Below are positions 1 to 64,000 of a stretch of 64,000 nt of DNA, in pieces. A program made the position numbers and the translations under genes. How positions within the stretch are numbered: the first letter of the stretch is position 1; each line of letters opens with the position of its first letter. A model generated the notes under the pieces. That model had not been told where the DNA came from, did no database searches, and saw only the letters and a list, made by a program, of their open reading frames with translations. The DNA comes from Salinibaculum litoreum (GTDB lineage: Archaea > Halobacteriota > Halobacteria > Halobacteriales > Haloarculaceae). The stretch spans positions 434,001-498,000 of the forward strand of contig CP046866.1 of NCBI GenBank assembly GCA_009789175.1. Direction: 5' to 3'.

Positions 1-534
1 TGGGGTATCAAGACACAGACCCTGCCTCTTTTGACCGAGGTCTACGGCCTCTCCGAGGCGACCGGGAACACGCTCGTCTCCGTGATGTTCGTCGCCGGCG
101 CTGTCCTCATGTTCGGTGGCGGCTGGCTCACCGACCGCACCTCGCCGGGCGTGGTGCTCGCGGCTGGCTACATCGGACTCGTCGCCGTCACCGCTGCGCT
201 CGCGACGGCGATGCTTCCTGTCGTGGCCGTCATCGGGCTAACCCTCCTGCTCGCCTCGACCATCGATTACAGTCGACCTGCGCGCGCGACGCTCGCGGAC
301 CGCTTCTCGACCGGCGAGGACATCGGGAAGAACTTCGGGCTCGTCACTATCGGCATCTCCGGCGGCGCGGCAATCGCACCGCCGGTGCTGGGCTGGCTCT
401 CCGAGACCTACGGCGTGGCGACTTCCTTCGGGGCGATGGCTGGCCTCGGCGTGGTCTGTCTCGGCCTGACAGCCGTCGTCTTGCGGGTGGGCCAGCCCGG
501 AGCCACGCCGACGCCCCAGCCCGGCGACGACTAA
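1..534 (+). CDS. MFS transporter, C-terminal part (5' end outside window)
   Basis: The frame is open from base 1, so the start lies upstream of the window. The visible 177 residues form repeated hydrophobic helices with short charged loops. The loop GGGWLTDRTSPG resembles the G-x-L-x-D-R loop typical of major facilitator permeases between paired helices. The protein ends in a short Pro/Asp tail at the TAA stop. It probably moves a small solute across the cytoplasmic membrane; the substrate cannot be told. The family call is fairly safe, while the N-terminal half is unseen. Confidence 0.75.
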   Translation, partial: WGIKTQTLPLLTEVYGLSEATGNTLVSVMFVAGAVLMFGGGWLTDRTSPGVVLAAGYIGLVAVTAALATAMLPVVAVIGLTLLLASTIDYSRPARATLADRFSTGEDIGKNFGLVTIGISGGAAIAPPVLGWLSETYGVATSFGAMAGLGVVCLGLTAVVLRVGQPGATPTPQPGDD

Positions 535-638
535 TTCTGTGACCTCGGAGCCTGCCCCAGCCCACCCGTTGTCGTCGCCGGCGGGTCGGCGCTTGCCGCT
601 GGCCCAACGGCTTAGGTCGCGGGGGTAGATACGCGTGT

Positions 639-1223
639 ATGGTCGCAGCCGACTCCAAACAGGTACTCGAACGCGGTGACGACGCACCGGATTTCGAACT
701 CACGGGCGTCGACGAGCAGACGTATTCCCTGGACGATTTCGCGGACAACGAGGCCCTCCTCGTTGTCTTTACGTGTAACCACTGCCCGTACGCGAAAGCG
801 AAGTTCGACGAACTGAACGCCCTCGCCGACGAGTACGACGACGTTGCCGTCGTGGGCGTAAGCGCAAACGACCCCGAGGAGTATCCCGAGGACTCCTTCG
901 AGCGGATGCAGGAACTGGTCGAGGCGGGCACCGTCGACTACGACGCATACCTCTTCGATGAGACCCAGGACGTTGCCAAATCCTACGGCGCGACGTGTAC
1001 GCCGGACCCGTTCCTCTTCCAGCGGGTCGACGACGGCTTCGAACTCGCGTATCACGGCCGACTCGACGACGCGATGAACCCCGACGAGGAGCCGACCGAG
1101 CGGGAGATGAAAGACATCATCGACCGCCTGCTTGCCGGCGAGGAGATAGACGACGACTTCCGGCCCTCGCGTGGGTGTTCCATCAAGTGGCGCGAGGGGA
1201 ACGAACCGGACTACTGGAATTGA
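639..1223 (+). CDS. Thioredoxin-like (AhpC/TSA-type) redox protein
   Basis: A 194-residue protein with the thioredoxin-fold layout of the peroxiredoxin/ResA-like group: an APDFELTGVDE entry strand, then VVFTCNHCPYAKAKFDEL near residues 42-58. The C46-N-H-C49 pair is the likely redox-active CxxC. The family is expected to carry out thiol-disulfide exchange or peroxide reduction in the cytoplasm. There is no signal peptide or membrane segment. A second cysteine pair lies near residue 120 (ATCTPDP) and another Cys near the C-terminus (RGCSIKW). The gene appears to be monocistronic. The fold is clear; the specific substrate is not. Confidence 0.82.
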   Translation: MVAADSKQVLERGDDAPDFELTGVDEQTYSLDDFADNEALLVVFTCNHCPYAKAKFDELNALADEYDDVAVVGVSANDPEEYPEDSFERMQELVEAGTVDYDAYLFDETQDVAKSYGATCTPDPFLFQRVDDGFELAYHGRLDDAMNPDEEPTEREMKDIIDRLLAGEEIDDDFRPSRGCSIKWREGNEPDYWN

Positions 1224-1324
1224 GTGCTCTCGGGAATCGCAGTCGGTGACCGCGCATGTGAGAGGGTATCGCGAACGCTGACGCGAGCGCGGCTATTTTC
1301 ACCCGTGCCGCTGAACCGGTCGGT

Positions 1325-2131
1325 ATGAATATCGCCGAGCGGTTCGGGAGCCAGTCACCGGTTGTGGGGATGGTCCACCTGCCGCCGTTGCCGGGGGCAC
1401 CCCGCTTTGCCGGCGACCGGACGGAACTGCGCGGGCGCGCCCTCGCTGACGCTCTTGCCCTCGTCGAGGGCGGTGTCGATGCCTTGCTCGTCGAGAACTA
1501 CGGCGACGCCCCGTACTATCCCGACGAGGTACCCCAGCACACCGTCGCCGAAATGACGGCTTTCGTCCGGGAACTCGGCATTGGCGTCGAGGTCCCCTAC
1601 GGCGTCAACGTCCTCAGAAACGATGCGGCGGCTGCGCTCTCGGTGGCGGGAGCCGCGGGCGGTTCGTTCGTCCGGGTGAACGTCCACACCGGTGCTCGCG
1701 TCACCGACCAGGGGTTGCTGGAAGGACAGGCAGCGGAGACGTTGCGCCTGCGTGACCGACTGGACTCCGACGTGGCGATTCTCGCCGACGTGGCCGTCAA
1801 ACACTCCGCACCGGCCAGCGAGCGCGCTATCGCCGACGTGGCCGAGGAGACAATCACACGCGGGCTTGCCGATGGCCTGGTCGTTTCCGGCCCCGCGACA
1901 GGGGAAGCAGCCGACGCCGACGAACTGAAAGCCGTACTGGACCGCCGGGACGAAGTCGACCAGAACGTGCCGGTCTTCGTCGGCAGCGGCGTCACTGCGG
2001 AGAACGCCCCCGGACTGCTGGACATCGCCGACGGCGTCATCGTCGGGACCGCACTGAAAGAGGAGAGCGAGACGGCGGCCCCTGTCGACCCCGAGCGCGT
2101 CGAGGCGTTCGTCCAGTCAGTGCGGGAGTGA
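1325..2131 (+). CDS. BtpA/SgcQ-family protein
   Basis: A 268-residue TIM-barrel-like protein. The start GMVHLPPLPGAPRF and the segments LVENYGDAPYY, GVNVLRNDAAAALSVA, FVRVNVHTGA and the C-terminal FVGSGVTAENAPGLLDIADGVIVGTALK are characteristic of the BtpA family. Cyanobacterial BtpA is needed for photosystem I stability, but archaeal members have no assigned role, so an enzymatic function on a small phosphorylated or nucleoside-like substrate is only a guess. The gene stands alone and ends six bases before the convergent solute-binding protein gene. Confidence 0.85.
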   Translation: MNIAERFGSQSPVVGMVHLPPLPGAPRFAGDRTELRGRALADALALVEGGVDALLVENYGDAPYYPDEVPQHTVAEMTAFVRELGIGVEVPYGVNVLRNDAAAALSVAGAAGGSFVRVNVHTGARVTDQGLLEGQAAETLRLRDRLDSDVAILADVAVKHSAPASERAIADVAEETITRGLADGLVVSGPATGEAADADELKAVLDRRDEVDQNVPVFVGSGVTAENAPGLLDIADGVIVGTALKEESETAAPVDPERVEAFVQSVRE

Positions 2132-2137
2132 GTGCCG

Positions 2138-3715
2138 CTACTCCTCGTCGTCCGTTCTGTCGTGCACCCACGCTGCTCCGAGGCCCCCGGCGATACCCGC
2201 GATGCCGACGAGCAGTCCGAGTGGCCCGTCTTCACCGGACCCGCTCTCGCTGGTCGTCGTCTCTCGGTCGTCGCTGGTGGTGCCGTCGTTGCCGCCCGAC
2301 CCCGGTTCGGTCGTCTCGCTGCCGTTCCCGTCGGGACGTTCGGTCTGGTCGCCGGTGCTGTCACTGTCGTCGGTGGTGTCGTCGCTGCTGAGGTCACAGG
2401 TCGCCGACGAAGCGGGCGGTGCAGTCTGGTCGCGACCGATACGTGTGGCTGGTTCGCCGGGCTGGATGGCGGCATCCCAATACTGGTCGTCGGTTGTCGG
2501 GACGACTGGCGCGGCGGTCATCGGTGACGTCGCCTGGTTGTCCACAGCGCGGAATTCGTAGGCATCTTGCCCCTTCAAGGTCTCCTCGATAGTCATGCGA
2601 CGGAGTTCGGCTATCAGCGCCTCGCCGTCCAGACTGCCGGCCTGTTCGATTGCCTGGACAAGCGCGGATGCCGTCGCGAACATCCCCGCAGCGCCTGGGC
2701 CCGGGTTCCGGTTGTAGGCCTCGCGGTAGACCGACAGGGCGCTGTCGTTGATGTCGTTGTCGTACTGATTCCAGTGATAACGGGTGGTAAACGGGCCGAT
2801 GCCGGCTTCTTCGATGGCTGTGGCCGATAGCGTCTCTAGTTCCCCTTCGAGAACGCTCCCGACCCTGGCTGCCATTTCTTCGCCGCCCCACGGTGCTACG
2901 AGTCTGAAACTGTAGTCGGCCTGGAGGTACGATTGGACCATGGTCGGAAGCGTGTTGGCGCCGAAGCCACCGACGACGGCGTCGACGCCGGCGTCAGCTG
3001 CCTGCTGTAACTGCTCGCTCCAGGAGTTGCTCTGAGGCCCCACGCTGCTCGACCCGGCGACGGTGATACCACTCGACTCCAGCGCTGACTCGTAGCCCCT
3101 CCGTATCGCACCGCCGTAGCTACTGGTTCCATAAAAGAGGTAGACGCTCCCGACGTCGTCACGTTCCTCAGCGAGGTACCTGGCACCTGTGACGCCCGCC
3201 ATCGCGTCGGTCGTACCGGCCCGAAAGACGGGCCGGGCACACGTGTCGGATTGACCTGTCAGCGTAGGGTCACCGACCGGGCCGGCCAGATATGGTGTCC
3301 CGGTCTCTGCGGCGACTTCAGCGGCCGCACGGGCGGTTTCGGTGGTACTCCCGCCAACCAGCACCGAGGCGTCCGCGGCCACCTCCTCGGCGAGCGAGCG
3401 TGCGTCTTCGCCGCCCGCGGCCGTATCCCGGACGTCGATGACGTAGGTCGTATCGTCGACGACAAACTGGATCTCTTCGGCGCGAATCTCCGCCGGCACG
3501 TCGGCGCCCCGGTAGCCAAAGTAGCTGTAGAACGGTTCCAGGGCTCGCTTGCCGGCGCGTCCGACCAGCCCTGCCAGTGGTTGGAGACAGCCGATGCGAA
3601 CCCCCTGTACCTGGCTGACTCCGCTCCTGCCGAGTCGTGCCCCGGCCGACCCGCCGACACTCAATCCGGCTGTCGCCACCCCGAGCGTCTTCAGCACAGT
3701 CCGTCGTGTCTGCAT
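2138..3715 (-). CDS. Tat-exported branched-chain amino acid-type ABC solute-binding protein
   Basis: A 525-residue protein. The chosen start gives MQTRRTVLKTLGVATAGLSVGG, a twin-arginine signal peptide; the frame stays open upstream but nothing there resembles the family. The central part (IRIGCLQPLAG-like opening, LVGGSTTETARAAAEVA, DVGSVYLFYGTSSYGGAIRRGYE, FGANTLPTMVQSYLQADY) matches type I periplasmic-binding proteins of the LivJ/AmiC group. A Ser/Thr/Asp/Gly-rich linker follows, then one C-terminal hydrophobic helix with a charged tail, so the protein is probably anchored on the outer face of the membrane. No permease or ATPase genes are adjacent, so the transporter partner and ligand are unknown. 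Confidence 0.85.
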   Translation of the reverse strand: MQTRRTVLKTLGVATAGLSVGGSAGARLGRSGVSQVQGVRIGCLQPLAGLVGRAGKRALEPFYSYFGYRGADVPAEIRAEEIQFVVDDTTYVIDVRDTAAGGEDARSLAEEVAADASVLVGGSTTETARAAAEVAAETGTPYLAGPVGDPTLTGQSDTCARPVFRAGTTDAMAGVTGARYLAEERDDVGSVYLFYGTSSYGGAIRRGYESALESSGITVAGSSSVGPQSNSWSEQLQQAADAGVDAVVGGFGANTLPTMVQSYLQADYSFRLVAPWGGEEMAARVGSVLEGELETLSATAIEEAGIGPFTTRYHWNQYDNDINDSALSVYREAYNRNPGPGAAGMFATASALVQAIEQAGSLDGEALIAELRRMTIEETLKGQDAYEFRAVDNQATSPMTAAPVVPTTDDQYWDAAIQPGEPATRIGRDQTAPPASSATCDLSSDDTTDDSDSTGDQTERPDGNGSETTEPGSGGNDGTTSDDRETTTSESGSGEDGPLGLLVGIAGIAGGLGAAWVHDRTDDEE

Positions 3716-3778
3716 GCTATTCAGATTGACAGATGAAGCGAGTAAAAAACTATCCCCACGCTCACCGAATACAGCCGT

Positions 3779-4447
3779 ATGTCTGATCAGGTAGTCACTG
3801 ACGCCGTGACACGCATCGCCGGGGCAGTCCGCCCCGAACGCGACGAGGTACTCCGGGAGATGGACGACCGCGCCGACAGTGAGGGGTTCCCGACGGTCGG
3901 CCCCGATGTCGGCGGCTGGCTCACGCTGCTTGCCCGCGCCGCTGACGCCGAGCGTGTCTTCGAGTTCGGCTCCGGGTTTGGCTATTCCGCGTACTGGTTC
4001 GCCCGGGCGCTTCCCGCTGACGGCGACATCGTGCTGACCGAAATCGACGAGGACGAACTCGACGCCGCCCGGGAGTACTTCGAGCGCGGCGGCATCGCTG
4101 ACCGCGCCCAGTTCGAACACGGCGACGCTATCGATATCGTCGAGCGCTACGACGGTCCCTTCGACGTGGTGCTCATCGACAACGAGAAACAACGGTACGT
4201 CGAGGCCTTCGAGGCTATCCGTGGGAAACTCCGACCGGGCAGTCTCGTGCTCGCGGACAACGCCGTGACAGCCGGCATCGTCGACGCCGAGGACCTTGCG
4301 GCACTGCTTTCGGGCGAAGACGTGCCCGAGGCGAGTGCCGGGACAGGTGGAATCGCTGCCTATCTCACCCACGTCCGGGACGCCGACGGGTTCGAAACGT
4401 CGCTGTTGCCACTGGGTGAGGGAGTCGCCGTGACCGTTTGCCTGTAG
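3779..4447 (+). CDS. O-methyltransferase (SAM-dependent, family 3-like)
   Basis: A 222-residue protein with a Rossmann methyltransferase core. Motif I is VFEFGSGFGYSAYWFARALP, motif II is VLTEIDEDELDAAREYF, and motif IV/V is FDVVLIDNEKQRYVEAFE followed by LRPGSLVLADNAVTAG. This order is that of caffeoyl-CoA/catechol O-methyltransferase-like enzymes, which use S-adenosylmethionine and usually a divalent metal. The substrate cannot be predicted. It is divergent from the solute-binding protein gene, with only about 60 bp between their start codons. Confidence 0.85.
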   Translation: MSDQVVTDAVTRIAGAVRPERDEVLREMDDRADSEGFPTVGPDVGGWLTLLARAADAERVFEFGSGFGYSAYWFARALPADGDIVLTEIDEDELDAAREYFERGGIADRAQFEHGDAIDIVERYDGPFDVVLIDNEKQRYVEAFEAIRGKLRPGSLVLADNAVTAGIVDAEDLAALLSGEDVPEASAGTGGIAAYLTHVRDADGFETSLLPLGEGVAVTVCL

Positions 4448-4549
4448 CCGTCATCGCCTGACCCGCCGGAGGTTGTATTCTCGCCTCCGAAAATCGCAGG
4501 CGATGTATTATATGGGTCCGCCGAAAAGCCACGGGCAACGAGTTCGCGC

Positions 4550-5155
4550 ATGAGTTTGATGATAGATATCCGGAAGCTCGGGTTGTTCAACAAGATGGCC
4601 AAGGAGGGTGGCAACACGGTCGCCTCCCACCTGAGCCAGATGACAGGGATGCAGACGGAGATGGAGATTACCAAAATCAACTTCATCGACATCCCCGATA
4701 TCAAGACACACGTCGGCGACCAGAAGCAAATCGGCATCAGTATCGAGATGCTCGAACCGCCCCACGGACACATTCTCTTTCTGTTCAACGCCCAGAGTGC
4801 CAAGGAACTCGCCCACGGAATGATGGGCGACATGGTCGAGGGTGGCGAGCCGAGTTCGGACGGCTTTACCGACATGGAACGGTCCGCAGTGCAGGAAATC
4901 GGAAACATCATGACCTCCGGCTTCATCGACGGCTGGGCCAACGTCCTCAACACGACTATCGACATGTCCACGCCGACCTTTACCTACGGCCCCGGTAGCG
5001 GCATGATAGACGACCTCGTCGGGGACCGCGCCGACGAGATGGCCCTGATGTTCGACTCGCGTGTCCACGCACTCGAATCCAACATCAACGTCAAAGTCTA
5101 CACCTTCCCCGAACTGGAGGAACTGGTCGGCCTGATGCAGGAAATCGAAGTGTAA
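4550..5155 (+). CDS. cheC: CheC-family chemotaxis phosphatase
   Basis: A 201-residue protein. The phosphatase-type motif S-x3-E-x2-N is present as ERSAVQEIGNIMTSGF (S112, E116, N119), and a weaker EGGN copy lies at E19-N22. CheC proteins dephosphorylate CheY-P and, in archaea, help link the Che system to the archaellum. It lies outside any chemotaxis operon here, with no che or fla genes nearby. A TATA-like TATTATATG lies about 40 bp before the ATG. Haloarchaea usually carry several CheC paralogues, so which one this is cannot be told. Confidence 0.82.
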   Translation: MSLMIDIRKLGLFNKMAKEGGNTVASHLSQMTGMQTEMEITKINFIDIPDIKTHVGDQKQIGISIEMLEPPHGHILFLFNAQSAKELAHGMMGDMVEGGEPSSDGFTDMERSAVQEIGNIMTSGFIDGWANVLNTTIDMSTPTFTYGPGSGMIDDLVGDRADEMALMFDSRVHALESNINVKVYTFPELEELVGLMQEIEV

Positions 5156-5246
5156 GCGACATCATGTCTGTCTCGGAAACGTAAAACTCGTTCTCAATTT
5201 ACTCCCGTTCCAGATGGTATATGTGAGCGGGACACATGTGTGGGGT

Positions 5247-6401
5247 ATGGAGTTACTGGAAGACACCATCGTTCCCGAGGACGCTCGCGAGGTCAAGGCG
5301 GAGGCTCGAGAGTTTGCCGAAGAGTACATCGAACCGAACGCTGCCGAGTACTACGAGAGTGGTGAGTATCCCTGGGAGGTGCTGGAGGCCGGGATGGACG
5401 CTGGCCTCGTCGCACAGGACATCCCCGAGGAGTACGGTGGCCGCGGGCTCTCACTAGAGCAGGTGCTTGCCGTCGCCGAGGAGTTCTACCGGGCCGACGC
5501 CGGTATCGCACTGACACTCCAACTGGCCAGTTTCGGCGCCGAAATCGTCGTCGACCACGGCAGCGAGGAACAGATTGAGGAGTACGTCCGCCCGGTCGCG
5601 GAAAACGACCAGCTCACCGGGCTGGCCGTCTCCGAACCTGAGACCGGCAGCGACCTCGCCGGGATGACGACTACCGCCGAGAAAGACGGCGACGAGTACG
5701 TCCTCAACGGTGAGAAGTACTGGATCGGAAACGGCGTCGAGGCCGACTGGGTCACCGTCTACGCCAAGACTGACGACAACGAGGACAACCGCTACGGCAA
5801 CTACTCGATGTTCATCGTCCCGACGGACACCGACGGCTACGAGGCCGAGCACATCCCCGAGAAGATGGGCTTTCGGGCCTCCAAACAGGCCCACATCGTC
5901 TTCGACGACTGCCGGGTCCCGGAGGAGAATCTGGTCGGTGTCGAGGGCGCGGGCTTCTACATGCTGGCGGAGTTTTTCAACCACGGCCGCATCATCGTCG
6001 GCGGGCACGGCCTCGGACTTGCGGCAGCAGCCATCGAAGAGGCCAGCGAGTTCGTCCACGACCGTGAGGCCTTTGGCCGCTCTGTCGACGAGTTCCAGGC
6101 CGTCCAGCACGACCTCGCCGAGATGCGCATGGAGTTCGAAGGCTCGCGTGCACTCACCTGGCGTGCAGCGAACAAGGTTGCCAACCAGGACAACTCCGGG
6201 TACTGGGCGGCGCTGGCGAAAGCCGACGCCACCGAGACCGCGATGTTTTGTGCCGAACGAGGTATGCAGCTCCACGGCGGCCGGTCCGTCCTGACCGAGA
6301 ACCGCATCTCGCGGGTCTACCGTGACGTGCGGATTCCGGTCATCTACGAGGGCGCAAACGCCGTCCAGCGCAACCTCATCTACAATCAGGCTCCCCGGTA
6401 A
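5247..6401 (+). CDS. Acyl-CoA dehydrogenase
   Basis: A 384-residue FAD enzyme of the acyl-CoA dehydrogenase family. An upstream in-frame ATG (5214) would add 11 residues unlike the family, so MELLEDTIVPEDAR is taken as the start. Family signatures are LTGLAVSEPETGSDLAGMTTTAE (FAD/substrate loop), YWIGNGVEADW, and a C-terminal MQLHGGRSVLTENRISRVYRDVR followed by IYEGANAVQRN. The IYEGA glutamate lies at the position of the catalytic base in short/medium-chain members. It introduces a trans-2,3 double bond into acyl-CoA in beta-oxidation or amino acid breakdown. No ETF genes are adjacent. Confidence 0.88.
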   Translation: MELLEDTIVPEDAREVKAEAREFAEEYIEPNAAEYYESGEYPWEVLEAGMDAGLVAQDIPEEYGGRGLSLEQVLAVAEEFYRADAGIALTLQLASFGAEIVVDHGSEEQIEEYVRPVAENDQLTGLAVSEPETGSDLAGMTTTAEKDGDEYVLNGEKYWIGNGVEADWVTVYAKTDDNEDNRYGNYSMFIVPTDTDGYEAEHIPEKMGFRASKQAHIVFDDCRVPEENLVGVEGAGFYMLAEFFNHGRIIVGGHGLGLAAAAIEEASEFVHDREAFGRSVDEFQAVQHDLAEMRMEFEGSRALTWRAANKVANQDNSGYWAALAKADATETAMFCAERGMQLHGGRSVLTENRISRVYRDVRIPVIYEGANAVQRNLIYNQAPR

Positions 6402-6425
6402 GCCGACGCCGGGGTTCGTCGGCGG

Positions 6426-7478
6426 TTACTCGAAGTGGATAAGCGGCTTGATGATGTCGTCCTCTTTCTCGTCCATCATGTCGAAGGCCGTCTCGATGTC
6501 TTCGAAGTCGAACTCGTGGGTCGTCATTTTCGTCGGGTCGACGCGGCCGCTCTCGAGCATCTGGAGCATCCGGCGCATTCGCAGGCGGCCACCGGGACAG
6601 AGGTCCGTGACGATGTCTATCTCGGCCATCCCGACGCCCCACTCCTCGCGGGGGATGTGCCGGAATTCGTCGCCGCCGTGGTAGCCGACGTTCGAGACGG
6701 TGCCGCCGGGCTTTGCGACCTTGATGCAGTCCTGTAGGGTCTGGTCCGAGCCCAGCGCCTCGATTGCAGTGTCGACACCCTCGCCGTCTGTCAGGTCCAT
6801 AATCTGTTCGACCGCGTCACCATCAGCGAAGTCCACGACGTGGTCTGCGCCGTACTCGCGGGCGAGTTCCTGCCGCGTCTCAACTGTCTCGACGGCGATA
6901 ACCTCCCCGGCACCCTGCAGCCGTGCTCCCTTCGTCGCCATCAGACCGACCGGTCCCTGTGCGAAGACTGCAACGGTCCCGCCCATCGGAATCGAGCCGT
7001 TCTCCGCCGCTCGAAAGCCCGTACTCATCATGTCGGTGGTGTAGACCGCTTCGTGGTCGGTCACACCCTCCGGGATGTGCGCGAGGTTGCCGTCGGCGTC
7101 GTTGACGTGGACGTACTCCTGGAAGGTCCCGTCTTTGACGTTTGCGAACTTCCAGCCACCGAGTGCACCGTTTGACTGGGAGGAGTGTCCGTCCTGTGCA
7201 GCCTCGGAGTTCCAGTCCGGCGTGATTGCACCGACGACGACCCGGTCCCCTGGCTCGAAGTCGCTCACTTCCGACCCGACTTCCTCGACTGTGCCGACGA
7301 CTTCGTGACCCAGTGTGAGGTCTTCGCGTTCGCCGATTGCGCCGTGTACCGTATGACAATCTGACGTACAGACGAGCCCCTTTGTGGGCTTCAAGATTGC
7401 GTCCATCGGGCCGGCGTCCGGCTGTTCCTTCTCTTCGATACCCGTTTCGCCGACCTGTTTCATTACAAAGGCCTGCAT
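6426..7478 (-). CDS. Zinc-dependent secondary alcohol dehydrogenase (Thermoanaerobacter-type)
   Basis: A 350-residue medium-chain dehydrogenase/reductase. The start MQAFVMKQVG was chosen over an upstream in-frame codon because it aligns with known family starts. The blocks CTSDCHTVHGAIGERED, LGHEVVGTVEEVGSEV, ITPDW, GWKFANVKDG, HVNDADGNLAHIPEGV and LCPGGRLRM closely follow the thermophilic NADP-dependent secondary alcohol dehydrogenase group. The Cys of CTSD, the His of GHE and the Asp of TTDMMSTGF are the expected catalytic zinc ligands, and there is no four-cysteine structural-zinc loop. After the nucleotide-binding strand it reads AVETVETR rather than the NADP-selecting Ser/Arg pattern, so NAD use is possible. 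Confidence 0.85.
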   Translation of the reverse strand: MQAFVMKQVGETGIEEKEQPDAGPMDAILKPTKGLVCTSDCHTVHGAIGEREDLTLGHEVVGTVEEVGSEVSDFEPGDRVVVGAITPDWNSEAAQDGHSSQSNGALGGWKFANVKDGTFQEYVHVNDADGNLAHIPEGVTDHEAVYTTDMMSTGFRAAENGSIPMGGTVAVFAQGPVGLMATKGARLQGAGEVIAVETVETRQELAREYGADHVVDFADGDAVEQIMDLTDGEGVDTAIEALGSDQTLQDCIKVAKPGGTVSNVGYHGGDEFRHIPREEWGVGMAEIDIVTDLCPGGRLRMRRMLQMLESGRVDPTKMTTHEFDFEDIETAFDMMDEKEDDIIKPLIHFE

Positions 7479-7665
7479 GCTACCCAATTGGGACGCCCGT
7501 GTGATAGTTCCCATGCCCCAGCAATCAGCTTCGCATGTGGCCTGACGTCCGTGTCAGTACAGCGTGTCGACACTTCCAGAGTAGTTTCATCGCTTAGACC
7601 TCCCGACCTCGCAAGAATTGGCGTGGGGACACACGCTGTCTGTTGGTCACAGTTGATTGGTAACG

Positions 7666-7703
7666 ATAATCATTATTCACCGTGACAACTCTTTAGTTGT
7701 GAC
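7666..7703. promoter_or_regulatory. Two inverted repeats upstream of porA
   Basis: ATAAT-C-ATTAT (7666-7676) is a perfect palindrome inside the AT-rich stretch GATAATCATTATTC. Close by, GTGACAACT-N4-AGTTGTGAC (7682-7703) is a near-perfect 9-bp inverted repeat with one mismatched pair. Both lie 50-85 bp before the porA ATG in an otherwise empty gap, where a core promoter and its operator would be expected. No factor can be named from the sequence. Confidence 0.4.
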
Positions 7704-7750
7704 CGCTCGTCAGTTCAGGCACGGCACCCAGGCGGGGCCAGAGACCTACT

Positions 7751-9646
7751 ATGACAGATGATACACTGATGTGGCGAATCGCCGGTGGCTCCGGCGATGG
7801 CATTGATTCGACGAGCCAGAACTTCGCCAGGGCGTTGATGCGTGCTGGGCTGGACGTGTTCACCCATCGGCACTACCCCTCCCGCATTCGGGGCGGCCAC
7901 ACCTACGTCGAGGTGCGCGCATCGGATACCCCGGTCCGCTCACGCGGTGACGGGTTCAATTTCCTGCTGGCGCTGGGTGACAGCTTCGCTCGCAACCCAC
8001 AGGACGACGCCTACTACGGCAACGAGGAACTGAAGCCGCTGACAGAACAGCTCGATGACCTCAACGAGGGCGGCGTCATCGTCTACGACACCGGCCAGCT
8101 CGACGAGGAGGAAATCGCACAGACGGACCTCGACGAGCGCGCCGAGGAGAACGACTGGCACGTCTACCCGATGGACCTGCGGAACCTCGCCCGCGAACAC
8201 GGGCGTGACGTGATGCGTAACACCGCCGGCGTCGGCGTGACCGCCGCTCTCGTGGACATGGACGTGAGTTATTTCAAGGACCTCGTCCGGGAAGCGATGA
8301 GCGGCGACGTGATGGAGGCCAATCTGGAGATTCTCGATGCAGCCTACGAGCGGGCCCAGGAACTCGACCAGACACACGACCTGACTGTCCCCAGTGGTAG
8401 CCACGACGGCGAGCAGGCGTTGATGACTGGCAGCAACGCTATCGCCTACGGTGCGCTGGATGCTGGCTGTCGGTTCATCTCCGGCTATCCGATGACACCG
8501 TGGACCGACGTGTTCACAATTATGGCCCAGAACCTGCCGAAGTTCGGCGGGGTCTCCGAGCAAGTCGAGGACGAAATCGCTGCGGCTGCGCTGGCCATCG
8601 GTGCGTCCCACGCCGGCGTGAAAGCCATGAGTGGCTCCTCCGGCGGCGGGTTTGCGCTGATGAGCGAACCGCTCGGGCTCGCGGAGATGACCGAGACACC
8701 GGTCGTCCTCGTAGAGGCGATGCGGGCCGGGCCGTCGACGGGGATGCCGACGAAATCCGAGCAGGCAGACCTCGATTTCGTCCTGTATACGAGCCAGGGT
8801 GACTCCTGTCGGGTCGTCTTCGCCCCGGCCAACGTCACCGAAGCATACGAGCAGACTCGCGCTGCGTTCCGCATCGCCTACGAATACCAGTTGCCGGCTA
8901 TCGTCCTCTACGACCAGAAACTCGGCGGCGAGATGCGCAACGTCTCCGCCGACTTCTTCGACCGCGAACCCAACCCGTCGCTCGGCTCGACGCTCACCGA
9001 AGAGGAACTCGCGGAGGCGGCCCACCACGAGTCCGGGAAGTTCCGGCGGTTCCGCCACGACGGCGAAGACGGCGTCAGCCCCCGCTCGATTCCCGGTCAG
9101 AAAGGCGGTCGCTTCCTGGCGACCGGCAACGAGTCCAACGAAGTGGGCCACATCTGCGAGGACCCCGACAACCGGGTCGCGCAGATGGACCGGCGGATGC
9201 GCAAACTCGATGCTATCCGCACGGACCTGGACGAAGAGGAATCCTCACACCAGACCTATCACGGCCCGACCGGTGCCGAATACGGCATCCTCACCTTCGG
9301 GAGCCAGCAGGATACGGTCTTCGAGGCCGTCGACCGGCTCAACGAACTGGGCCACGACGTGAAGGCCCTGGGCGTGAGCGACCTGATGCCCTACCCCGAG
9401 ATGGAAGTGACGGCCTTCCTCGAATCGGTAGAGGAGTGTCTGGTCGTGGAGATGAACGCAAGCGGGCAGTTCCGCGGGCTCACACAGCGGGAACTGGGAC
9501 GGTTCGGCCCGAAGCTGTCGAGTCTGCTGAAATACGACGGGGAACCGTTCGAGCCCGGCGAAATCGTCGACGGGTTCGAGGCGAGTGTCGACGGCGACCA
9601 GCCCAGCGCTGGCAACCTCAAATACGTCCCAGCGGCAGGTGACTAA
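7751..9646 (+). CDS. porA: Pyruvate:ferredoxin oxidoreductase alpha subunit (gamma-alpha fusion)
   Basis: A 631-residue protein with an N-terminal gamma-type domain (WRIAGGSGDGIDSTSQNFARAL, HRHYPSRIRGGHTYVE) fused to an alpha-type pyrimidine-binding domain (NAIAYGALDAGCRFISGYPMTP, VEDEIAAAALAIGASHAGVKAMSGSSGGGF). This two-subunit form is the haloarchaeal kind. It oxidises a 2-oxoacid with CoA, passing electrons to 2Fe-2S ferredoxin. The length of about 630 residues fits the pyruvate enzyme better than the shorter 2-oxoglutarate paralogue, and this is the basis for naming it porA. It is followed after three bases by porB, so the two are co-transcribed. Confidence 0.87.
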   Translation: MTDDTLMWRIAGGSGDGIDSTSQNFARALMRAGLDVFTHRHYPSRIRGGHTYVEVRASDTPVRSRGDGFNFLLALGDSFARNPQDDAYYGNEELKPLTEQLDDLNEGGVIVYDTGQLDEEEIAQTDLDERAEENDWHVYPMDLRNLAREHGRDVMRNTAGVGVTAALVDMDVSYFKDLVREAMSGDVMEANLEILDAAYERAQELDQTHDLTVPSGSHDGEQALMTGSNAIAYGALDAGCRFISGYPMTPWTDVFTIMAQNLPKFGGVSEQVEDEIAAAALAIGASHAGVKAMSGSSGGGFALMSEPLGLAEMTETPVVLVEAMRAGPSTGMPTKSEQADLDFVLYTSQGDSCRVVFAPANVTEAYEQTRAAFRIAYEYQLPAIVLYDQKLGGEMRNVSADFFDREPNPSLGSTLTEEELAEAAHHESGKFRRFRHDGEDGVSPRSIPGQKGGRFLATGNESNEVGHICEDPDNRVAQMDRRMRKLDAIRTDLDEEESSHQTYHGPTGAEYGILTFGSQQDTVFEAVDRLNELGHDVKALGVSDLMPYPEMEVTAFLESVEECLVVEMNASGQFRGLTQRELGRFGPKLSSLLKYDGEPFEPGEIVDGFEASVDGDQPSAGNLKYVPAAGD

Positions 9647-9649
9647 CCT

Positions 9650-10588
9650 ATGAGCGCATTCACAGCAATCGGCGAGGAACGAGAGATAGACAGAGAGGAG
9701 TTCACACCCGGTGTCGAGCCACAGCCGACGTGGTGTCCGGGCTGTGGTGACTTCGGCGTACTCAAGGCGCTGAAACAGGCCATGCCCGAGGTGGGCCGGA
9801 CGCCAGATGAAACAATGCTCGTGACCGGTATTGGCTGTTCGGGCAAGCTCTCGTCGTATTTCGAGAGCTACGGTTATCACTCGATTCACGGCCGCTCGCT
9901 GCCCATCGCGCGAGCCGCAAAGCTCGCAAATCCGGGATTGGAAGTGATTGCGGCCGGCGGTGACGGCGACGGCTACGGCATCGGCGGGAACCACTTCATG
10001 CACACGGCCCGGGAGAACCACGACATCACCTACATCGTGTTCAACAACGAAATCTTCGGGCTGACGAAGGGCCAGACCTCTCCGACTAGCCCGAAAGGAC
10101 ACAAATCAAAGACCCAGCCCCACGGGTCGGCGAAAGACCCCGTGCGGCCGCTGTCGCTGTCGCTGGCCTCCGGGGCGTCGTACATCGCCCGGACCGCAGC
10201 GGTCAACCCCCAGCAGGCAAAGGAGATTCTGGTCGAGGCGATGGAACACGACGGCTTCGCACACGTCGATTTCCTCACGCAGTGTCCGACCTGGAACAAG
10301 GACGCCGGCGAGTACGTCCCCTACACGGACGTACAGGAGTCCGACGAGTTCGACTTCGACATCACCGACCGCCGCGAAGCCGCAGACATGATGTATGAAA
10401 CCGAATCCCGGCTCTGGGAGGGCGAAGTCCTGACCGGACGGTTCTATCACGACGCCGAACGACCCTCCTACAGCGAGGAGAAACAGGCAATCGGCGAGAT
10501 GCCAGAGGAACCTGTCGCCGAACGCTACTTCGATGAGGACGCCGAGTGGGAGCGCACCGCAGACGAACTCATCGACCGGCACACGTAG
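9650..10588 (+). CDS. porB: Pyruvate:ferredoxin oxidoreductase beta subunit
   Basis: A 312-residue thiamine-diphosphate subunit. TWCPGCGDFGVLKALKQAM and GIGCSGKLSSYFESYG supply cysteines of the kind that bind the 4Fe-4S cluster. GGDGDGYGIGGNHFMHTARENHDITYIVFNNEIFGLTKGQTSPTS is the GDG-N type thiamine-diphosphate/Mg site. A further Cys in LTQCPTWN completes the usual set. With PorA it forms the complex that converts pyruvate and CoA to acetyl-CoA. The length of about 312 residues favours the pyruvate over the 2-oxoglutarate enzyme, though substrate specificity needs an assay. Confidence 0.88.
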   Translation: MSAFTAIGEEREIDREEFTPGVEPQPTWCPGCGDFGVLKALKQAMPEVGRTPDETMLVTGIGCSGKLSSYFESYGYHSIHGRSLPIARAAKLANPGLEVIAAGGDGDGYGIGGNHFMHTARENHDITYIVFNNEIFGLTKGQTSPTSPKGHKSKTQPHGSAKDPVRPLSLSLASGASYIARTAAVNPQQAKEILVEAMEHDGFAHVDFLTQCPTWNKDAGEYVPYTDVQESDEFDFDITDRREAADMMYETESRLWEGEVLTGRFYHDAERPSYSEEKQAIGEMPEEPVAERYFDEDAEWERTADELIDRHT

Positions 10589-10660
10589 GCCCTGAACAAC
10601 CGCTGAGGCCGGGACTACGGGCGTCCCGACCCCGTGCGACTGGTGTTTTCGGCTTCGGAA

Positions 10661-10670
10661 GATATTTTTT
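10661..10670 (+). promoter_or_regulatory. TATA-like box for the Lrp/AsnC gene
   Basis: GATATTTTTT is centred about 28 bp before the ATG at 10694, which fits the spacing of a leaderless archaeal transcript. Confidence 0.5.
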
Positions 10671-10693
10671 CGTCGGAGTAAAAATTACTGGCA

Positions 10694-11122
10694 ATGAGTG
10701 CAGAGCCTACCGAAGAGCAGATATTGTCGGTCCTGGAGGAGGACGCTCAGGCCTCGTATGCCGAAATCGCTGAGCGTGCCGGTGTCTCCAAGCCCACTGT
10801 CAGGAAGTATATCCAGAAACTCGAAGAGGAGGGTGTCATCGTGGGCTACTCCGCCGATGTCGACCCGAAGAAACTCTCCGGGCAGTCGATTGCTATCGTC
10901 GGTATCGACGTCGAGAGCGAACACTACGTCGAGGTGACACGAGAACTGAAGGAACTGGAGGACATCGAATCCCTGTACACCTCCAGTGGCGACCACACGC
11001 TCATGGCCGAAATCCGGGCCGGCGACGGTGACGAACTCGGCGATGTCATCAACGAGGAGATAAAGAGCATCGAGGGTGTGGCCGCCGCACACCCCTCTTT
11101 CCTGCAAGAACGGCTCAAGTGA
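10694..11122 (+). CDS. Lrp/AsnC-family transcriptional regulator
   Basis: A 142-residue protein. Residues 5-60 form a winged helix-turn-helix (EEQILSVLEEDAQASYAEIAERAGVSKPTVRKYIQKLEEEGVI). The rest is the RAM/AsnC ligand-binding fold (IAIVGIDVESEHYVEVTRELKELEDIESLYTSSGDHTLMAEIRAGDGDELGDVI). Family members bind amino acids or related effectors and repress or activate nearby metabolic genes. It lies about 100 bp downstream of porB with its own promoter, so it may sense 2-oxoacid or amino acid status and act on porAB. That link is inference from position. Confidence 0.85.
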   Translation: MSAEPTEEQILSVLEEDAQASYAEIAERAGVSKPTVRKYIQKLEEEGVIVGYSADVDPKKLSGQSIAIVGIDVESEHYVEVTRELKELEDIESLYTSSGDHTLMAEIRAGDGDELGDVINEEIKSIEGVAAAHPSFLQERLK

Positions 11123-11190
11123 TAGTCCGCGGGGCAGGAGACAGTTTCAGCTGAGAACCGGGGCGAACGACAGCCGAGCACAAAGGCGGA

Positions 11191-11200
11191 CTTTTTAGGA
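11191..11200 (+). promoter_or_regulatory. TATA-like box for the RCK-DHH gene
   Basis: CTTTTTAGGA is centred about 28 bp before the ATG at 11224, giving the leaderless spacing seen for several genes in this window. Confidence 0.45.
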
Positions 11201-11223
11201 TACTCATACCGGAGACAGCGTAC

Positions 11224-12780
11224 ATGCTTGACCGGTTGGTACTCGGCAGTGGCTCTCTCGCACGCACCATTGTGGAGTCACTGCAGGACCAGCCGGGTCG
11301 CCTGCAGGTCGTCACCAGCGAGGAGAGTCGCGCGAAGACGCTCGTCGACGAGGGTATCGCGACGGAAGTCGGTGACCCGACCGATGAGGCGACCCTCCGG
11401 GAGGTCGGCCCCGTCGATGTCGTTATCGTCGCCAGCGACGACGGCGCGAGAAACGCCCGCGCCGCTGTGACTGCACGGCAGGTCACCCCCGAGGCGATGC
11501 TCGTCGCGTACACCGGGACAGCTCCACAGGAGTCGGACGTGACGACACTAGAAGAGGTGGCAGACAGGGTCATCGACCCACGGGCAGCCCTCACGGACCA
11601 CTTGCTCGAACGTATCGGTCCCGGCGGGGCACAGAAACACCAGCTCAGCCGTCTTCTCCGTGGTATCGACCGGCTGGCAGTCGTGACCCACGACAATCCC
11701 GACCCGGACGCCATCGCCAGTGCTGTCGCGCTCGCGCGCCTGGCCGAGCGCCGGAACTGTGAGACCGATGTCTGTTACTACGGCAACATCACTCATCAGG
11801 AGAACCGCGCCTTCGTCAACCTACTCGATTTCGAGTTGCGGAATCTGTCGGCCGACGACGACCTGACCGAGTACGACGGCATCGCCCTGGTCGACCACTC
11901 CCGACCGGGCCTCAACGACCAGTTGCCACCGGACACTCCGGTCGACATTGTTATCGACCATCACCCCCCACATGCACCCGTCGAGTCCCGTTTTGTCGAC
12001 CTGCAAAGCGACGTGGGGGCGACGAGTACGCTGCTCGTCGACTACCTCGATTTCTTCGATGTGCCGATAGCCGAGGACGTGGCGACGGGGCTGCTCTTTG
12101 GTATCCGCGTCGACACGAAAGAGTTCACTCGGGAAGCCGTCGAAGCCGATTTCGAGGCGGCTGCCCGACTGTTGCCGGCAGCCGACCTCGGCCTGCTCGA
12201 ACGTATCGAATCGCCCAGTATCAGCCACGAGACCTTCGATACAATCGCCGCTGCTATCCGGAACCGAAACCAGGAGGGGTCCGTGCTGACCAGTTGTGTC
12301 GGCCAGCTTTCCAACCGGGACGCCCTCGCACAGGCGGCCGACCGCCTGCTGAACCTGGAGGGCGTTTCGACGACGCTAGTGTATGGTCTCCGGGATGGGA
12401 CAATCTACGTTTCGGCACGCGCACGTGGTGCCAACGTGGACCTCGGTGAAGTTCTCCGGGATGCGTTCGGACAGATTGGCAGCGCCGGCGGCCACGCTGA
12501 CATGGCCGGGGCACAGATTTCCCCGGGCATCTTCGAGGACATTGACGATGACGACAATTTGCTCAAGATTACGGAGTCAGTCGTCGACGACCGTTTTCTG
12601 GAGGCGCTCGACACCCACACTGACCGCACCGTGACCGGCATCTACATGCCTGATTACGACGCCGACGAGTATCTGGCCCCCGACGAGACACTGCCAGTCA
12701 TGGACGGTAGCGACGGTACAGCGGACGAAAGTGGAACTGACAGCAGCGTCGGGGACAAAACCGAGCCCGACGACGCATGA
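11224..12780 (+). CDS. RCK_N-DHH-DHHA1 phosphoesterase
   Basis: A 518-residue fusion. The first 120 residues form a TrkA-N-like Rossmann domain (LVLGSGSLARTIVESL, TEVGDPTDEATLREVGPVDVVIVASDD). From about residue 145 a DHH domain follows, with the metal sites VVTHDNPDPDAIASAVAL, GIALVDHSRPG and the DHH-type VIDHHPPHA. Then comes DHHA1, with GSAGGHADMAGAQI as the GGH motif. The tail is acidic. DHH-DHHA1 enzymes hydrolyse short RNAs (nanoRNase) or cyclic dinucleotides such as c-di-AMP. The RCK-like domain could sense a nucleotide or couple the enzyme to potassium control. The exact substrate is unknown. Confidence 0.85.
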   Translation: MLDRLVLGSGSLARTIVESLQDQPGRLQVVTSEESRAKTLVDEGIATEVGDPTDEATLREVGPVDVVIVASDDGARNARAAVTARQVTPEAMLVAYTGTAPQESDVTTLEEVADRVIDPRAALTDHLLERIGPGGAQKHQLSRLLRGIDRLAVVTHDNPDPDAIASAVALARLAERRNCETDVCYYGNITHQENRAFVNLLDFELRNLSADDDLTEYDGIALVDHSRPGLNDQLPPDTPVDIVIDHHPPHAPVESRFVDLQSDVGATSTLLVDYLDFFDVPIAEDVATGLLFGIRVDTKEFTREAVEADFEAAARLLPAADLGLLERIESPSISHETFDTIAAAIRNRNQEGSVLTSCVGQLSNRDALAQAADRLLNLEGVSTTLVYGLRDGTIYVSARARGANVDLGEVLRDAFGQIGSAGGHADMAGAQISPGIFEDIDDDDNLLKITESVVDDRFLEALDTHTDRTVTGIYMPDYDADEYLAPDETLPVMDGSDGTADESGTDSSVGDKTEPDDA

Positions 12781-12862
12781 GAGTCCAGAGGCGACAGAGC
12801 GCCGAGTGACGGGAATCGCCGCGTAGCCGGGAGGCTTTTGCGGGGTCGGGCCATCGGTGTCA

Positions 12863-13660
12863 ATGATGGCAGACGACGGGAAGCCGACTGTCCAGGACTA
12901 CATGACGCGAGACGTTGCGACCGTGTCGCCTGACGACACCGTCAAGGATGTCGCAGCACGCATCTCCGAGAGTAACGAACACAGCGGATTTCCGGTGTGT
13001 GATGGTCGCCACGTTGAGGGGTTTATCAGTGCTCGGGACCTCCTGCTGGAGGAAGACCACGAGCCGATTTTCAAGGTCATGACGACGGACCTGCTGGTGG
13101 CCCACCCGGAGATGGAAATCGACGACGCTGCTCGCGTCATCCTCCGGTCGGGTATCCGTCGCCTTCCGGTGGTCGATGACGCAGGCAACCTCGTCGGTAT
13201 CATCTCCAACGCCGATGTCATCCGCAGCCAGATAGAACGCGCTACCCCCGGGAAGGTGGACAAGCTCATGCGGACCCTGGAGAACATCCACGGCGTCTCC
13301 GCCCGCGAGGAGCGCCGGAAAGTCCCCCTCTCTGAGCTCACTCCCACACAGGGGAAGGTGTACGCGGACGAACTGGAGGGGAGACGCTACGAGCTGGAAC
13401 GCGGACTCGCAGAGCCGCTCGTGGTCATCGATACGGGAACGGAACTACTGCTGGCAGACGGTCACCACCGCGTCAAAGCCGCCAGCCGACTCGATGTCGA
13501 GCGGATGGACGCCTACGTCATCGTCATCGACGAACCCGTCGAACTCGGGATGGCAAAGACCGCCGAGAAGGAGAACCTCGAATCAATCGGAGATATCGAG
13601 GCTGTCGACTACGCACACCATCCGCTCGTCGAGACGACCCACCGGCTCAAAGAGGAGTAA
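12863..13660 (+). CDS. Two-CBS-domain protein with ParB-like C-terminus
   Basis: About 265 residues. Possible starts are GTG 12857 and ATG 12863 or 12866; ATG 12863 is chosen. Two CBS motifs are clear: VQDYMTRDVATVSPDDTVKDV...SGFPVCDGRHVEGFISARDLL and VMTTDLLVAHPEMEIDDAARVILRSGIRRLPVVDDAGNLVGIISNADVI. The C-terminal part (LAEPLVVIDTGTELLLADGHHRVKAASRL) resembles the ParB/sulfiredoxin-like GxHR pocket. CBS pairs bind adenine nucleotides, so this is probably an energy- or nucleotide-sensing protein. It follows the DHH phosphoesterase after about 80 bp on the same strand. The function is not known. Confidence 0.82.
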   Translation: MMADDGKPTVQDYMTRDVATVSPDDTVKDVAARISESNEHSGFPVCDGRHVEGFISARDLLLEEDHEPIFKVMTTDLLVAHPEMEIDDAARVILRSGIRRLPVVDDAGNLVGIISNADVIRSQIERATPGKVDKLMRTLENIHGVSAREERRKVPLSELTPTQGKVYADELEGRRYELERGLAEPLVVIDTGTELLLADGHHRVKAASRLDVERMDAYVIVIDEPVELGMAKTAEKENLESIGDIEAVDYAHHPLVETTHRLKEE

Positions 13661-13673
13661 CTCCTTACTCGTT

Positions 13674-14267
13674 CTATGCAAACGAGGGAAACGACAGGTC
13701 CAGAGACCCATGTAAGGCGTAGTCACTCGCCAGCACCGCCGTACTCTCTAGGGCCACCCGTGTCTCGACAGTCAGTGTCCCGGAGGCCTCCGACCGGGGC
13801 GTGACGACGAAGCCGATGGTGCTAATGGTCTCGTCTGCGAGGTCGTCCAGGTCGGTCACTTCGAGCACTGTCCCGGGGTCGTCCCGTGGCACGGAGAGTG
13901 TCAGCGCCGGGGGCGGTGAACTGTCGCCCTGAAGTGGTGATGTCACAGCTACGTCCGTGGCTGTCCCACCGTCTTCGGCCGGCATCGCGACCCGGAGTTC
14001 GATTCGCTCGACCAGCGTGTCCGACCGATGCCAGAGTTCGGTCTCGACATCGATTCGGTCGCCACGTACGGTCCCCTGGGCGCCGAACGATGCGACCTCC
14101 GTTCCATCCGACTCGAAGACGAGCGCCTTGCGCCGGGGACCGTCGGCGTCGACGGACGGGGTTGACAGCGTCTCCTCTGCGCTGACGAGGCCGAACCCGA
14201 CCGCACCACAGACAGTCGCCGCGCCGAGAGTGCCGAGATATGCCCGCCGACGCATCGATTCACTCAC
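13674..14267 (-). CDS. Tat-exported hypothetical protein
   Basis: A 197-residue protein beginning MSESMRRRAYLGTLGAATVC, a twin-arginine-type signal; a start at the second Met is equally possible. The mature part is beta-rich and soluble, without recognisable motifs or a C-terminal anchor. The Cys near residue 19 is not in a good lipobox, so lipid attachment is doubtful. It is convergent with the CBS protein gene. I do not recognise a family. An extracytoplasmic location is the only thing supported. Confidence 0.65.
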   Translation of the reverse strand: MSESMRRRAYLGTLGAATVCGAVGFGLVSAEETLSTPSVDADGPRRKALVFESDGTEVASFGAQGTVRGDRIDVETELWHRSDTLVERIELRVAMPAEDGGTATDVAVTSPLQGDSSPPPALTLSVPRDDPGTVLEVTDLDDLADETISTIGFVVTPRSEASGTLTVETRVALESTAVLASDYALHGSLDLSFPSFA

Positions 14268-14428
14268 TCACCCGTCTCGCTGCTGGTTTGGACAGACAAA
14301 TCGGAGGACAGGCCGCTAGCATACTTTCCATGACGGACAGACCCGACAAAAAGCCCGGGAAGGCTGAAACGACTCTTTGAGTCCCCACTCCCGGCACACT
14401 CTTGTTGGTTTGTACCATACCACATGGT

Positions 14429-16129
14429 ATGTACGACGAGGACGACCTGTCAGCGATTCGTGAGTCGCGTTCGGAGTGGGAGGCCGACACTCTCGGCCCG
14501 GCCCTCGACGCCCACGGTGAACGCCAGGACAGGTTTGCGACCGTCTCCAATCTCGAAGTCGACCGGCTGTACACGCCCGAGGATACGGCCGACCGAGACT
14601 ACGAGGACGACTTGGGATTCCCGGGCGAGCCACCCTTCACCCGCGGAGTGTATCCGACGATGTACCGCGGCCGCACCTGGACGATGCGCCAGTTCGCCGG
14701 CTTTGGCACCGCCGAAGAGACCAACGAGCGCTTCCAGTATCTCACTGAGGAGGGCCAGACGGGACTCTCGGTGGCCTTCGACATGCCGACGCTGATGGGC
14801 CTCGACTCCGATCACCGGATGTCAGACGGCGAGGTCGGCAAAGAGGGCGTCGCCGTCGACACGCTCCGTGATATGGAGATTCTCTTCGAGGGTATCGACC
14901 TCGGCGAGGTCTCGACTTCTTTCACCATCAATCCGAGCGCACCGGTCATCTACGCGATGTACGTCGCGCTGGCGGACAGGCAGGGTGTCGACCGCGCGCA
15001 ACTCCGGGGGACGCTCCAGAACGACATGTTCAAGGAGTTCATCGCACAGAAAGAGTGGGTCGTGCCGCCGGAACCGTCCCTTGAGCTGGTGACTGATGTT
15101 ATCGAGTTCTCCGTCGCCCAGACGCCGAAGTTCAAGCCCGTCTCCATCTCGGGCTATCACATCCGTGAAGCCGGGTCGACTGCGGTCCAGGAGCTGGCAT
15201 TTACGCTTGCGGACGGGCTTGCCTACGTCGAGGCCTGTCTCGACCGCGGCCTGGACATCGAGGCGTTCGGGCCGACGCTGTCGTTCTTTTTCAACTCGCA
15301 TAACGCCATCTTCGAGGAGGTCGCCAAGTTCCGGGCCGGCCGGCGCATCTGGGCGCGACTCATGAGTGAGTGGTACGACGCCGAGACCGACGCGGCCCGC
15401 GCCATGAAGTTCCACACACAGACTGCCGGGCAGTCCCTGACCGCACAGCAACCGCTGAACAACATCGTCCGCGTGACGATTCAGGCGCTGGCGGGCGTCC
15501 TCGGTGGCACGCAGAGTCTACACACTAACAGCTTCGACGAGGCGCTCGCCTTGCCAAGCGAGGAGGCCGTCCGCGTCGCCTTGCGGACTCAGCAGATTAT
15601 CGCCGAGGAATCTGGTGCTGCTGACATCGTGGACCCGCTGGGTGGCTCCTTCGCGATCGAGGCGCTGACCGACGAAGTCGAACAGGAGACGATGGCCTAC
15701 ATCGAGGAGATACGCGAGATGGGCGATGGCTCGATGCGGGCTGGCGTCCTCCGGGGAATCGAGGACGGCTACTTCCAGCGGGAGATTCAGGACGCCGCCT
15801 ACGAGTATCAGGAACGCGTCGAGCGTGGCGAGGAAGTCGTCGTCGGTGTCAACGAGTACACCATCGAGGAGGACACCCAGCCCGACCTCCTCCAGGTCGA
15901 CGAGGATGTCCAGCAGCGCCAGCGCGAGCGTCTGGCCGACGTGAAAGCCGAACGTGACGATGACGCGGTCGAGGACGCACTCGCGGATGTGCAGGCAGCC
16001 GTCGATGCTGGCGAGAACGTCATGCCGGCGCTCGTCGAGGCGGTGTCGGTGTACGCGACCATGGGCGAAATCATGGCCGTTTTCCAGGAGGAGTATGGCT
16101 CCTATCAGGAGACGCTGAGCGTGGCCTGA
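14429..16129 (+). CDS. mcmA: Methylmalonyl-CoA mutase large (catalytic) subunit
   Basis: A 566-residue protein. The ATG at 14429 (MYDEDDLSAIRESRSEW) fits the family start better than an upstream TTG. The TIM-barrel part is clear: FTRGVYPTMYRGRTWTMRQFAGFGTAEETNERF, GLSVAFDMPTLMGLDSDHR, FKPVSISGYHIREAGSTAVQELAF, HTQTAGQSLTAQQPLNN and GTQSLHTNSFDEALALPSEEAVRVALRTQQII. It stops before the cobalamin-binding domain, as in archaea that encode that domain on a separate small subunit, which is not in this window. It interconverts (R)-methylmalonyl-CoA and succinyl-CoA in propionate and odd-chain metabolism. Confidence 0.9.
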   Translation: MYDEDDLSAIRESRSEWEADTLGPALDAHGERQDRFATVSNLEVDRLYTPEDTADRDYEDDLGFPGEPPFTRGVYPTMYRGRTWTMRQFAGFGTAEETNERFQYLTEEGQTGLSVAFDMPTLMGLDSDHRMSDGEVGKEGVAVDTLRDMEILFEGIDLGEVSTSFTINPSAPVIYAMYVALADRQGVDRAQLRGTLQNDMFKEFIAQKEWVVPPEPSLELVTDVIEFSVAQTPKFKPVSISGYHIREAGSTAVQELAFTLADGLAYVEACLDRGLDIEAFGPTLSFFFNSHNAIFEEVAKFRAGRRIWARLMSEWYDAETDAARAMKFHTQTAGQSLTAQQPLNNIVRVTIQALAGVLGGTQSLHTNSFDEALALPSEEAVRVALRTQQIIAEESGAADIVDPLGGSFAIEALTDEVEQETMAYIEEIREMGDGSMRAGVLRGIEDGYFQREIQDAAYEYQERVERGEEVVVGVNEYTIEEDTQPDLLQVDEDVQQRQRERLADVKAERDDDAVEDALADVQAAVDAGENVMPALVEAVSVYATMGEIMAVFQEEYGSYQETLSVA

Positions 16130-16270
16130 GTGGCCGGGAATGCCCCTGTCACCGTCGTATCTGTTGCTTCTCGTCTCGGCCGGCGGCGGCAACACCCGGC
16201 TCCAGTAATCGCGTTCTTCAGGCCGTGACTGGGGCTGTCACGTTCTCGATTTAAGATAATTAGCATCCGC

Positions 16271-16280
16271 TATTTTTTAA
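16271..16280 (+). promoter_or_regulatory. TATA-like box for the acyl-CoA synthetase gene
   Basis: TATTTTTTAA is centred about 26 bp before the ATG at 16302, in an AT-rich stretch that also contains TTAAGATAATTAGC. The spacing predicts a leaderless transcript. Confidence 0.5.
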
Positions 16281-16301
16281 CATGGGTGATATCCTTCCGC
16301 T

Positions 16302-17909
16302 ATGGAGAAACCACTGTTAGTAACGGAGTTCCTCGACCGGGCGCGCAAATATTACGGCGACCAGGAGGCTGTGGTTGCGACGACTGGCGAGCGGTACACC
16401 TACGACGACCTCGGTGAGCGGGCCGACCGCTTCGCGACAGCCCTGCAGAACCGCGGTGTCGAGAAAGGTGACCGCGTTGCCATCCTCGACCCGAACACGC
16501 ACTATCATCTTGAGGCGGCCTACGGTGCCATGCAGATCGGCGCAGTCCACACGCCGCTCAATTACCGACTCATTCCCGACGACTACCAGTACATCCTCGA
16601 CGACGCCGGCGTCGATGTCGTCTTCGCCGACTACGAGTACGCCGAGAAAATCGAGGCTATCCGCGACGAGGTCGACACCGAGGTGTTCATCACCAACGAT
16701 GCCGAGGCCGTCGACGGCGACTGGGTGTCATTCAACGACATGCTCGATGATGCCGGTACGGACTACGACCGGCCGGAGATGGCCGAAGACGAGGTTATCA
16801 CCATCAACTACACCTCCGGAACCACCGGCGACCCCAAGGGCGTCTGTCGGACCCACCGGACGGAGACGCTGCATGCCTACGTCGTCACGATGTACCACGA
16901 ACTCACCGACGACGATGTCTACCTCTGGACGCTCCCGATGTTCCACGTCAACGGCTGGGGACATATCTACGCCGTCACTGGCGTGGGCGCGAAACACGTC
17001 TGTCTGCGGGGTATCGACCCCGAGACCATCGTCGACATCATCACCACTGAGGATGTCTCGTTCCTGTGTGCCGCACCGACCGTGCTGAACCAGCTCATCG
17101 ACTATTACAACCACAACGGCGAGCCAGCGATGACCGGCGACAACGACGTGCGCGTCACGACTGCCGGCTCCGCCCCGCCGGAAGCGACCATTCGAGAGGT
17201 CGAAGACGACTTCGGCTGGTATCTGAAACACCTCTACGGTGCCACGGAGACGGGGCCGCTCATCACCATCTCGGACAACAAACGACGCATCAACGAGGAG
17301 ACCCGCTTCGATATCAAGAAACGCCAGGGAATGGGTGTCCACGGCACGGACGTCCGGGTCGTCGACAAGGACGGGAACGACGTGGCCTGGAACGACGAGG
17401 AAATCGGGGAAATCGTCGTCCGAGGCAACCAGGTCATGGACCACTACTGGAACAAGCCCGAGGCCACCGAGGAGGCGTTCAACGACCGTGTGGAAGGCTA
17501 TTACCACATGGGAGACCTCGCGACCGTCGACGAAAACGGGATGATTGCCATCCAGGACCGCAAGAAAGACATCATCATCTCCGGCGGGGAGAACATCTCC
17601 TCTATCGAACTCGAGGATACCCTCTTCGAGCATCCCGAAGTGTCGGACGTGGCTGTGATTCCCGCCCCCAGCGAGAAGTGGGGTGAGACGCCCAAGGCAT
17701 TCATCGTCCCCGAGGGTGACCCCGAGGACCCGCCGGTGACGACTGAAGAACTCCGGACCTTTACCGAAGAACGGCTGGCCGGCTACAAGGTGGTCCGGCA
17801 GTTCGAGTTCGTCGAGGAACTCCCGACGACTGCGACGGGGAAAGTCCAGAAGTACGAACTCCGCAAACAGGAGTGGGACGACGAGGACCGGATGGTCGGC
17901 CAGGGCTGA
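16302..17909 (+). CDS. AMP-forming acyl-CoA synthetase
   Basis: A 535-residue ANL-superfamily enzyme. Motifs in order are NYTSGTTGDPKGVCRTH (phosphate loop), GATETGPLIT, GYYHMGDLATVDENG, QDRKKDIIISGGENISSIELED (hinge), and a C-terminal PTTATGKVQKYELR whose Lys is the expected adenylation lysine. The layout matches medium/long-chain fatty acyl-CoA ligases. It adenylates a carboxylic acid with ATP and transfers it to CoA. The chain length used is not predictable. It lies downstream of the mutase but has its own promoter. Confidence 0.88.
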   Translation: MEKPLLVTEFLDRARKYYGDQEAVVATTGERYTYDDLGERADRFATALQNRGVEKGDRVAILDPNTHYHLEAAYGAMQIGAVHTPLNYRLIPDDYQYILDDAGVDVVFADYEYAEKIEAIRDEVDTEVFITNDAEAVDGDWVSFNDMLDDAGTDYDRPEMAEDEVITINYTSGTTGDPKGVCRTHRTETLHAYVVTMYHELTDDDVYLWTLPMFHVNGWGHIYAVTGVGAKHVCLRGIDPETIVDIITTEDVSFLCAAPTVLNQLIDYYNHNGEPAMTGDNDVRVTTAGSAPPEATIREVEDDFGWYLKHLYGATETGPLITISDNKRRINEETRFDIKKRQGMGVHGTDVRVVDKDGNDVAWNDEEIGEIVVRGNQVMDHYWNKPEATEEAFNDRVEGYYHMGDLATVDENGMIAIQDRKKDIIISGGENISSIELEDTLFEHPEVSDVAVIPAPSEKWGETPKAFIVPEGDPEDPPVTTEELRTFTEERLAGYKVVRQFEFVEELPTTATGKVQKYELRKQEWDDEDRMVGQG

Positions 17910-17911
17910 CC

Positions 17912-18196
17912 TTAGCCGCGATTCTCTGCGGTGTCGTATTCGTCGGCGACGTATCGGACTAGCAAGAGGAGCACGCCGAGTATCGCTCCGACCGTTATCG
18001 CACCGTACATCGCCATCCCGAGCGGTGTCGGCGGGAGGTCGACGACCATGAACAGTTGTGGGTTCAGGTCGGCCGGGCGCACGAGGCCGATGACGTAGCC
18101 AAAGACTGCGGCGACGCCCACCAGACAGCTATACAGCAAGACGACGAACCGCGGTCCGTTCCACTCGCCGTTCGATACGCGCTCGTTGTTTGTCAC
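17912..18196 (-). CDS. Small two-helix membrane protein of the oxidase cluster
   Basis: About 94 residues from a GTG start (VTNNERVSNGEWNGPRF). The frame is open further upstream, but that extension is Arg/Ser-rich and unlikely. Two hydrophobic segments are clear: VVLLYSCLVGVAAVFGYVIGLV and MAMYGAITVGAILGVLLLLVRYV. Small proteins of this kind accompany haloarchaeal heme-copper oxidase genes. Its exact role, whether accessory subunit or assembly, is unknown. It is divergent from the 30-residue gene, with about 58 bp between the starts. Confidence 0.6.
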   Translation of the reverse strand: MTNNERVSNGEWNGPRFVVLLYSCLVGVAAVFGYVIGLVRPADLNPQLFMVVDLPPTPLGMAMYGAITVGAILGVLLLLVRYVADEYDTAENRG

Positions 18197-18226
18197 GACA
18201 GTTGATTGGGACTGCAGACGAATAGG

Positions 18227-18233
18227 CTTTACA
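18227..18233 (+). promoter_or_regulatory. TATA-like box for the 30-residue gene
   Basis: CTTTACA is centred 25 bp before the ATG at 18255. This spacing is the main support that the tiny ORF is transcribed. Confidence 0.4.
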
Positions 18234-18254
18234 CGTCCCGACCCAATCGCGAGT

Positions 18255-18347
18255 ATGTCCGAGAAAGACCTGCTGATGCTGGTTCTCGGCGGCATCGCCC
18301 TGATGATGTTTCTGACGGGTATCGTCCTCATCTACAGCGCAGGATAG
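18255..18347 (+). CDS. 30-residue single-helix membrane protein near coxA
   Basis: An ATG-to-TAG frame encodes 30 residues: MSEKDLLMLVLGGIALMMFL followed by TGIVLIYSAG. It is essentially a short polar start plus one transmembrane helix. Terminal oxidases often include such minimal subunits; the 34-residue subunit IIa of ba3 oxidase is the known comparison. It ends 20 bp before the convergent coxA stop and has a correctly spaced TATA-like box. Function in the oxidase is inferred from position and size only. Confidence 0.6.
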   Translation: MSEKDLLMLVLGGIALMMFLTGIVLIYSAG

Positions 18348-18366
18348 AAACGACCGAAAAGGAGCG

Positions 18367-20211
18367 TTATTCGCTGTCGGCCGCAGACTCGGCGTTTCCG
18401 CCGTCCGTCATCACGTCTTCGTCCTCATCGTCAGTTGCGGTCGCTTTCTCGCCGCCGTCGGTCGCGATTTCCTCGTCGCCACCGTCGGTGAGCGCGGTCG
18501 AAATCTTGTCCTCGTGCCAGACGAACTCCTTGGTCTTCTGGCCGGTCTCTTCGAGGTCCCAGGGGTCGCCCTCGTCGACTTCGGGGCCTTCCAGCCAGGA
18601 GACGACGAGGTTGTAGACGAAGATGAGCTGGCCGACCAGGAGGATGAACGCACCAACCGAGGCCGCCTGGTGGGACAGCTCAACGAGGTTCAGCGGTGCG
18701 ACGCCAGGGCCGAACTCGTAGGTGGCGTACCGGCGGGGCATGCCCAGATACCCGAGCAGGAGCAGTGCGAAGAAGGTGACGTTGGTCCCGATCATCGAGA
18801 GCCAGAAGTGCCACTTGCCCAGCCGCTTCTGGTACATCCGGCCGGTGAAGATGGGGAACCAGTAGTAGAGGCCGGCGAACACTGCAAAGCCGATGGCACC
18901 CATCACGATGTAGTGGAAGTGTCCGACCACGTAGTAGGTGTCGTGAAGCACCAGGTCGACGGGCACCGACGCGAGGAAGACGCCAGTGATGCCCCCGATG
19001 ATGAAGTTCGAGACGAAGCCGATACAGAACAGCATCGGCGTCGTCAGCCGCAGACTACCGTTCCACATCGTCGTAATCCAGTTGAACGTCTTCACCGCAC
19101 TCGGAACCGCAATGGCCAGTGAGACGGCCATGAAACTCGCCTGCAGCCGGGGGTCCATCCCGGTCGAGAACATGTGGTGTGCCCACACACCGAAGGAGAG
19201 CACACCGATGGCGAGCGTGGAGTAGACGACGAACTTGAATCCGAACAGCTTCCGCCCGGAGAACTTCGGCAGGATGAGCGAGACGAGGCCCATCGGCGGA
19301 AGGACGAGGATGTACACCTCGGGGTGGCCGAAGAACCAGAACAGGTGCTGCCAGAGCATCGCACCGCCACCCTCTGCTGCGAAGAAGGTGGTTCCGAGAT
19401 TCCGGTCCATGAGCAGCATGACGAGCGCGCTGCCCAGCAGCGGGAACGAGAACAGGATGAGTCCGGACTGGGTGAGGATGGTCCACGAGAAGATGTCCAG
19501 GTTCGCCCAGTTCACGTCGTCACCGCGCTCGGTGAAGATGGTCGCGATGAAGTTGATTGCACCCATGGTCGCGGAGACACCGGTCAGGTGCAGGCCGAGC
19601 AACATCAGGTCGACGCCGGGGTTGACCTGTTCGACCGACAGCGGCGTGTACATCGTCCAGGAGGTCTGTGCAGCCTGAATCGTCCCGCCGGTCACCGGCT
19701 CCAGGAAGAAGCCGCCCCAGATGAGGATGGCACCGAACGGAAGCAACCAGAAGGCGATGGCGTTGATACGGGGGAACGCCATGTCGTCCGCCCCAATCAG
19801 GAGTGGGACGAAGTAGTTCGCGAACGCCGCGATGATGGGCGTCCCGAACAGGAACAGCATCGTGATACCGTGGCTGGTCAGGATAGCGTTGTAGAACTGG
19901 TTCCCGAACAGCGCGCCCTCGGGCGTGATGAGCTGGAAGCGAATGCCCACTGCCATCAGACCACCGACGGCGAAGGCGATAATGGCGTATAGCCCATACA
20001 GCATGCCGATGTCCTTGTGGTCGACGGTGGTCAGCCAGCGTACGAGTCCACCCGGTTTTTCCTCGTGGGCGTGGGTAGCCTCGCCGCCGTACCCGCCACC
20101 GCCGGCCAGTGGCGTGTACGAGCGCCAGTCCTCGACGCGTGTGAGGAGGGCGACGACGGCGACGAGCAGGACGCCCATGAGTCCCGTCAGCAAGAGTTGT
20201 TCTGCAGCCAT
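18367..20211 (-). CDS. coxA: Cytochrome c oxidase-type (heme-copper) subunit I
   Basis: A 614-residue polytopic membrane protein. WLTTVDHKDIGMLYGLYA is the usual opening. FFGHPEVYILVLPPMGL carries the CuB histidine, the proton-channel glutamate and the cross-linked tyrosine, as in aa3 (A-type) oxidases. HDTYYVVGHFHYIV supplies heme ligands. The C-terminal 60 residues are acidic and disordered (DDEDEDVMTDGG). An extra hydrophobic helix precedes the core. The protein reduces O2 to water and pumps protons. No subunit II or heme-A synthase gene is next to it. Confidence 0.92.
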   Translation of the reverse strand: MAAEQLLLTGLMGVLLVAVVALLTRVEDWRSYTPLAGGGGYGGEATHAHEEKPGGLVRWLTTVDHKDIGMLYGLYAIIAFAVGGLMAVGIRFQLITPEGALFGNQFYNAILTSHGITMLFLFGTPIIAAFANYFVPLLIGADDMAFPRINAIAFWLLPFGAILIWGGFFLEPVTGGTIQAAQTSWTMYTPLSVEQVNPGVDLMLLGLHLTGVSATMGAINFIATIFTERGDDVNWANLDIFSWTILTQSGLILFSFPLLGSALVMLLMDRNLGTTFFAAEGGGAMLWQHLFWFFGHPEVYILVLPPMGLVSLILPKFSGRKLFGFKFVVYSTLAIGVLSFGVWAHHMFSTGMDPRLQASFMAVSLAIAVPSAVKTFNWITTMWNGSLRLTTPMLFCIGFVSNFIIGGITGVFLASVPVDLVLHDTYYVVGHFHYIVMGAIGFAVFAGLYYWFPIFTGRMYQKRLGKWHFWLSMIGTNVTFFALLLLGYLGMPRRYATYEFGPGVAPLNLVELSHQAASVGAFILLVGQLIFVYNLVVSWLEGPEVDEGDPWDLEETGQKTKEFVWHEDKISTALTDGGDEEIATDGGEKATATDDEDEDVMTDGGNAESAADSE

Positions 20212-20465
20212 ACCAACGCTTCAGGACCACAGGATTATCAAAGCTTAGGTTCCGCCTTCAGGGGGATTGCGAACATCTCCGGACTGTATATTAGTTCGGT
20301 GCAGTCTCCCCCCCCCAGGGATGAAAGACCACGGCACGCCGCTCGTTACTCCTCGGCGCTCCGAGCCAGCAAGAGGTCGTCCGGAACTATCAGGTCCCGG
20401 CCCGGGGGAGACACGGCTCCCAATCGGATAGAGAAACAGATAGCGGTACTCTTCGAGGTCCCCGT

Positions 20466-20795
20466 CTATGCCTCGGCAGTGTCGTCGTCCGCTTCGGTAG
20501 CGTCTTCAGCGGCCGCGTCCTCGGCTTCCAGCTCTGCGGCTTCCTTCTCTTCGAGGGCCTCCTGGCGGTTCTCGGCTCTGGACACGGCAGCTCCCGAGTA
20601 GTACGTCAGGATGGCCAGCAGGACTGCCGAGGTGCCGATGATGGCCAGCTGGACCCCGGAGATGACGCTGTCGAACCCGAAGGGGTTGAACACGATGTAC
20701 GCGGCGAAGAAGATGGTCAAAATGCCGAGTGGGATGACGTTTACCGTGAGGTCAAGCAGCGTCTCACGGTCAAAGACCTTCTCTGTCTCTGCCAT
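20466..20795 (-). CDS. Two-helix membrane protein, oxidase cluster
   Basis: A 109-residue protein. MAETEKVFDRETLLDLTVN precedes two hydrophobic segments (VIPLGILTIFFAAYIVFNPF and GVQLAIIGTSAVLLAILTYYSGAAV), followed by a strongly acidic, Ala/Glu-rich tail. Proteins with this architecture, which I associate with DUF6684 (unverified), recur beside haloarchaeal coxA genes. It is upstream of coxA on the same strand, with a 254-bp gap that includes a run of nine C (20308-20316). It is probably an accessory or assembly factor of the oxidase. Confidence 0.68.
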   Translation of the reverse strand: MAETEKVFDRETLLDLTVNVIPLGILTIFFAAYIVFNPFGFDSVISGVQLAIIGTSAVLLAILTYYSGAAVSRAENRQEALEEKEAAELEAEDAAAEDATEADDDTAEA

Positions 20796-20913
20796 ACAGT
20801 CCGATTAGACTGAGGCCCTAAATAGCGTGTTGGTTTCGGGGTCGCTGCAATCCGGCGCAACCACCCTTCCAGCGGTCACATTGCCGGCGAGTGCAGCACT
20901 TCTCAAAAGCGTC

Positions 20914-21348
20914 CTAGGGTGGGTCCCTAGCCTGTGAGGGCTGGACCAGCCGAATCGTCGCGCCGACTGCGACGAGACAGAGGCCCGCCGCGGTGATTGC
21001 ACTGCCACGGTAGACGAACGGCCGGGTCACGTCGAGCAACACCTCGACCGAGAGGGCGCTGGGGTCGACATTGAGTCCGATGGTAGTGACACCGAGTGCT
21101 ATGATGACCCCTCCGATAGCCAGGAGCGAGGCCCACGTCTGCTGGACGTAGCCGGATTCGCTCAGGATGCCTGCGACGGTTCCTCCGAAGAGGACGAGGC
21201 CGCCGACGGTAATCGGAAACAGGCCGAGTACAACGCCGATTTCGGAGATGACGAAACCGAAAGCGACCAGCATGGGCCACGGGCTGGCTTTCCGGTACTG
21301 TTCGCTCAACCCCGGCTGAACCTCGCCGACATCTTCGCCGTCTGCCAT
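20914..21348 (-). CDS. Four-helix membrane protein, oxidase cluster
   Basis: 144 residues from MADGEDVGEVQPGLSEQYRKASPWP. Four hydrophobic segments follow: MLVAFGFVISEIGVVLGLF, TVGGLVLFGGTVAGILSES, SLLAIGGVIIALGVTTIGL and GSAITAAGLCLVAVGATIRLV. The LSEQYRKASPWPM start is typical of small proteins annotated as cox-cluster proteins in haloarchaea (DUF7541, from memory). An upstream in-frame ATG is possible but adds residues unlike the family. The role in the oxidase is not established. Confidence 0.68.
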   Translation of the reverse strand: MADGEDVGEVQPGLSEQYRKASPWPMLVAFGFVISEIGVVLGLFPITVGGLVLFGGTVAGILSESGYVQQTWASLLAIGGVIIALGVTTIGLNVDPSALSVEVLLDVTRPFVYRGSAITAAGLCLVAVGATIRLVQPSQARDPP

Positions 21349-21483
21349 ACACATGCGTACGGAATGGAACATCAAAGGTCCGTCGCTCCACCGATTGTCC
21401 CGGATTGCCATGGGGGAGCCGACCGGTCAGTTACAGGCTGTGCCCCACAAAGTATTAGTCCCGCATCGGCCTGGGTTGGGATA

Positions 21484-24174
21484 ATGAGTACACGCGTTGT
21501 CGAGCGGGTCGACGACTGGGACCAGGAGTCGTTCAGCGGGGGGTATCACGCGCTCCAGGAGCGTTCGGACGCGGGCTTTTCGGGCGTGTTCCGCGCTGGG
21601 GGTGCGGAACTGTATATGACACGGGGGACCGCAGTGGGTATCCGACGGGGTGCTATCGAGGACTTCGAGGGTGCATCGGGCACTGTCTTCACGGCACCCA
21701 CCGACGCACTGCCGTTGCTTGCCATCATGCAGGAGGAAAGCGACGAGGTCCGGGCGAAATACTACACGGAAGACACCAGCATCAGCGAGGTCGATGGGAC
21801 GCTCGAAGACGGGGGCTTTACCGGCTTCGTCGAACTCTCCGAGAACGTTCTCAGCGGCGACTACTATCTCGTCTACCACCGTGGGAACTCGATGAGCGTC
21901 GGCTTCGTCGGCAACACACAGCGACTCATCACTGGCGACGAGGCGTTCGAGACGACCGACGACGAGGTCGGCATCTACGAGGTCCGTCCGGTCGACATCG
22001 AGCCGATAGAGATTCCCGAGCCGGTCGAACCCGAGCCTGAACCGGAGCCTGAACCTGAACCCGATCCCCAAGAGTCCGCCAGTGGTGCGGTTCAGGAGAC
22101 GACAACTGAGTCCGACTCGGCCGTTTCCGACACTGCTGACCCCCTGGCCAGTCAGTCGGCCGCGGAGACGGCCGAATCTGTGCCGAGTGAGCCCGAAACG
22201 GGCGACACAGCCCAGCCCCCCGAACAACAGTCGGCCGGCGATACTGAGACAGTGGAGGCGTCTGATCGGGCTGCCGGCGCGGATGTAGCGGAGTCCGAGC
22301 CTTCGACAGCGCCTGAGGACACGGCTGTGGAGTCGGCACCAGCCGAGCAGGTCGGCACAGACGACGAGCCACGAGACAACACGACGACTCCTGTCGGGGA
22401 CGTGGACGATGTTGAGGAGGAATCCTCGTCTTCCGGGCGTGCGGCCGACGCCGCTGCAGGGGCAAGTCCGGACACGGCATCGGCCCCTGACGGACGCGGG
22501 ACAGTCGGCGAGCGAGCGGATACGGACTCGGCGACCGACTCCGAAACGGGGGGTCCCAGTCCCACACCTGACCAGGGACAGGCCGACACCGGGACGACAG
22601 CCGCAGAGCGACGCCGCGCGAGCGAGTCGCTCACTGAGCCGGCCGGGTCCGAAACTGATGCGGACGCACGGACCGATAGGACTCAGCCCGACGAGCGGTC
22701 CCCCCCGTCTACGGAGGAGGCACGGAGCCAGAGCCAGACGGAGACAGCCGGGGCGTCGACACGGGAGGCGGACTCCGGGGAGACTCGACAGCCGTCCACG
22801 AGTTCCCAGCCCGACCCGACTCCGGGGTCTGCCGGGGCTGGGCAGTCCGTCACATCTCGTGCCGACGACGAACAGCAGACGGCCACGGCCGACCAGGGTC
22901 GAGATGCGACGCCGGAGCATCCGGCACAACTGGAAACGCGAGCGATACCGTCGCTGGACCCGGAGCGGACGAACTCACAGAGTAATTCGAGCGAACACTC
23001 CCGTCGTGATACGCCGGGTCGAGCGGAGGCAACGGCAACTGCCACAGCGGCGAGTCAGCACTCCCAGCCATCGACCGACCAGGAGACGGTGGAGACGGAG
23101 CAAGCCAGTGCCGAGGAGTCTGCTCCGGCGGCGACCGAGACTGCTGAGACCGATGTCGACCAGCCCGAGACGACGGAGACGACAGCCGACGAGCCCGAAC
23201 CCGAACAGACCGGTAGCGAGGTAGCAGAGCGTATCGAGGAACTGGAGGAACTGCTCGAGGACCGGGAGACGGAACTGAAGACACTCGAATCGGACCTGCA
23301 TTCGGCCGAGTCCGAACGCGACTCCCTGCGCCGAGAACTGGAGCAGGTGCGCAGCGAGCGCGACGACCTTCAAGAGGAAGTCGAGAAACTGGAGTCGGAG
23401 CTCCACCGCCTCGAGGAGGAACTCGGCGCAGCGACCGACGCCCAGCAGCGGATGACGCCACAGGAGGCGCTTTCGGGGACGGACCTGTTCGTTCGCTACG
23501 ATTCCAAGGGCGATGCGACGCTGGCGAAAGCGCGCGACAGCGGTCTCCGGCAGCAGGATGTCGCCGGCAATCTCCAGCTAGAGAAACACACGCAGTTCGA
23601 GGCCGACGTGGCGGCGGTCGGCGGTCGGGAGTACGGTGAATTCCTCGAAGATACGGTCGCTTACAAATTCGCTCACTGGGTCGTCTACGACCTCCTCTTC
23701 GAGATTCAGTCGACCGGGCACACCGAGACGCTGTCTGACCTCTACAAGGCCTTGCCCAAGATCAACCGCATCGAACTCAACGGGGTCGTCAACGCCACCT
23801 ACGCAGAAGATGGTGAACAGGTGCAGTCCTCGGAGACGTTCGATGTCGTCTTCCGTGAACGGATGGGCGACCCGCTTTTGGTCGCGAACATCAACGAGTC
23901 ACGCCAGGGGGCGAGCAAGGACATGATGGACCAGCTCATCACCGCCGCCGAGCGGGTCGGACAGACCAGCGACCAGTTCGCGTCCGCCTTCCTCGTGACC
24001 GAGAGCTTCTTCGAGCCCGAGGCGCTGGAAACCGTCGAGGAGTCGACCCGGGGCGGTCTCCTGAGCAGGGACAAGCGCAAAAGCTACGTCAACCTCTCCC
24101 GCAAGAACGGATATCACCTCTGTCTGGTCGAAGCGCGAAACGAGAACTTCCACCTCGAAGTACCGGAACTCTAG
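21484..24174 (+). CDS. Large acidic protein: N-domain, disordered linker, coiled coil, C-domain
   Basis: An 896-residue protein. Residues 1-175 form a folded domain (FSGGYHALQERSDAGFSGVF, ELYMTRGTAVGIRRGAIEDFEG, YLVYHRGNSMSVGFVGNTQRLITGDEAF). A (PE)n run and about 400 Ser/Thr/Asp/Glu-rich residues without hydrophobic clusters follow. Residues near 580-660 are a heptad-like coiled coil (EELEELLEDRETELKTLE onward). A C-terminal domain ends RDKRKSYVNLSRKNGYHLCL. There is no signal peptide or membrane helix, so it is probably cytoplasmic. The N-domain resembles one seen alone in haloarchaea (DUF7527, unverified). The function is unknown. Confidence 0.75.
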   Translation: MSTRVVERVDDWDQESFSGGYHALQERSDAGFSGVFRAGGAELYMTRGTAVGIRRGAIEDFEGASGTVFTAPTDALPLLAIMQEESDEVRAKYYTEDTSISEVDGTLEDGGFTGFVELSENVLSGDYYLVYHRGNSMSVGFVGNTQRLITGDEAFETTDDEVGIYEVRPVDIEPIEIPEPVEPEPEPEPEPEPDPQESASGAVQETTTESDSAVSDTADPLASQSAAETAESVPSEPETGDTAQPPEQQSAGDTETVEASDRAAGADVAESEPSTAPEDTAVESAPAEQVGTDDEPRDNTTTPVGDVDDVEEESSSSGRAADAAAGASPDTASAPDGRGTVGERADTDSATDSETGGPSPTPDQGQADTGTTAAERRRASESLTEPAGSETDADARTDRTQPDERSPPSTEEARSQSQTETAGASTREADSGETRQPSTSSQPDPTPGSAGAGQSVTSRADDEQQTATADQGRDATPEHPAQLETRAIPSLDPERTNSQSNSSEHSRRDTPGRAEATATATAASQHSQPSTDQETVETEQASAEESAPAATETAETDVDQPETTETTADEPEPEQTGSEVAERIEELEELLEDRETELKTLESDLHSAESERDSLRRELEQVRSERDDLQEEVEKLESELHRLEEELGAATDAQQRMTPQEALSGTDLFVRYDSKGDATLAKARDSGLRQQDVAGNLQLEKHTQFEADVAAVGGREYGEFLEDTVAYKFAHWVVYDLLFEIQSTGHTETLSDLYKALPKINRIELNGVVNATYAEDGEQVQSSETFDVVFRERMGDPLLVANINESRQGASKDMMDQLITAAERVGQTSDQFASAFLVTESFFEPEALETVEESTRGGLLSRDKRKSYVNLSRKNGYHLCLVEARNENFHLEVPEL

Positions 24175-24476
24175 TTTTCGATTTCGGCGGCGCTGTCGAT
24201 CTTCATTCCCTTGAGCTTCTCGATGATGTGGTCGACCTTTTCGTCGAGTTCCTCGACGAATTCGCCGGTCTCCTCGGTTGTGATTGCGCCCTGGCTGGAG
24301 GGCTCGATGAGGTTCTCTTCCTCGAGGACGCGCAGCGAGTACCGTACCTTGTGGTGCGGGTAACCGGTCTCGTTGGACATCTTTACGATGCCGATTGGTT
24401 CGCTCTCGATGACCATCCGCAGCACCTGCAGATGGCGCTCCAGCATGTCGACTTCCTTCTCCAGTCTATCTATCAT
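24171..24476 (-). CDS. Small winged-helix DNA-binding protein
   Basis: A 101-residue protein. MIDRLEKEVDMLERHLQVLR is a short helix, then VIESEPIGIVKMSNETGYPHHKVRYSLRVLEEENLIEPSSQGAITT forms a helix-turn-helix with wing. The C-terminal segment FVEELDEKVDHIIEKLKGM may dimerise. It is probably a transcription regulator of a conserved haloarchaeal type. It has a TATA-like box at the leaderless distance. Its stop codon overlaps that of the preceding convergent gene in a shared CTAG. The target is unknown; the empty region upstream, with repeated motifs, is a candidate. Confidence 0.75.
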   Translation of the reverse strand: MIDRLEKEVDMLERHLQVLRMVIESEPIGIVKMSNETGYPHHKVRYSLRVLEEENLIEPSSQGAITTEETGEFVEELDEKVDHIIEKLKGMKIDSAAEIEN

Positions 24477-24811
24477 GGCAATTGTTAACTTGTGTTGGCC
24501 GGATTTAAAGGTTGTTGTCGTGGTAAGCGGCGCAGTGGAGTTCGTCCCCTCAGACTGTCAACAGATGGGTTCTAATGGTTCGGTGTGGGGATTCGCTACG
24601 AGTGATACAGCCAGTGCCACCCGGCCGACGCGGTGGCATGGCCACTGTTACCAGTGCCACGCTTGACGGAGCAACGACTTAAAGGATTGTGTTCACGACG
24701 GCCAGAGCCGACGAAACACCGGCTACGAACGGACAAGTTTGGCCGATTGGACTCCCCGACAGTCGAACGGGACCGTAATCGGTTTATCACCATGGGCGGA
24801 AGGACGGCCTG
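24477..24811. promoter_or_regulatory. Intergenic region with two promoters and a repeated motif
   Basis: No gene is seen. A TATA-like box for the leftward winged-helix gene lies at 24501-24510 and one for purA (TTTATC) at 24783-24788. CCAGTGCCAC occurs twice as a direct repeat, at 24611-24620 and 24651-24660, and between them GTGGC-ATG-GCCAC (24633-24645) forms an inverted repeat of the same half-site. This looks like a cluster of protein-binding sites. Confidence 0.45.
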
Positions 24812-26194
24812 ATGACCGTTACAATCGTCGGCGCACAGCTCGGAGACGAGGGCAAGGGCGGTATCGTCGATCTCTTCGGCGACACCGCAGATGTCGTCGT
24901 CCGCTACCAGGGCGGCGACAATGCCGGCCACACCGTCGTCCACGACGGTGAGGAGTACAAGCTCTCGCTCGTCCCGAGCGGCGCTATCCGGGGCAAAATC
25001 GGCGTCCTCGGGAACGGCTGTGTTGTCAATCTGCGGACGCTCTTTGACGAACTCGACTCGCTCCGAGACCGTGGTATCGAGCCTGACGTTCGCGTCGCAG
25101 AGCGTGCACACGTCATTCTCCCACTGCATCGCGTCCTCGACGGTATCGAAGAGGATGTCAAAAGTGAATCCGACCAAGAAGTCGGGACGACTGGCCGCGG
25201 TATCGGCCCGACCTACGAAGACAAAGCCGGCCGTCGTGGCGTTCGCGTCGGTGACCTGCTCGACCCGGAGGTGCTCCGTGAACGGCTGGAGTATCTCGTC
25301 CCACAGAAGCGGGCGCTGGTCGAGGACGTCTACGGACTCGACCCGGACGACACCGAGTACCCCGATGCCTTCGACGTGGAGGCACTCTTCGAGGAGTACA
25401 GCGACTACGGCCGTCGCCTCCGCGAGGAGGAGATGACCGTCAACGCGGGGCACTTCCTGTCCCAAGTCCGCGAGGACGGACAGAACATCGTCTTCGAGGG
25501 CGCACAGGGCACCATCATCGACATCGACCACGGTAACTATCCATACGTTACGTCCTCGAACCCGACCGCCGGCGGTGCCGCAGCCGGAACCGGCATCAGC
25601 CCGGGCGTTATCGGCAACGGCGAAATCATCGGCATCGTCAAGGCCTACCTGACACGCGTCGGCAGCGGTCCAATGCCGACGGAACTGGGTGGCGTCGTCG
25701 GTGACACACCCGGCTACGAGGAGCAAGGCGAAGGCGACAACGAGGAGATTGCCACCTACATCCGCGAGGAAGGCGACGAGTACGGGACCGTGACCGGCCG
25801 CCCCCGACGGGTCGGCTGGCTCGACCTCCCGATGCTCCGTCACGCCACCCGGGTCAGCGGCTTCACCGGTCTGGCTGTCAACCACATCGACACGCTCGCC
25901 GGACTCGACGAAGTGAAAATCTGTGACGCGTACGAACTCGATGGTGAGACCATCGAAACGATGCCGTCGACGACGGCCCAGTGGGGCGATTGCGAGCCCG
26001 TTCTCCAGTCTTTCGAGGGCTGGTCCGATGTCGATTGGGCCAGCGTCGCCGAGAAGGACTATGACGCACTCCCCGAGGGTGCCCAGGCATACCTCGATTA
26101 TGTCAGCGACGAACTCGACACGCCGATTTACGCCGTCGGTGTCGGGCCGGGCCGCGAGGAGTCACTCGTCCTCGAACGCCCCTTCGAGCAGTAG
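24812..26194 (+). CDS. purA: Adenylosuccinate synthase
   Basis: A 460-residue protein. VTIVGAQLGDEGKGGIVDLFGD is the GTP/IMP-binding start with the catalytic Asp, and GGDNAGHTV carries the catalytic His. TTGRGIGPTYEDKAGRRGVRVGDL, FEGAQGTIIDIDHGNYPYVTSSN and TGRPRRVGWLDLPMLRHA complete the signature. The enzyme joins IMP and aspartate using GTP, the first step from IMP to AMP. A TATA-like box stands 26 bp before the ATG. It is slightly longer than bacterial PurA (about 430) owing to an insertion in the middle of the protein. Confidence 0.93.
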   Translation: MTVTIVGAQLGDEGKGGIVDLFGDTADVVVRYQGGDNAGHTVVHDGEEYKLSLVPSGAIRGKIGVLGNGCVVNLRTLFDELDSLRDRGIEPDVRVAERAHVILPLHRVLDGIEEDVKSESDQEVGTTGRGIGPTYEDKAGRRGVRVGDLLDPEVLRERLEYLVPQKRALVEDVYGLDPDDTEYPDAFDVEALFEEYSDYGRRLREEEMTVNAGHFLSQVREDGQNIVFEGAQGTIIDIDHGNYPYVTSSNPTAGGAAAGTGISPGVIGNGEIIGIVKAYLTRVGSGPMPTELGGVVGDTPGYEEQGEGDNEEIATYIREEGDEYGTVTGRPRRVGWLDLPMLRHATRVSGFTGLAVNHIDTLAGLDEVKICDAYELDGETIETMPSTTAQWGDCEPVLQSFEGWSDVDWASVAEKDYDALPEGAQAYLDYVSDELDTPIYAVGVGPGREESLVLERPFEQ

Positions 26195-26240
26195 CCGCTA
26201 ACTGCAAACGCTTTTTTGTCGGGCTCCCCTCCCCCAAGAT

Positions 26241-26435
26241 ATGCAAGAGGAGCTCATGGATATCCTGTGTTGTCCGGTGGACAAACACGAACTGGAACTG
26301 GAGGTCGACGACCGCGAGGATGACGAGATTCTCACCGGTCGGCTGGTCTGTACCGAGTGTGGTGAGGCCTACCCCATCGAGGACGGCATTCCGAACCTCC
26401 TCCCGCCGGACATGCGGGACGAAGCGCCGGCCTGA
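26241..26435 (+). CDS. Trm112-like zinc-binding methyltransferase partner
   Basis: A 64-residue protein. MQEELMDILCCPVDKHELEL and LVCTECGEAYPIEDGIPNLLP give a CCPxDK...CTECG zinc ribbon ending in the IPNLLP motif of the Trm112/YcaR family. In eukaryotes and haloarchaea, Trm112 binds and stabilises several methyltransferases that modify tRNA, rRNA and release factor. An AT-rich CGCTTTTTTG lies about 30 bp upstream. Partner enzymes are not adjacent. Confidence 0.8.
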   Translation: MQEELMDILCCPVDKHELELEVDDREDDEILTGRLVCTECGEAYPIEDGIPNLLPPDMRDEAPA

Positions 26436-26468
26436 ACCTTTTTCTTGGTGCCACGCACACCTCGAACC

Positions 26469-27038
26469 GTGCCAGACGAGCTCCCGGTTCACGTGAGTCG
26501 CGAGCGCCTCCACTCCCTGGAGGTGCCGCCGTCTTTCGAGACGCGTGACTCCTTCGATGTGGTGCTCGTCAACCACGGCGAGTCGTTACACGTCCATCTG
26601 CATCTCGACGACGACCTCTCACAGGTTGCCCGGATGGACGCCAGCAACCACTACGTCGAGGGCGACTCGCGGCGGCTTGTCAGGGTTGATGTCGATGCGG
26701 ATGCTATCCCCGAAGATGGCCTCTTCGGCCGGCTGAAAGTCGCCTCCGCATACGGCTCGGAAACTCGCTGGATCGACGTGGAACTGGAGCCGCCCCGCGA
26801 GGAACAAAACGAGGTGGAAGTCGACGAAGCACTCGCCGAGCCACAGCCCCGCGAGCCGGAACCGTCTCCCGAGTCCCCACTCGCCCGTCCCGAGGTTCCC
26901 GTCCTCGGCCTCGGCGTCCTCGCACTGGCCGTCGCTGTCGCCGCGGCGGTGTTCGTCCAGGACCAGCTCGTCTTGCTGGGTTCACTGGCTGTCCTCGCGG
27001 GCGTGCTGGTCGCGATGTATTTCCTGTTGCAGGAGTAG
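26469..27038 (+). CDS. Hypothetical protein with two C-terminal membrane helices
   Basis: About 189 residues from a GTG start (VPDELPVHVSRERLHSLEVP). The first 110 residues look like a beta-sandwich (DSFDVVLVNHGESLHVHLHLDDDL, LVRVDVDAD, GRLKVASAYGSETRWIDVELE). A Pro/Glu-rich hinge leads to two adjacent hydrophobic helices near the C-terminus, PVLGLGVLALAVAVAAAVFV and LVLLGSLAVLAGVLVAMYFLL. This is a tail-anchored architecture found in conserved haloarchaeal proteins of unknown function (perhaps DUF7524). It follows the Trm112-like gene after 33 bp, so it may be co-transcribed. Confidence 0.68.
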   Translation: MPDELPVHVSRERLHSLEVPPSFETRDSFDVVLVNHGESLHVHLHLDDDLSQVARMDASNHYVEGDSRRLVRVDVDADAIPEDGLFGRLKVASAYGSETRWIDVELEPPREEQNEVEVDEALAEPQPREPEPSPESPLARPEVPVLGLGVLALAVAVAAAVFVQDQLVLLGSLAVLAGVLVAMYFLLQE

Positions 27039-27057
27039 ACGATTCCTGTTGCCTGTG

Positions 27058-27651
27058 TCATTCGCGACAGGCCCACAGCCCCCGGTTTCCGTCTTTCGCG
27101 CGCTGCTCCGTGGCGTCGAACGTCTCACGCAGCGTGAAACTGGACTCGTAGACTCGCGCTCTGCCGGTCGCGACGAGTTCGTAGTTGAGATTGTCCTCGC
27201 CAATGTAGACATATGCGAGCAGACGGTCGTACCCACCGCGGCGGTCGGCCTGTGGGTCGACAGCAATCGTCACTGGGCCCTCGTCGATGCGTTCGTTGAC
27301 GTACTCGCTTGCGTCGATGCCGGCCTCGTAGAGACAGGCCCGCCCGGCGTCCGTATCAGGAATACCCTCGTACTCTCCAGGTCGATTGTCGGCCTCGACC
27401 TCCGGCGTGTCGATGCCCAGCAACCGGACGGTATCCCTGGTCCCGTTCTCGTAGCGGATGTCGACCGTATCGCCGTCGACGACCTGCACCACCGTCACGT
27501 TCAGCCGTTCCGTGCCAACATCGAGGTCGGAATCGCTCGCCGCCGGCTGGATGGTGCCGTTGTACTCCGTCGGCGTCTCGGGGACAGTCCCGCCACACCC
27601 GGCAAGCGCAAGCACAGCGAGAGCGACCACCAGACCGGTCCACCGGCGCAT
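27058..27651 (-). CDS. Lipoprotein thermonuclease (staphylococcal nuclease fold)
   Basis: A 197-residue protein. MRRWTGLVVALAVLALAGCG is a signal peptide with lipobox LAGC, so the mature protein is lipid-anchored outside the cell. VTVVQVVDGDTVDIRYENG, VRLLGIDTPEVEADN and YVYIGEDNLNYELVATGRARVYE are the SNase core, with the expected active-site Arg and Asp/Glu residues (RLLGIDTPE). It probably degrades extracellular DNA or RNA in a calcium-dependent way. Upstream in-frame codons would put the signal peptide inside the protein, so the start at MRRWTG is preferred. Confidence 0.83.
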   Translation of the reverse strand: MRRWTGLVVALAVLALAGCGGTVPETPTEYNGTIQPAASDSDLDVGTERLNVTVVQVVDGDTVDIRYENGTRDTVRLLGIDTPEVEADNRPGEYEGIPDTDAGRACLYEAGIDASEYVNERIDEGPVTIAVDPQADRRGGYDRLLAYVYIGEDNLNYELVATGRARVYESSFTLRETFDATEQRAKDGNRGLWACRE

Positions 27652-27662
27652 GCGAGTGTCGT

Positions 27663-27839
27663 TCAGTCCCGCTTGAGGGCGACCACGTCCTGGCTGTCGC
27701 ACTCCGGACAGGCGTCGTGGTTCGTGTAGAGCAATGTCTCGCACGTGCGGCAGGCATGCGTGGCCTCCTCGCTGGCGCTGGCTTCAGCCTCCTGTTTCAG
27801 TTGCTCGAACTTCTTGCCGAGGTTGTTGAACAGGCCCAT
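27663..27839 (-). CDS. Small zinc-ribbon protein
   Basis: A 58-residue protein, MGLFNNLGKKFEQLKQEAEA, then HACRTCETLLYTNHDACPECDSQDVVALKRD. The two CxxC pairs form a single zinc ribbon; the N-terminus is a charged amphipathic helix. Upstream in-frame codons are less likely. It is a typical haloarchaeal micro zinc-finger protein of unknown function. It lies 11 bp upstream of the nuclease gene on the same strand and may be co-transcribed with it. Confidence 0.7.
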   Translation of the reverse strand: MGLFNNLGKKFEQLKQEAEASASEEATHACRTCETLLYTNHDACPECDSQDVVALKRD

Positions 27840-28053
27840 ACCACCTGTAATTGCCCGGCCCGGATAAGTGTAGGCCAGTCGCACCTGCGGGCAGGATACC
27901 GTTGATGGACTCGTGGTTGCGACCGGTCATCCCTCCGTGTGCTGGTCAATTGTTGGCCCTGGATGACTCTACGTGACACAGCTCAGTGCCACCGGCAGAC
28001 TGTCTGGTGGGTTATTTTCACTTGCCGCTCATGAGTTAGCTCAAATGAAGAAG

Positions 28054-28124
28054 TGGGACCGCCGAGATTCGAACTCAGGTCCGACGCACCCCATGCGCCG
28101 AGGATACCGCTACCCCACGGTCCC
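28054..28124 (-). tRNA. tRNA-Pro (GGG)
   Basis: Read on the minus strand, the 71 nt fold as a cloverleaf. The acceptor stem is GGGACCG with CGGTCCC and discriminator A, and the T arm is CTGAG-TTCGAAT-CTCGG. The anticodon stem GGCGC/GCGTC encloses loop ATGGGGT, giving anticodon GGG. The variable loop is four nucleotides. No CCA is encoded and no intron is seen. Confidence 0.9.
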
Positions 28125-28244
28125 GCACTCAGGGAGAGTACCGTCCCGGGATTAAGCCCTTCGATTCGCCGGCTCCCCTGGGACGCAGTAGCGTGGGCTC
28201 GCAGTCAAGTGTTTATCGGTAGAAGCCACTGTCCACTGGCCGGC

Positions 28245-29171
28245 TCAGACCAGCACGCGTTCGAGTTTGACGACAGTACCCGACTCGGCTTCGGGGTCAC
28301 CGACGAGCGTCCCGAGACAGATCGCTGATCCATTGGGCGTGTAACAGGCTACCAGCGACCCTTGCTCGGGGGACACACCGCTTTCCGGGGCAGGGTCGGT
28401 CCCGAGGACGCCGGGCGCATAGACGGGTGCACCCTCGGCGACTTGACGGGCCGCACTGGGGGCAATCTGTACCTGCGGGAGTGTGACGAGCGCCCGCTCG
28501 GCGGGGTCGACGACCTTCCGTAGCGGGGTCATGTCGTCGTCTTCAGTCCAGAAGGCGAGCGCGTCGGCGAGGTCTTCCATCGTCACGAGCGCGCTGTCGT
28601 CGAAATGACCCGTCGCACTCCGGCGCAAGTCGCCCATATGCGCGCCGGTCCCCAGTGCCAGCCCGATGTCGTGACACAGTTTCCGGATGTAGGTGCCCGA
28701 CGCACAGCGAACGCGCAACAGTGCTTGCCGACCGTTCTGTTCGAGCAGGTCAAGCGCGTGAATCTTCCGGGTGCGCAACTGCCGGCGGACGGCACTCTTG
28801 CGCGGTGGCTTCTGGTAGATGGGGCCTTCGAACTCCGAGAGAACTGCATCGAGGTCGGCCGGCGGTGGGCCGTGTAACTCCAGTACCGCGATGTACTCCT
28901 TGATGCTGTCGTCGAAGACGCGCGCACAGCGGGCAGCGTCACCTAACAGGATGGGCAGACAGCCAGTCACCTTCGGGTCCAGCGTCCCGCCGTGTGCGAC
29001 GCGTCCGAGTTCCGTCTCGGTGCCAGCGGCAGCGAGGTGGTCATCGACCATGTCACGGACCCAGCCTGCCACCTGGTGGGCCGACGGCCCGGGTGGTTTG
29101 TCGAGGTTCACAACGCCAAACTCCAGCAGGGCCGCCGGCGAGCGCTCGCCAGGCGGGTCACGTAGTGTCAT
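28245..29171 (-). CDS. truB: tRNA/rRNA pseudouridine synthase, TruB/Cbf5 family
   Basis: A 308-residue protein. FGVVNLDKPPGPSAHQVAGWVRDM and AHGGTLDPKVTGCLPILLGDAAR are the core motifs; the Asp of GTLDPKV is the catalytic residue. RVRCASGTYIRKLCHDIGLALGTGAHM is the second signature. The C-terminal VYAPGVLGTDPAPESG region forms a PUA-type RNA-binding domain. Archaeal members work with Nop10, Gar1 and L7Ae on H/ACA guide RNAs. It starts one base from the end of cmk, in an operon with it. Confidence 0.9.
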   Translation of the reverse strand: MTLRDPPGERSPAALLEFGVVNLDKPPGPSAHQVAGWVRDMVDDHLAAAGTETELGRVAHGGTLDPKVTGCLPILLGDAARCARVFDDSIKEYIAVLELHGPPPADLDAVLSEFEGPIYQKPPRKSAVRRQLRTRKIHALDLLEQNGRQALLRVRCASGTYIRKLCHDIGLALGTGAHMGDLRRSATGHFDDSALVTMEDLADALAFWTEDDDMTPLRKVVDPAERALVTLPQVQIAPSAARQVAEGAPVYAPGVLGTDPAPESGVSPEQGSLVACYTPNGSAICLGTLVGDPEAESGTVVKLERVLV

Positions 29172-29749
29172 CAGAAGTCGTAGGCGACGCCGGTCACTGG
29201 TCGCTTGCCCTCGTCGACCGATTCGTCGTAGGCATCTGCTGCGTTTGCGACGAGGTCGAGGACGCCTTCTGGCCCCCAGCGCGAAGTGTTGACCACGAGG
29301 TCGTAGATACTCAGGTCCTCGATGTGGATACCGTAGTACTCCTCGTACCGGAGAGCCTCACTCTCGGCACGGGTCTGTGTTTCCTCGCGTGCGGTGTCGA
29401 CCGATTTCTCCTCGCGCTCGGCGATACGGGCAGCGCGCACCTCCAGTGGTGCATCCAGCCATACTTTGAGGTCGGCGTAGTCGCCGGCCATCCAGCCGGC
29501 CAGGCGCGATTCGAGGACGAGATTGTCGCGCTCGCGGGCGGTCGAGCGCAGGCGCTGGTCGAGATCGCGGTCTATCTGGTCGTCCTCCTCGGCGAGTTTG
29601 TTCAACTCCAGTGGTGTGAGGTCGCGTTCGGCCGCAATCTCACGGAAAATGTCCCCACCGGAGACGTGGTCGTACCCGAGCCGGTCTGCGAGCGCGGCAG
29701 CGAGCGTACTCTTGCCGCTGCCTGCCGGTCCGGAGACGGTAATCAACAT
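29171..29749 (-). CDS. cmk: Cytidylate kinase (archaeal type)
   Basis: A 192-residue P-loop kinase. [20 protein letters not shown] gives Walker A at residues 7-15, with [16 protein letters not shown] and a downstream [10 protein letters not shown] lid-like segment. It phosphorylates CMP/dCMP to the diphosphate. It directly precedes truB with a one-base overlap, the conserved haloarchaeal order adk-DUF106-cmk-truB, which links nucleotide supply with RNA modification genes. Confidence 0.88.
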
Positions 29750-29816
29750 ACCAACCCTCGGCCTGTCGGCCTAAAAACCGTTGCGAGTTGCCGTGGCCGT
29801 CGGCCCTCGAACCGGA

Positions 29817-30701
29817 TTACGTCGGCGATGTCTGCACGTTCAGTGCCTTCCGAAGAATCTGGTTGAACCCCATCGAACAGAGGAAGTACCAGACCAGCCA
29901 CAGCTGGATGGGACCGAGCACCGATGTCCGCCAAGTGGATACCTCGCCGACGAGCGGGAGCACCATCGCTGGCTCGGTGGCCGTAATTCCCACGTCGAGC
30001 ACCATCCAGTACAGCCACAGGAACACCGGAATGGTCAGCATCATGATCCACACCATCGGGCGGAACTGCGCTTTGAACATGCCAGTGTTCTCGGCCATCA
30101 TCTCCATCTGTTCCTCGCGGACCTCCTCCATCAGTTCGTCGTCGTCCTGCTCTTTGGCGCGCTTGCGCTTCTCTTTGAGCTCCTGACTTTTCTCCTTGTA
30201 GTCGCCCATCACGTTGTCGTTCATCAGGTTGTCCTGCATGATGGTCGTAAACAGACCCGTCAGGAGCGCAAGCAACATCACGACGGCATAGAAGGGCAGC
30301 GTCTCGTTGAGTGGGCCCATCACGGTATCAATGACGGTGGCAATCTCGGCACGGACCGATTGCAGCGAGTAGCCGGCAAACAGCGCCAGCACGACCAGTG
30401 CTGCACCTTTGTCGTATTTCGACCAGCTGAGGTCCTCGTCGTCGTCGGCTGCGGGGTCGGCCTCGTCGAGCGCATCGCGGATGCCGTCGGGATCATCGAG
30501 TACGAAGCCATCGCCGCCGGCGTCGACGAGCAGTCCCTTCTCGATGAGCCGACCCCACTCACCGCTGGTGATGTCGTCACTGACATCACCCCAGGTGACG
30601 GTACCGTTCTCCTCGGCGACTTCGAGCACCGTCGAGAGTGCGTCAGTCATCGACTCGCCGTCTTTGGCGAGGTCGTCCACTTTCTGTGCGGTGCGTGGCA
30701 T
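29817..30701 (-). CDS. DUF106-family membrane protein (EMC3/TMCO1-like insertase)
   Basis: A 294-residue protein. A soluble, acidic N-terminus of about 95 residues (MPRTAQKVDDLAKDGESMTD) precedes three hydrophobic segments around KGAALVVLALFAGYSL, FYAVVMLLALLTGLFTTIM and FRPMVWIMMLTIPVFLWLYW. Between the second and third is a charged coiled coil (EKSQELKEKRKRAKEQDDDELMEEV). This is the layout of archaeal DUF106 proteins, relatives of EMC3/TMCO1 and Oxa1/YidC that insert helices into membranes. It sits between adk and cmk in one operon. Confidence 0.85.
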   Translation of the reverse strand: MPRTAQKVDDLAKDGESMTDALSTVLEVAEENGTVTWGDVSDDITSGEWGRLIEKGLLVDAGGDGFVLDDPDGIRDALDEADPAADDDEDLSWSKYDKGAALVVLALFAGYSLQSVRAEIATVIDTVMGPLNETLPFYAVVMLLALLTGLFTTIMQDNLMNDNVMGDYKEKSQELKEKRKRAKEQDDDELMEEVREEQMEMMAENTGMFKAQFRPMVWIMMLTIPVFLWLYWMVLDVGITATEPAMVLPLVGEVSTWRTSVLGPIQLWLVWYFLCSMGFNQILRKALNVQTSPT

Positions 30702-30728
30702 TGTACTACGGAAGGGGCTGCGTGGTAA

Positions 30729-31382
30729 TCAATTTTCTACCTCGGCGTCGATGGCGCTCTGGATGTCGTCCCAGACGCCATCTGGTGCCTGCTCGCCGTC
30801 GATTTCGACGAAACTGCTCTCGTCGCTGTAGTGGTCGATGACGGGCTGGGTGTTCTCCTCGAAGACATCGAGCCGGTTCTCGACGGAGTCGCGGTTGTCG
30901 TCATCGCGCTGGATGAGGTCGCCGCCACAGTCGTCACAGACGCCTTCCTCCTCGGGCTGGTCGAACTCGACGTGGTAGTTCGTTCCACACTCGTCACAGA
31001 CTCGGCGACCGGTCAGACGGTCGATTAGCTCCTCCCGACTCACCGACAGCGACAGTATCACGTCGAGGTCGGTCATGTCTTCGAGCTCCTCGGCCTGGTC
31101 GGAGTTGCGCGGATAGCCATCGAGTACGAATCCGTCGGCCTGAGACAGGGCCTCGTCGACGATGGCGTTGACCACTTCGTCCGGGACGAGGTCGCCCGCC
31201 TCCATGTACGCACGGGGCGTATCGTACTCCGTGTCCATGTCGGAGATATCCATGTCCTTGTTCGACCGGAGCGCGTCGCCGGTCGTGATGTGGTCGACGC
31301 CGTACTCGTCGGCGATGTTTGCACTCTGGGTGCCTTTGCCTGCACCTGGCGGTCCGAGAATCAGGATTTGGGGTGCGCTCAT
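30729..31382 (-). CDS. adk: Adenylate kinase
   Basis: A 217-residue long-form enzyme. LILGPPGAGKGTQSANIAD is the P-loop and DGYPRNSDQAEEL the NMP-binding signature. The LID contains a zinc knuckle, CDECGTNYHVEFDQPEEEGVC followed by DDCGGD. MSAPQILILG is used as the start, since an upstream in-frame ATG adds non-family sequence. It equilibrates ATP and AMP with ADP. It is first in the block adk-DUF106-cmk-truB. Confidence 0.9.
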   Translation of the reverse strand: MSAPQILILGPPGAGKGTQSANIADEYGVDHITTGDALRSNKDMDISDMDTEYDTPRAYMEAGDLVPDEVVNAIVDEALSQADGFVLDGYPRNSDQAEELEDMTDLDVILSLSVSREELIDRLTGRRVCDECGTNYHVEFDQPEEEGVCDDCGGDLIQRDDDNRDSVENRLDVFEENTQPVIDHYSDESSFVEIDGEQAPDGVWDDIQSAIDAEVEN

Positions 31383-31449
31383 GTCTCCCCGTACCCCGGC
31401 GGGGGTTAAATGATTGTCCAAACGCCTGTGGCCGGTCGCTGGGATTCGC

Positions 31450-31677
31450 TCACTCGATGAGCGGCAACACGATACCGAAAATCAGCGGGACGAACAGCGC
31501 AATCAGGACGCCTGCGACCTCTGCGTTGAAAAATAGTGCCTGCTCCCAACCCGGCAATTCGGCGTACAACGCGTGACCGATAATCTCACCGAGACCGCCG
31601 AGTGCGAACAGTCCCAGTCCGGTGAAAAACCCCTGTTTGGCTCGCTTCGCGTGGTCGATAGAATTCCCGTATGCCAT
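31450..31677 (-). CDS. Small two-helix membrane protein
   Basis: 75 residues, MAYGNSIDHAKRAKQGFFTG, with helices FFTGLGLFALGGLGEIIGHAL and AEVAGVLIALFVPLIFGIVLPLI. The frame is open further upstream but that part is unlikely. It resembles short haloarchaeal membrane proteins of unknown role. It lies upstream of adk on the same strand, where many haloarchaea have secY instead. Confidence 0.55.
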   Translation of the reverse strand: MAYGNSIDHAKRAKQGFFTGLGLFALGGLGEIIGHALYAELPGWEQALFFNAEVAGVLIALFVPLIFGIVLPLIE

Positions 31678-31792
31678 GTATCTATCTGCGAACACCCCTC
31701 GCGTATATGTTATCTGTTTTTGCTTCGAGTGTCGGTGTTGGTGATTCGGGCATACCGGAACGGCTATGCCACTCCGTCGGCTGAGCGCAATC

Positions 31793-32041
31793 ATGCAAGA
31801 AGCGATCATCGAGCCACTGCTCGAAGCTGCCGTCTTCGGGGTGGAGGTGGCGCTGTTCGTGCTGCTGACCGCTGCCGGCGTTTTCAGTGAACACATCGGT
31901 CTCGAAACTGTGGCCACAAGCGGCGACACCATCGGGCTCTGGTACGTCTACGTCGGCTTCGTTGCACTCTATGTCGGCGTGTATCTCGTGGGTTATGACC
32001 GGCTGCTCCCCCGGCTACAGCAACGACTGCAAAGCGCCTGA
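31793..32041 (+). CDS. Small membrane protein
   Basis: 83 residues from MQEAIIEPLLEAAVFGVEVA. The helices AAVFGVEVALFVLLTAAGVF and LWYVYVGFVALYVGVYLVGYD are followed by a basic tail (RLLPRLQQRLQSA). It is divergent from the preceding two-helix protein, about 115 bp apart. I do not recognise a family; membrane location is the only supported property. Confidence 0.55.
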   Translation: MQEAIIEPLLEAAVFGVEVALFVLLTAAGVFSEHIGLETVATSGDTIGLWYVYVGFVALYVGVYLVGYDRLLPRLQQRLQSA

Positions 32042-32133
32042 ACTGTCGGCGACGCCGTCCGTTTCTGGACCGACCACTCGGAGACGCGAGTTGTTTCGAA
32101 ACCCTTAGCCCCCGACCGGCCAACGGTCCGACA

Positions 32134-33147
32134 ATGGACCACCTACTCGTGCGTGCCGCCCGCGGGGAACGGACGGAACGCCCGCCGGTCTGGCTGATGC
32201 GCCAGGCTGGCCGGCATATCCCCGAATACCGCGAGATTCGGGAAGACTACAGCTTTCTGGAGGCTATCAAGGACCCCGAGGTCGCAACCGAGATTACGAT
32301 GCTCCCCTGGGAGTACTACGAGCCCGATGGGCTGGTGATGTTCTCGGACATCCTCACCGTGCTGGAGCCGCTGGGCTTTTCCTATCACATCGAGAGCGGC
32401 GTCGGCCCGGTCATCGACGACCCCGTCTCCGGTCCCGACGACGTAGACCGCTCACACGCCGACGTGTCCCGGGAACTCGATTACGTCGGCGAGTTGCTCG
32501 TCCGCCTGAACAACCGCGTCGGTGACGAGACCGCCATCATCGGCTTCGCTGGCGGACCGTTCACGCTGGCGTCCTACGCCGCCGCTGGCGGTCCCTCCCG
32601 GACGAACATGCCACTGCGCAAGCTTCGTGCCAAACATCCCGATGCCTTCCGGACGCTACTGGCCTCCTTCGCCGATGTCGTCAAGGACTATCTGGAGTTC
32701 CAGATTGGCAACGGCGCCGACGTAATCCAACTCTTCGACACCTACGCTGGCGCGCTCACGCCCGAAGATTACCGCGAGTTCGTCCTCCCGCTCCATCGGG
32801 AGATTCTCTCGGATTTGAACGCGCCGTCCCTCGTTTTCGTCCGGCGGATGGGTGGCCGACTGGACCTCTTGCAGGAAAGCGGTGCCGACGCGGTGGCACT
32901 CGACTGGACCGTCGAGATGGACCACGCCCGCGAGCAACTCGACGGGATGCCCGTCCAGGGCAACCTCGACCCGTCCTATCTCTTCGGTGACCCCGAGTTC
33001 GTCCGGGAGAAAACCCGCGAGGTCATCGACGCCGCTGGGCCGGAGGGCCACATTCTCAACCTCGGCCACGGCGTCAACAAGAACACACCCGTCGAGTCCG
33101 TCAGGGCCTTCGTCGAGACGGCCAAGTCATACGACCGCGAGGTCTGA
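32134..33147 (+). CDS. hemE: Uroporphyrinogen decarboxylase
   Basis: A 337-residue TIM-barrel enzyme. PPVWLMRQAGRHIPEYREIR carries the family signature arginines, DGLVMFSDILTVLEPLGF supplies the conserved Asp, and GFAGGPFTLASYAAAGGPS is the second signature. It decarboxylates the four acetates of uroporphyrinogen III to give coproporphyrinogen III. The other heme genes of the window, hemG and hemH, lie 5.6 kb away and point the other way. Confidence 0.93.
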   Translation: MDHLLVRAARGERTERPPVWLMRQAGRHIPEYREIREDYSFLEAIKDPEVATEITMLPWEYYEPDGLVMFSDILTVLEPLGFSYHIESGVGPVIDDPVSGPDDVDRSHADVSRELDYVGELLVRLNNRVGDETAIIGFAGGPFTLASYAAAGGPSRTNMPLRKLRAKHPDAFRTLLASFADVVKDYLEFQIGNGADVIQLFDTYAGALTPEDYREFVLPLHREILSDLNAPSLVFVRRMGGRLDLLQESGADAVALDWTVEMDHAREQLDGMPVQGNLDPSYLFGDPEFVREKTREVIDAAGPEGHILNLGHGVNKNTPVESVRAFVETAKSYDREV

Positions 33148-33195
33148 AGGAAACGTGACGAAGGGTTGTTGCTCCGGAACGTTGCTGGTGTAGAA

Positions 33196-34275
33196 TCACT
33201 CCCCCAGCAGCGGCGGCTCGTAGGTGTAGAGATAGCCGTCGTGGAGGACGTAGTACATCTCTTGCTCGGGGGCTTCGACGACGCTGTTGTCGGTGTCGAT
33301 GGCGATATCGACGAGTGAACCGAGTGACGCTGCCTCGGCTCGTGGCCGGTCGAAAGCCTCGTCAGGGAGCCTGACCGTCGAAATCCACTCGTCGTAGTCC
33401 TCCCGGTCCCGTTCGTAGGCAAGCCGTTCTCGTTCGGCATCCGAGAGTTCGAACTGGCCACGGACCCGCCCGATGGCGAGACCGGTAAGCCCGACGAGTG
33501 CGGTGACGACCAGCAGGGGGGCACCGACCCGCGACAGCAGGCCAGCGGTCCGCGTGTCTGCCACCTGTTGGGTTGTGTTCCCCCGGTTGGTTCTCGTGGC
33601 GTTCGTACCGGGACTGTAGGTATTGCCATTCAGTGACACGGGCAACGTGTAGCTCCGTGTCCGGTCGACTGTCTCGTTACCTATCGTCCCTTCGTAGTCG
33701 ACGGTCGCCCGGACGAGAACGTCCGTCTCCCCTGGCGACCCGCCGAGTTCATCGCGAATCCGCTCCGTCCGGTTCGTGACCCGGTTCATATCGAGAGTGA
33801 ATGGGACGCGAACAGTCTCTCCTGGTGTCACATCCGTCGTCGATACGTCGTTGAGTGGTCTCGTCGTCTGCCAGAGGACCGTCTCTCTCTGTCCACTGTC
33901 ACCGCTCTCGACACCACGGATAACGAGGCCGAGAGATACGTTTTCGTCGACACTCCCTTCGTCACTGCCATCGTAGGTGAACAGGAACGTGCCGTTCAGC
34001 GTCGGCGAGACGCGGGTGAAATACACCGATCGATTCTCCAGTGTCTCGCCCTCTCGGAACACAGTGGTGTTCGTCTCGACGGTCGCCGAGTGTGCAAACT
34101 CGCCGGTCGTCTCCATCGCGGTCGTCGACTGTACTTCTGGGGTGTTTTCGTTCTCGGCCGTGTGAGCTGTGACGGTCAGCCAGCCACCCAGTGCTGCGAT
34201 GACGAGCAACACTGCCACGGCGACAGCGAACCGGCCGTCGAGAAACGCACGGAGACGAAGTCGCCAGTCGGTCAT
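33196..34275 (-). CDS. DUF5305-like membrane protein of the surface-protein locus
   Basis: A 359-residue protein. The N-terminal helix FAVAVAVLLVIAALGGWLTV follows a short basic start, then about 200 residues of beta-rich extracellular sequence (TTVFREGETLENRSVYFTRVSP, PFTLDMNRVTNRTERIRDEL). A second helix, PLLVVTALVGLTGLAIGRV, and a cytoplasmic C-terminus end in YLYTYEPPLL. DUF5305 proteins of this shape sit next to SipW-type signal peptidases in haloarchaea. Here it follows the signal peptidase gene after 72 bp, in the same direction. It may assemble or anchor the exported subunits; this is inferred from context. Confidence 0.72.
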   Translation of the reverse strand: MTDWRLRLRAFLDGRFAVAVAVLLVIAALGGWLTVTAHTAENENTPEVQSTTAMETTGEFAHSATVETNTTVFREGETLENRSVYFTRVSPTLNGTFLFTYDGSDEGSVDENVSLGLVIRGVESGDSGQRETVLWQTTRPLNDVSTTDVTPGETVRVPFTLDMNRVTNRTERIRDELGGSPGETDVLVRATVDYEGTIGNETVDRTRSYTLPVSLNGNTYSPGTNATRTNRGNTTQQVADTRTAGLLSRVGAPLLVVTALVGLTGLAIGRVRGQFELSDAERERLAYERDREDYDEWISTVRLPDEAFDRPRAEAASLGSLVDIAIDTDNSVVEAPEQEMYYVLHDGYLYTYEPPLLGE

Positions 34276-34347
34276 CGTGAGTAGCGGTCACCCCGCGTGA
34301 CCGTAGTAATGGTATTCCTGAAAGGGACGTAACGACTGTCCTGACAG

Positions 34348-35508
34348 TCAGTAGCGACCCTCTACCAGCCGACGGAGCCGCGTCGTGAGAGACAGCCTAT
34401 CCCTCCGCGAACGGTCCCGGAGTCGACCAGTCCCCGCGAGTCTGACACCGAGGAGGTAGAACGGCATCCCGATGAGTGCGTCGATGACGACGACGGGCAG
34501 CCAGGGGTGCACGCCGTAGAGGCTCCGGATGACAGAGGGCGGCAGGACGGAGAGATACCGGTGTTCGACGACGTACCGCCGGTAGTGACCCGTCTCAGGG
34601 GGCGCGTGTAGTGTCACCGTGGCGTTGGTCACCTCCCCGGGCCCGACGCGTACTTGCTGTGGCTTGACTTCGACGCCCTCACTGGCAGATTCGAGGTAGG
34701 AAACTGTCGGGACGACGCCACCGTTTGCCACGGGATAGGATACGTCATTGGACTCGCCCGCCGGGATGACCGTCGGGCGCTCGGAGTCGAACTCCGCGCT
34801 GACGACGCCGTACTCCTGAGTCCCGGCGGGGGCGACCATCGCCGCCGTCGCGCCGAGGACAAGCACGGCCGCGAGCGCTCCAACGACGAGACGGACGTTC
34901 GTCCCGTCGGTCCGCGAAGTCTCGCGGCGTCTGCGTTTCGTCGTGCCTGCTCGCCACCGTCCGACGAGATACCAAGCCAGTGTCGTGGCGAAAAACAGGT
35001 AGGCAAGTCCCTGGACACCGAGCAGCGAGCGCGACCCGAACAGGCCAGCGAGGGTCCGCTGGACCGTTGTGAAGGCCGACTGGACAGTCTGGACAACGGT
35101 CCCGAGGTGGGGTATGACTACGACCTTGCCGTTCACCTGGAGCGCTTTGGCTTTGATCTGTGCATCTTTGACCGGTGGCTCGTCGTTGTCCTGGTCTGTG
35201 AACGGGTTGGCGTCCCCTCTGGTGATGTAGCCCTGCTCGGTCTCCCCGACGACGCGATGGGTCGTCAGGCCACCACCCTGCACCTCCTCGGCCTCGTAGA
35301 CGATTACGTCGCCCTCCTCGACGGGTCCGGTGACTTGGGCTGGGACGGCGATGAAGCCGTCTCCGGCGTCGAGTGTCGGTGACATGCTGCCGGTCTCGAC
35401 ATAGCTACACAGAACGGGCTGGCCGAAAAGCGAACTCACCATGAGAGATGTGACTACTACGATGAGCGAAAACAGCAAGATACGACCGAGATACTGCTTG
35501 TAGCTCAT
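34348..35508 (-). CDS. SipW-type signal peptidase I with C-terminal extension
   Basis: A 386-residue protein. The N-terminal helix LLFSLIVVVTSLMVSSLFG precedes YVETGSMSPTLDAGDGF (Ser41), TTHRVVGET (His84) and YITRGDANPFTDQDND (Asp99). This Ser/His/Asp set is that of ER/SipW-type peptidases, with His in place of the bacterial Lys. Beyond the catalytic part come more helices (GVQGLAYLFFATTLAWYLVG and others) and a beta-rich extracytoplasmic section. SipW enzymes process dedicated exported substrates, in Bacillus the fibre protein TasA. The likely substrates are the two signature-bearing small proteins of this locus. Confidence 0.83.
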   Translation of the reverse strand: MSYKQYLGRILLFSLIVVVTSLMVSSLFGQPVLCSYVETGSMSPTLDAGDGFIAVPAQVTGPVEEGDVIVYEAEEVQGGGLTTHRVVGETEQGYITRGDANPFTDQDNDEPPVKDAQIKAKALQVNGKVVVIPHLGTVVQTVQSAFTTVQRTLAGLFGSRSLLGVQGLAYLFFATTLAWYLVGRWRAGTTKRRRRETSRTDGTNVRLVVGALAAVLVLGATAAMVAPAGTQEYGVVSAEFDSERPTVIPAGESNDVSYPVANGGVVPTVSYLESASEGVEVKPQQVRVGPGEVTNATVTLHAPPETGHYRRYVVEHRYLSVLPPSVIRSLYGVHPWLPVVVIDALIGMPFYLLGVRLAGTGRLRDRSRRDRLSLTTRLRRLVEGRY

Positions 35509-35677
35509 ATTGGATTATGGCAAACAGTTCTGGGGTGGTACCAGTTAGCTAAATGGGGCATAATAACAACAGTCCCGCCGACACACATCCGCCACAGCTA
35601 TTGGTTTCCTCAAAGAGGGGCCGTGTAGTGGGGCTTCCTACTGGAAGGCCGTCGTCCGGTCTCGGGAGTTTCGAGAT

Positions 35678-36259
35678 TTAATTACTCCCGTATGGCCCAT
35701 CAGCATCCGTGACGGCAAATGTAATTTCTCCGCCCGGGAGACTGCTCCTGTCCCGTGCATCGATCGCCACACCAACTAGCGTGGACCCTCCAGAATTAAG
35801 TCCTCCACCGCTCGCATTCGTGGTATCGTACCCTCCGAAATCATCCCAGCTGGGGTAGAAGCTATCTTCAGGATAGTTCCCGCTGTATTCTTCGTACACT
35901 TCTTTGGGGACGAAGTGCCACCGGTCGGGATTTGACAGCCCGGATTTGTCAATCGTTATATCCAGGTTATTCGGGCCATTGTTCATCATTTTGAACACGC
36001 CATCGAACGTCGTCACAGAATCCGGATTGATACCCTTCCCACCATGGCCGTTTTTGTCGAAGCTCAACGTTAGTTGCTTGCCGCTCATCTCTGCGTAGGG
36101 CGAAGTGTCCTTCAGGCCAAGGTATGCACTCTCGTCACCGGCCACGTTAACGGAGACACTTCGAGTTGCCTCGACACTGGCGAAGGCACCAGTACCCATG
36201 ACAGCCGCTCCGCCAGCGGCGAGCGATCCCATTCCCACCAGGAATTTGCGTCGTTGCAT
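35678..36259 (-). CDS. Exported fibre-like subunit (DUF1102/TasA-like, SipW-type signal)
   Basis: A 193-residue protein, MQRRKFLVGMGSLAAGGAAV then GTGAFASVEATRSVSVNVAG, then DESAYLGL. The start gives a Tat/SipW-like signal whose cleavage would fall near the GTGAFA segment. The mature part is beta-rich, Gly/Ser/Asn-containing and lacks cysteine. Proteins with this opening are grouped as DUF1102 and resemble TasA-type bundling-pilus subunits. The next gene, after 169 bp, is the SipW-type peptidase. It is the probable main surface product of this locus. The family is moderately sure; fibre formation is inferred. Confidence 0.68.
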   Translation of the reverse strand: MQRRKFLVGMGSLAAGGAAVMGTGAFASVEATRSVSVNVAGDESAYLGLKDTSPYAEMSGKQLTLSFDKNGHGGKGINPDSVTTFDGVFKMMNNGPNNLDITIDKSGLSNPDRWHFVPKEVYEEYSGNYPEDSFYPSWDDFGGYDTTNASGGGLNSGGSTLVGVAIDARDRSSLPGGEITFAVTDADGPYGSN

Positions 36260-36673
36260 CGTTGTATTTCCTCGTTTGCACGCGCCGCGGTCGCGTACGA
36301 GGACCTCACAACGCCGTCCCCGCCGTCACCGGCGCGTATCTGTGATGTTGGGAAGGTACTACTTTGGTATGAGCCAGCAATCACACCCGGAAAGAGTCTC
36401 TCCAGTACTGGCATAGACTCCCTGTAAACACCAAATATACTCTCTGTAGCTGAACAAAGCATCACTGCGCTCCCGTCCTTTCAGCTAGTGACTGACTGAC
36501 CAACCCGATAGTACTATTCTGACACTATTGGCGGATGGGTGCGTTCTCTCAGTGGACGACTAGGCACCATATACGGCCCGTATTTCTCGGTGACGGACGG
36601 ACTGGAGGAAATCACAGAACCGGGGAAAAGCATCGATACGTGTTCAGAGAATAACTAGACTTTCCCGAAGTTA
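36260..36673. other. Non-coding stretch upstream of the exported subunit gene
   Basis: No convincing gene is seen. GC falls towards the right (for example CCAAATATACTCTCTGTAGC around 36430). This is half of the original divergent promoter region; the IS begins at 36682. I see no clean TATA box at the leaderless distance from 36259. Confidence 0.5.
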
Positions 36674-36681
36674 CTTTTTAC
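36674..36681. repeat. Target site duplication, left copy
   Basis: CTTTTTAC directly precedes the left terminal inverted repeat of the IS and is identical to the copy at 37611-37618. Removing the element and one copy rejoins the sequence cleanly. Confidence 0.9.
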
Positions 36682-37610
36682 TGCCGTGTTGAATAGATGC
36701 TGAGTCACGGTTAGAGCGGTTCACAAAGCGGTTCTATGTTTGAGATTGCGAACATAAGAACGATTTCACGGAACTGCCGATACCAGCCGAGCGCTCGCAC
36801 GGCATCGCCGAGCGAGCGCTTCGTTGTCGAATACGAAGTCTCGGCCATCCAGCGTTGAGAATAGCCTTTTGCCCGGATGAGCGCGTTATGTCCGAGCGTC
36901 AATGGTCTCGATCCACGCTGTAAGATGAGCGGCTCGACACCAAGGGCGTAGAACTCGTATTTCGTGATCCAGTTGTGGAAGGCCTTGTCAGCAGCCACCG
37001 ACAGCAGGTCGTCCGCGTTCCGGCGGACGACCTGCGGCCCGGTCTTCGTATCGTGTTTCCACCGGGCCGAGATGTGTACGTCAAGGACAGCAAGAGACTC
37101 TCTATCGGTTAGTGTCGTCACTTTCAGCGTCTGCACGGTACTTCCTGACCGCTGGCGGTAGTACGACGAGGCTGAGCGGCGGTCGAAGAACGTGCTGTCG
37201 AGTGCTGCGTGGCCAGACTGCGGGTGTTGCTGCGCTGAAACGCGCAGCAACGCCCGCCAGACCCACATTTCCAGCCGATCGAACGATTTGTAGAGCGTAG
37301 TGAAATCTGGCAGATCGTCCGGATCGAAGCCAAGAGCGTCACAAATCTCGGTCATATACTTCAGCCGATTCGGCGTTTCTCGGTAGCTGTGGCCGTCTTC
37401 GAGCCGAAAACAGTGCAGAACGACGTGCTTCCAGCGGGCGAACCCGCCGCTGGCGGGCTCGCCTGCGTGCTTCCCCAACGCTTGTTTGGCTAGGTGCCGA
37501 CACTGCTCAATGAAGTCGAAGAGGTCGATCTCCATGGACAGAGTCGATTTCCTCGGCTTCGTCCTTCTACTCAGTGATATCAGCCGATTAGACCGCTATT
37601 CAACACGGCA
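36682..37610. mobile_element. IS5-family insertion sequence, 929 bp, complete
   Basis: The ends are TGCCGTGTTGAATAG (36682-36696) and its exact inverse complement (37596-37610), 15-bp perfect terminal inverted repeats. An 8-bp duplication CTTTTTAC flanks them. One intact transposase gene fills most of the element. The 8-bp duplication and protein type fit the ISH1-like branch of IS5 elements in haloarchaea. Intact ends and gene suggest a recent, possibly active copy. It sits in the divergent promoter region of the surface-protein locus. Confidence 0.9.
36711..37535 (-). CDS. IS5-family transposase (DDE)
   Basis: A 274-residue protein. MEIDLFDFIEQCRHLAKQAL starts 75 bp inside the right end of the element. 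HAALDSTFFDRRSASSYYR has the first Asp region, VAADKAFHNWITKYEFYALG the second, and WMAETSYSTTKRSLGDAVRALGWYRQFREI the C-terminal Glu region with the Y-x-R-F/E pattern of IS5 enzymes. It cuts and joins the 15-bp ends. No frameshift is seen. Confidence 0.9.
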   Translation of the reverse strand: MEIDLFDFIEQCRHLAKQALGKHAGEPASGGFARWKHVVLHCFRLEDGHSYRETPNRLKYMTEICDALGFDPDDLPDFTTLYKSFDRLEMWVWRALLRVSAQQHPQSGHAALDSTFFDRRSASSYYRQRSGSTVQTLKVTTLTDRESLAVLDVHISARWKHDTKTGPQVVRRNADDLLSVAADKAFHNWITKYEFYALGVEPLILQRGSRPLTLGHNALIRAKGYSQRWMAETSYSTTKRSLGDAVRALGWYRQFREIVLMFAISNIEPLCEPL

Positions 37611-37618
37611 CTTTTTAC
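37611..37618. repeat. Target site duplication, right copy
   Basis: CTTTTTAC directly follows the right terminal inverted repeat and is identical to 36674-36681. The insertion point is about 80 bp before the winged-helix gene start. Confidence 0.9.
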
Positions 37619-37692
37619 TAATGTATGGGGGACCACGAGTGTACGACGAGTACTGGAGAGGAATCAGTCACCATGTCGGATACCACACTGCT

Positions 37693-38286
37693 ATGAGTCG
37701 ATCTACACCGCAACAGTCACGCATCTCGTCGGACGAGAGTGATGGGTTCTCCCGGGAGACGACACTGGAGGTGCTCAGCAACCGCCGGCGTCGGTTCACG
37801 ATTCACTATCTCAAACAGCAGCCGGACAACCGGGCCACTATCTCCGACCTCGCGGAGCGTGTCGCCAGTTGGGAGAACGGGAAATCTCTCACGGAACTCA
37901 CACACAAAGAACGGAAGCGTGTCCGGAATGCGTTGCAGCAGTTCCACGTCCAGAAGTTGGTCGAGGTGGGATTCGTTACATACGACCGCGAACACGGCAT
38001 CGTCGAACTGACGGAGGCAGCGTCGGACGCGAACTTCTACGTCGAGTCGCTAACTGGCACTGACATTCCCTGGAGCGTCTACTATCTCGCGCTCTCGGCG
38101 CTGAGTACGGTTTGTCTGCTCGGCCTCTGGTTCGAGGTCCCGCTGTTTACTGCCGTTTCGCCGGTCCTGTACGGGGTCTACTTCGTGACGACGCTGACGG
38201 TATCGTCACTGGGCCATTTCTACGACAACTACTACCGGATGCGACTGGGCGCTCGCGACGAACCGCCGGAGGTGAGTCAGCAATGA
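37693..38286 (+). CDS. Winged-helix membrane-anchored regulator (DUF7344-like)
   Basis: 197 residues from MSRSTPQQSRISSDESDGFS; another in-frame ATG at 37621 would add 24 residues. Residues 20-115 form a winged helix (RETTLEVLSNRRRRFTIHYL, ISDLAERVASWENGKSLTEL, VRNALQQFHVQKLVEVGFV). Two helices follow: YYLALSALSTVCLLGLWF and LFTAVSPVLYGVYFVTTLTV. Membrane-tethered regulators of this kind accompany SipW/DUF1102 loci in haloarchaea. It overlaps the next gene by 4 bp (ATGA). It probably controls the surface-protein genes; its own promoter was split by the IS. Confidence 0.75.
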   Translation: MSRSTPQQSRISSDESDGFSRETTLEVLSNRRRRFTIHYLKQQPDNRATISDLAERVASWENGKSLTELTHKERKRVRNALQQFHVQKLVEVGFVTYDREHGIVELTEAASDANFYVESLTGTDIPWSVYYLALSALSTVCLLGLWFEVPLFTAVSPVLYGVYFVTTLTVSSLGHFYDNYYRMRLGARDEPPEVSQQ

Positions 38287-38690
38287 CGCGCTGGCGGATG
38301 GGACTCGTACTCGTGGCGGCGGTCGTCGCGGTGACACTTGTGGTGGGCACCAGCGGCTACACCGCCGCAAATACCGACCGTGGCGTCCGTGTAGCAGTCG
38401 TTGATGACGACGCCGCGTACGTCGGCGTCGAGCAAACGGCTACCGACACGGCAAACGGTACGACCAACCTGACCGTGGCGGTGACGAACCAGTTCCCGAC
38501 GAGTACGGTACTCGGGACTGTCACGGTCACAGTGGACGGCCGGACTGTCGCCCTCACGCAGGATGGTCCGCTTGGTCCAGGCAAACGGGCCGTTCGGACG
38601 TTTCAGGGTTTGCCCTGTGATGCGACGATTACGGTCGGAGCCTCTGGAACCGATGTCGATGTCCAGTTCAGTCGACCGGTCGACTGTTGA
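38283..38690 (+). CDS. Second exported fibre-like subunit (DUF1102-like)
   Basis: A 135-residue protein. MTRWRMGLVLVAAVVAVTLV is a signal or anchor helix, followed by GTSGYTAANTDRGVRVAVVD and DDAAYVGV. This matches, position by position, the GTGAFASVEATRSVSVNVAG-DESAYLGL segment of the 193-residue protein at 35678, so the two are paralogues. The rest is beta-rich (TTNLTVAVTNQFPTSTVLGT, VTVTVDGRTVALTQDG) and includes two Cys. Translation is probably coupled to the regulator through the ATGA overlap. The likely processing enzyme is the nearby SipW-type peptidase. Confidence 0.68.
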   Translation: MTRWRMGLVLVAAVVAVTLVVGTSGYTAANTDRGVRVAVVDDDAAYVGVEQTATDTANGTTNLTVAVTNQFPTSTVLGTVTVTVDGRTVALTQDGPLGPGKRAVRTFQGLPCDATITVGASGTDVDVQFSRPVDC

Positions 38691-38741
38691 CTTGGTCGAC
38701 CACCGGCAGGGACTTTCACCGTCGGTGGCTCCCCGGCCGCG

Positions 38742-40001
38742 TCACGCTGTCGACAGTTCATCGGCCAACTCCTTCGCCTCCCGCACCCGGCTGGGAATCC
38801 CCATCCGCGCGGTGTAGTTTGTCGCCAGATGGACGCCTGCGGGCGTTTCCACGTCGTCCAGCCCCCACCACGTCTGGTCGTAGGCGGGGAACCACCGCTC
38901 CCGGCGCTCGATGCCGACCACCGACGCGTCCGTGCCTGTCGCCTGCTGGAACTCCCCGGCGGCGATCTCGCCGAGGCGCTCGTCGGATTCGTCCAGCATC
39001 CCGGGGTCGTGCATCCCACCGAGAAACACCGTACAGAGGCCATCCCGGTCGAACATCGCGCCGTTGAACGAGACGCCGAGCGTGTGTAGCTTCTCGTCGT
39101 AGGCGACCTGATAGCCCAGGCCGTCGGGCAGCGGCTCGGTCGCCTCCAGGTAGACGAGTGCGAGCGGGTTGTAGGTCAACTCCGCCAGGGCGTCCGTCCC
39201 CTCTGCCAGCCCATCGAGCAGGTCCGCAGTCGCGTCGGCCGGTGTCGTCACGACCACGTCTTCGACAGCGTACTCGGCGTCTGCCGTTTGGACCGTGTAC
39301 CCCGAGCCCCCGGATTCGATGGCCGTCACTGGCTCGCCGAGGTGGACGGCATCGTCGTAGGTCGACGCCAGGGCCTCAGGGAGCGTCTGTAGCCCCGCCG
39401 AAAACGACGCCGGGGGGGCCTTCTCGCCCTGGCCGACTCGCTGGCGAAACGCCGAGAGCATGCTGCCAGTTTCTTGCTCGCGGCGCATCAGGCCCTCCAG
39501 CGCGAACTCCGCGGGCATCTCTGCGGGGTCGGAGGCATAGAGGCCGCCGTACAGCGGCCCGATAAACCGCTCGTATGCGGTCCGGCCGAACTTCCGGGAG
39601 AACACCTCCGCGACCGTCTCCGAGCCAATCGCATCCCTGGTCAGTGGTTCGGCCAGCATGCGAAGCTTCTGTGGCCAGGACAGCAGGTCCGTCCGGCGAA
39701 ACGCGGGGACATCTGTCGGCGCTTCCCGGAGTTGGCCCCGTGAATAGACGAACAGCGACCCCTCCTCGGCGGTGACGATGTCATCGGCAACGCCCGCGGC
39801 GTCTGCCAACTCGCGGATGCCGGGCGTCGCACGCATCCGCTGGGGGCCGAGTTCGACGACGTGGCCGTCGCGGTCGCGGGACTGGATGACACCGCCGGCT
39901 TCCTCGCGGGCTTCCAGTGTCACGCAGTCGACGCCGCGCTCTCCGAGGTAGTGTGTCAGCGCCAGCCCTGTGATGCCGGCACCGACGACGCCGACGGTCA
40001 T
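38742..40001 (-). CDS. hemG: Protoporphyrinogen/coproporphyrinogen oxidase (FAD)
   Basis: A 419-residue protein. MTVGVVGAGITGLALTHYLG is the FAD-binding start (GxGxxG), followed by LEAREEAGGVIQSRDRDGHV. EDVVVTTPADATADLLDGLA, LVYLEATEPLPDGLGYQVAY and TAYERFIGPLYGGLYASDPA match HemY/HemG-type oxidases. It oxidises a porphyrinogen to the porphyrin. The start overlaps the hemH stop (ATGA). The symbol follows common archaeal use; by fold it is the HemY type. Confidence 0.87.
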   Translation of the reverse strand: MTVGVVGAGITGLALTHYLGERGVDCVTLEAREEAGGVIQSRDRDGHVVELGPQRMRATPGIRELADAAGVADDIVTAEEGSLFVYSRGQLREAPTDVPAFRRTDLLSWPQKLRMLAEPLTRDAIGSETVAEVFSRKFGRTAYERFIGPLYGGLYASDPAEMPAEFALEGLMRREQETGSMLSAFRQRVGQGEKAPPASFSAGLQTLPEALASTYDDAVHLGEPVTAIESGGSGYTVQTADAEYAVEDVVVTTPADATADLLDGLAEGTDALAELTYNPLALVYLEATEPLPDGLGYQVAYDEKLHTLGVSFNGAMFDRDGLCTVFLGGMHDPGMLDESDERLGEIAAGEFQQATGTDASVVGIERRERWFPAYDQTWWGLDDVETPAGVHLATNYTARMGIPSRVREAKELADELSTA

Positions 40002-41077
40002 CAGTCGTCGCTGGCCGATTCGGCGTGGGGCGTTTCCTGTGGCGCGTTCAGGCACATCGTCCCCGGTTCGTCACGGCACTGGCACTGCCGGTACTGGTAG
40101 TACTCGGGGTCGAAGTCGGCGAGGAACGGCTCCACGAGGTCGGCAAAGACCTCCGGGATGCGCTCGTCGTCGTGGGGAATCGGGACCCGGTAGAAGTCAA
40201 GTCCTGCTTCCTCGGCCTCTTCTTTGAGTTCGTCGTCCAGTTCCGAGAGCGTCTCGCTCTGTTCGTGCAGGAAGCTGACCGGCTCGACAACCACACGCTC
40301 GGTGTCTAGCTCTTCGATGAGGTCTTCGACTTCGGGTTCGGTCCACGGGATGTCGCGGTTCTCGTGGTTCTGGAAGCCGATTTCGTAGTCGGGACTGCCA
40401 AGCAGTGAGGCGACGACCGAGCAGTACTCCTCGACGTAGATGTCGTAGCGACTGCCCTCCTCCAGATAGTGCTTTGGCGTGCCGTGAGCGGAGAAGACGA
40501 GTGTCGTGTCCTCGTCGTGCAGGTCGACGCCGGCCTCCTCGGCGTAGGAGTCGATGTTCTCCGCGCGGACGCGGTTGTATCCGGGGTGTTTGTGCCAGCC
40601 GGTGATGGCCTGGAAGGGGATGTCGGGGTCGAGCGCGTCGAGTTCTTCTTCCAGTTCGTCCAGCGCGATGACGTTCGTCGAGGGGCCACACAGCGGGTAA
40701 ATCGGGAGGCCGATGACGCGGTCGACGCCATCTTCGTGAGCGGCGTCTGCAGCGTCGCCGATGAACGGCTCGGTGTACTGCATGCCGAGATAGGTGGACA
40801 CGTCGAAGCCGCGCTTCTGGAGGGCATCTTCGAGTGTCTCGGTCTGTAGGCGGGCCTGCTCGTTGAGCGGCGAGCCGCCGATTTCCTCGTACTCTTCGAT
40901 GAGGCCGGGTGCACGGCGCTTTGCGAGCTTTCGTGAGCGCTCGCGAGCGGCTTCCTCGGACTCGTACTCTTCGAGGTCCGCGTTGGCCATGAAAATCCGT
41001 TCGAGATAATCGACGACGGCCTCTCTGTCCGGTTCCGATGGCTCGCCAAAGTTCAGCAAAACGACGCCCGTTGTCAT
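40001..41077 (-). CDS. hemH: Ferrochelatase
   Basis: A 358-residue protein. MTTGVVLLNFGEPSEPDREA, then GSPLNEQARLQTETLEDALQ, the metal-site segment LVFSAHGTPKHYLEEGSRYD (His), and the GFQNHENRDIPWTEPEVEDL / VVVEPVSFLHEQSETLSELD block are typical of HemH. It inserts Fe2+ into a porphyrin, the last steps of heme synthesis with hemG. A Cys-rich C-terminus (YQYRQCQCRDEPGTMC) could bind a 2Fe-2S cluster, as some ferrochelatases do. hemG follows directly. Confidence 0.9.
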   Translation of the reverse strand: MTTGVVLLNFGEPSEPDREAVVDYLERIFMANADLEEYESEEAARERSRKLAKRRAPGLIEEYEEIGGSPLNEQARLQTETLEDALQKRGFDVSTYLGMQYTEPFIGDAADAAHEDGVDRVIGLPIYPLCGPSTNVIALDELEEELDALDPDIPFQAITGWHKHPGYNRVRAENIDSYAEEAGVDLHDEDTTLVFSAHGTPKHYLEEGSRYDIYVEEYCSVVASLLGSPDYEIGFQNHENRDIPWTEPEVEDLIEELDTERVVVEPVSFLHEQSETLSELDDELKEEAEEAGLDFYRVPIPHDDERIPEVFADLVEPFLADFDPEYYQYRQCQCRDEPGTMCLNAPQETPHAESASDD

Positions 41078-41270
41078 GTACGAATATTCGACGGGACAGT
41101 CCTATACCTGTCGCTTCCAGCGAACGGTGAGGCCCGCCCGTGCGTCGAAGCAGGTCGCCGGCGACTCCGATAGTTTCTTACCCGTCCCATACCCCGGACC
41201 ACAACGTAATGGGAGCCACGTCGTCCGGGTCGCCGATATGTTGCGTGTTCGCTGACGGAGGTGACCACCC

Positions 41271-42809
41271 CTGAGCCACGTCTACGTCGACTGGCGCACC
41301 AGCATCGCGCTGACGGGGACGGTCATCAAGTGGCTCGCCGTGGCGATGCTCGTCCCGCTTTTGACCAGTCTGGTCTATGGCGAGGGGACTGTGGTCTTTC
41401 TCGTCTCGATGGCTGTCGCCGTCGTCGTCGGCCTCGCACTCGAACAGCTCTCCGACGACGTCGAACTCGGCCCCCGCGAGTCGCTGTTTCTGGTCGCGCT
41501 CGCGTGGTTGTTGGTCTCTGTCGTCGGGGCCGTCCCGTACGTCGTTGCGGGCTATGGCACGACTTCGACGCTTGCCCATCCGGTCAACGCACTTTTCGAG
41601 TCGATGTCAGGGTTCACGACGACTGGTGCGACCGTCATGGGACAGATTTCGACCGACCAGCACTCGCATGCGTTGCTCATCTGGCGACAGCTCACCCAGT
41701 GGCTCGGCGGCATGGGTATCATCGTCCTCATGGTCGCTATCCTGCCCCAGATTGCCGTCAACGGCGCACAGCTGATGGATTCGGAAGCCCCAGGGCCAAG
41801 TCTCCAGAAGCTCACACCGCGCATCGCGGAGACGGCCCGCGTCCTCTGGCTGGTCTATCTCGGCTTCACTGTCCTGATGGTCGTGCTGTTGATGCTGCTG
41901 CATTTCTCGGGTGTCGCGCCCAACATGGACCTGTTTAACGCCGTTTCACACGCCTTTACTGCGCTCCCGACTGGCGGGTTCTCACCGCAGGCTGACAGCA
42001 TCGGCGCGTTCTCGCCTGCGGTCCAGTGGCTCGTCATCCCTTTCATGATAATCGCGGGAGCGAACTTCGCGCTGTTTTGGTTTCTGCTCAACGGCGACAC
42101 CGGCCGCTTTCTGGGTGACACGGAACTGCGGACCTACATCGGCTCGATTCTGGTGACGACGGGCGTTCTCGCCGTCATTCTCTTTCTCGGTGCGGCACCG
42201 ACGCTACGCCTCGGCGGAACCACCGAAGGCGTCACCGAGAACGCGCTCCGGCAGGCTGCCTTCCAGATTAGCTCGCTTTTGAACTCCACCGGATACGCGA
42301 CCAGCGACTTCGCCCAGTGGGACGCCCACGCTCAAATCCTCCTCCTCTTTGCGATGTTCATCGGTGGCTCAGCCGGGTCGACCGGCGGTGGCGTCAAGGT
42401 CGTCCGGTGGGTCGTCGCTATCAAGGCAGTCAAGCGGGAACTGGTGACCACGTCACACCCGGAGGAAGTCCGTCCGATTCGGCTCGGCAACCAGGTCATC
42501 GACGAAGGTGCAGTCCGGGGTGTGCTCGGCTTTACGATACTGTATCTCGTCCTCTTTGGCGTCGGTGCCGTCCTCATCTCGCTGGACGCTGCCCGCGTCG
42601 GTATCCACATGACGACGCTTGAGGCAGCCAGCGCGTGTCTGGCCACGCTGGGCAACATCGGACCCGGATTCGGATTCCTCGGCCCCTTCGGTAGCTATCT
42701 CGACTTCCCGTGGACCTCGAAGCTGTTCATGGTGTTCCTGATGTGGATTGGCAGACTGGAGATTATTCCAGTGCTGGTGCTGTTTACCGGTGCCTTCTGG
42801 CGGCGGTAG
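41271..42809 (+). CDS. trkH: TrkH-family potassium uptake channel protein
   Basis: About 512 residues. The first ATG/GTG (GTG 41340) would cut off conserved sequence (VDWRTSIALTGTVIKWLAVA), so a non-standard CTG at 41271 is proposed; TGA at 41262 closes the frame upstream. Selectivity-loop segments appear as ALFESMSGFTTTGATVMG, AVSHAFTALPTGGFSPQAD, MFIGGSAGSTGGGVKVVRWV and CLATLGNIGPGFGFLGPFG. It forms the membrane pore that takes up K+ and pairs with the cytoplasmic TrkA. trkA lies convergently just downstream. Confidence 0.85.
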   Translation: MSHVYVDWRTSIALTGTVIKWLAVAMLVPLLTSLVYGEGTVVFLVSMAVAVVVGLALEQLSDDVELGPRESLFLVALAWLLVSVVGAVPYVVAGYGTTSTLAHPVNALFESMSGFTTTGATVMGQISTDQHSHALLIWRQLTQWLGGMGIIVLMVAILPQIAVNGAQLMDSEAPGPSLQKLTPRIAETARVLWLVYLGFTVLMVVLLMLLHFSGVAPNMDLFNAVSHAFTALPTGGFSPQADSIGAFSPAVQWLVIPFMIIAGANFALFWFLLNGDTGRFLGDTELRTYIGSILVTTGVLAVILFLGAAPTLRLGGTTEGVTENALRQAAFQISSLLNSTGYATSDFAQWDAHAQILLLFAMFIGGSAGSTGGGVKVVRWVVAIKAVKRELVTTSHPEEVRPIRLGNQVIDEGAVRGVLGFTILYLVLFGVGAVLISLDAARVGIHMTTLEAASACLATLGNIGPGFGFLGPFGSYLDFPWTSKLFMVFLMWIGRLEIIPVLVLFTGAFWRR

Positions 42810-42860
42810 AATAGCAAGAAAAGCAGCTATCGCAGTCAGATGCGGTGGAAGACCGCCTTC

Positions 42861-44192
42861 TCAGAGCATCGACGTGACGGCGCTGACGTTGTCCGCCTCG
42901 GCGAAGACGACGACGCTGTCTCCCACTTCGATGACGGTGTCACCGCGGGGGATGACGAAGTCGCCGTTGCGCGTGATGGCTCCGATGACGATACCCTCGG
43001 GGAGATCCTTGATTGAATCCTGGATTTGTCGGCCGGTGAGGACGCTGTCGGCGTCTGCCTCGATTTCGATAACCTCTGCCCGGTCGTTCTCGATGAGTGC
43101 GACGTTCTCGGCGCGACGCTCGCGAGTGAACCGCGTGATTTCCTCGGCGGTGGCCTCACGCGGACTAATCGCCACGTCGACGCCGACGGCCTCGAACAGC
43201 TGTGAGTACCCAGTCTCGTTGACGATGGCGACGGCGTTGTCGACGCCCAGCCGCTTCGTGAGAAGCGAGACCAGCAGGTTACGCTCGTTGCGCTTCAGCG
43301 CCGCGATGACGGTGTCGACTTCACCGACGTGTTCCCGTTCGAGGAACTCGCTGTCGGTCGCGTCGTGTTCCAGTACCGTCGTCTTCGGCAGACGTTCGGC
43401 GAGTTCGCGTGCCCGTTCGTGGTCGTGTTCGACAAGCCTGGGTTTCAGTCCCTGTTCCTCGAAGAGCGTGGCGATTTCGGCTGCCACCTCGGTCCCGCCG
43501 ACGATGAGGATGTCGTCGACATCGCCTGCGTGAGGTGACACCTCCGAGCCAAAGCCGCGAACGCTCTCCTGGGACCCGATGACGACCACCTCGTCCTCGG
43601 CCTCGATTCGCGTCGTCCCCGTGGGGATTATCACCTCGTCGTCCCGGAACACGGCCGCGAACGTCAGTGACTCGAAGCGGTCGGCCTCCTGGATTGTCTG
43701 GCCTGCGACGGGACTGCCCTCGGGAATCGCAAACTCGGCCATCTGCACGCGGCCGCCGGCGAAGGTGTCGACATCCCGCGCCGCTGGCAGGCCGACGACG
43801 CGGACGACGCTCTTTGCCGTCAGCGCCGTCGTTCCGACCATAAAGTCTACGCCGAAGGCACCCTCGGCCTGGTGCCAGGTCTCTAAGTAGCTCGTTCCCT
43901 TCACTCGGGCGATTGTGAAGGGGTCGGATATCGTCTTCGCCGTTCCGCAGGTGATGATGTTCGTCTCGTCGTCGTCAGTGCTTGCGATGAGCATGTCGGC
44001 GTCGCCGATGCCGGCCTCCTGAAGCACCGTCAGCGAGGCTCCGTCGCCTTGAATGGCCAGCGCATCGACGTTGTAGTTCAGCTCTTCGACTTTCTCTTCG
44101 TCGACATCGATGACGACCACGTCGTGTGACCCAGCGAGGCTGGATGCGATCGACGAGCCGACCTCCCCGGCTCCGACAATAACTATACGCAC
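42861..44192 (-). CDS. trkA: Potassium transport regulator TrkA (two RCK units)
   Basis: A 443-residue protein. MRIVIVGAGEVGSSIASSLA and VVVIDVDEEKVEELNYNVDALAIQGDG form the first NAD-binding domain, followed by a TrkA-C part (GRVQMAEFAIPEGSPVAGQT). DDILIVGGTEVAAEIATLFE opens the second RCK-N/C pair, ending ITRNGDFVIPRGDTVIEVGD. Binding of NADH/ATP gates the partner TrkH. The gene is convergent with trkH, 51 bp apart. Confidence 0.92.
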   Translation of the reverse strand: MRIVIVGAGEVGSSIASSLAGSHDVVVIDVDEEKVEELNYNVDALAIQGDGASLTVLQEAGIGDADMLIASTDDDETNIITCGTAKTISDPFTIARVKGTSYLETWHQAEGAFGVDFMVGTTALTAKSVVRVVGLPAARDVDTFAGGRVQMAEFAIPEGSPVAGQTIQEADRFESLTFAAVFRDDEVIIPTGTTRIEAEDEVVVIGSQESVRGFGSEVSPHAGDVDDILIVGGTEVAAEIATLFEEQGLKPRLVEHDHERARELAERLPKTTVLEHDATDSEFLEREHVGEVDTVIAALKRNERNLLVSLLTKRLGVDNAVAIVNETGYSQLFEAVGVDVAISPREATAEEITRFTRERRAENVALIENDRAEVIEIEADADSVLTGRQIQDSIKDLPEGIVIGAITRNGDFVIPRGDTVIEVGDSVVVFAEADNVSAVTSML

Positions 44193-44381
44193 ACTCGGTC
44201 CCCCGCGGCTGTCATATCACGGCCATTCCGGTGGCGTTGGTAAGTGGGTTTCCATCGCGGGGAACACACCGATACATGACGCTTAAGTCCGCTGGCGCGG
44301 ACTACCCGGGTATGAACCCTGTCTCGTCCACGCTTCCCACTGGACAGTCGACGGACATCCCTGTCACTCCCCGGATGGCCG

Positions 44382-44846
44382 ATGACTGACCTCTTCGACC
44401 GCGTGTTGCTCCCCGTTGCTAGCCCCGAAGACGCTCGTACGACGTGTCGAGCAGCCCGTGAGTACCTCACCGGGAGCGCTACCGCAGTCCACGTCATCGA
44501 GAAGGCCGGCGGTGCCCCTGATAAAGCAGGCGTCGAGCAACGGGAAGAGTACGCCCAGGAGTGTTTCGACGCTTTCACCGACTGTCTCGACGATGGCCGC
44601 GAGATAGAGACGGAAATCCGCTACGGTACGGACGTGGCTGACACCATCTTCCAGGCCGCAACCGACCACGACGCGACGGCAATCGTCATCACGCCCCGGG
44701 GTGGCAGTCGGTGGGTTCGCCTGCTGACCGGCGACGTGGCGCTTGATATCGTCACCGAGACGGACCGGCCCGTCGTCGTCCTGCCGGACGTTGCCCATGA
44801 GGACGAGGCCGAGGTAGCGGAGTCTGAGGGTGGTGATGGGACGTGA
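44382..44846 (+). CDS. Universal stress protein (UspA family)
   Basis: A 154-residue protein. MTDLFDRVLLPVASPEDART starts the fold, and IRYGTDVADTIFQAATDHDA leads to the nucleotide loop ITPRGGSRWVRLLTGDVALD, which corresponds to the G-x2-G-x9-G(S/T) site but lacks the final Ser. The C-terminal strand is RPVVVLPDV. It overlaps the downstream transporter gene by 4 bp (GTGA), so the two are translationally coupled. It may act with the transporter as a stress or nucleotide sensor. Confidence 0.83.
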   Translation: MTDLFDRVLLPVASPEDARTTCRAAREYLTGSATAVHVIEKAGGAPDKAGVEQREEYAQECFDAFTDCLDDGREIETEIRYGTDVADTIFQAATDHDATAIVITPRGGSRWVRLLTGDVALDIVTETDRPVVVLPDVAHEDEAEVAESEGGDGT

Positions 44847-47101
44847 GTGGAGAGGAACAGGACCTCGCGAAAGACCTCGGTCCGCTGGCGGCACTGACCA
44901 TCGGCGTCGGGACGATGATCGGTGCGGGCATCTTCGTGTTGCCCGGCGAAGCGATTCTCCGGTCCGGGTCCCTGGCCTCCATTGCTTTCCTTCTCGGTGG
45001 CGTCATCGCGATGTTCACCGCGCTGTCGGCTAGCGAACTCGGGACGGCAATGCCTCGCTCCGGCGGGGCGTACTACTATGTCAACCATGCACTCGGTCCG
45101 CTCTTTGGCTCGGTCGCAGGGTGGGCCAACTGGCTCGGTCTGGCCTTCGCGAGTGCGTTCTACATGGTCGGGTTCGGGCGATACATCAACCGTATCTTCG
45201 GCGTCACTGGCGACCTGGCGCTTGGCCCGCTCTCTATCCCTTATGTCACGGTGACGGCGCTCGCTGGCGGGGCCTTCTTCGTCGCGGTCAACTACATCGG
45301 CGCGAAGGAAACCGGTCGCCTCCAGAACATCATCGTCATCCTGCTGGTCGCTATCCTCGCCGTGTTCACGCTGCTGGGGACCTTCCGGGCGGACCCGTCG
45401 AACCTTCCGGACGCACGGAGCGTCGTCGACACGCTGGAGACCACGGGCCTGATTTTCGTCTCCTATCTCGGGTTCGTCCAGATTACCAGCGTCGCCGAGG
45501 AAATCAAAAACCCCGGACGGAACCTCCCACGGGCAGTCATCGGGAGTGTCGTTCTGGTGACGGTCATCTACGCGCTCGTCCTCATCGTGATGAGCGCGGC
45601 CGTCCCGAAGGGCTTCATCGCCGATACGGTCACCGGCGACCCGAACTCTATCGCAGTCGTCGAGGTCGGTGAGTATCTTCAGGGGGCAGTGATGGGTGGG
45701 GCCTTGCTGTTTGGGGGTCTGCTCGCGACGGCTTCGAGTGCGAACGCCTCCATTCTGGCATCGTCGCGCATCAACTTCGCGATGGGCCGGGACCGTATCG
45801 TCACGCCGAAGCTCAACGAGATTCATGGCCGCTTCGGGACGCCCTACCGCTCTATCGCCATTACCGGCGGTCTGATTCTGTTTTTCATTCTCGTCGGTAA
45901 CCTGACGTTGCTCTCCGGTGCTGCGTCCGGACTTCACCTCGTCATCTACGGGTTGCTCAACGTCGCACTCATCGTCATGCGCTATGTCAACCCCGAGGAG
46001 TACGCACCGGATTTCACCGTCCCGCTGTACCCGCTATTGCCACTCTGTGGTATCGTCTTCTCCTTTGCACTGCTGGCTTTCGTCGAGACGGACGCACTGA
46101 TCGTCACCTTCAGCATAACCGGTGCGGCAGTCCTCTGGTATATCGTCTACGCCCGGAGTCGGACGGAGAAACAGGGTATCATCGGCCAGTACATCCTGAA
46201 CCGGACCGAGGAGATGCCCGATGCAGCCGTCTCGGCGGCCGCAGGTGTCCAGCCTGACGGCGGCGACTACCGCGTGATGGTCCCGCTCGCAAACCCCGAA
46301 CACGAACAGGACCTCGTCGAACTCGGGGGGACAATCGCCAAACAGCGCGGCGGCACGCTCGTACTCGCCCATATCACGAAGGTACCCGACCAGATAGCGC
46401 TTCCACAGGCGGCCGACTACGCCGACGAACTGGACGAGTCCACCGAAGAGATACTCGCGGCAGCAGAGGCTGACGCCGAGTCCTTTGATATCCCCGTCGA
46501 GACCCACCGTATCCTCTCTCACCGTGGGTTCGAGGAGATATTCGATGCCGCGCGCACCCACGACGCCGACCTCACTGTCATGGGCTGGGGGCCGGACTCA
46601 CACGGCTCGCCCGGCCGTGCCGAGTCTGCTTTCGACGACGTGGCTGGCGACATCCCCTGTGACTTCCTCGTGTTGAAAGATCGCGGGTTCGATCCATCGA
46701 AGGTCCTCGTTCCGACCGCTGGCGGTCCTGATTCGGACCTCAGTGCCTCCGTCGCCAGGTATCTCCGAGCCAAGTACGAGTCGGAGATCACGCTGTTGCA
46801 CGTCGCCGACGGTGACGACGATGTCACACGCACCGAAGCCGAAACGTTCCTCGATACCTGGGCGGACGAACACGACCTGGGCGACGCGACCCAGCGCGTC
46901 GAGACCGGGGACGTAGAGACGGCCATTGAGCAAGCAGCAGAGGATGCCTCGATGGTCATTATCGGCGCGACCGAACAGGGACTGCTCTCGCGGCTGGTCA
47001 GTGGCTCGCTCGTGCTCGATGTGGTCGACGACGTGGACTGTTCCGTGTTGCTCGCCGAGAAGTACCGCAAGCGCTCGCTGCGCGAGCGGCTCTTTGGCTA
47101 A
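44843..47101 (+). CDS. APC-type amino acid permease fused to two Usp domains
   Basis: A 752-residue protein from a GTG start. Residues 1-440 form a twelve-helix APC permease (LAALTIGVGTMIGAGIFVLPG, GGVIAMFTALSASELGTAMP, RSGGAYYYVNHALGPLFGSV). Two Usp domains follow: one near 465-610 (DYRVMVPLANPEHEQDLVEL) and one near 615-745 (VLVPTAGGPDSDLSASVARY, then MVIIGATEQGLLSRLVSGSL). It probably imports an amino acid or amine, with the Usp domains binding nucleotides to control flux. The preceding Usp gene overlaps it. Confidence 0.87.
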   Translation: MSGEEQDLAKDLGPLAALTIGVGTMIGAGIFVLPGEAILRSGSLASIAFLLGGVIAMFTALSASELGTAMPRSGGAYYYVNHALGPLFGSVAGWANWLGLAFASAFYMVGFGRYINRIFGVTGDLALGPLSIPYVTVTALAGGAFFVAVNYIGAKETGRLQNIIVILLVAILAVFTLLGTFRADPSNLPDARSVVDTLETTGLIFVSYLGFVQITSVAEEIKNPGRNLPRAVIGSVVLVTVIYALVLIVMSAAVPKGFIADTVTGDPNSIAVVEVGEYLQGAVMGGALLFGGLLATASSANASILASSRINFAMGRDRIVTPKLNEIHGRFGTPYRSIAITGGLILFFILVGNLTLLSGAASGLHLVIYGLLNVALIVMRYVNPEEYAPDFTVPLYPLLPLCGIVFSFALLAFVETDALIVTFSITGAAVLWYIVYARSRTEKQGIIGQYILNRTEEMPDAAVSAAAGVQPDGGDYRVMVPLANPEHEQDLVELGGTIAKQRGGTLVLAHITKVPDQIALPQAADYADELDESTEEILAAAEADAESFDIPVETHRILSHRGFEEIFDAARTHDADLTVMGWGPDSHGSPGRAESAFDDVAGDIPCDFLVLKDRGFDPSKVLVPTAGGPDSDLSASVARYLRAKYESEITLLHVADGDDDVTRTEAETFLDTWADEHDLGDATQRVETGDVETAIEQAAEDASMVIIGATEQGLLSRLVSGSLVLDVVDDVDCSVLLAEKYRKRSLRERLFG

Positions 47102-47173
47102 TCCGATTTCCCGTCTGCCGTCTGTCTGACGGTGAATTATGTGCTGTGGCCGGGTAATTTGGCCCAAGAGCGC

Positions 47174-49255
47174 ATGGCAGAAACAGAACACATCACGGTC
47201 GCGGAGGAGAGCGAGGGACCGGGCGGTGGCGGTGACCCCGGTTCGGAGGTGTCCCTCCCGGTCGTGGAGTTGCTGACCGGGCGTGGCTTCGTCACCGGCA
47301 AAAGCGGGTCCGGGAAGTCAAACACTGCAAGCGTCGTCGCCGAGAAACTACTCGATAACGGTTTTGGACTGCTCATCGTCGATATCGACGGCGAGTACTA
47401 CGGTCTCAAAGAGGAGTACGAGATTTTACACGCCGGCGCCGACGAGGAGTGTGATATCCAGATTACGGCCGAACACGCAGAGAAGATGGCCTCACTCGCG
47501 CTGGAGCAAAACGTCCCCATCATTCTCGACATCTCCTCGTTTCTCGATGAGGACGAAGCCGAAGAGGTGCTGACTGCCGTTGCCCGCCATCTCTTTGCCA
47601 AGGCCAAAAAGCAAAAACAGCCCTTCCTGATGCTCGTCGAGGAGGTCCACGAGTACATTCCCGAGGGTGGCAGCGTCGGCGAATGCGGGAAGATGCTCAT
47701 CAAAATCGGCAAGCGCGGGCGCAAACACGGGCTGGGTATCGTCGGCATCAGTCAGCGCCCTGCCGACGTGAAAAAGGACTTCATCACGCAGTGTGACTGG
47801 CTGGTCTGGCACCGCCTGACCTGGAACAACGACACCAAGGTCGTCAGTCGCATCCTCGACTCCGAATACGCGAGCGCCGTCGAAGACCTCGATGACGGCG
47901 AGGGCTTTCTGATGACCGACTGGGCGGAGGCCGTTCGCCGGGTGCAGTTCCAGCGCAAGCAGACCTTCGACGCCGGTGCCACGCCGGGACTTGATGACTT
48001 CGAGCGCCCGGACCTGAAATCCGTCAGCGACGATTTGGTCTCCGAACTCGCGGAAATAAGCGAACAGCAGCAGGCCCACGAGGACCGCATCGCCGAACTC
48101 CGGGAGGAACTGGACAAGAAAAATTCCCGCATCGCGGAACTGGAAGCGGAACTGCAGGACGCCCGCGATTTGAGCCGGATGGCCGACCAGTTCGTCGACG
48201 CGCTCGTCCAGCAGACCGACGGGTACAACCCCGGCAAGACCGAGCAAGAGCGGATGCGCGAACAGCGCCAGTCCGGCGCGTCCCCGGCGGACGTCGACGC
48301 AGCCGTCGCCACCGTCGACGAGGACACGACCGAGGCCGAAGAGGACGACGGCGGGAGCGATACCGCGGCTGAGGATGATGCTGAGGACGGCAGTGCGTTC
48401 GGTGACGACGCCGGCGCTGCCTTCGCCGCGATGGCCGACGGCGATTTCGATGCAGCGGACGACGCGGACGAGAACGCTGAGACATCCCCTGAGGAGGCGA
48501 GTCCTGACTCGTCGAACCCAGACGCAAGCGAGGGAGACGACGGGTTCAGCGCCGAGGAAATGCTGGGCCGTCTCAGTTCCGTCACCGAGACGCCGAAGGG
48601 CGCTGCGACGACCGACGGCGGGGCGACTGTCGAGGACGGGCCGGATATCGTTCCCGGCCCCGACGCCGACACCGGTATCATCGACGCTGATGCGGCTGCC
48701 GACACTGACGACGGAGAGGACGATGCCACAGCCCCCCCACAGCCCGACAGCACCGAGGAGACGGCCGCGGACGGTGACGACATCATCGATGGTGACGAGT
48801 CCGCGCCACAGGAGTTCCGTGAGGGCATCGCCAGCCGCGGGGCCAGCGAGTTCGACATCGTCGACGCCGAGGACGCCGAGGAGTCACTGTCGGACGACGG
48901 CGAGGAACCACTCGTCGTCCGCGAACTGAAAGCCGATATCGCCGGCATGGAGACGAAAACCCGCAAGATGCTCCAGTTCTACCGCCAGTTCGGTCCGGAA
49001 ACTCCACTGAACGCTCACTTCTCCGCCGGCGGTGACGGCGACCGGACCAACGCCTATGCTCACAACCGCACTTTGCGGACGATGGGCGTCATCCAGCACG
49101 TCGGCCGGGGCCGCTACGAGTACTGTCTGCGCGAGCACCTCCGCGAGGAACTGGACGGGTACGTCGAGGACGACCTCGTCGAGGAGTTCGCCACGAACAT
49201 CGAACGCCGGACGCTCGACGGTACGGAGACCGACGCCGAAACCGACGACGAGTAA
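47174..49255 (+). CDS. HerA-like (DUF87) ATPase with acidic linker and winged-helix tail
   Basis: 693 residues from MAETEHITVAEESEGPGGGG. GRGFVTGKSGSGKSNTASVV is Walker A (42-49), LLIVDIDGEYYGLKEEYEIL follows, and FLMLVEEVHEYIPEGGSVGE is Walker B. GISQRPADVKKDFITQCDWL is the sensor region. A coiled coil (EISEQQQAHEDRIAELREEL) leads to about 250 disordered, Asp/Ala-rich residues. The C-terminal domain (MLQFYRQFGPETPLNAHFSA, AYAHNRTLRTMGVIQHVGRG) looks winged-helix. HerA-type hexamers translocate DNA, in archaea with NurA; no nurA is adjacent, so the role is unclear. Confidence 0.83.
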   Translation: MAETEHITVAEESEGPGGGGDPGSEVSLPVVELLTGRGFVTGKSGSGKSNTASVVAEKLLDNGFGLLIVDIDGEYYGLKEEYEILHAGADEECDIQITAEHAEKMASLALEQNVPIILDISSFLDEDEAEEVLTAVARHLFAKAKKQKQPFLMLVEEVHEYIPEGGSVGECGKMLIKIGKRGRKHGLGIVGISQRPADVKKDFITQCDWLVWHRLTWNNDTKVVSRILDSEYASAVEDLDDGEGFLMTDWAEAVRRVQFQRKQTFDAGATPGLDDFERPDLKSVSDDLVSELAEISEQQQAHEDRIAELREELDKKNSRIAELEAELQDARDLSRMADQFVDALVQQTDGYNPGKTEQERMREQRQSGASPADVDAAVATVDEDTTEAEEDDGGSDTAAEDDAEDGSAFGDDAGAAFAAMADGDFDAADDADENAETSPEEASPDSSNPDASEGDDGFSAEEMLGRLSSVTETPKGAATTDGGATVEDGPDIVPGPDADTGIIDADAAADTDDGEDDATAPPQPDSTEETAADGDDIIDGDESAPQEFREGIASRGASEFDIVDAEDAEESLSDDGEEPLVVRELKADIAGMETKTRKMLQFYRQFGPETPLNAHFSAGGDGDRTNAYAHNRTLRTMGVIQHVGRGRYEYCLREHLREELDGYVEDDLVEEFATNIERRTLDGTETDAETDDE

Positions 49256-49355
49256 TTTCGGTCATGTCCGACAGAACGGGACAGGAACTTCGCTATGACT
49301 GGTTGGCGACAGTCTCGTCGCCGGTGTGTTTGTGCTTTCTCCGTCGTCGGAATGA

Positions 49356-50000
49356 CTACAGCGGGTCGACGAGGTCTTCGAGGGCGGCCTGTGGGTCATC
49401 GGCCTTGGCGACGCCGCTGGCCAGCAGGACGCCGTCGGCCCCCAGCTCGCGGGCCGCGACCACGTCGTCGCCGGTCGAGATGCCTGCGCCACAGTAGACA
49501 TCGACGCTTTCGTCGACAGCGGCGGCCGCATCGACTGCATCTCGGACGATATCGGGGTCTGCTTGACTGACTGGCGTGCCGGTCCCGATGAGTTCCGGTG
49601 GCTCGACGGCGACGGCGTCGGGCCCGAGCGCTGCTGCGGCGGCTATCTGCTCGGGATTGTTCGCACAGACGACCGTGTCCAACCCCGTTCGTTCGGCGGC
49701 CTCGAGGCTGGCGTCGATATCGGCCAGCTTCAGCCGGTTCTCCGAGTGGTTCAACAGCGTGCCGGTCGCACCGGCGTCGGCGGTCGCCTCCGCGAGCGTG
49801 GAGCCGGTGTGACTCCCGTGTTCGACGGGGCTGACGTGCTGGGCCCAGGTCTCGACGCCAGTTTCTGCGACCTGCTGGAGATGCGCGGCCTGTGGCGCAA
49901 TCGCGACTGTCGCATCCGATTCTTCGGCGACTGTCGCCGCGGCGGCGGCGACTTCCTCGGGGTCACACGGGTACGCCTTGAGATTGACGAGAACGAACAT
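49356..50000 (-). CDS. tpiA: Triosephosphate isomerase (archaeal type)
   Basis: A 214-residue protein, shorter than the bacterial form, as in archaea. [20 protein letters not shown] carries the catalytic Lys, [20 protein letters not shown] the His, and [20 protein letters not shown] the catalytic Glu. [20 protein letters not shown] closes the phosphate site. It interconverts dihydroxyacetone phosphate and glyceraldehyde 3-phosphate. It is divergent from the response-regulator gene, with about 90 bp between starts. Confidence 0.92.
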
Positions 50001-50057
50001 ACAGGAGCGGGGAGTGGACCGGCAAAATAGGTTGCGTGTCCTGTTGAGGCCGAACCC

Positions 50058-50067
50058 TATATATACC
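50058..50067 (+). promoter_or_regulatory. TATA box of the HalX response regulator
   Basis: CTATATATAC is centred 31 bp before the GTG at 50094 and about 10 bp before the alternative GTG at 50073. The spacing argues for 50094 as the real start. Confidence 0.55.
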
Positions 50068-50093
50068 GTGTCGTGGTAGGCTTGGACGAATCT

Positions 50094-50657
50094 GTGACAT
50101 CGGATACTACCGCGGAGGCCGCGAAGGTGCTCATCGTCGAGGATGAACAGGAGCTTGCAGACCTCTATCACGACTACCTTCGAGACGCCTACGACGTGGA
50201 CATGGCCTACAGCGGTGAGGAGGCCATCGAGATGCTCTCCGACGAGTACGACGCGGTGTTACTCGACCGTCGGATGCCCGTGGTTTCGGGCAACGAAGTG
50301 GTCGCGGCTATCGAGGAGCAAAACGTCCAGTGCCGCGTCGCCATGGTCACAGCGGTCAACCCCGACTTCGACATCATCGACCTCCAGATAGACGACTATC
50401 TCGTCAAGCCTGTCACGCGCCAGGAAGTGCTCGATACCGTCGACCGACTGCTGACAATCAACGAGTACAACGACCGCGTACAGGAACTCACCTCGAAGAA
50501 ACTCAAGCGGAACGTCCTGGAGGTCGAGAAGACGAAATCCGAACTCAAAGAGAGCGATGAGTTCGAGCAACTCGCGGCAGAAATCGAGGAACTCGAAGTA
50601 GAAGTCGAGAGTATTGCCGACGAACTCGATGCCGAAAACCTCGAACGGTATATCTAG
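50094..50657 (+). CDS. Response regulator with HalX domain
   Basis: About 187 residues from GTG 50094, or seven more from GTG 50073. The receiver domain reads [40 protein letters not shown] (phosphorylated Asp in LLDRRMP), with [11 protein letters not shown] and [20 protein letters not shown] (conserved Lys). The C-terminal HalX domain ([20 protein letters not shown]) ends in coiled coil. It has no DNA-binding domain, so it probably signals through protein contacts. No histidine kinase is adjacent. Confidence 0.87.
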
Positions 50658-51187
50658 TCCTTCCGCTCGACGACATCACCGAGGGTGTATTCGCCGGTCG
50701 AGGACCCACCTTCCCACTCGGTGTCGTCCGTCCCGCTTGCTGCAGACAGCGAGATGTCGAGTTCGTTCTCCAGTTTTTGCTGGACATCGTCGCTGGGCAG
50801 CGTATTGCCGTGTTCGAGTTTGCTGATGAGGCTTGCCTTCTCGTTGAGTGACTTTGCCAGCTCCTCCTGGGTGAGTCCACGGGATTCACGGGCGTTGCGG
50901 ATACGGTCGTCGTAATCCTGTGCAATCTCGTCCATATCGTCGAACATGTCCCGGCTCCGTCCGCCGCCCGAGGACCCCGATGAGCCAGTCGACCGACCGC
51001 TCGACGAACTGGAGGAAGAACTCGAACTGCTTGTCGAGTATTTCGTGGACGTGCTGGAGGAACTCTCCTCCGTTTTCACTTCCGTCCCGAAGTCGGTACA
51101 GGAATCACAGACATCAAGCTCAGCGCCTTCGACCTTCACGCGGTTCGGACTGGACGTCTCCGTCCCGCACATCTCACACTGGACCAT
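50654..51187 (-). CDS. MBF1-type transcription factor
   Basis: A 177-residue protein. MVQCEMCGTETSSPNRVKVE and LDVCDSCTDFG form the N-terminal zinc ribbon. A Ser/Gly-rich linker follows (SSSSTSTKYSTSSSSSSSSS). The helix-turn-helix is RNARESRGLTQEELAKSLNE with KASLISKLEHGNTLPSDDVQ. This is the archaeal multiprotein bridging factor 1 layout, proposed to bridge TBP and gene-specific activators. It ends 4 bp into the convergent response-regulator gene. Confidence 0.88.
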   Translation of the reverse strand: MVQCEMCGTETSSPNRVKVEGAELDVCDSCTDFGTEVKTEESSSSTSTKYSTSSSSSSSSSSSGRSTGSSGSSGGGRSRDMFDDMDEIAQDYDDRIRNARESRGLTQEELAKSLNEKASLISKLEHGNTLPSDDVQQKLENELDISLSAASGTDDTEWEGGSSTGEYTLGDVVERKD

Positions 51188-51256
51188 ACCCTCGCTTGGC
51201 CAGCCCCACGCTTAAAAGATACGCCGCAGGAAGAGGGCACTCCCTGCTCGGGAGAG

Positions 51257-51865
51257 TCACTCCACGGACCGCAGCGCGTAGTAAAACCGCTGTGTGGCCG
51301 TGAGGTGGCCGATGGCTGCGAATACCACCAGCAGCCAGCCGACGACAGTGAACGGCCCGATGGGGTCGGTGACAAACGGAGCGATGGCCCCGACCAGCCC
51401 GACGAGGACGAGACGGTCCGCGCGGCCAAGCAGGCCGCCGTAGACACGGTCGATGCCGACTGCCTGTGCTTGCGTCCCGAGATAAGAGGTCATCAACACG
51501 CCCGTGATGGCGAGGATACCAAGCAGCCAGTCGCCGATGCTGCCGGCGAAGCCGACGATGATGAGGATGTCCGCGTACCGGTCGATGACGTGGTCGATGA
51601 GGTCACCAGCCTTCGAGGCCGTCCCGAGTTCCCGCGCGAGCGCCCCATCGAGCAGGTCCAACAGCCCGTTGACGAAGACGAGCCCAGCCCCCACGAGGAA
51701 GTACAGCGGTTCCGCGCTCGCAAAGAAGAAGGCGACGCCGGCGGCCCCCGCGACGAAGAATGCAAGGACGCTGACGGCGTTTGGGGTCAGGCCGGTGCGC
51801 TTTGCGCCGGTGACGAACGGGTCGATGATGCGGTCGGCCAGCGGTCTGAGTTTGTCCAGTGTCAT
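51257..51865 (-). CDS. CDP-alcohol phosphatidyltransferase
   Basis: A 202-residue membrane protein. The signature D-G-x2-A-R-x8-G-x3-D-x3-D is present as LLDGALARELGTASKAGDLI followed by DHVIDRYADILII. Six hydrophobic stretches surround it, for example VSVLAFFVAGAAGVAFFF. It joins an alcohol such as inositol phosphate, serine or glycerol phosphate to CDP-archaeol; the size and position next to the AK6-like kinase are conserved in haloarchaea. The alcohol used cannot be told. Confidence 0.87.
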   Translation of the reverse strand: MTLDKLRPLADRIIDPFVTGAKRTGLTPNAVSVLAFFVAGAAGVAFFFASAEPLYFLVGAGLVFVNGLLDLLDGALARELGTASKAGDLIDHVIDRYADILIIVGFAGSIGDWLLGILAITGVLMTSYLGTQAQAVGIDRVYGGLLGRADRLVLVGLVGAIAPFVTDPIGPFTVVGWLLVVFAAIGHLTATQRFYYALRSVE

Positions 51866-52368
51866 AGGTAGTCGATAAAGGAGACGGTGCCACTGCTCGG
51901 GGCACGGTCACCGGCGACGACTGCCTCGATGGCCGTCGCAACCTCTGCCGGCGTGCGCTCCGTGGTGTCGACTTCGTAGACGCTGTCCTCGCCGTGGCGC
52001 TCGACGGCCTCCGCGAGGATGAGGTCCAGCGCTTCGCTTTCGGCGTTTTCCTCGATTTTCGACTCGGCTTCGCCGCGCTCGTCGAGACGCTGTGTGAGCG
52101 TTTCGGGCTGGCAGCGCAATACGACGACGCGGTCGGCGTCGAAGAGGTGTGCGAGGTGAGACTCGACCAGTACGTCCTCACGGCCGGCAAGCCATTCGGC
52201 CACGGCATCGATGTCCGCCACGAGCGACTCCCGCTCGTCGTCTCTCCCGGTCGTCAGGGCCTCGCGCTCGATGACATCGTTGAGGTGGACGGGTTCGAGG
52301 TCCGTCTCCGCGTGCTCGACGGCCGTCGTCTTCCCGGTGCCAGGGGTCCCGGTGACGGCCACGCGCAT
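51862..52368 (-). CDS. AK6/Fap7-like adenylate kinase
   Basis: A 168-residue P-loop protein. MRVAVTGTPGTGKTTAVEHA is Walker A, HLNDVIEREALTTGRDDERE the NMP region, and VLVESHLAHLFDADRVVVLR follows, with KIEENAESEALDLILAEAVE as the lid. These match AK6/Fap7, which acts in small ribosomal subunit maturation and has adenylate kinase activity. It overlaps hisC upstream by one base and the phosphatidyltransferase gene by four, so the three form an operon. Confidence 0.83.
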   Translation of the reverse strand: MRVAVTGTPGTGKTTAVEHAETDLEPVHLNDVIEREALTTGRDDERESLVADIDAVAEWLAGREDVLVESHLAHLFDADRVVVLRCQPETLTQRLDERGEAESKIEENAESEALDLILAEAVERHGEDSVYEVDTTERTPAEVATAIEAVVAGDRAPSSGTVSFIDYL

Positions 52369-53438
52369 CAGGACAGCACCTCGTTGAGGACGGCGACTGC
52401 CCGCTCGGTCTCTGTTTCCGTCCCGCAGGTGATACGCACGCAATCTTCCAGGCCGAAACTCGAACAGTCCCGGATGATGACGCCCTCGCGCTGTGTGGCA
52501 TCGCTGACCGCTGCGCCGTCGCCGACTTCCGCGAGGACGAAGTTGCCCCCGCTCTCCCAGGTGCGGGCATCGAGTTCGTCGTGCATGTACTCCCGCGCCC
52601 AGCGTGTGGTCTCGACTGTCTTCTCGACGTGGTCGTCGTCCTCCAGTGCGGCCATCCCGGCCTGGCAGGCAAGCGAGTTCACCGCGAAGGGGGTGTTCAC
52701 CCGCTCGTAGGCATCGGCCCACTCCTCGGGAACGAGCGCGTAGCCAAGCCGCAGGCCAGCCAGCCCGTAGGCCTTCGAAAACGTCCGCAGGATGGCGATG
52801 TCCTCGCGATCGTCCAGCAACGGACAGGCGTTTGGCGCGTCGGTGAACTCGCCGTAGGCCTCGTCGACCAGCACCAGCGTCTCGTCGTCGGTCTCCTCGG
52901 CGATGGTGCGAATATCATCTCGGGCCATCTCCGACCCGGTCGGATTGTGCGGCGTCGTGAGGTAGATGATGCGGTGGTCGTCGTACCTCTCCAGGACGTG
53001 TTCGGGTCGCTGGGCGAAGTCCTCCTCGCGTGGTATCGGGTAGCTGTCGACCTCGGCGTCCCGGTAGCGGGCGCTCATCGGGTAATAGGCGAAGCCGGGG
53101 TCGGGGACGAGAACGCCGTCGCCGGGGTCGAGAAACGCTCGTGCCAGATAGTCCAGCACGCCGTCGCCGCCGGGTGAGAGCCAGACCTGTTCTAAGGCCA
53201 CGTCCCACTTCTCGGCCAGGGCCGCCGAGAGGTCGGTGTGTTCGGCCTTTGGGTAGGTGTGGACCGTCGGTGCGGCCTCGCGGATGGCCTCGACTGCGGC
53301 GGGACTCGGGCCGAAGGGGTTCTCGTTCGAGGAGAGTTTCACGAGGTCGTCGGGTTCTTTCCCGAGTTCGCGTGCGACCTCCTCGATGCCGCGTCCGGCC
53401 CGGTAGGGCGTGTGTACGGAGAGGTCCCGTGGTTCCAT
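52368..53438 (-). CDS. hisC: Histidinol-phosphate aminotransferase
   Basis: 356 residues from MEPRDLSVHTPYRAGRGIEE. VKLSSNENPFGPSPAAVEAI is the opening signature, and AILRTFSKAYGLAGLRLGYA carries the Lys that binds pyridoxal phosphate. YLTTPHNPTGSEMARDDIRT and TLVLVDEAYGEFTDAPNACP supply the Asn and Asp/Tyr contacts. It transaminates imidazole-acetol phosphate in histidine synthesis. An upstream in-frame ATG is rejected because the added residues are not family-like. Confidence 0.9.
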   Translation of the reverse strand: MEPRDLSVHTPYRAGRGIEEVARELGKEPDDLVKLSSNENPFGPSPAAVEAIREAAPTVHTYPKAEHTDLSAALAEKWDVALEQVWLSPGGDGVLDYLARAFLDPGDGVLVPDPGFAYYPMSARYRDAEVDSYPIPREEDFAQRPEHVLERYDDHRIIYLTTPHNPTGSEMARDDIRTIAEETDDETLVLVDEAYGEFTDAPNACPLLDDREDIAILRTFSKAYGLAGLRLGYALVPEEWADAYERVNTPFAVNSLACQAGMAALEDDDHVEKTVETTRWAREYMHDELDARTWESGGNFVLAEVGDGAAVSDATQREGVIIRDCSSFGLEDCVRITCGTETETERAVAVLNEVLS

Positions 53439-53527
53439 GGACGGGCAAAACAGCGCACGCGTCTTAAGCGTGCTCACCTCGGCTCGATGCAAAAACCGTT
53501 TTTTAGTCGGGTCGGTGAGTACCGATA

Positions 53528-53600
53528 GGGCGTGTGGCCTAGCGGACAGGGCGAGGGGTTCCTAACCCCTCGATCCCGGGTTCGAATCCCGGCACGCCCG
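53528..53600 (+). tRNA. tRNA-Arg (CCT)
   Basis: The 73 nt form a cloverleaf. The acceptor is GGGCGTG with CACGCCC and discriminator G. The anticodon stem AGGGG/CCCCT holds loop TTCCTAA, giving anticodon CCT, and the T-loop is TTCGAAT within CCGGG/CCCGG-type pairing. The gene is intact and lies exactly at the edge between core genes and the accessory island, so it is a candidate attachment site. Confidence 0.93.
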
Positions 53601-53695
53601 TTCGATTCTCGAACGGACAACATCCGACGGACGGCAGCCGGTTCTTTATAAACCGGATCGGTGGTCGAGATTTGATTTCGTTCGCTGATCGAACG
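53599..53695. other. Hairpins just after tRNA-Arg
   Basis: CGTTCGA-TTC-TCGAACG (53599-53615) is a perfect 7-bp stem that begins inside the tRNA end. A second stem, CGTTCG-CTGAT-CGAACG (53679-53695), uses the same half-site and is followed by ATTTT. CCGGTT-CTTTATA-AACCGG lies between them. They may terminate the tRNA transcript, or be recombinase-binding arms at the island border. Confidence 0.4.
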
Positions 53696-54243
53696 ATTTT
53701 GCCGGAGTGGGGCGTCGTCCTGCGGTTCGTGTACATCTAAAACAGAGCGGGTCTGTATTCAACAATCGCAGATTGACGTTGTACATTCTCTACCCACGCG
53801 GTGCATTATCATGTCATGTTATACCGGGCGTTGAGATACAGACTATGAATCCCGAGAGTCATAGACAAGAGCCTCATCTATTTTCGCTGCTTCGACAGTT
53901 AGAAGAGTGAACCGTTTGGAACGAAACTACGTCACATTCTGCTTGGTTTCTTCCCCGTCACGACTCAGTCCTTGCGTCACGAGCCAGATCAAGGCGAACT
54001 TGGCCTGAGGCTGAGGAGTACTATTCACGAGGTGTCATTTGGTCCGGTTTACCCTCTAAAATATGAGATGTCCGCACAGGGAGCTTCTTCTGATCAGCAG
54101 TCTCCTGACTCACCGCCACAATTACTTTCAGTAATTAAGGGCGAGTGAGCAGGACTGCTGTGAGTTGGTACAAGCTGGGGCAAGTACAGATGACAAGACT
54201 AGTTTATTTACCTAGGAGGACTGAATGTCTAGTAGTATGTCCC
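53601..54243. other. AT-richer non-coding border of the accessory island
   Basis: No convincing gene lies here apart from the hairpins near the tRNA. Base composition drops sharply compared with hisC. A short frame (53845-53910) ends in PHLFSLLRQLEE but has no support. A TATA-like TTTATTTACC lies at 54202-54211, and AGGAGG follows before the winged-helix gene. No integrase is visible on this side. Confidence 0.55.
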
Positions 54244-54459
54244 ATGACTGACGAAGAGCTAGATCCTGACGAGAAGAGGCGAGTTCTAGAAAACTTAGCT
54301 TCGGAAGGGCCGCTGACTCACGAACAGCTCGCAAATACGATGGACCACGATTGGGACGAAGTCCAGAAAGCGATCCGCGAACTCCGCAACGAAGGTCTCG
54401 TTACGATTACGCTGGACCGACGGTACGAAGCCGAAGAGGATACTCCTCTTATCGCGTGA
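54244..54459 (+). CDS. Small winged-helix protein upstream of the dGTPase
   Basis: 71 residues, MTDEELDPDEKRRVLENLAS then LTHEQLANTMDHDWDEVQKA and IRELRNEGLVTITLDRRYEA, a simple winged helix. The frame opens at an upstream GTG (54145), but the ATG at 54244 follows the promoter-like sequence and an AGGAGG element. The stop is 5 bp before the dGTPase ATG, so it is probably its co-transcribed regulator. Confidence 0.68.
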   Translation: MTDEELDPDEKRRVLENLASEGPLTHEQLANTMDHDWDEVQKAIRELRNEGLVTITLDRRYEAEEDTPLIA

Positions 54460-54464
54460 TTTGC

Positions 54465-55808
54465 ATGTCGGCTGGCGATCTTCGTGAGAAACGAACGACC
54501 GATATTGGTGAGAGTGATCAAAGAAATCCATTCCAACGTGACCGAGATCGAGTTCTCTATACACACGCATTCCGTCGATTGTCTGGGGTTACGCAGGTCG
54601 CACGCGCAGACGAAGCACATACCTTTCACGATCGTCTGAGTCACTCTCTGAAGGTCGGTCAGATCGGTCGGCGGTTGGCCGAGTACTTACCGGAGAGTTC
54701 AGAGTCTGAAATCCGAAACGGATTGACCGTCAACGAAGATGTCGTTGAAACTGCTGCCCTCGCTCACGATCTGGGACATCCACCCTTTGGACACGTCGCG
54801 GAAAAAGAATTGGACGAGCGAGTGAGGAGCAAAGGGGTGGACGAAGGGTACGAGGGCAACGCTCAGTCGTTTCGTATAGTGACCCACGTTGCGGCCCACG
54901 ATGACGTAAAGAACGGACTGAACCTGACACTGGCGTCACTGAATGCTATTCTGAAATATCCATGGATGCGTGCTGACGAAGGTGTGGGCGATAACAGATG
55001 GGGGGTGAACGAACACGAGAAGTGGGGGGCCTACGAGAGTGAGCGGTCGGTATTCGAGCAAGCTCGAGCACTTGAGCCAGTGGAGAAACGACAAAGTGCC
55101 GAAGCTGCTATCATGGATTGGGCCGACGATCTGGCCTACGCAGTCCACGACGTAGAGGACTTCTACCGGTCCGGAATACTGCCACTAGAGCAACTATTGA
55201 CCGAAAAAACTGCCGAGCGTCACGAATTCTTAACCAGCTTAGAAAAGAATGAGGGCATCAATTACGACGATGGTGTGGAAATTTTAGATTTTCTAAAAAA
55301 CCAAGGCGGAAGGAGTCTCCTGTCACCGTTCAACGGGACAAAGGCGGAACGTCGTGCCCTCGACTACTTATCCTCAACCCTGATTCAGAGATACATTGGT
55401 GTCGAGCAGGGAGGAATCTATCTCCAAGATCATGACGACAACGAACCGTATCTCCAAGTTGCAGACGAGCTTCGCCGGGAGGTCTCACTGCTAAAGTTCA
55501 TGACTATCTACTATGTGATTGGTGATCCAGCTTTGCGCGCTCAGCAACGAGGACAAAGAGAAGTCGTGAGCGAGTTGTTTGAGACCCTATTCCAAGCAGT
55601 CGACCCAGAGGGCAATGAAGATCAAGATATCATTCCGAACCCGTTCCGTGAAAAGGCTCAGAGTCTCTCAAGCAGCGCTCGTCGAAAGGAGGTCGCAAGG
55701 CTCACCACTGATATCATGAGTAGCCTGACTGAAAAGCAGACTGTCCAGATGTACGAGCGTCTTTCAGGAATATCTCCTGGATCTATACGTGAACAAATAA
55801 CGTATTAA
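54465..55808 (+). CDS. HD-domain dGTP triphosphohydrolase-like protein
   Basis: A 447-residue protein. DRDRVLYTHAFRRLSGVTQV and HDRLSHSLKVGQIGRRLAEY are dGTPase signatures; AALAHDLGHPPFGHVAEKEL carries the metal-binding H101-D102. MDWADDLAYAVHDVEDFYRS has the second metal site. These enzymes release triphosphate from dGTP. Bacterial relatives protect against phage by draining dNTPs. AT-richer composition, its position in a defence-type island and the adjacent small regulator suggest such a role here. The enzymatic family is clear; the defence role is inferred. Confidence 0.85.
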   Translation: MSAGDLREKRTTDIGESDQRNPFQRDRDRVLYTHAFRRLSGVTQVARADEAHTFHDRLSHSLKVGQIGRRLAEYLPESSESEIRNGLTVNEDVVETAALAHDLGHPPFGHVAEKELDERVRSKGVDEGYEGNAQSFRIVTHVAAHDDVKNGLNLTLASLNAILKYPWMRADEGVGDNRWGVNEHEKWGAYESERSVFEQARALEPVEKRQSAEAAIMDWADDLAYAVHDVEDFYRSGILPLEQLLTEKTAERHEFLTSLEKNEGINYDDGVEILDFLKNQGGRSLLSPFNGTKAERRALDYLSSTLIQRYIGVEQGGIYLQDHDDNEPYLQVADELRREVSLLKFMTIYYVIGDPALRAQQRGQREVVSELFETLFQAVDPEGNEDQDIIPNPFREKAQSLSSSARRKEVARLTTDIMSSLTEKQTVQMYERLSGISPGSIREQITY

Positions 55809-55907
55809 TCTTTTAGAGTCTGACCAGTGTTCTACATAGGGTGCAAAAAGCGCGGAATCTACTTTGTGCAGACCCAAGATACGGATAACACTCCTGAGTG
55901 AAAGCGG

Positions 55908-55931
55908 GTTTTATGTACCCTGCCCGGCAGG
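55908..55931 (+). promoter_or_regulatory. Promoter and palindrome before the methyltransferase gene
   Basis: GTTTTATGT (55908-55916) is a TATA-like box about 27 bp before the ATG. CCTGCC-C-GGCAGG (55919-55931) is a perfect 6-1-6 palindrome between the box and the start codon, where a bound repressor would block transcription. Confidence 0.5.
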
Positions 55932-55939
55932 TCTGATTT

Positions 55940-58900
55940 ATGACTCTCCAGCAGATTACCGCGGATGACATCGCGGGCTGGGACTCTCTCGATGATATTG
56001 CGTCCTCTTTCGAAAAGCGTGGTCTGAAAACGCGTCCGAACCTCGGCGAGGAGAACGAGCTGGTTCTCCAGCTCACAGACACCGAATTCATCAAGATAGT
56101 CGAAGCCGGGCCGGGTGAATCGGCGACGGATTTCAAGCCCGACAACCGGAATCGCCGAACGAACCTCGTGGCCACGAACGACTACGAGGAGTTCACGTTC
56201 CTCACTCGGATTCGTAGTTGGGAGGGCCAACAACACGGTCGGATCAAACACCAGAAGCTCTCGTTCACGAAGGAGCAGATGACGAGCGCGAGCGGGGAGA
56301 AAAACACCGTCCTCCAGAAGCTCAACAGCATCGAGTACGGGTCTGCCGAGGCCATTCAAGATACGCTCTACGACACCAAGCAGGTCGTCAAGGAGTTCTA
56401 CCAGCAGTTCGAGAACCTCCGAACCGATCTCGTACAGGAGGTGGCCAACATACCCGACGACCGCGGCGATGCCAAACAGCGGTACGTACAGGTCGTCCTT
56501 GACCGGATGATCTTCCTCTACTTCATTCAGGAGAAGCGGCTGCTTGACCGTAACATCGACTACCTCCACGAGAAACACAAGGAAGTCGTTGAAAAGGACG
56601 GGGACGTGTACGAGGACTTCTATCACCCCCTGTTCTTCGAGATGCTCGCCGAGGGCAAACAGGATCCCGACTTCGGGAGCCTGCCCTACCTGAACGGTGG
56701 ACTGTTCTCGAAGAACCCGGTCGAAGAGGAGTTCGAAGACGCCCGGCTGGGTGAGTCCTCCGAGCGGACGAACGAACTGTTCGGAGATATTCTCGACTTT
56801 CTCTCTGACTGGAACTGGAACGTCGACGAACGGCTGGATGTTGTGGATCCGAAGAACCTCTCGCCGGCGATTCTCGGGCACATCTTCGAGCAGACGGTTA
56901 ACCAGAAGGAGATGGGTGCGTACTACACGCCCGAAGAGATCACCGGGTTCATGGCGCGAAAGTCGATTCATCCGTATATTCTCGATCGGTTGAACGAGGC
57001 GGTAGATGCCGAGTACGAGGAGATAGACGAAGTGTTTGGTTTTCACGCCGTTGACGCTGGTGACGGAACAACAGCACTTGCTGATGGTGGAGCGGCGACA
57101 GTACAGGTATCGACTGAGAATGTACAGACGAGTCACGTAGAGACGCTCTATCACGACGTGCTGACCGAGATGCGTGTCCTTGACCCTGCGGTCGGGAGTG
57201 GTGCGTTCTTGCTCGCGTCACAGGAGGTACTGCTGGACATCTATATGCAGTGTCTCGAGTTCTTCCAGCAGCTGGTTTCTGACGGGAGAGGATGGGAGTT
57301 AGAGAATCGAACGCGTGAGGAGTTGGATGCTATCGAGAATGGTCGAGGCAACCCCGCACTGTATGCCAAGCGCGCCATCATCCTCAACAATCTTTACGGG
57401 GTCGATATTGACGATGGAGCCGTTGAAATCTGCAAACTCCGATTGTGGCTCTCGATGGTTGCGGATATTGAGGACGAGCCGAGCGAAGTCGAGCCGCTCC
57501 CCAATATTGATTTCAACATCCGTCAGGGGAATTCTCTGATTGGCTTTACCGAGGTTATGGAAGTTGCTACTGAAGAGGGGGATAGTTCCTTGAACAACTG
57601 GGGAGCGGGCACGGAATCAAGCGTCAGAGAACTGTATGAGGATGTTATCGAGGCTATTGATCGGCACCGAGAAGCTACGAGTGCAAAGGAGGCGACCAAC
57701 GCTCGACGGTTGGCCGAATCTCGAATTGCCTCCCATAGTGAGGTGCTTGACGAGAAGATTCTGAACCAGTTCCAAGAAGCCGGTATCGACGAAGTTGACG
57801 CAGATGTTCTGGAAGAATTCCATCCCTTCCATTGGGTTCTGGAATTCGCTCCAGTGTACCGGGATGGCGGATTCGACGTTATTATTGGCAACCCGCCTTG
57901 GGACGTACTGACGGTCGATCGAGACCACTTCTTCCCGAAATACGACGAGCAGTTCCGTACCCGGCCGCCGAGCGAGAAAGACGAGATGCAGGAGAAACTC
58001 CTCGAAGACCCGGGAGTGCGTGAAGCATGGGAAGAGTTCCAGCGTGAAATGGAACTCAAAGCGGAGTATTACAATACCACGACCCAGTACGAACTGCAGA
58101 GCCCGACTGTAGGCGGGAAGACGGTCGCAACCGAGAACGAACTCTCACTGTTCTTCTTCGAACGCACGACTCAGTTGGCGAGCGACGAATCCTATGTAAC
58201 GCAAATCATGCCCGGTAGCTTCTTCCTCGGTGCTACTGGCAAAGACTTGCGTCAGTATCTTATTGATGAGACGACGCTCGAACACTTCGTTCAGTTCCAA
58301 AATAAGGGGATATTCGACGACCTCCACAATAGTTACCGCATCGCAATCTGCACGTTCAAGAACACTGGTTCTACGGATTCAATTCGTGGAGCCTACACTA
58401 TCGGCGACTTATCGCTGCTACCACAGTTTGAAGATAGAGCGATCGATGTTCCGGTAGAAGTACTGAAGAACTATTCTCCTGAATCAGGAATCTTCCCATT
58501 CTTCCGGTCGCAAAGGCTCATTGACGCGCTATCGAAGATTATCCAATATCCACCCATTGGACAAGAGGTCGACGACGCGTGGTTTGCTATCCTCTATATG
58601 AAGGAACTTGATCGAGCGACAGACTCCGACCGCCTCATTGAGTCTGAGGAAGAAGGTGACTACCCAATCTACGAGGGGAAGAACATTCACCAGTACGAGT
58701 ATAATGGCGAGATCGAGGATTCTCTGACGCCCATCTCGCTTTGGGGAGTCGACGAATACGACCCCGAGCGAAGCGCCAAGCATAGAGTCCGCATGAAGAA
58801 CTTCAGGTCGCGAGACGTGAATACAAGCCTGAAGAAGTCGATTTATGAGAAGTTTGACGGGACAGGTTCCCAGAAGGGTTTCGTCAACGACCTGCTGGAA

Positions 58901-59572
58901 CAGCACGGACGCCCAGAGCTATCGAAGGAAGATGTCCTGTTGGACTGTACAGAGTATCGAATCGGGATCCGGAATATAGCCAGAGCGGATGACGAGCGGA
59001 CGCTGATAGCGACCGTCCTCCCGAAAGATGTGGTGACTGTCCATACAATCTGCACCATCCGTCCATACATTATTGATCCCACTGAGGAAGACCTCAGTAA
59101 CCACCCGATGCATAGCGCCTACAAGCGTGCATTCACCGACAAAGAGCTATTCGTACTACTCGGACTCCTCAACAGCGCCCCATTCGACTATCTGATGCGA
59201 ACAAAGGTGGATAGCCATATTGTCCAGTACAAATTCAACGAGTCACAACTACCTCGACTCACAGATGGCGACGACTGGTTCCATTACATCTCCGACCGAG
59301 CTGCTCGCCTGAACTCCTATGGTGACGAGTTCTCGGAGATGCGGGAACGTCTTGGAGGTATCGAGCCTGCGATAGACGAAGACGAAAGGCGAGAACTCCG
59401 GGCAGAGATTGATGCTGCATCGTTCCACGCCTATGGATTAGAACGACGGGAGGTAGCATTCATTCTCGACGACTTCCACAGGGTTGAGAACCCACGTCTG
59501 ATGGACGAAGAGTACTTTGACATGGTGTTCGAGAAGTTCGATCTCCTCGAAGAGAGGGGGCCTCTAGAATAG
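55940..59572 (+). CDS. Eco57I-type adenine-specific DNA methyltransferase, DrmMI-like
   Basis: A 1210-residue protein. ATP-free N-terminal 320 residues contain FLYFIQEKRLLDRNIDYLHE and LPYLNGGLFS; then EMGAYYTPEEITGFMARKSI (about 324-343), motif I VLDPAVGSGAFLLASQEVLL (about 413-432) and motif IV IIGNPPWDVLTVDRDHFFPK (about 647-666) define a gamma-class N6-adenine methylase. The C-terminal half probably recognises DNA. No nuclease motif was found. Class 1 DISARM uses a methylase of this size and type together with a DrmD helicase, and a DrmD-like gene lies downstream. A type IIG/L restriction enzyme is the main alternative. Confidence 0.83.
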   Translation: MTLQQITADDIAGWDSLDDIASSFEKRGLKTRPNLGEENELVLQLTDTEFIKIVEAGPGESATDFKPDNRNRRTNLVATNDYEEFTFLTRIRSWEGQQHGRIKHQKLSFTKEQMTSASGEKNTVLQKLNSIEYGSAEAIQDTLYDTKQVVKEFYQQFENLRTDLVQEVANIPDDRGDAKQRYVQVVLDRMIFLYFIQEKRLLDRNIDYLHEKHKEVVEKDGDVYEDFYHPLFFEMLAEGKQDPDFGSLPYLNGGLFSKNPVEEEFEDARLGESSERTNELFGDILDFLSDWNWNVDERLDVVDPKNLSPAILGHIFEQTVNQKEMGAYYTPEEITGFMARKSIHPYILDRLNEAVDAEYEEIDEVFGFHAVDAGDGTTALADGGAATVQVSTENVQTSHVETLYHDVLTEMRVLDPAVGSGAFLLASQEVLLDIYMQCLEFFQQLVSDGRGWELENRTREELDAIENGRGNPALYAKRAIILNNLYGVDIDDGAVEICKLRLWLSMVADIEDEPSEVEPLPNIDFNIRQGNSLIGFTEVMEVATEEGDSSLNNWGAGTESSVRELYEDVIEAIDRHREATSAKEATNARRLAESRIASHSEVLDEKILNQFQEAGIDEVDADVLEEFHPFHWVLEFAPVYRDGGFDVIIGNPPWDVLTVDRDHFFPKYDEQFRTRPPSEKDEMQEKLLEDPGVREAWEEFQREMELKAEYYNTTTQYELQSPTVGGKTVATENELSLFFFERTTQLASDESYVTQIMPGSFFLGATGKDLRQYLIDETTLEHFVQFQNKGIFDDLHNSYRIAICTFKNTGSTDSIRGAYTIGDLSLLPQFEDRAIDVPVEVLKNYSPESGIFPFFRSQRLIDALSKIIQYPPIGQEVDDAWFAILYMKELDRATDSDRLIESEEEGDYPIYEGKNIHQYEYNGEIEDSLTPISLWGVDEYDPERSAKHRVRMKNFRSRDVNTSLKKSIYEKFDGTGSQKGFVNDLLEQHGRPELSKEDVLLDCTEYRIGIRNIARADDERTLIATVLPKDVVTVHTICTIRPYIIDPTEEDLSNHPMHSAYKRAFTDKELFVLLGLLNSAPFDYLMRTKVDSHIVQYKFNESQLPRLTDGDDWFHYISDRAARLNSYGDEFSEMRERLGGIEPAIDEDERRELRAEIDAASFHAYGLERREVAFILDDFHRVENPRLMDEEYFDMVFEKFDLLEERGPLE

Positions 59573-59576
59573 AACG

Positions 59577-60608
59577 ATGGTCTACCACGTCGACGGGAAG
59601 GGAATCAACGCCCTCGAACCCGCCAGCTTTGACGCCCTGAATGTCGCAGAGTCCGACATCGAAGAGTGGGTGATCGAGACACCGTCGATACTCGGCGAGG
59701 ATCTACTGGTCGTCGCCTCACAATATGCCAAGTTCGACCGAACCGCGGAGAGGCCGGATGTGCTGGCCCTCGATCCCGACGGGAAACTGGTGGTCATCGA
59801 ATTGAAGCGCGACCGGGCAGACACGACTACCGACTTGCAGGCGATCAAGTACGCCAGCTACTGCTCGACGATCAGTGCAGAGGAACTACAGCAGGACTAT
59901 CGCGGGTTCTGGAACGAGCGTCGAGACGAGGACGACCAGTTGACACCGGAGGATGTCGGCGAAAAGTTCAGAAACTTCCTCGGCGAGGACATCACGACGA
60001 CAGAGGAAGGGTACGCCGACTTCGTCCTCGACGATCGGCCACGCATCTTGCTGGCTGCCGGGAGCTTTGGGCCCGAGATCACCACTCCGGTCGTCTGGCT
60101 CGAACGGGAGTTCGGGATGGATATTACCTGTGTCGAGCTGGAGGCCCACCAGCGAGACGACGAAGTGTTCGTCAGCTCCAGACACGTCCTCCCCGTCCCG
60201 GAGGCGGAGGAGTACATGGCCAAGCGCCGGCAGAAAGAACGACAGCAGAGCCGATCCTCGAGCCGTGCCGAGCGGGCAATCACGGTTCTACTTGAAGCCG
60301 GGCTCGTTCAGGAGGGTGACGTGGTCGTGTTCGACCCGGACAAGGTACCAGACGACAGCGAGAAGTCCTACGACGCAGATGACGACTTCTGGCGTGGACG
60401 GATCACCGGGAAGACGGGCCGGAGTAACAACGTTGAATGGCTGGAGAACGGATCAGAGTACTCGTTCACTGCGCTGGCACAGGAGGTTATGGAACGGGCC
60501 ACGGGACGGGAATTCAACGTCAACGGCTATCCATACTGGCGGCATCCCGATCATGACATGACCTTGTCCGAGTTGAGGCGGACAAAAGTCGGCGACATCG
60601 ATTGGTGA
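59577..60608 (+). CDS. DUF91/NucS-type nuclease with RAMA-like C-terminus
   Basis: A 343-residue protein. Residues 15-110 form a PDDEXK-type domain: ESDIEEWVIETPSILGEDLL, then RPDVLALDPDGKLVVIELKR, with D61 and E75-x-K77 as the expected metal and catalytic residues. After a basic linker (AKRRQKERQQSRSSSRAERA), residues about 235-330 (AITVLLEAGLVQEGDVVVFD onward, ending REFNVNGYPYWRHPDHD) resemble the RAMA domain associated with restriction and adenine methylation. It begins 4 bp after the methyltransferase stop, so the pair is co-transcribed. It may cut DNA lacking, or carrying, the partner's mark. Confidence 0.75.
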   Translation: MVYHVDGKGINALEPASFDALNVAESDIEEWVIETPSILGEDLLVVASQYAKFDRTAERPDVLALDPDGKLVVIELKRDRADTTTDLQAIKYASYCSTISAEELQQDYRGFWNERRDEDDQLTPEDVGEKFRNFLGEDITTTEEGYADFVLDDRPRILLAAGSFGPEITTPVVWLEREFGMDITCVELEAHQRDDEVFVSSRHVLPVPEAEEYMAKRRQKERQQSRSSSRAERAITVLLEAGLVQEGDVVVFDPDKVPDDSEKSYDADDDFWRGRITGKTGRSNNVEWLENGSEYSFTALAQEVMERATGREFNVNGYPYWRHPDHDMTLSELRRTKVGDIDW

Positions 60609-60628
60609 CACTGTGGTCTCTACACAAC

Positions 60629-60640
60629 ATATTTGATATA
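60629..60640 (+). promoter_or_regulatory. TATA-like box for the 299-residue protein gene
   Basis: ATATTTGATATA is centred 26 bp before the ATG at 60660, which suggests an independent leaderless transcript rather than read-through from the nuclease gene. Confidence 0.5.
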
Positions 60641-60659
60641 GTCACATATTGAGTGAAGC

Positions 60660-61559
60660 ATGGACGTACCAGATGTCTTGGTAGAGAGATTTTCAGACGA
60701 GGTCTCGGAGGTTTCTGAAGACGAATTCCGGGACTTCCCGAAAGAGCGGAAGTTCATCAAGTCGTTACTTGAAACACTTGATGACATCTATATCACAGAG
60801 GGCAACTCTCGACTGTGGACTAAGACGAAGTACTATGACCGCTCTCCAGAGATCGGGTACTACTGCGAGGATACCGATGACTTAGAAAGGATGGAGTTCG
60901 CCGATCTGCTCTTCGTTATTCATCATTTGGAGGACACCCAACTGGACGAAACTAGAGTATCCATTTCGCAATCAAAATATGCTGGGAAGGATGATGACGG
61001 CAAATTCGACGCGTGCTGGGACATCAGATTAGACCAATACCACCTTCTTGAGGAACTCCCACTATTCACCCCAACCAGCCCTGATTTGAGCAAGTGCTAC
61101 TGGCTTAACCCCGATAACAATTCGTTCTCAACGTATTCGTTTGCGAGCGACTCTTGGCTACCATTCTTTGACTCAACAGAAGCGATGCGACGTCACATGA
61201 CGTATGGCGGTCAGTGCAGCGGCTCCGAGGACTACGACCGAGACGGCACCAAGGTATCGGGGTATAATTCTGCTATGGGCTTTCTCAGACTGTTAGTACG
61301 TGGACAACGGGGGGAACCCTTGTCGGACAATCCCGTTGCAGCCAAGTTCTTCCAGCATGTCTTCGAAGAATCGAACAGTTTCGGCCGGAGCAGTTCCCCA
61401 AACGTAATTTCAGATGGTGGCGAACCCGAGGGGGAACCGGTAGAACCAGCGGAGGGCGGAAATGGGTTTGGAATAATCCAGATCACCGTGAGCAGAGGAA
61501 GACAATCAGAGTTCGATGAGGAGGGGCCACCTGTGTTCTTCGATCTTGCGGAACAATAA
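60660..61559 (+). CDS. Unknown protein of the defence-type island
   Basis: A 299-residue acidic, soluble protein with no signal or membrane segment and no family I recognise. The middle section (ETRVSISQSKYAGKDDDGKF then DACWDIRLDQYHLLEELPLF) has a strand ending in Q-S-K, loosely like the QxK or ExK strand of PDDEXK nucleases; this is weak. The C-terminal 60 residues are Gly/Glu-rich, ending QITVSRGRQSEFDEEGPPVF. It lies between the methylase-nuclease pair and the convergent helicase, 8 bp from its stop. A defence role is inferred from position only. Confidence 0.65.
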   Translation: MDVPDVLVERFSDEVSEVSEDEFRDFPKERKFIKSLLETLDDIYITEGNSRLWTKTKYYDRSPEIGYYCEDTDDLERMEFADLLFVIHHLEDTQLDETRVSISQSKYAGKDDDGKFDACWDIRLDQYHLLEELPLFTPTSPDLSKCYWLNPDNNSFSTYSFASDSWLPFFDSTEAMRRHMTYGGQCSGSEDYDRDGTKVSGYNSAMGFLRLLVRGQRGEPLSDNPVAAKFFQHVFEESNSFGRSSSPNVISDGGEPEGEPVEPAEGGNGFGIIQITVSRGRQSEFDEEGPPVFFDLAEQ

Positions 61560-61567
61560 CGAACGCC

Positions 61568-64000
<2,433 letters not shown>

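Follow-up and report, generated by a model that had tools for sequence, protein, structure and literature searches.

Organization of the M–H locus and its variable slot

The locus in the window (the whole stretch of DNA that was analysed, 64,000 nucleotides) was composed of the following ORFs: (i) M (55940..59572, + strand), an Eco57I-type N6-adenine methyltransferase of 1210 aa with motifs DPAVGSG (415) and NPPW (651); (ii) N (59577..60608, + strand, ATG start), a 343-aa two-domain protein with a putative NucS/DUF91-type nuclease plus a RAMA-type domain; (iii) S (60660..61559, + strand), a 299-aa ORF of unknown family, which in this genome occupies the variable slot on the H side of N; and (iv) H (61568..64000, − strand, running past the window to 65416 in window numbering), a PLD plus SNF2-type helicase of 1282 aa displaying motifs HAK (146), GSSNF (176), GLGKS (305), and DEAH (392). 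The start of N was separated from the M stop codon by 4 bp (59572 to 59577), just as the original prediction had placed it relative to an adenine methylase. A dGTPase-like HD protein (window 54459-55808, + strand; PADLOC dGTPase E 2e-89) was located directly upstream of M. Beyond the window (65506-69309 in window numbering) there were a radical SAM protein of 446 aa and then two ORFs resembling proteins of the Gp37/Gp68 (DUF5131) type and TcmP.

Among 391 haloarchaeal genomes, 50 H loci were found, and in 49 of them the contig also carried M no more than 20 kb away, M and H being typically convergent. N was present in 9 of the 49 M–H loci, always between M and H, and all nine close N homologues in the 391 genomes sat in this position (9/9), so that the linkage of N to the methylase is genuine. 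Where N was missing from an M–H locus, M and H were often <100 bp apart or were separated by genes of other kinds, namely one for a cyclase-like protein in L145, those for an HNH protein and a DUF4268 nuclease in L163, and small unknown ORFs. The slot of L145 harbored a CD-NTase-like cyclase (7390-8514; PADLOC E 5e-94) together with a 298-aa neighbour. Two genomes carried a disrupted N together with full-length M and H frames: in G331 N was interrupted by an in-frame TAG, and in G345 it had a frame break.

The PLD and helicase motifs of H were retained in 28 of 29 loci, with and without N (the exception in this count was L041, where the pattern search gave another HxK first). Since H carried PLD nuclease motifs of its own and 40 of the 49 M–H loci did without N, N is optional and not the supplier of restriction, contrary to the proposal that it gives the locus its restriction function. 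A role for N as a substitute for a dead PLD domain was also considered and rejected, the PLD motifs being present with and without N. In the tree, the locus-linked Ns formed one clade (100/100) nested among a larger set of solitary haloarchaeal Ns, and therefore the N architecture is older than the association with M; N was recruited once into the methylase–helicase locus and is optional there.

The designation of the locus as DISARM-like did not hold: the core was M plus the PLD-SNF2 helicase, no DrmB-type MZB lay nearby (the genome gave three MZB matches in the search for MZB/DUF1998 (DrmB), the nearest about 380 kb from the locus), and the DrmMI/DrmD matches were partial and far below the NCBIfam cut-off. 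The BREX-related Type-2 systems have been described as containing a DUF499 ATPase, an N6-MTase, an HKD-SNF2 helicase, DUF3780, and sometimes RAMA (PMC12839542). This locus shared with them the N6-methylase plus HKD-SNF2 helicase and a RAMA-bearing accessory protein, but it had no DUF499 (no DUF499 ATPase match in this genome at E 0.001), and the partner of its RAMA domain was a NucS-type nuclease instead of DUF3780.

Domain composition of N

Homologues of N at 45-86% identity were found in many haloarchaea, and conservation of the ORF and of both its domains in dozens of haloarchaeal genomes indicates that N is not a chance ORF. Bacteroidota plasmids also encoded N-like proteins, the C-terminus of which had part of the motif (see below). 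No relatives were found in the viral contig scans. PHROGs gave no match. Defence genes were often located near the solitary Ns.

The sequence comparison of the family used an alignment of 25 members. The PD-(D/E)XK nuclease domain of N covered residues 1-215 (59577..60221, + strand), and its assignment was based on NucS_C matches, on the solved NucS 2vld, and on the alignment of NucS residues: (i) NucS_C (Pfam PF01939, DUF91) was matched by 25/25 members, with a best E of 1.9e-7; (ii) the N family profile retrieved 2vld at E 9e-4; and (iii) E25, D61, E75, K77, Q88, and Y92 of N, all invariant in 25/25 members, aligned with NucS E127, D160, E174, K176, Q187, and Y191, which are listed as active-site or DNA-binding residues (PMC7343888). 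D61 and E75-x-K77 were thus found exactly where they had been placed in the original prediction, and the predicted PDDEXK-type DUF91 core is likewise supported by sequence; the AlphaFold model of full-length N, built from an alignment of only 3 sequences, had a pLDDT of 36.7.

Compared to NucS/EndoMS (PF01939, DUF91), N harbored the same PD-(D/E)XK core with the full E-D-E-x-K-Q-Y set aligned and invariant, but it lacked the N-terminal DNA-binding/dimerisation half, contained a C-terminal RAMA domain, and was located in a defence locus. The assignment of N to NucS/EndoMS proper was rejected: the NCBIfam NucS model gave 37 bits against an equivalog cut-off of 216 and was covered only at positions 126-209 of 250, and the N-terminal domain was absent. 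The PADLOC candidate defence family PDC-S11 (DUF91 plus DUF4268 type) matched the first 233 residues of N at E 8e-55; the likeness lay in the nuclease half and ended at residue 233, the usual C-terminal region being replaced by RAMA in N.

The basic linker that had been noted before was found at residues 216-230 (KRRQKERQQSRSSSR; 60222..60266, + strand), which the model made part of a long helix running into the beginning of the RAMA domain. The RAMA-type domain, supported by hhalign and fold comparison, covered residues about 231-335 (60267..60581, + strand) and displayed the conserved positions S296-F297-T298, N316-G317, W321, and R334. The string NVNGYPYWRHP was present at residues 314-324 as described, but it did not end the protein, which continued to DIDW343.

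The claimed resemblance of this C-terminal block to RAMA was sub-threshold by Pfam alone: RAMA (PF18755) matched N at E 0.053 with 13.9 bits, against a gathering cut-off of 35.2, and over residues 217-253 only. Weak PF18755 matches occurred in 14/25 members (best E 4.7e-4; best relative 20.5 bits) and, where inspected, covered the same first third of RAMA. Searches of the haloarchaeal genomes with PF18755 and DUF4357 gave no match at E 0.001, and the RAMA references were therefore taken from plasmids; they were plasmid records found with an approximate CcrM-like query, all of them database sequences, and representatives of the set passed the PF18755 cut-off. Alignment of the N C-terminal profile to this set by hhalign scored 31.0 (E 9e-5, 82 columns), spanned LL..G to the final LR, and placed NGY/YW on NGW/FW, while 200 column-shuffled controls had a mean of 11.1 and a maximum of 17.5, with 0/200 reaching 31.0. 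The A2 profile found no match among the PDB sequences.

Residues 214-343 modelled alone (3-sequence alignment) gave a model of moderate quality (pLDDT 76.9, pTM 0.70). In its comparison with 273 PDB chains, ranks 1 and 2 were both solved RAMA domains, MPND (7ydw; Z 8.7, 87 residues, 2.4 A) and CcrM (6pbd residues 272-357; Z 8.5, 84 residues, 2.6 A), followed by a SAND domain (Z 5.0) and a PWWP domain (2.7); SAND and PWWP are also the folds to which the CcrM RAMA domain has been likened in publication. A RAMA match was obtained by both hhalign and fold comparison, and the original prediction is upheld in this respect: the profile alignment and the modelled fold identify the N C-terminus as a divergent RAMA-fold homologue below the Pfam membership cut-off. 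The nuclease–RAMA fusion in N is real and rare.

The RAMA domains of CcrM (6PBD) and MPND (7YDW) resembled that of N in predicted fold and in the conserved S, NG, W, R motif. The CcrM residues S315, N330, and R350, which contact DNA phosphates, were retained in N as S296, N316 (23/25), and R334, whereas CcrM H317 and W332 were replaced by T298 and Y318. N further differed from both in having a longer hairpin insertion (residues about 255-290), in its position below the Pfam cut-off, and in its fusion to a NucS-type nuclease. The net charge of the RAMA domain was negative, which is uninformative on DNA binding because haloarchaeal proteins are acidic. RAMA-Mrr-NTPase and GIY-YIG-RAMA fusions have been described and proposed as 6mA readers (PMC11037411). 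These fusions, like N, join RAMA to a restriction nuclease; N differs from them in its nuclease family and in having no NTPase, and the N family, unlike them, occurs alone or beside a methylase–helicase locus.

Relation of N to the methylase and its mark

The recognition region of M (residues about 640-980, presumed to hold target recognition) showed just 42-49% identity in 20 of the 21 pairs of loci, with flanks 72-90% and 54-71% identical; the exception was the pair of the present locus and L035, at 86%. Such divergence suggests that M specificity differs between loci. N was 76-96% identical across the same pairs, and in L036 versus L038 it was 96% identical beside M recognition regions 45% identical. 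An N tuned to the recognition sequence of M should co-vary with that region of M; it did not, and N therefore appears insensitive to M specificity.

We regard it as fairly probable that N serves as an accessory nuclease to a restriction-type defence locus of two genes (M plus PLD-SNF2 H), with RAMA gripping the DNA. Cleavage would be carried out by the NucS/EndoMS-like PD-(D/E)XK domain, and the C-terminal RAMA would hold the duplex by contacting phosphates, like the RAMA domains of CcrM and MPND. N would act in defence, its target choice probably coming from M/H or from DNA structure rather than from RAMA reading a sequence-specific mark of M. DNA gripping is the simplest reading of the RAMA domain.

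In the original prediction, RAMA would read N6-methyladenine and steer the nuclease by the mark of M, so that either self DNA would be spared or methylated DNA would be cut. RAMA has been proposed as a 6mA reader, with an MPND pull-down in support (reviewed in PMC9963953, PMC11037411), but the MPND structural study, contrary to the earlier pull-down, found binding unchanged by 6mA, and the CcrM RAMA binds phosphates; the preference of RAMA for 6mA is disputed in the literature, even for MPND, and the claim that RAMA reads the mark of M is thus not borne out. The genomic context favours a tie to methylation, in that N lies 4 bp after M, the N clade is confined to M–H loci, and McrB proteins, the GTPases of modification-dependent restriction, carry this domain too (see below). 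Against it stand the near-identical Ns beside strongly diverged M recognition regions (see above), the solitary relatives with no M–H partner, and the likely self-toxicity of cleaving M-marked DNA. Cutting according to the mark of the methylase is accordingly unlikely. The strict linkage of the N clade to M could still mean that N depends functionally on methylation irrespective of the surrounding sequence, and a sequence-independent 6mA sensor is a possible role for the N RAMA domain.

It is similarly improbable that N is interchangeable cargo of the M–H slot, i.e., a defence gene that works on its own and does not cooperate with M or H: the contents of the slot differ among loci and the ancestral Ns were solitary, but in all linked loci N directly followed M on its 3′ side and was read in the same direction, and across the 391 genomes no member of the linked clade occurred outside the locus. 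Very unlikely is a NucS/EndoMS-like structure-specific repair nuclease (for mismatched, branched, or stalled DNA) hitchhiking at the locus, e.g., clearing damage made by H, for although NucS and EndoMS are the closest solved relatives and share the active-site set, the NucS N-terminal DNA-binding half is missing with RAMA on the other side, and the relatives, which are patchy, partly plasmid-borne, and match PDC-S11, are ill-suited to housekeeping repair.

RAMA-like domains of McrB proteins, and methylase copies in inverted orientation

In haloarchaea, AAA_5 GTPases of the McrB type ended in a RAMA-like domain of the N type (41-51% identity): L053 8593-11502, L054 8024-11434, L062 7799-11770, and L063 6921-9965, the inspected partners being McrC. 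That the haloarchaeal RAMA module would be a sequence-independent adenine-methylation sensor deployed in two restriction machines, the M–H-linked NucS-type nuclease and the McrB C-terminus, is a quite unlikely idea. If such a sensor did ignore sequence context, the same N would be usable beside methylases of many specificities and would also work with methylases switching specificity by inversion. N offers a simple natural system in which methylation sensing by RAMA can be told from DNA grip only, since it has an intact nuclease site, exists both alone and linked to a methylase, and includes copies that share 96% identity next to methylases with differing predicted specificities; the McrB-RAMA fusions allow the question to be put again, independently, in these organisms.

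The sister M–H loci L156 (G148), L157 (G198), L147, L155, and L158-L162 each harbored a second, 5′-truncated, inverted methylase copy, covering about residues 436/485-1210. The truncated copy in L157 matched the last 500 aa of L156 M at 100% identity, and that of L156 matched L157 M at 99%; L147 and L162 displayed the same recognition-half swap (99%). The sister loci have exchanged M recognition halves, as expected of inversion-driven specificity switching. The second invertible copy was present in 0/9 loci with N and 11/40 without N (p about 0.10), and mutual exclusion of the two was rejected as not significant.

The present genome encoded a second M-like methylase (G000:C1:55772-58870) with 43% identity and an open frame of 1290 aa. 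In Halosimplex aquaticum (L033/L175), M was split, residues 2-573 lying about 925 kb from residues 562-1208, and the latter part adjoined intact N and H.
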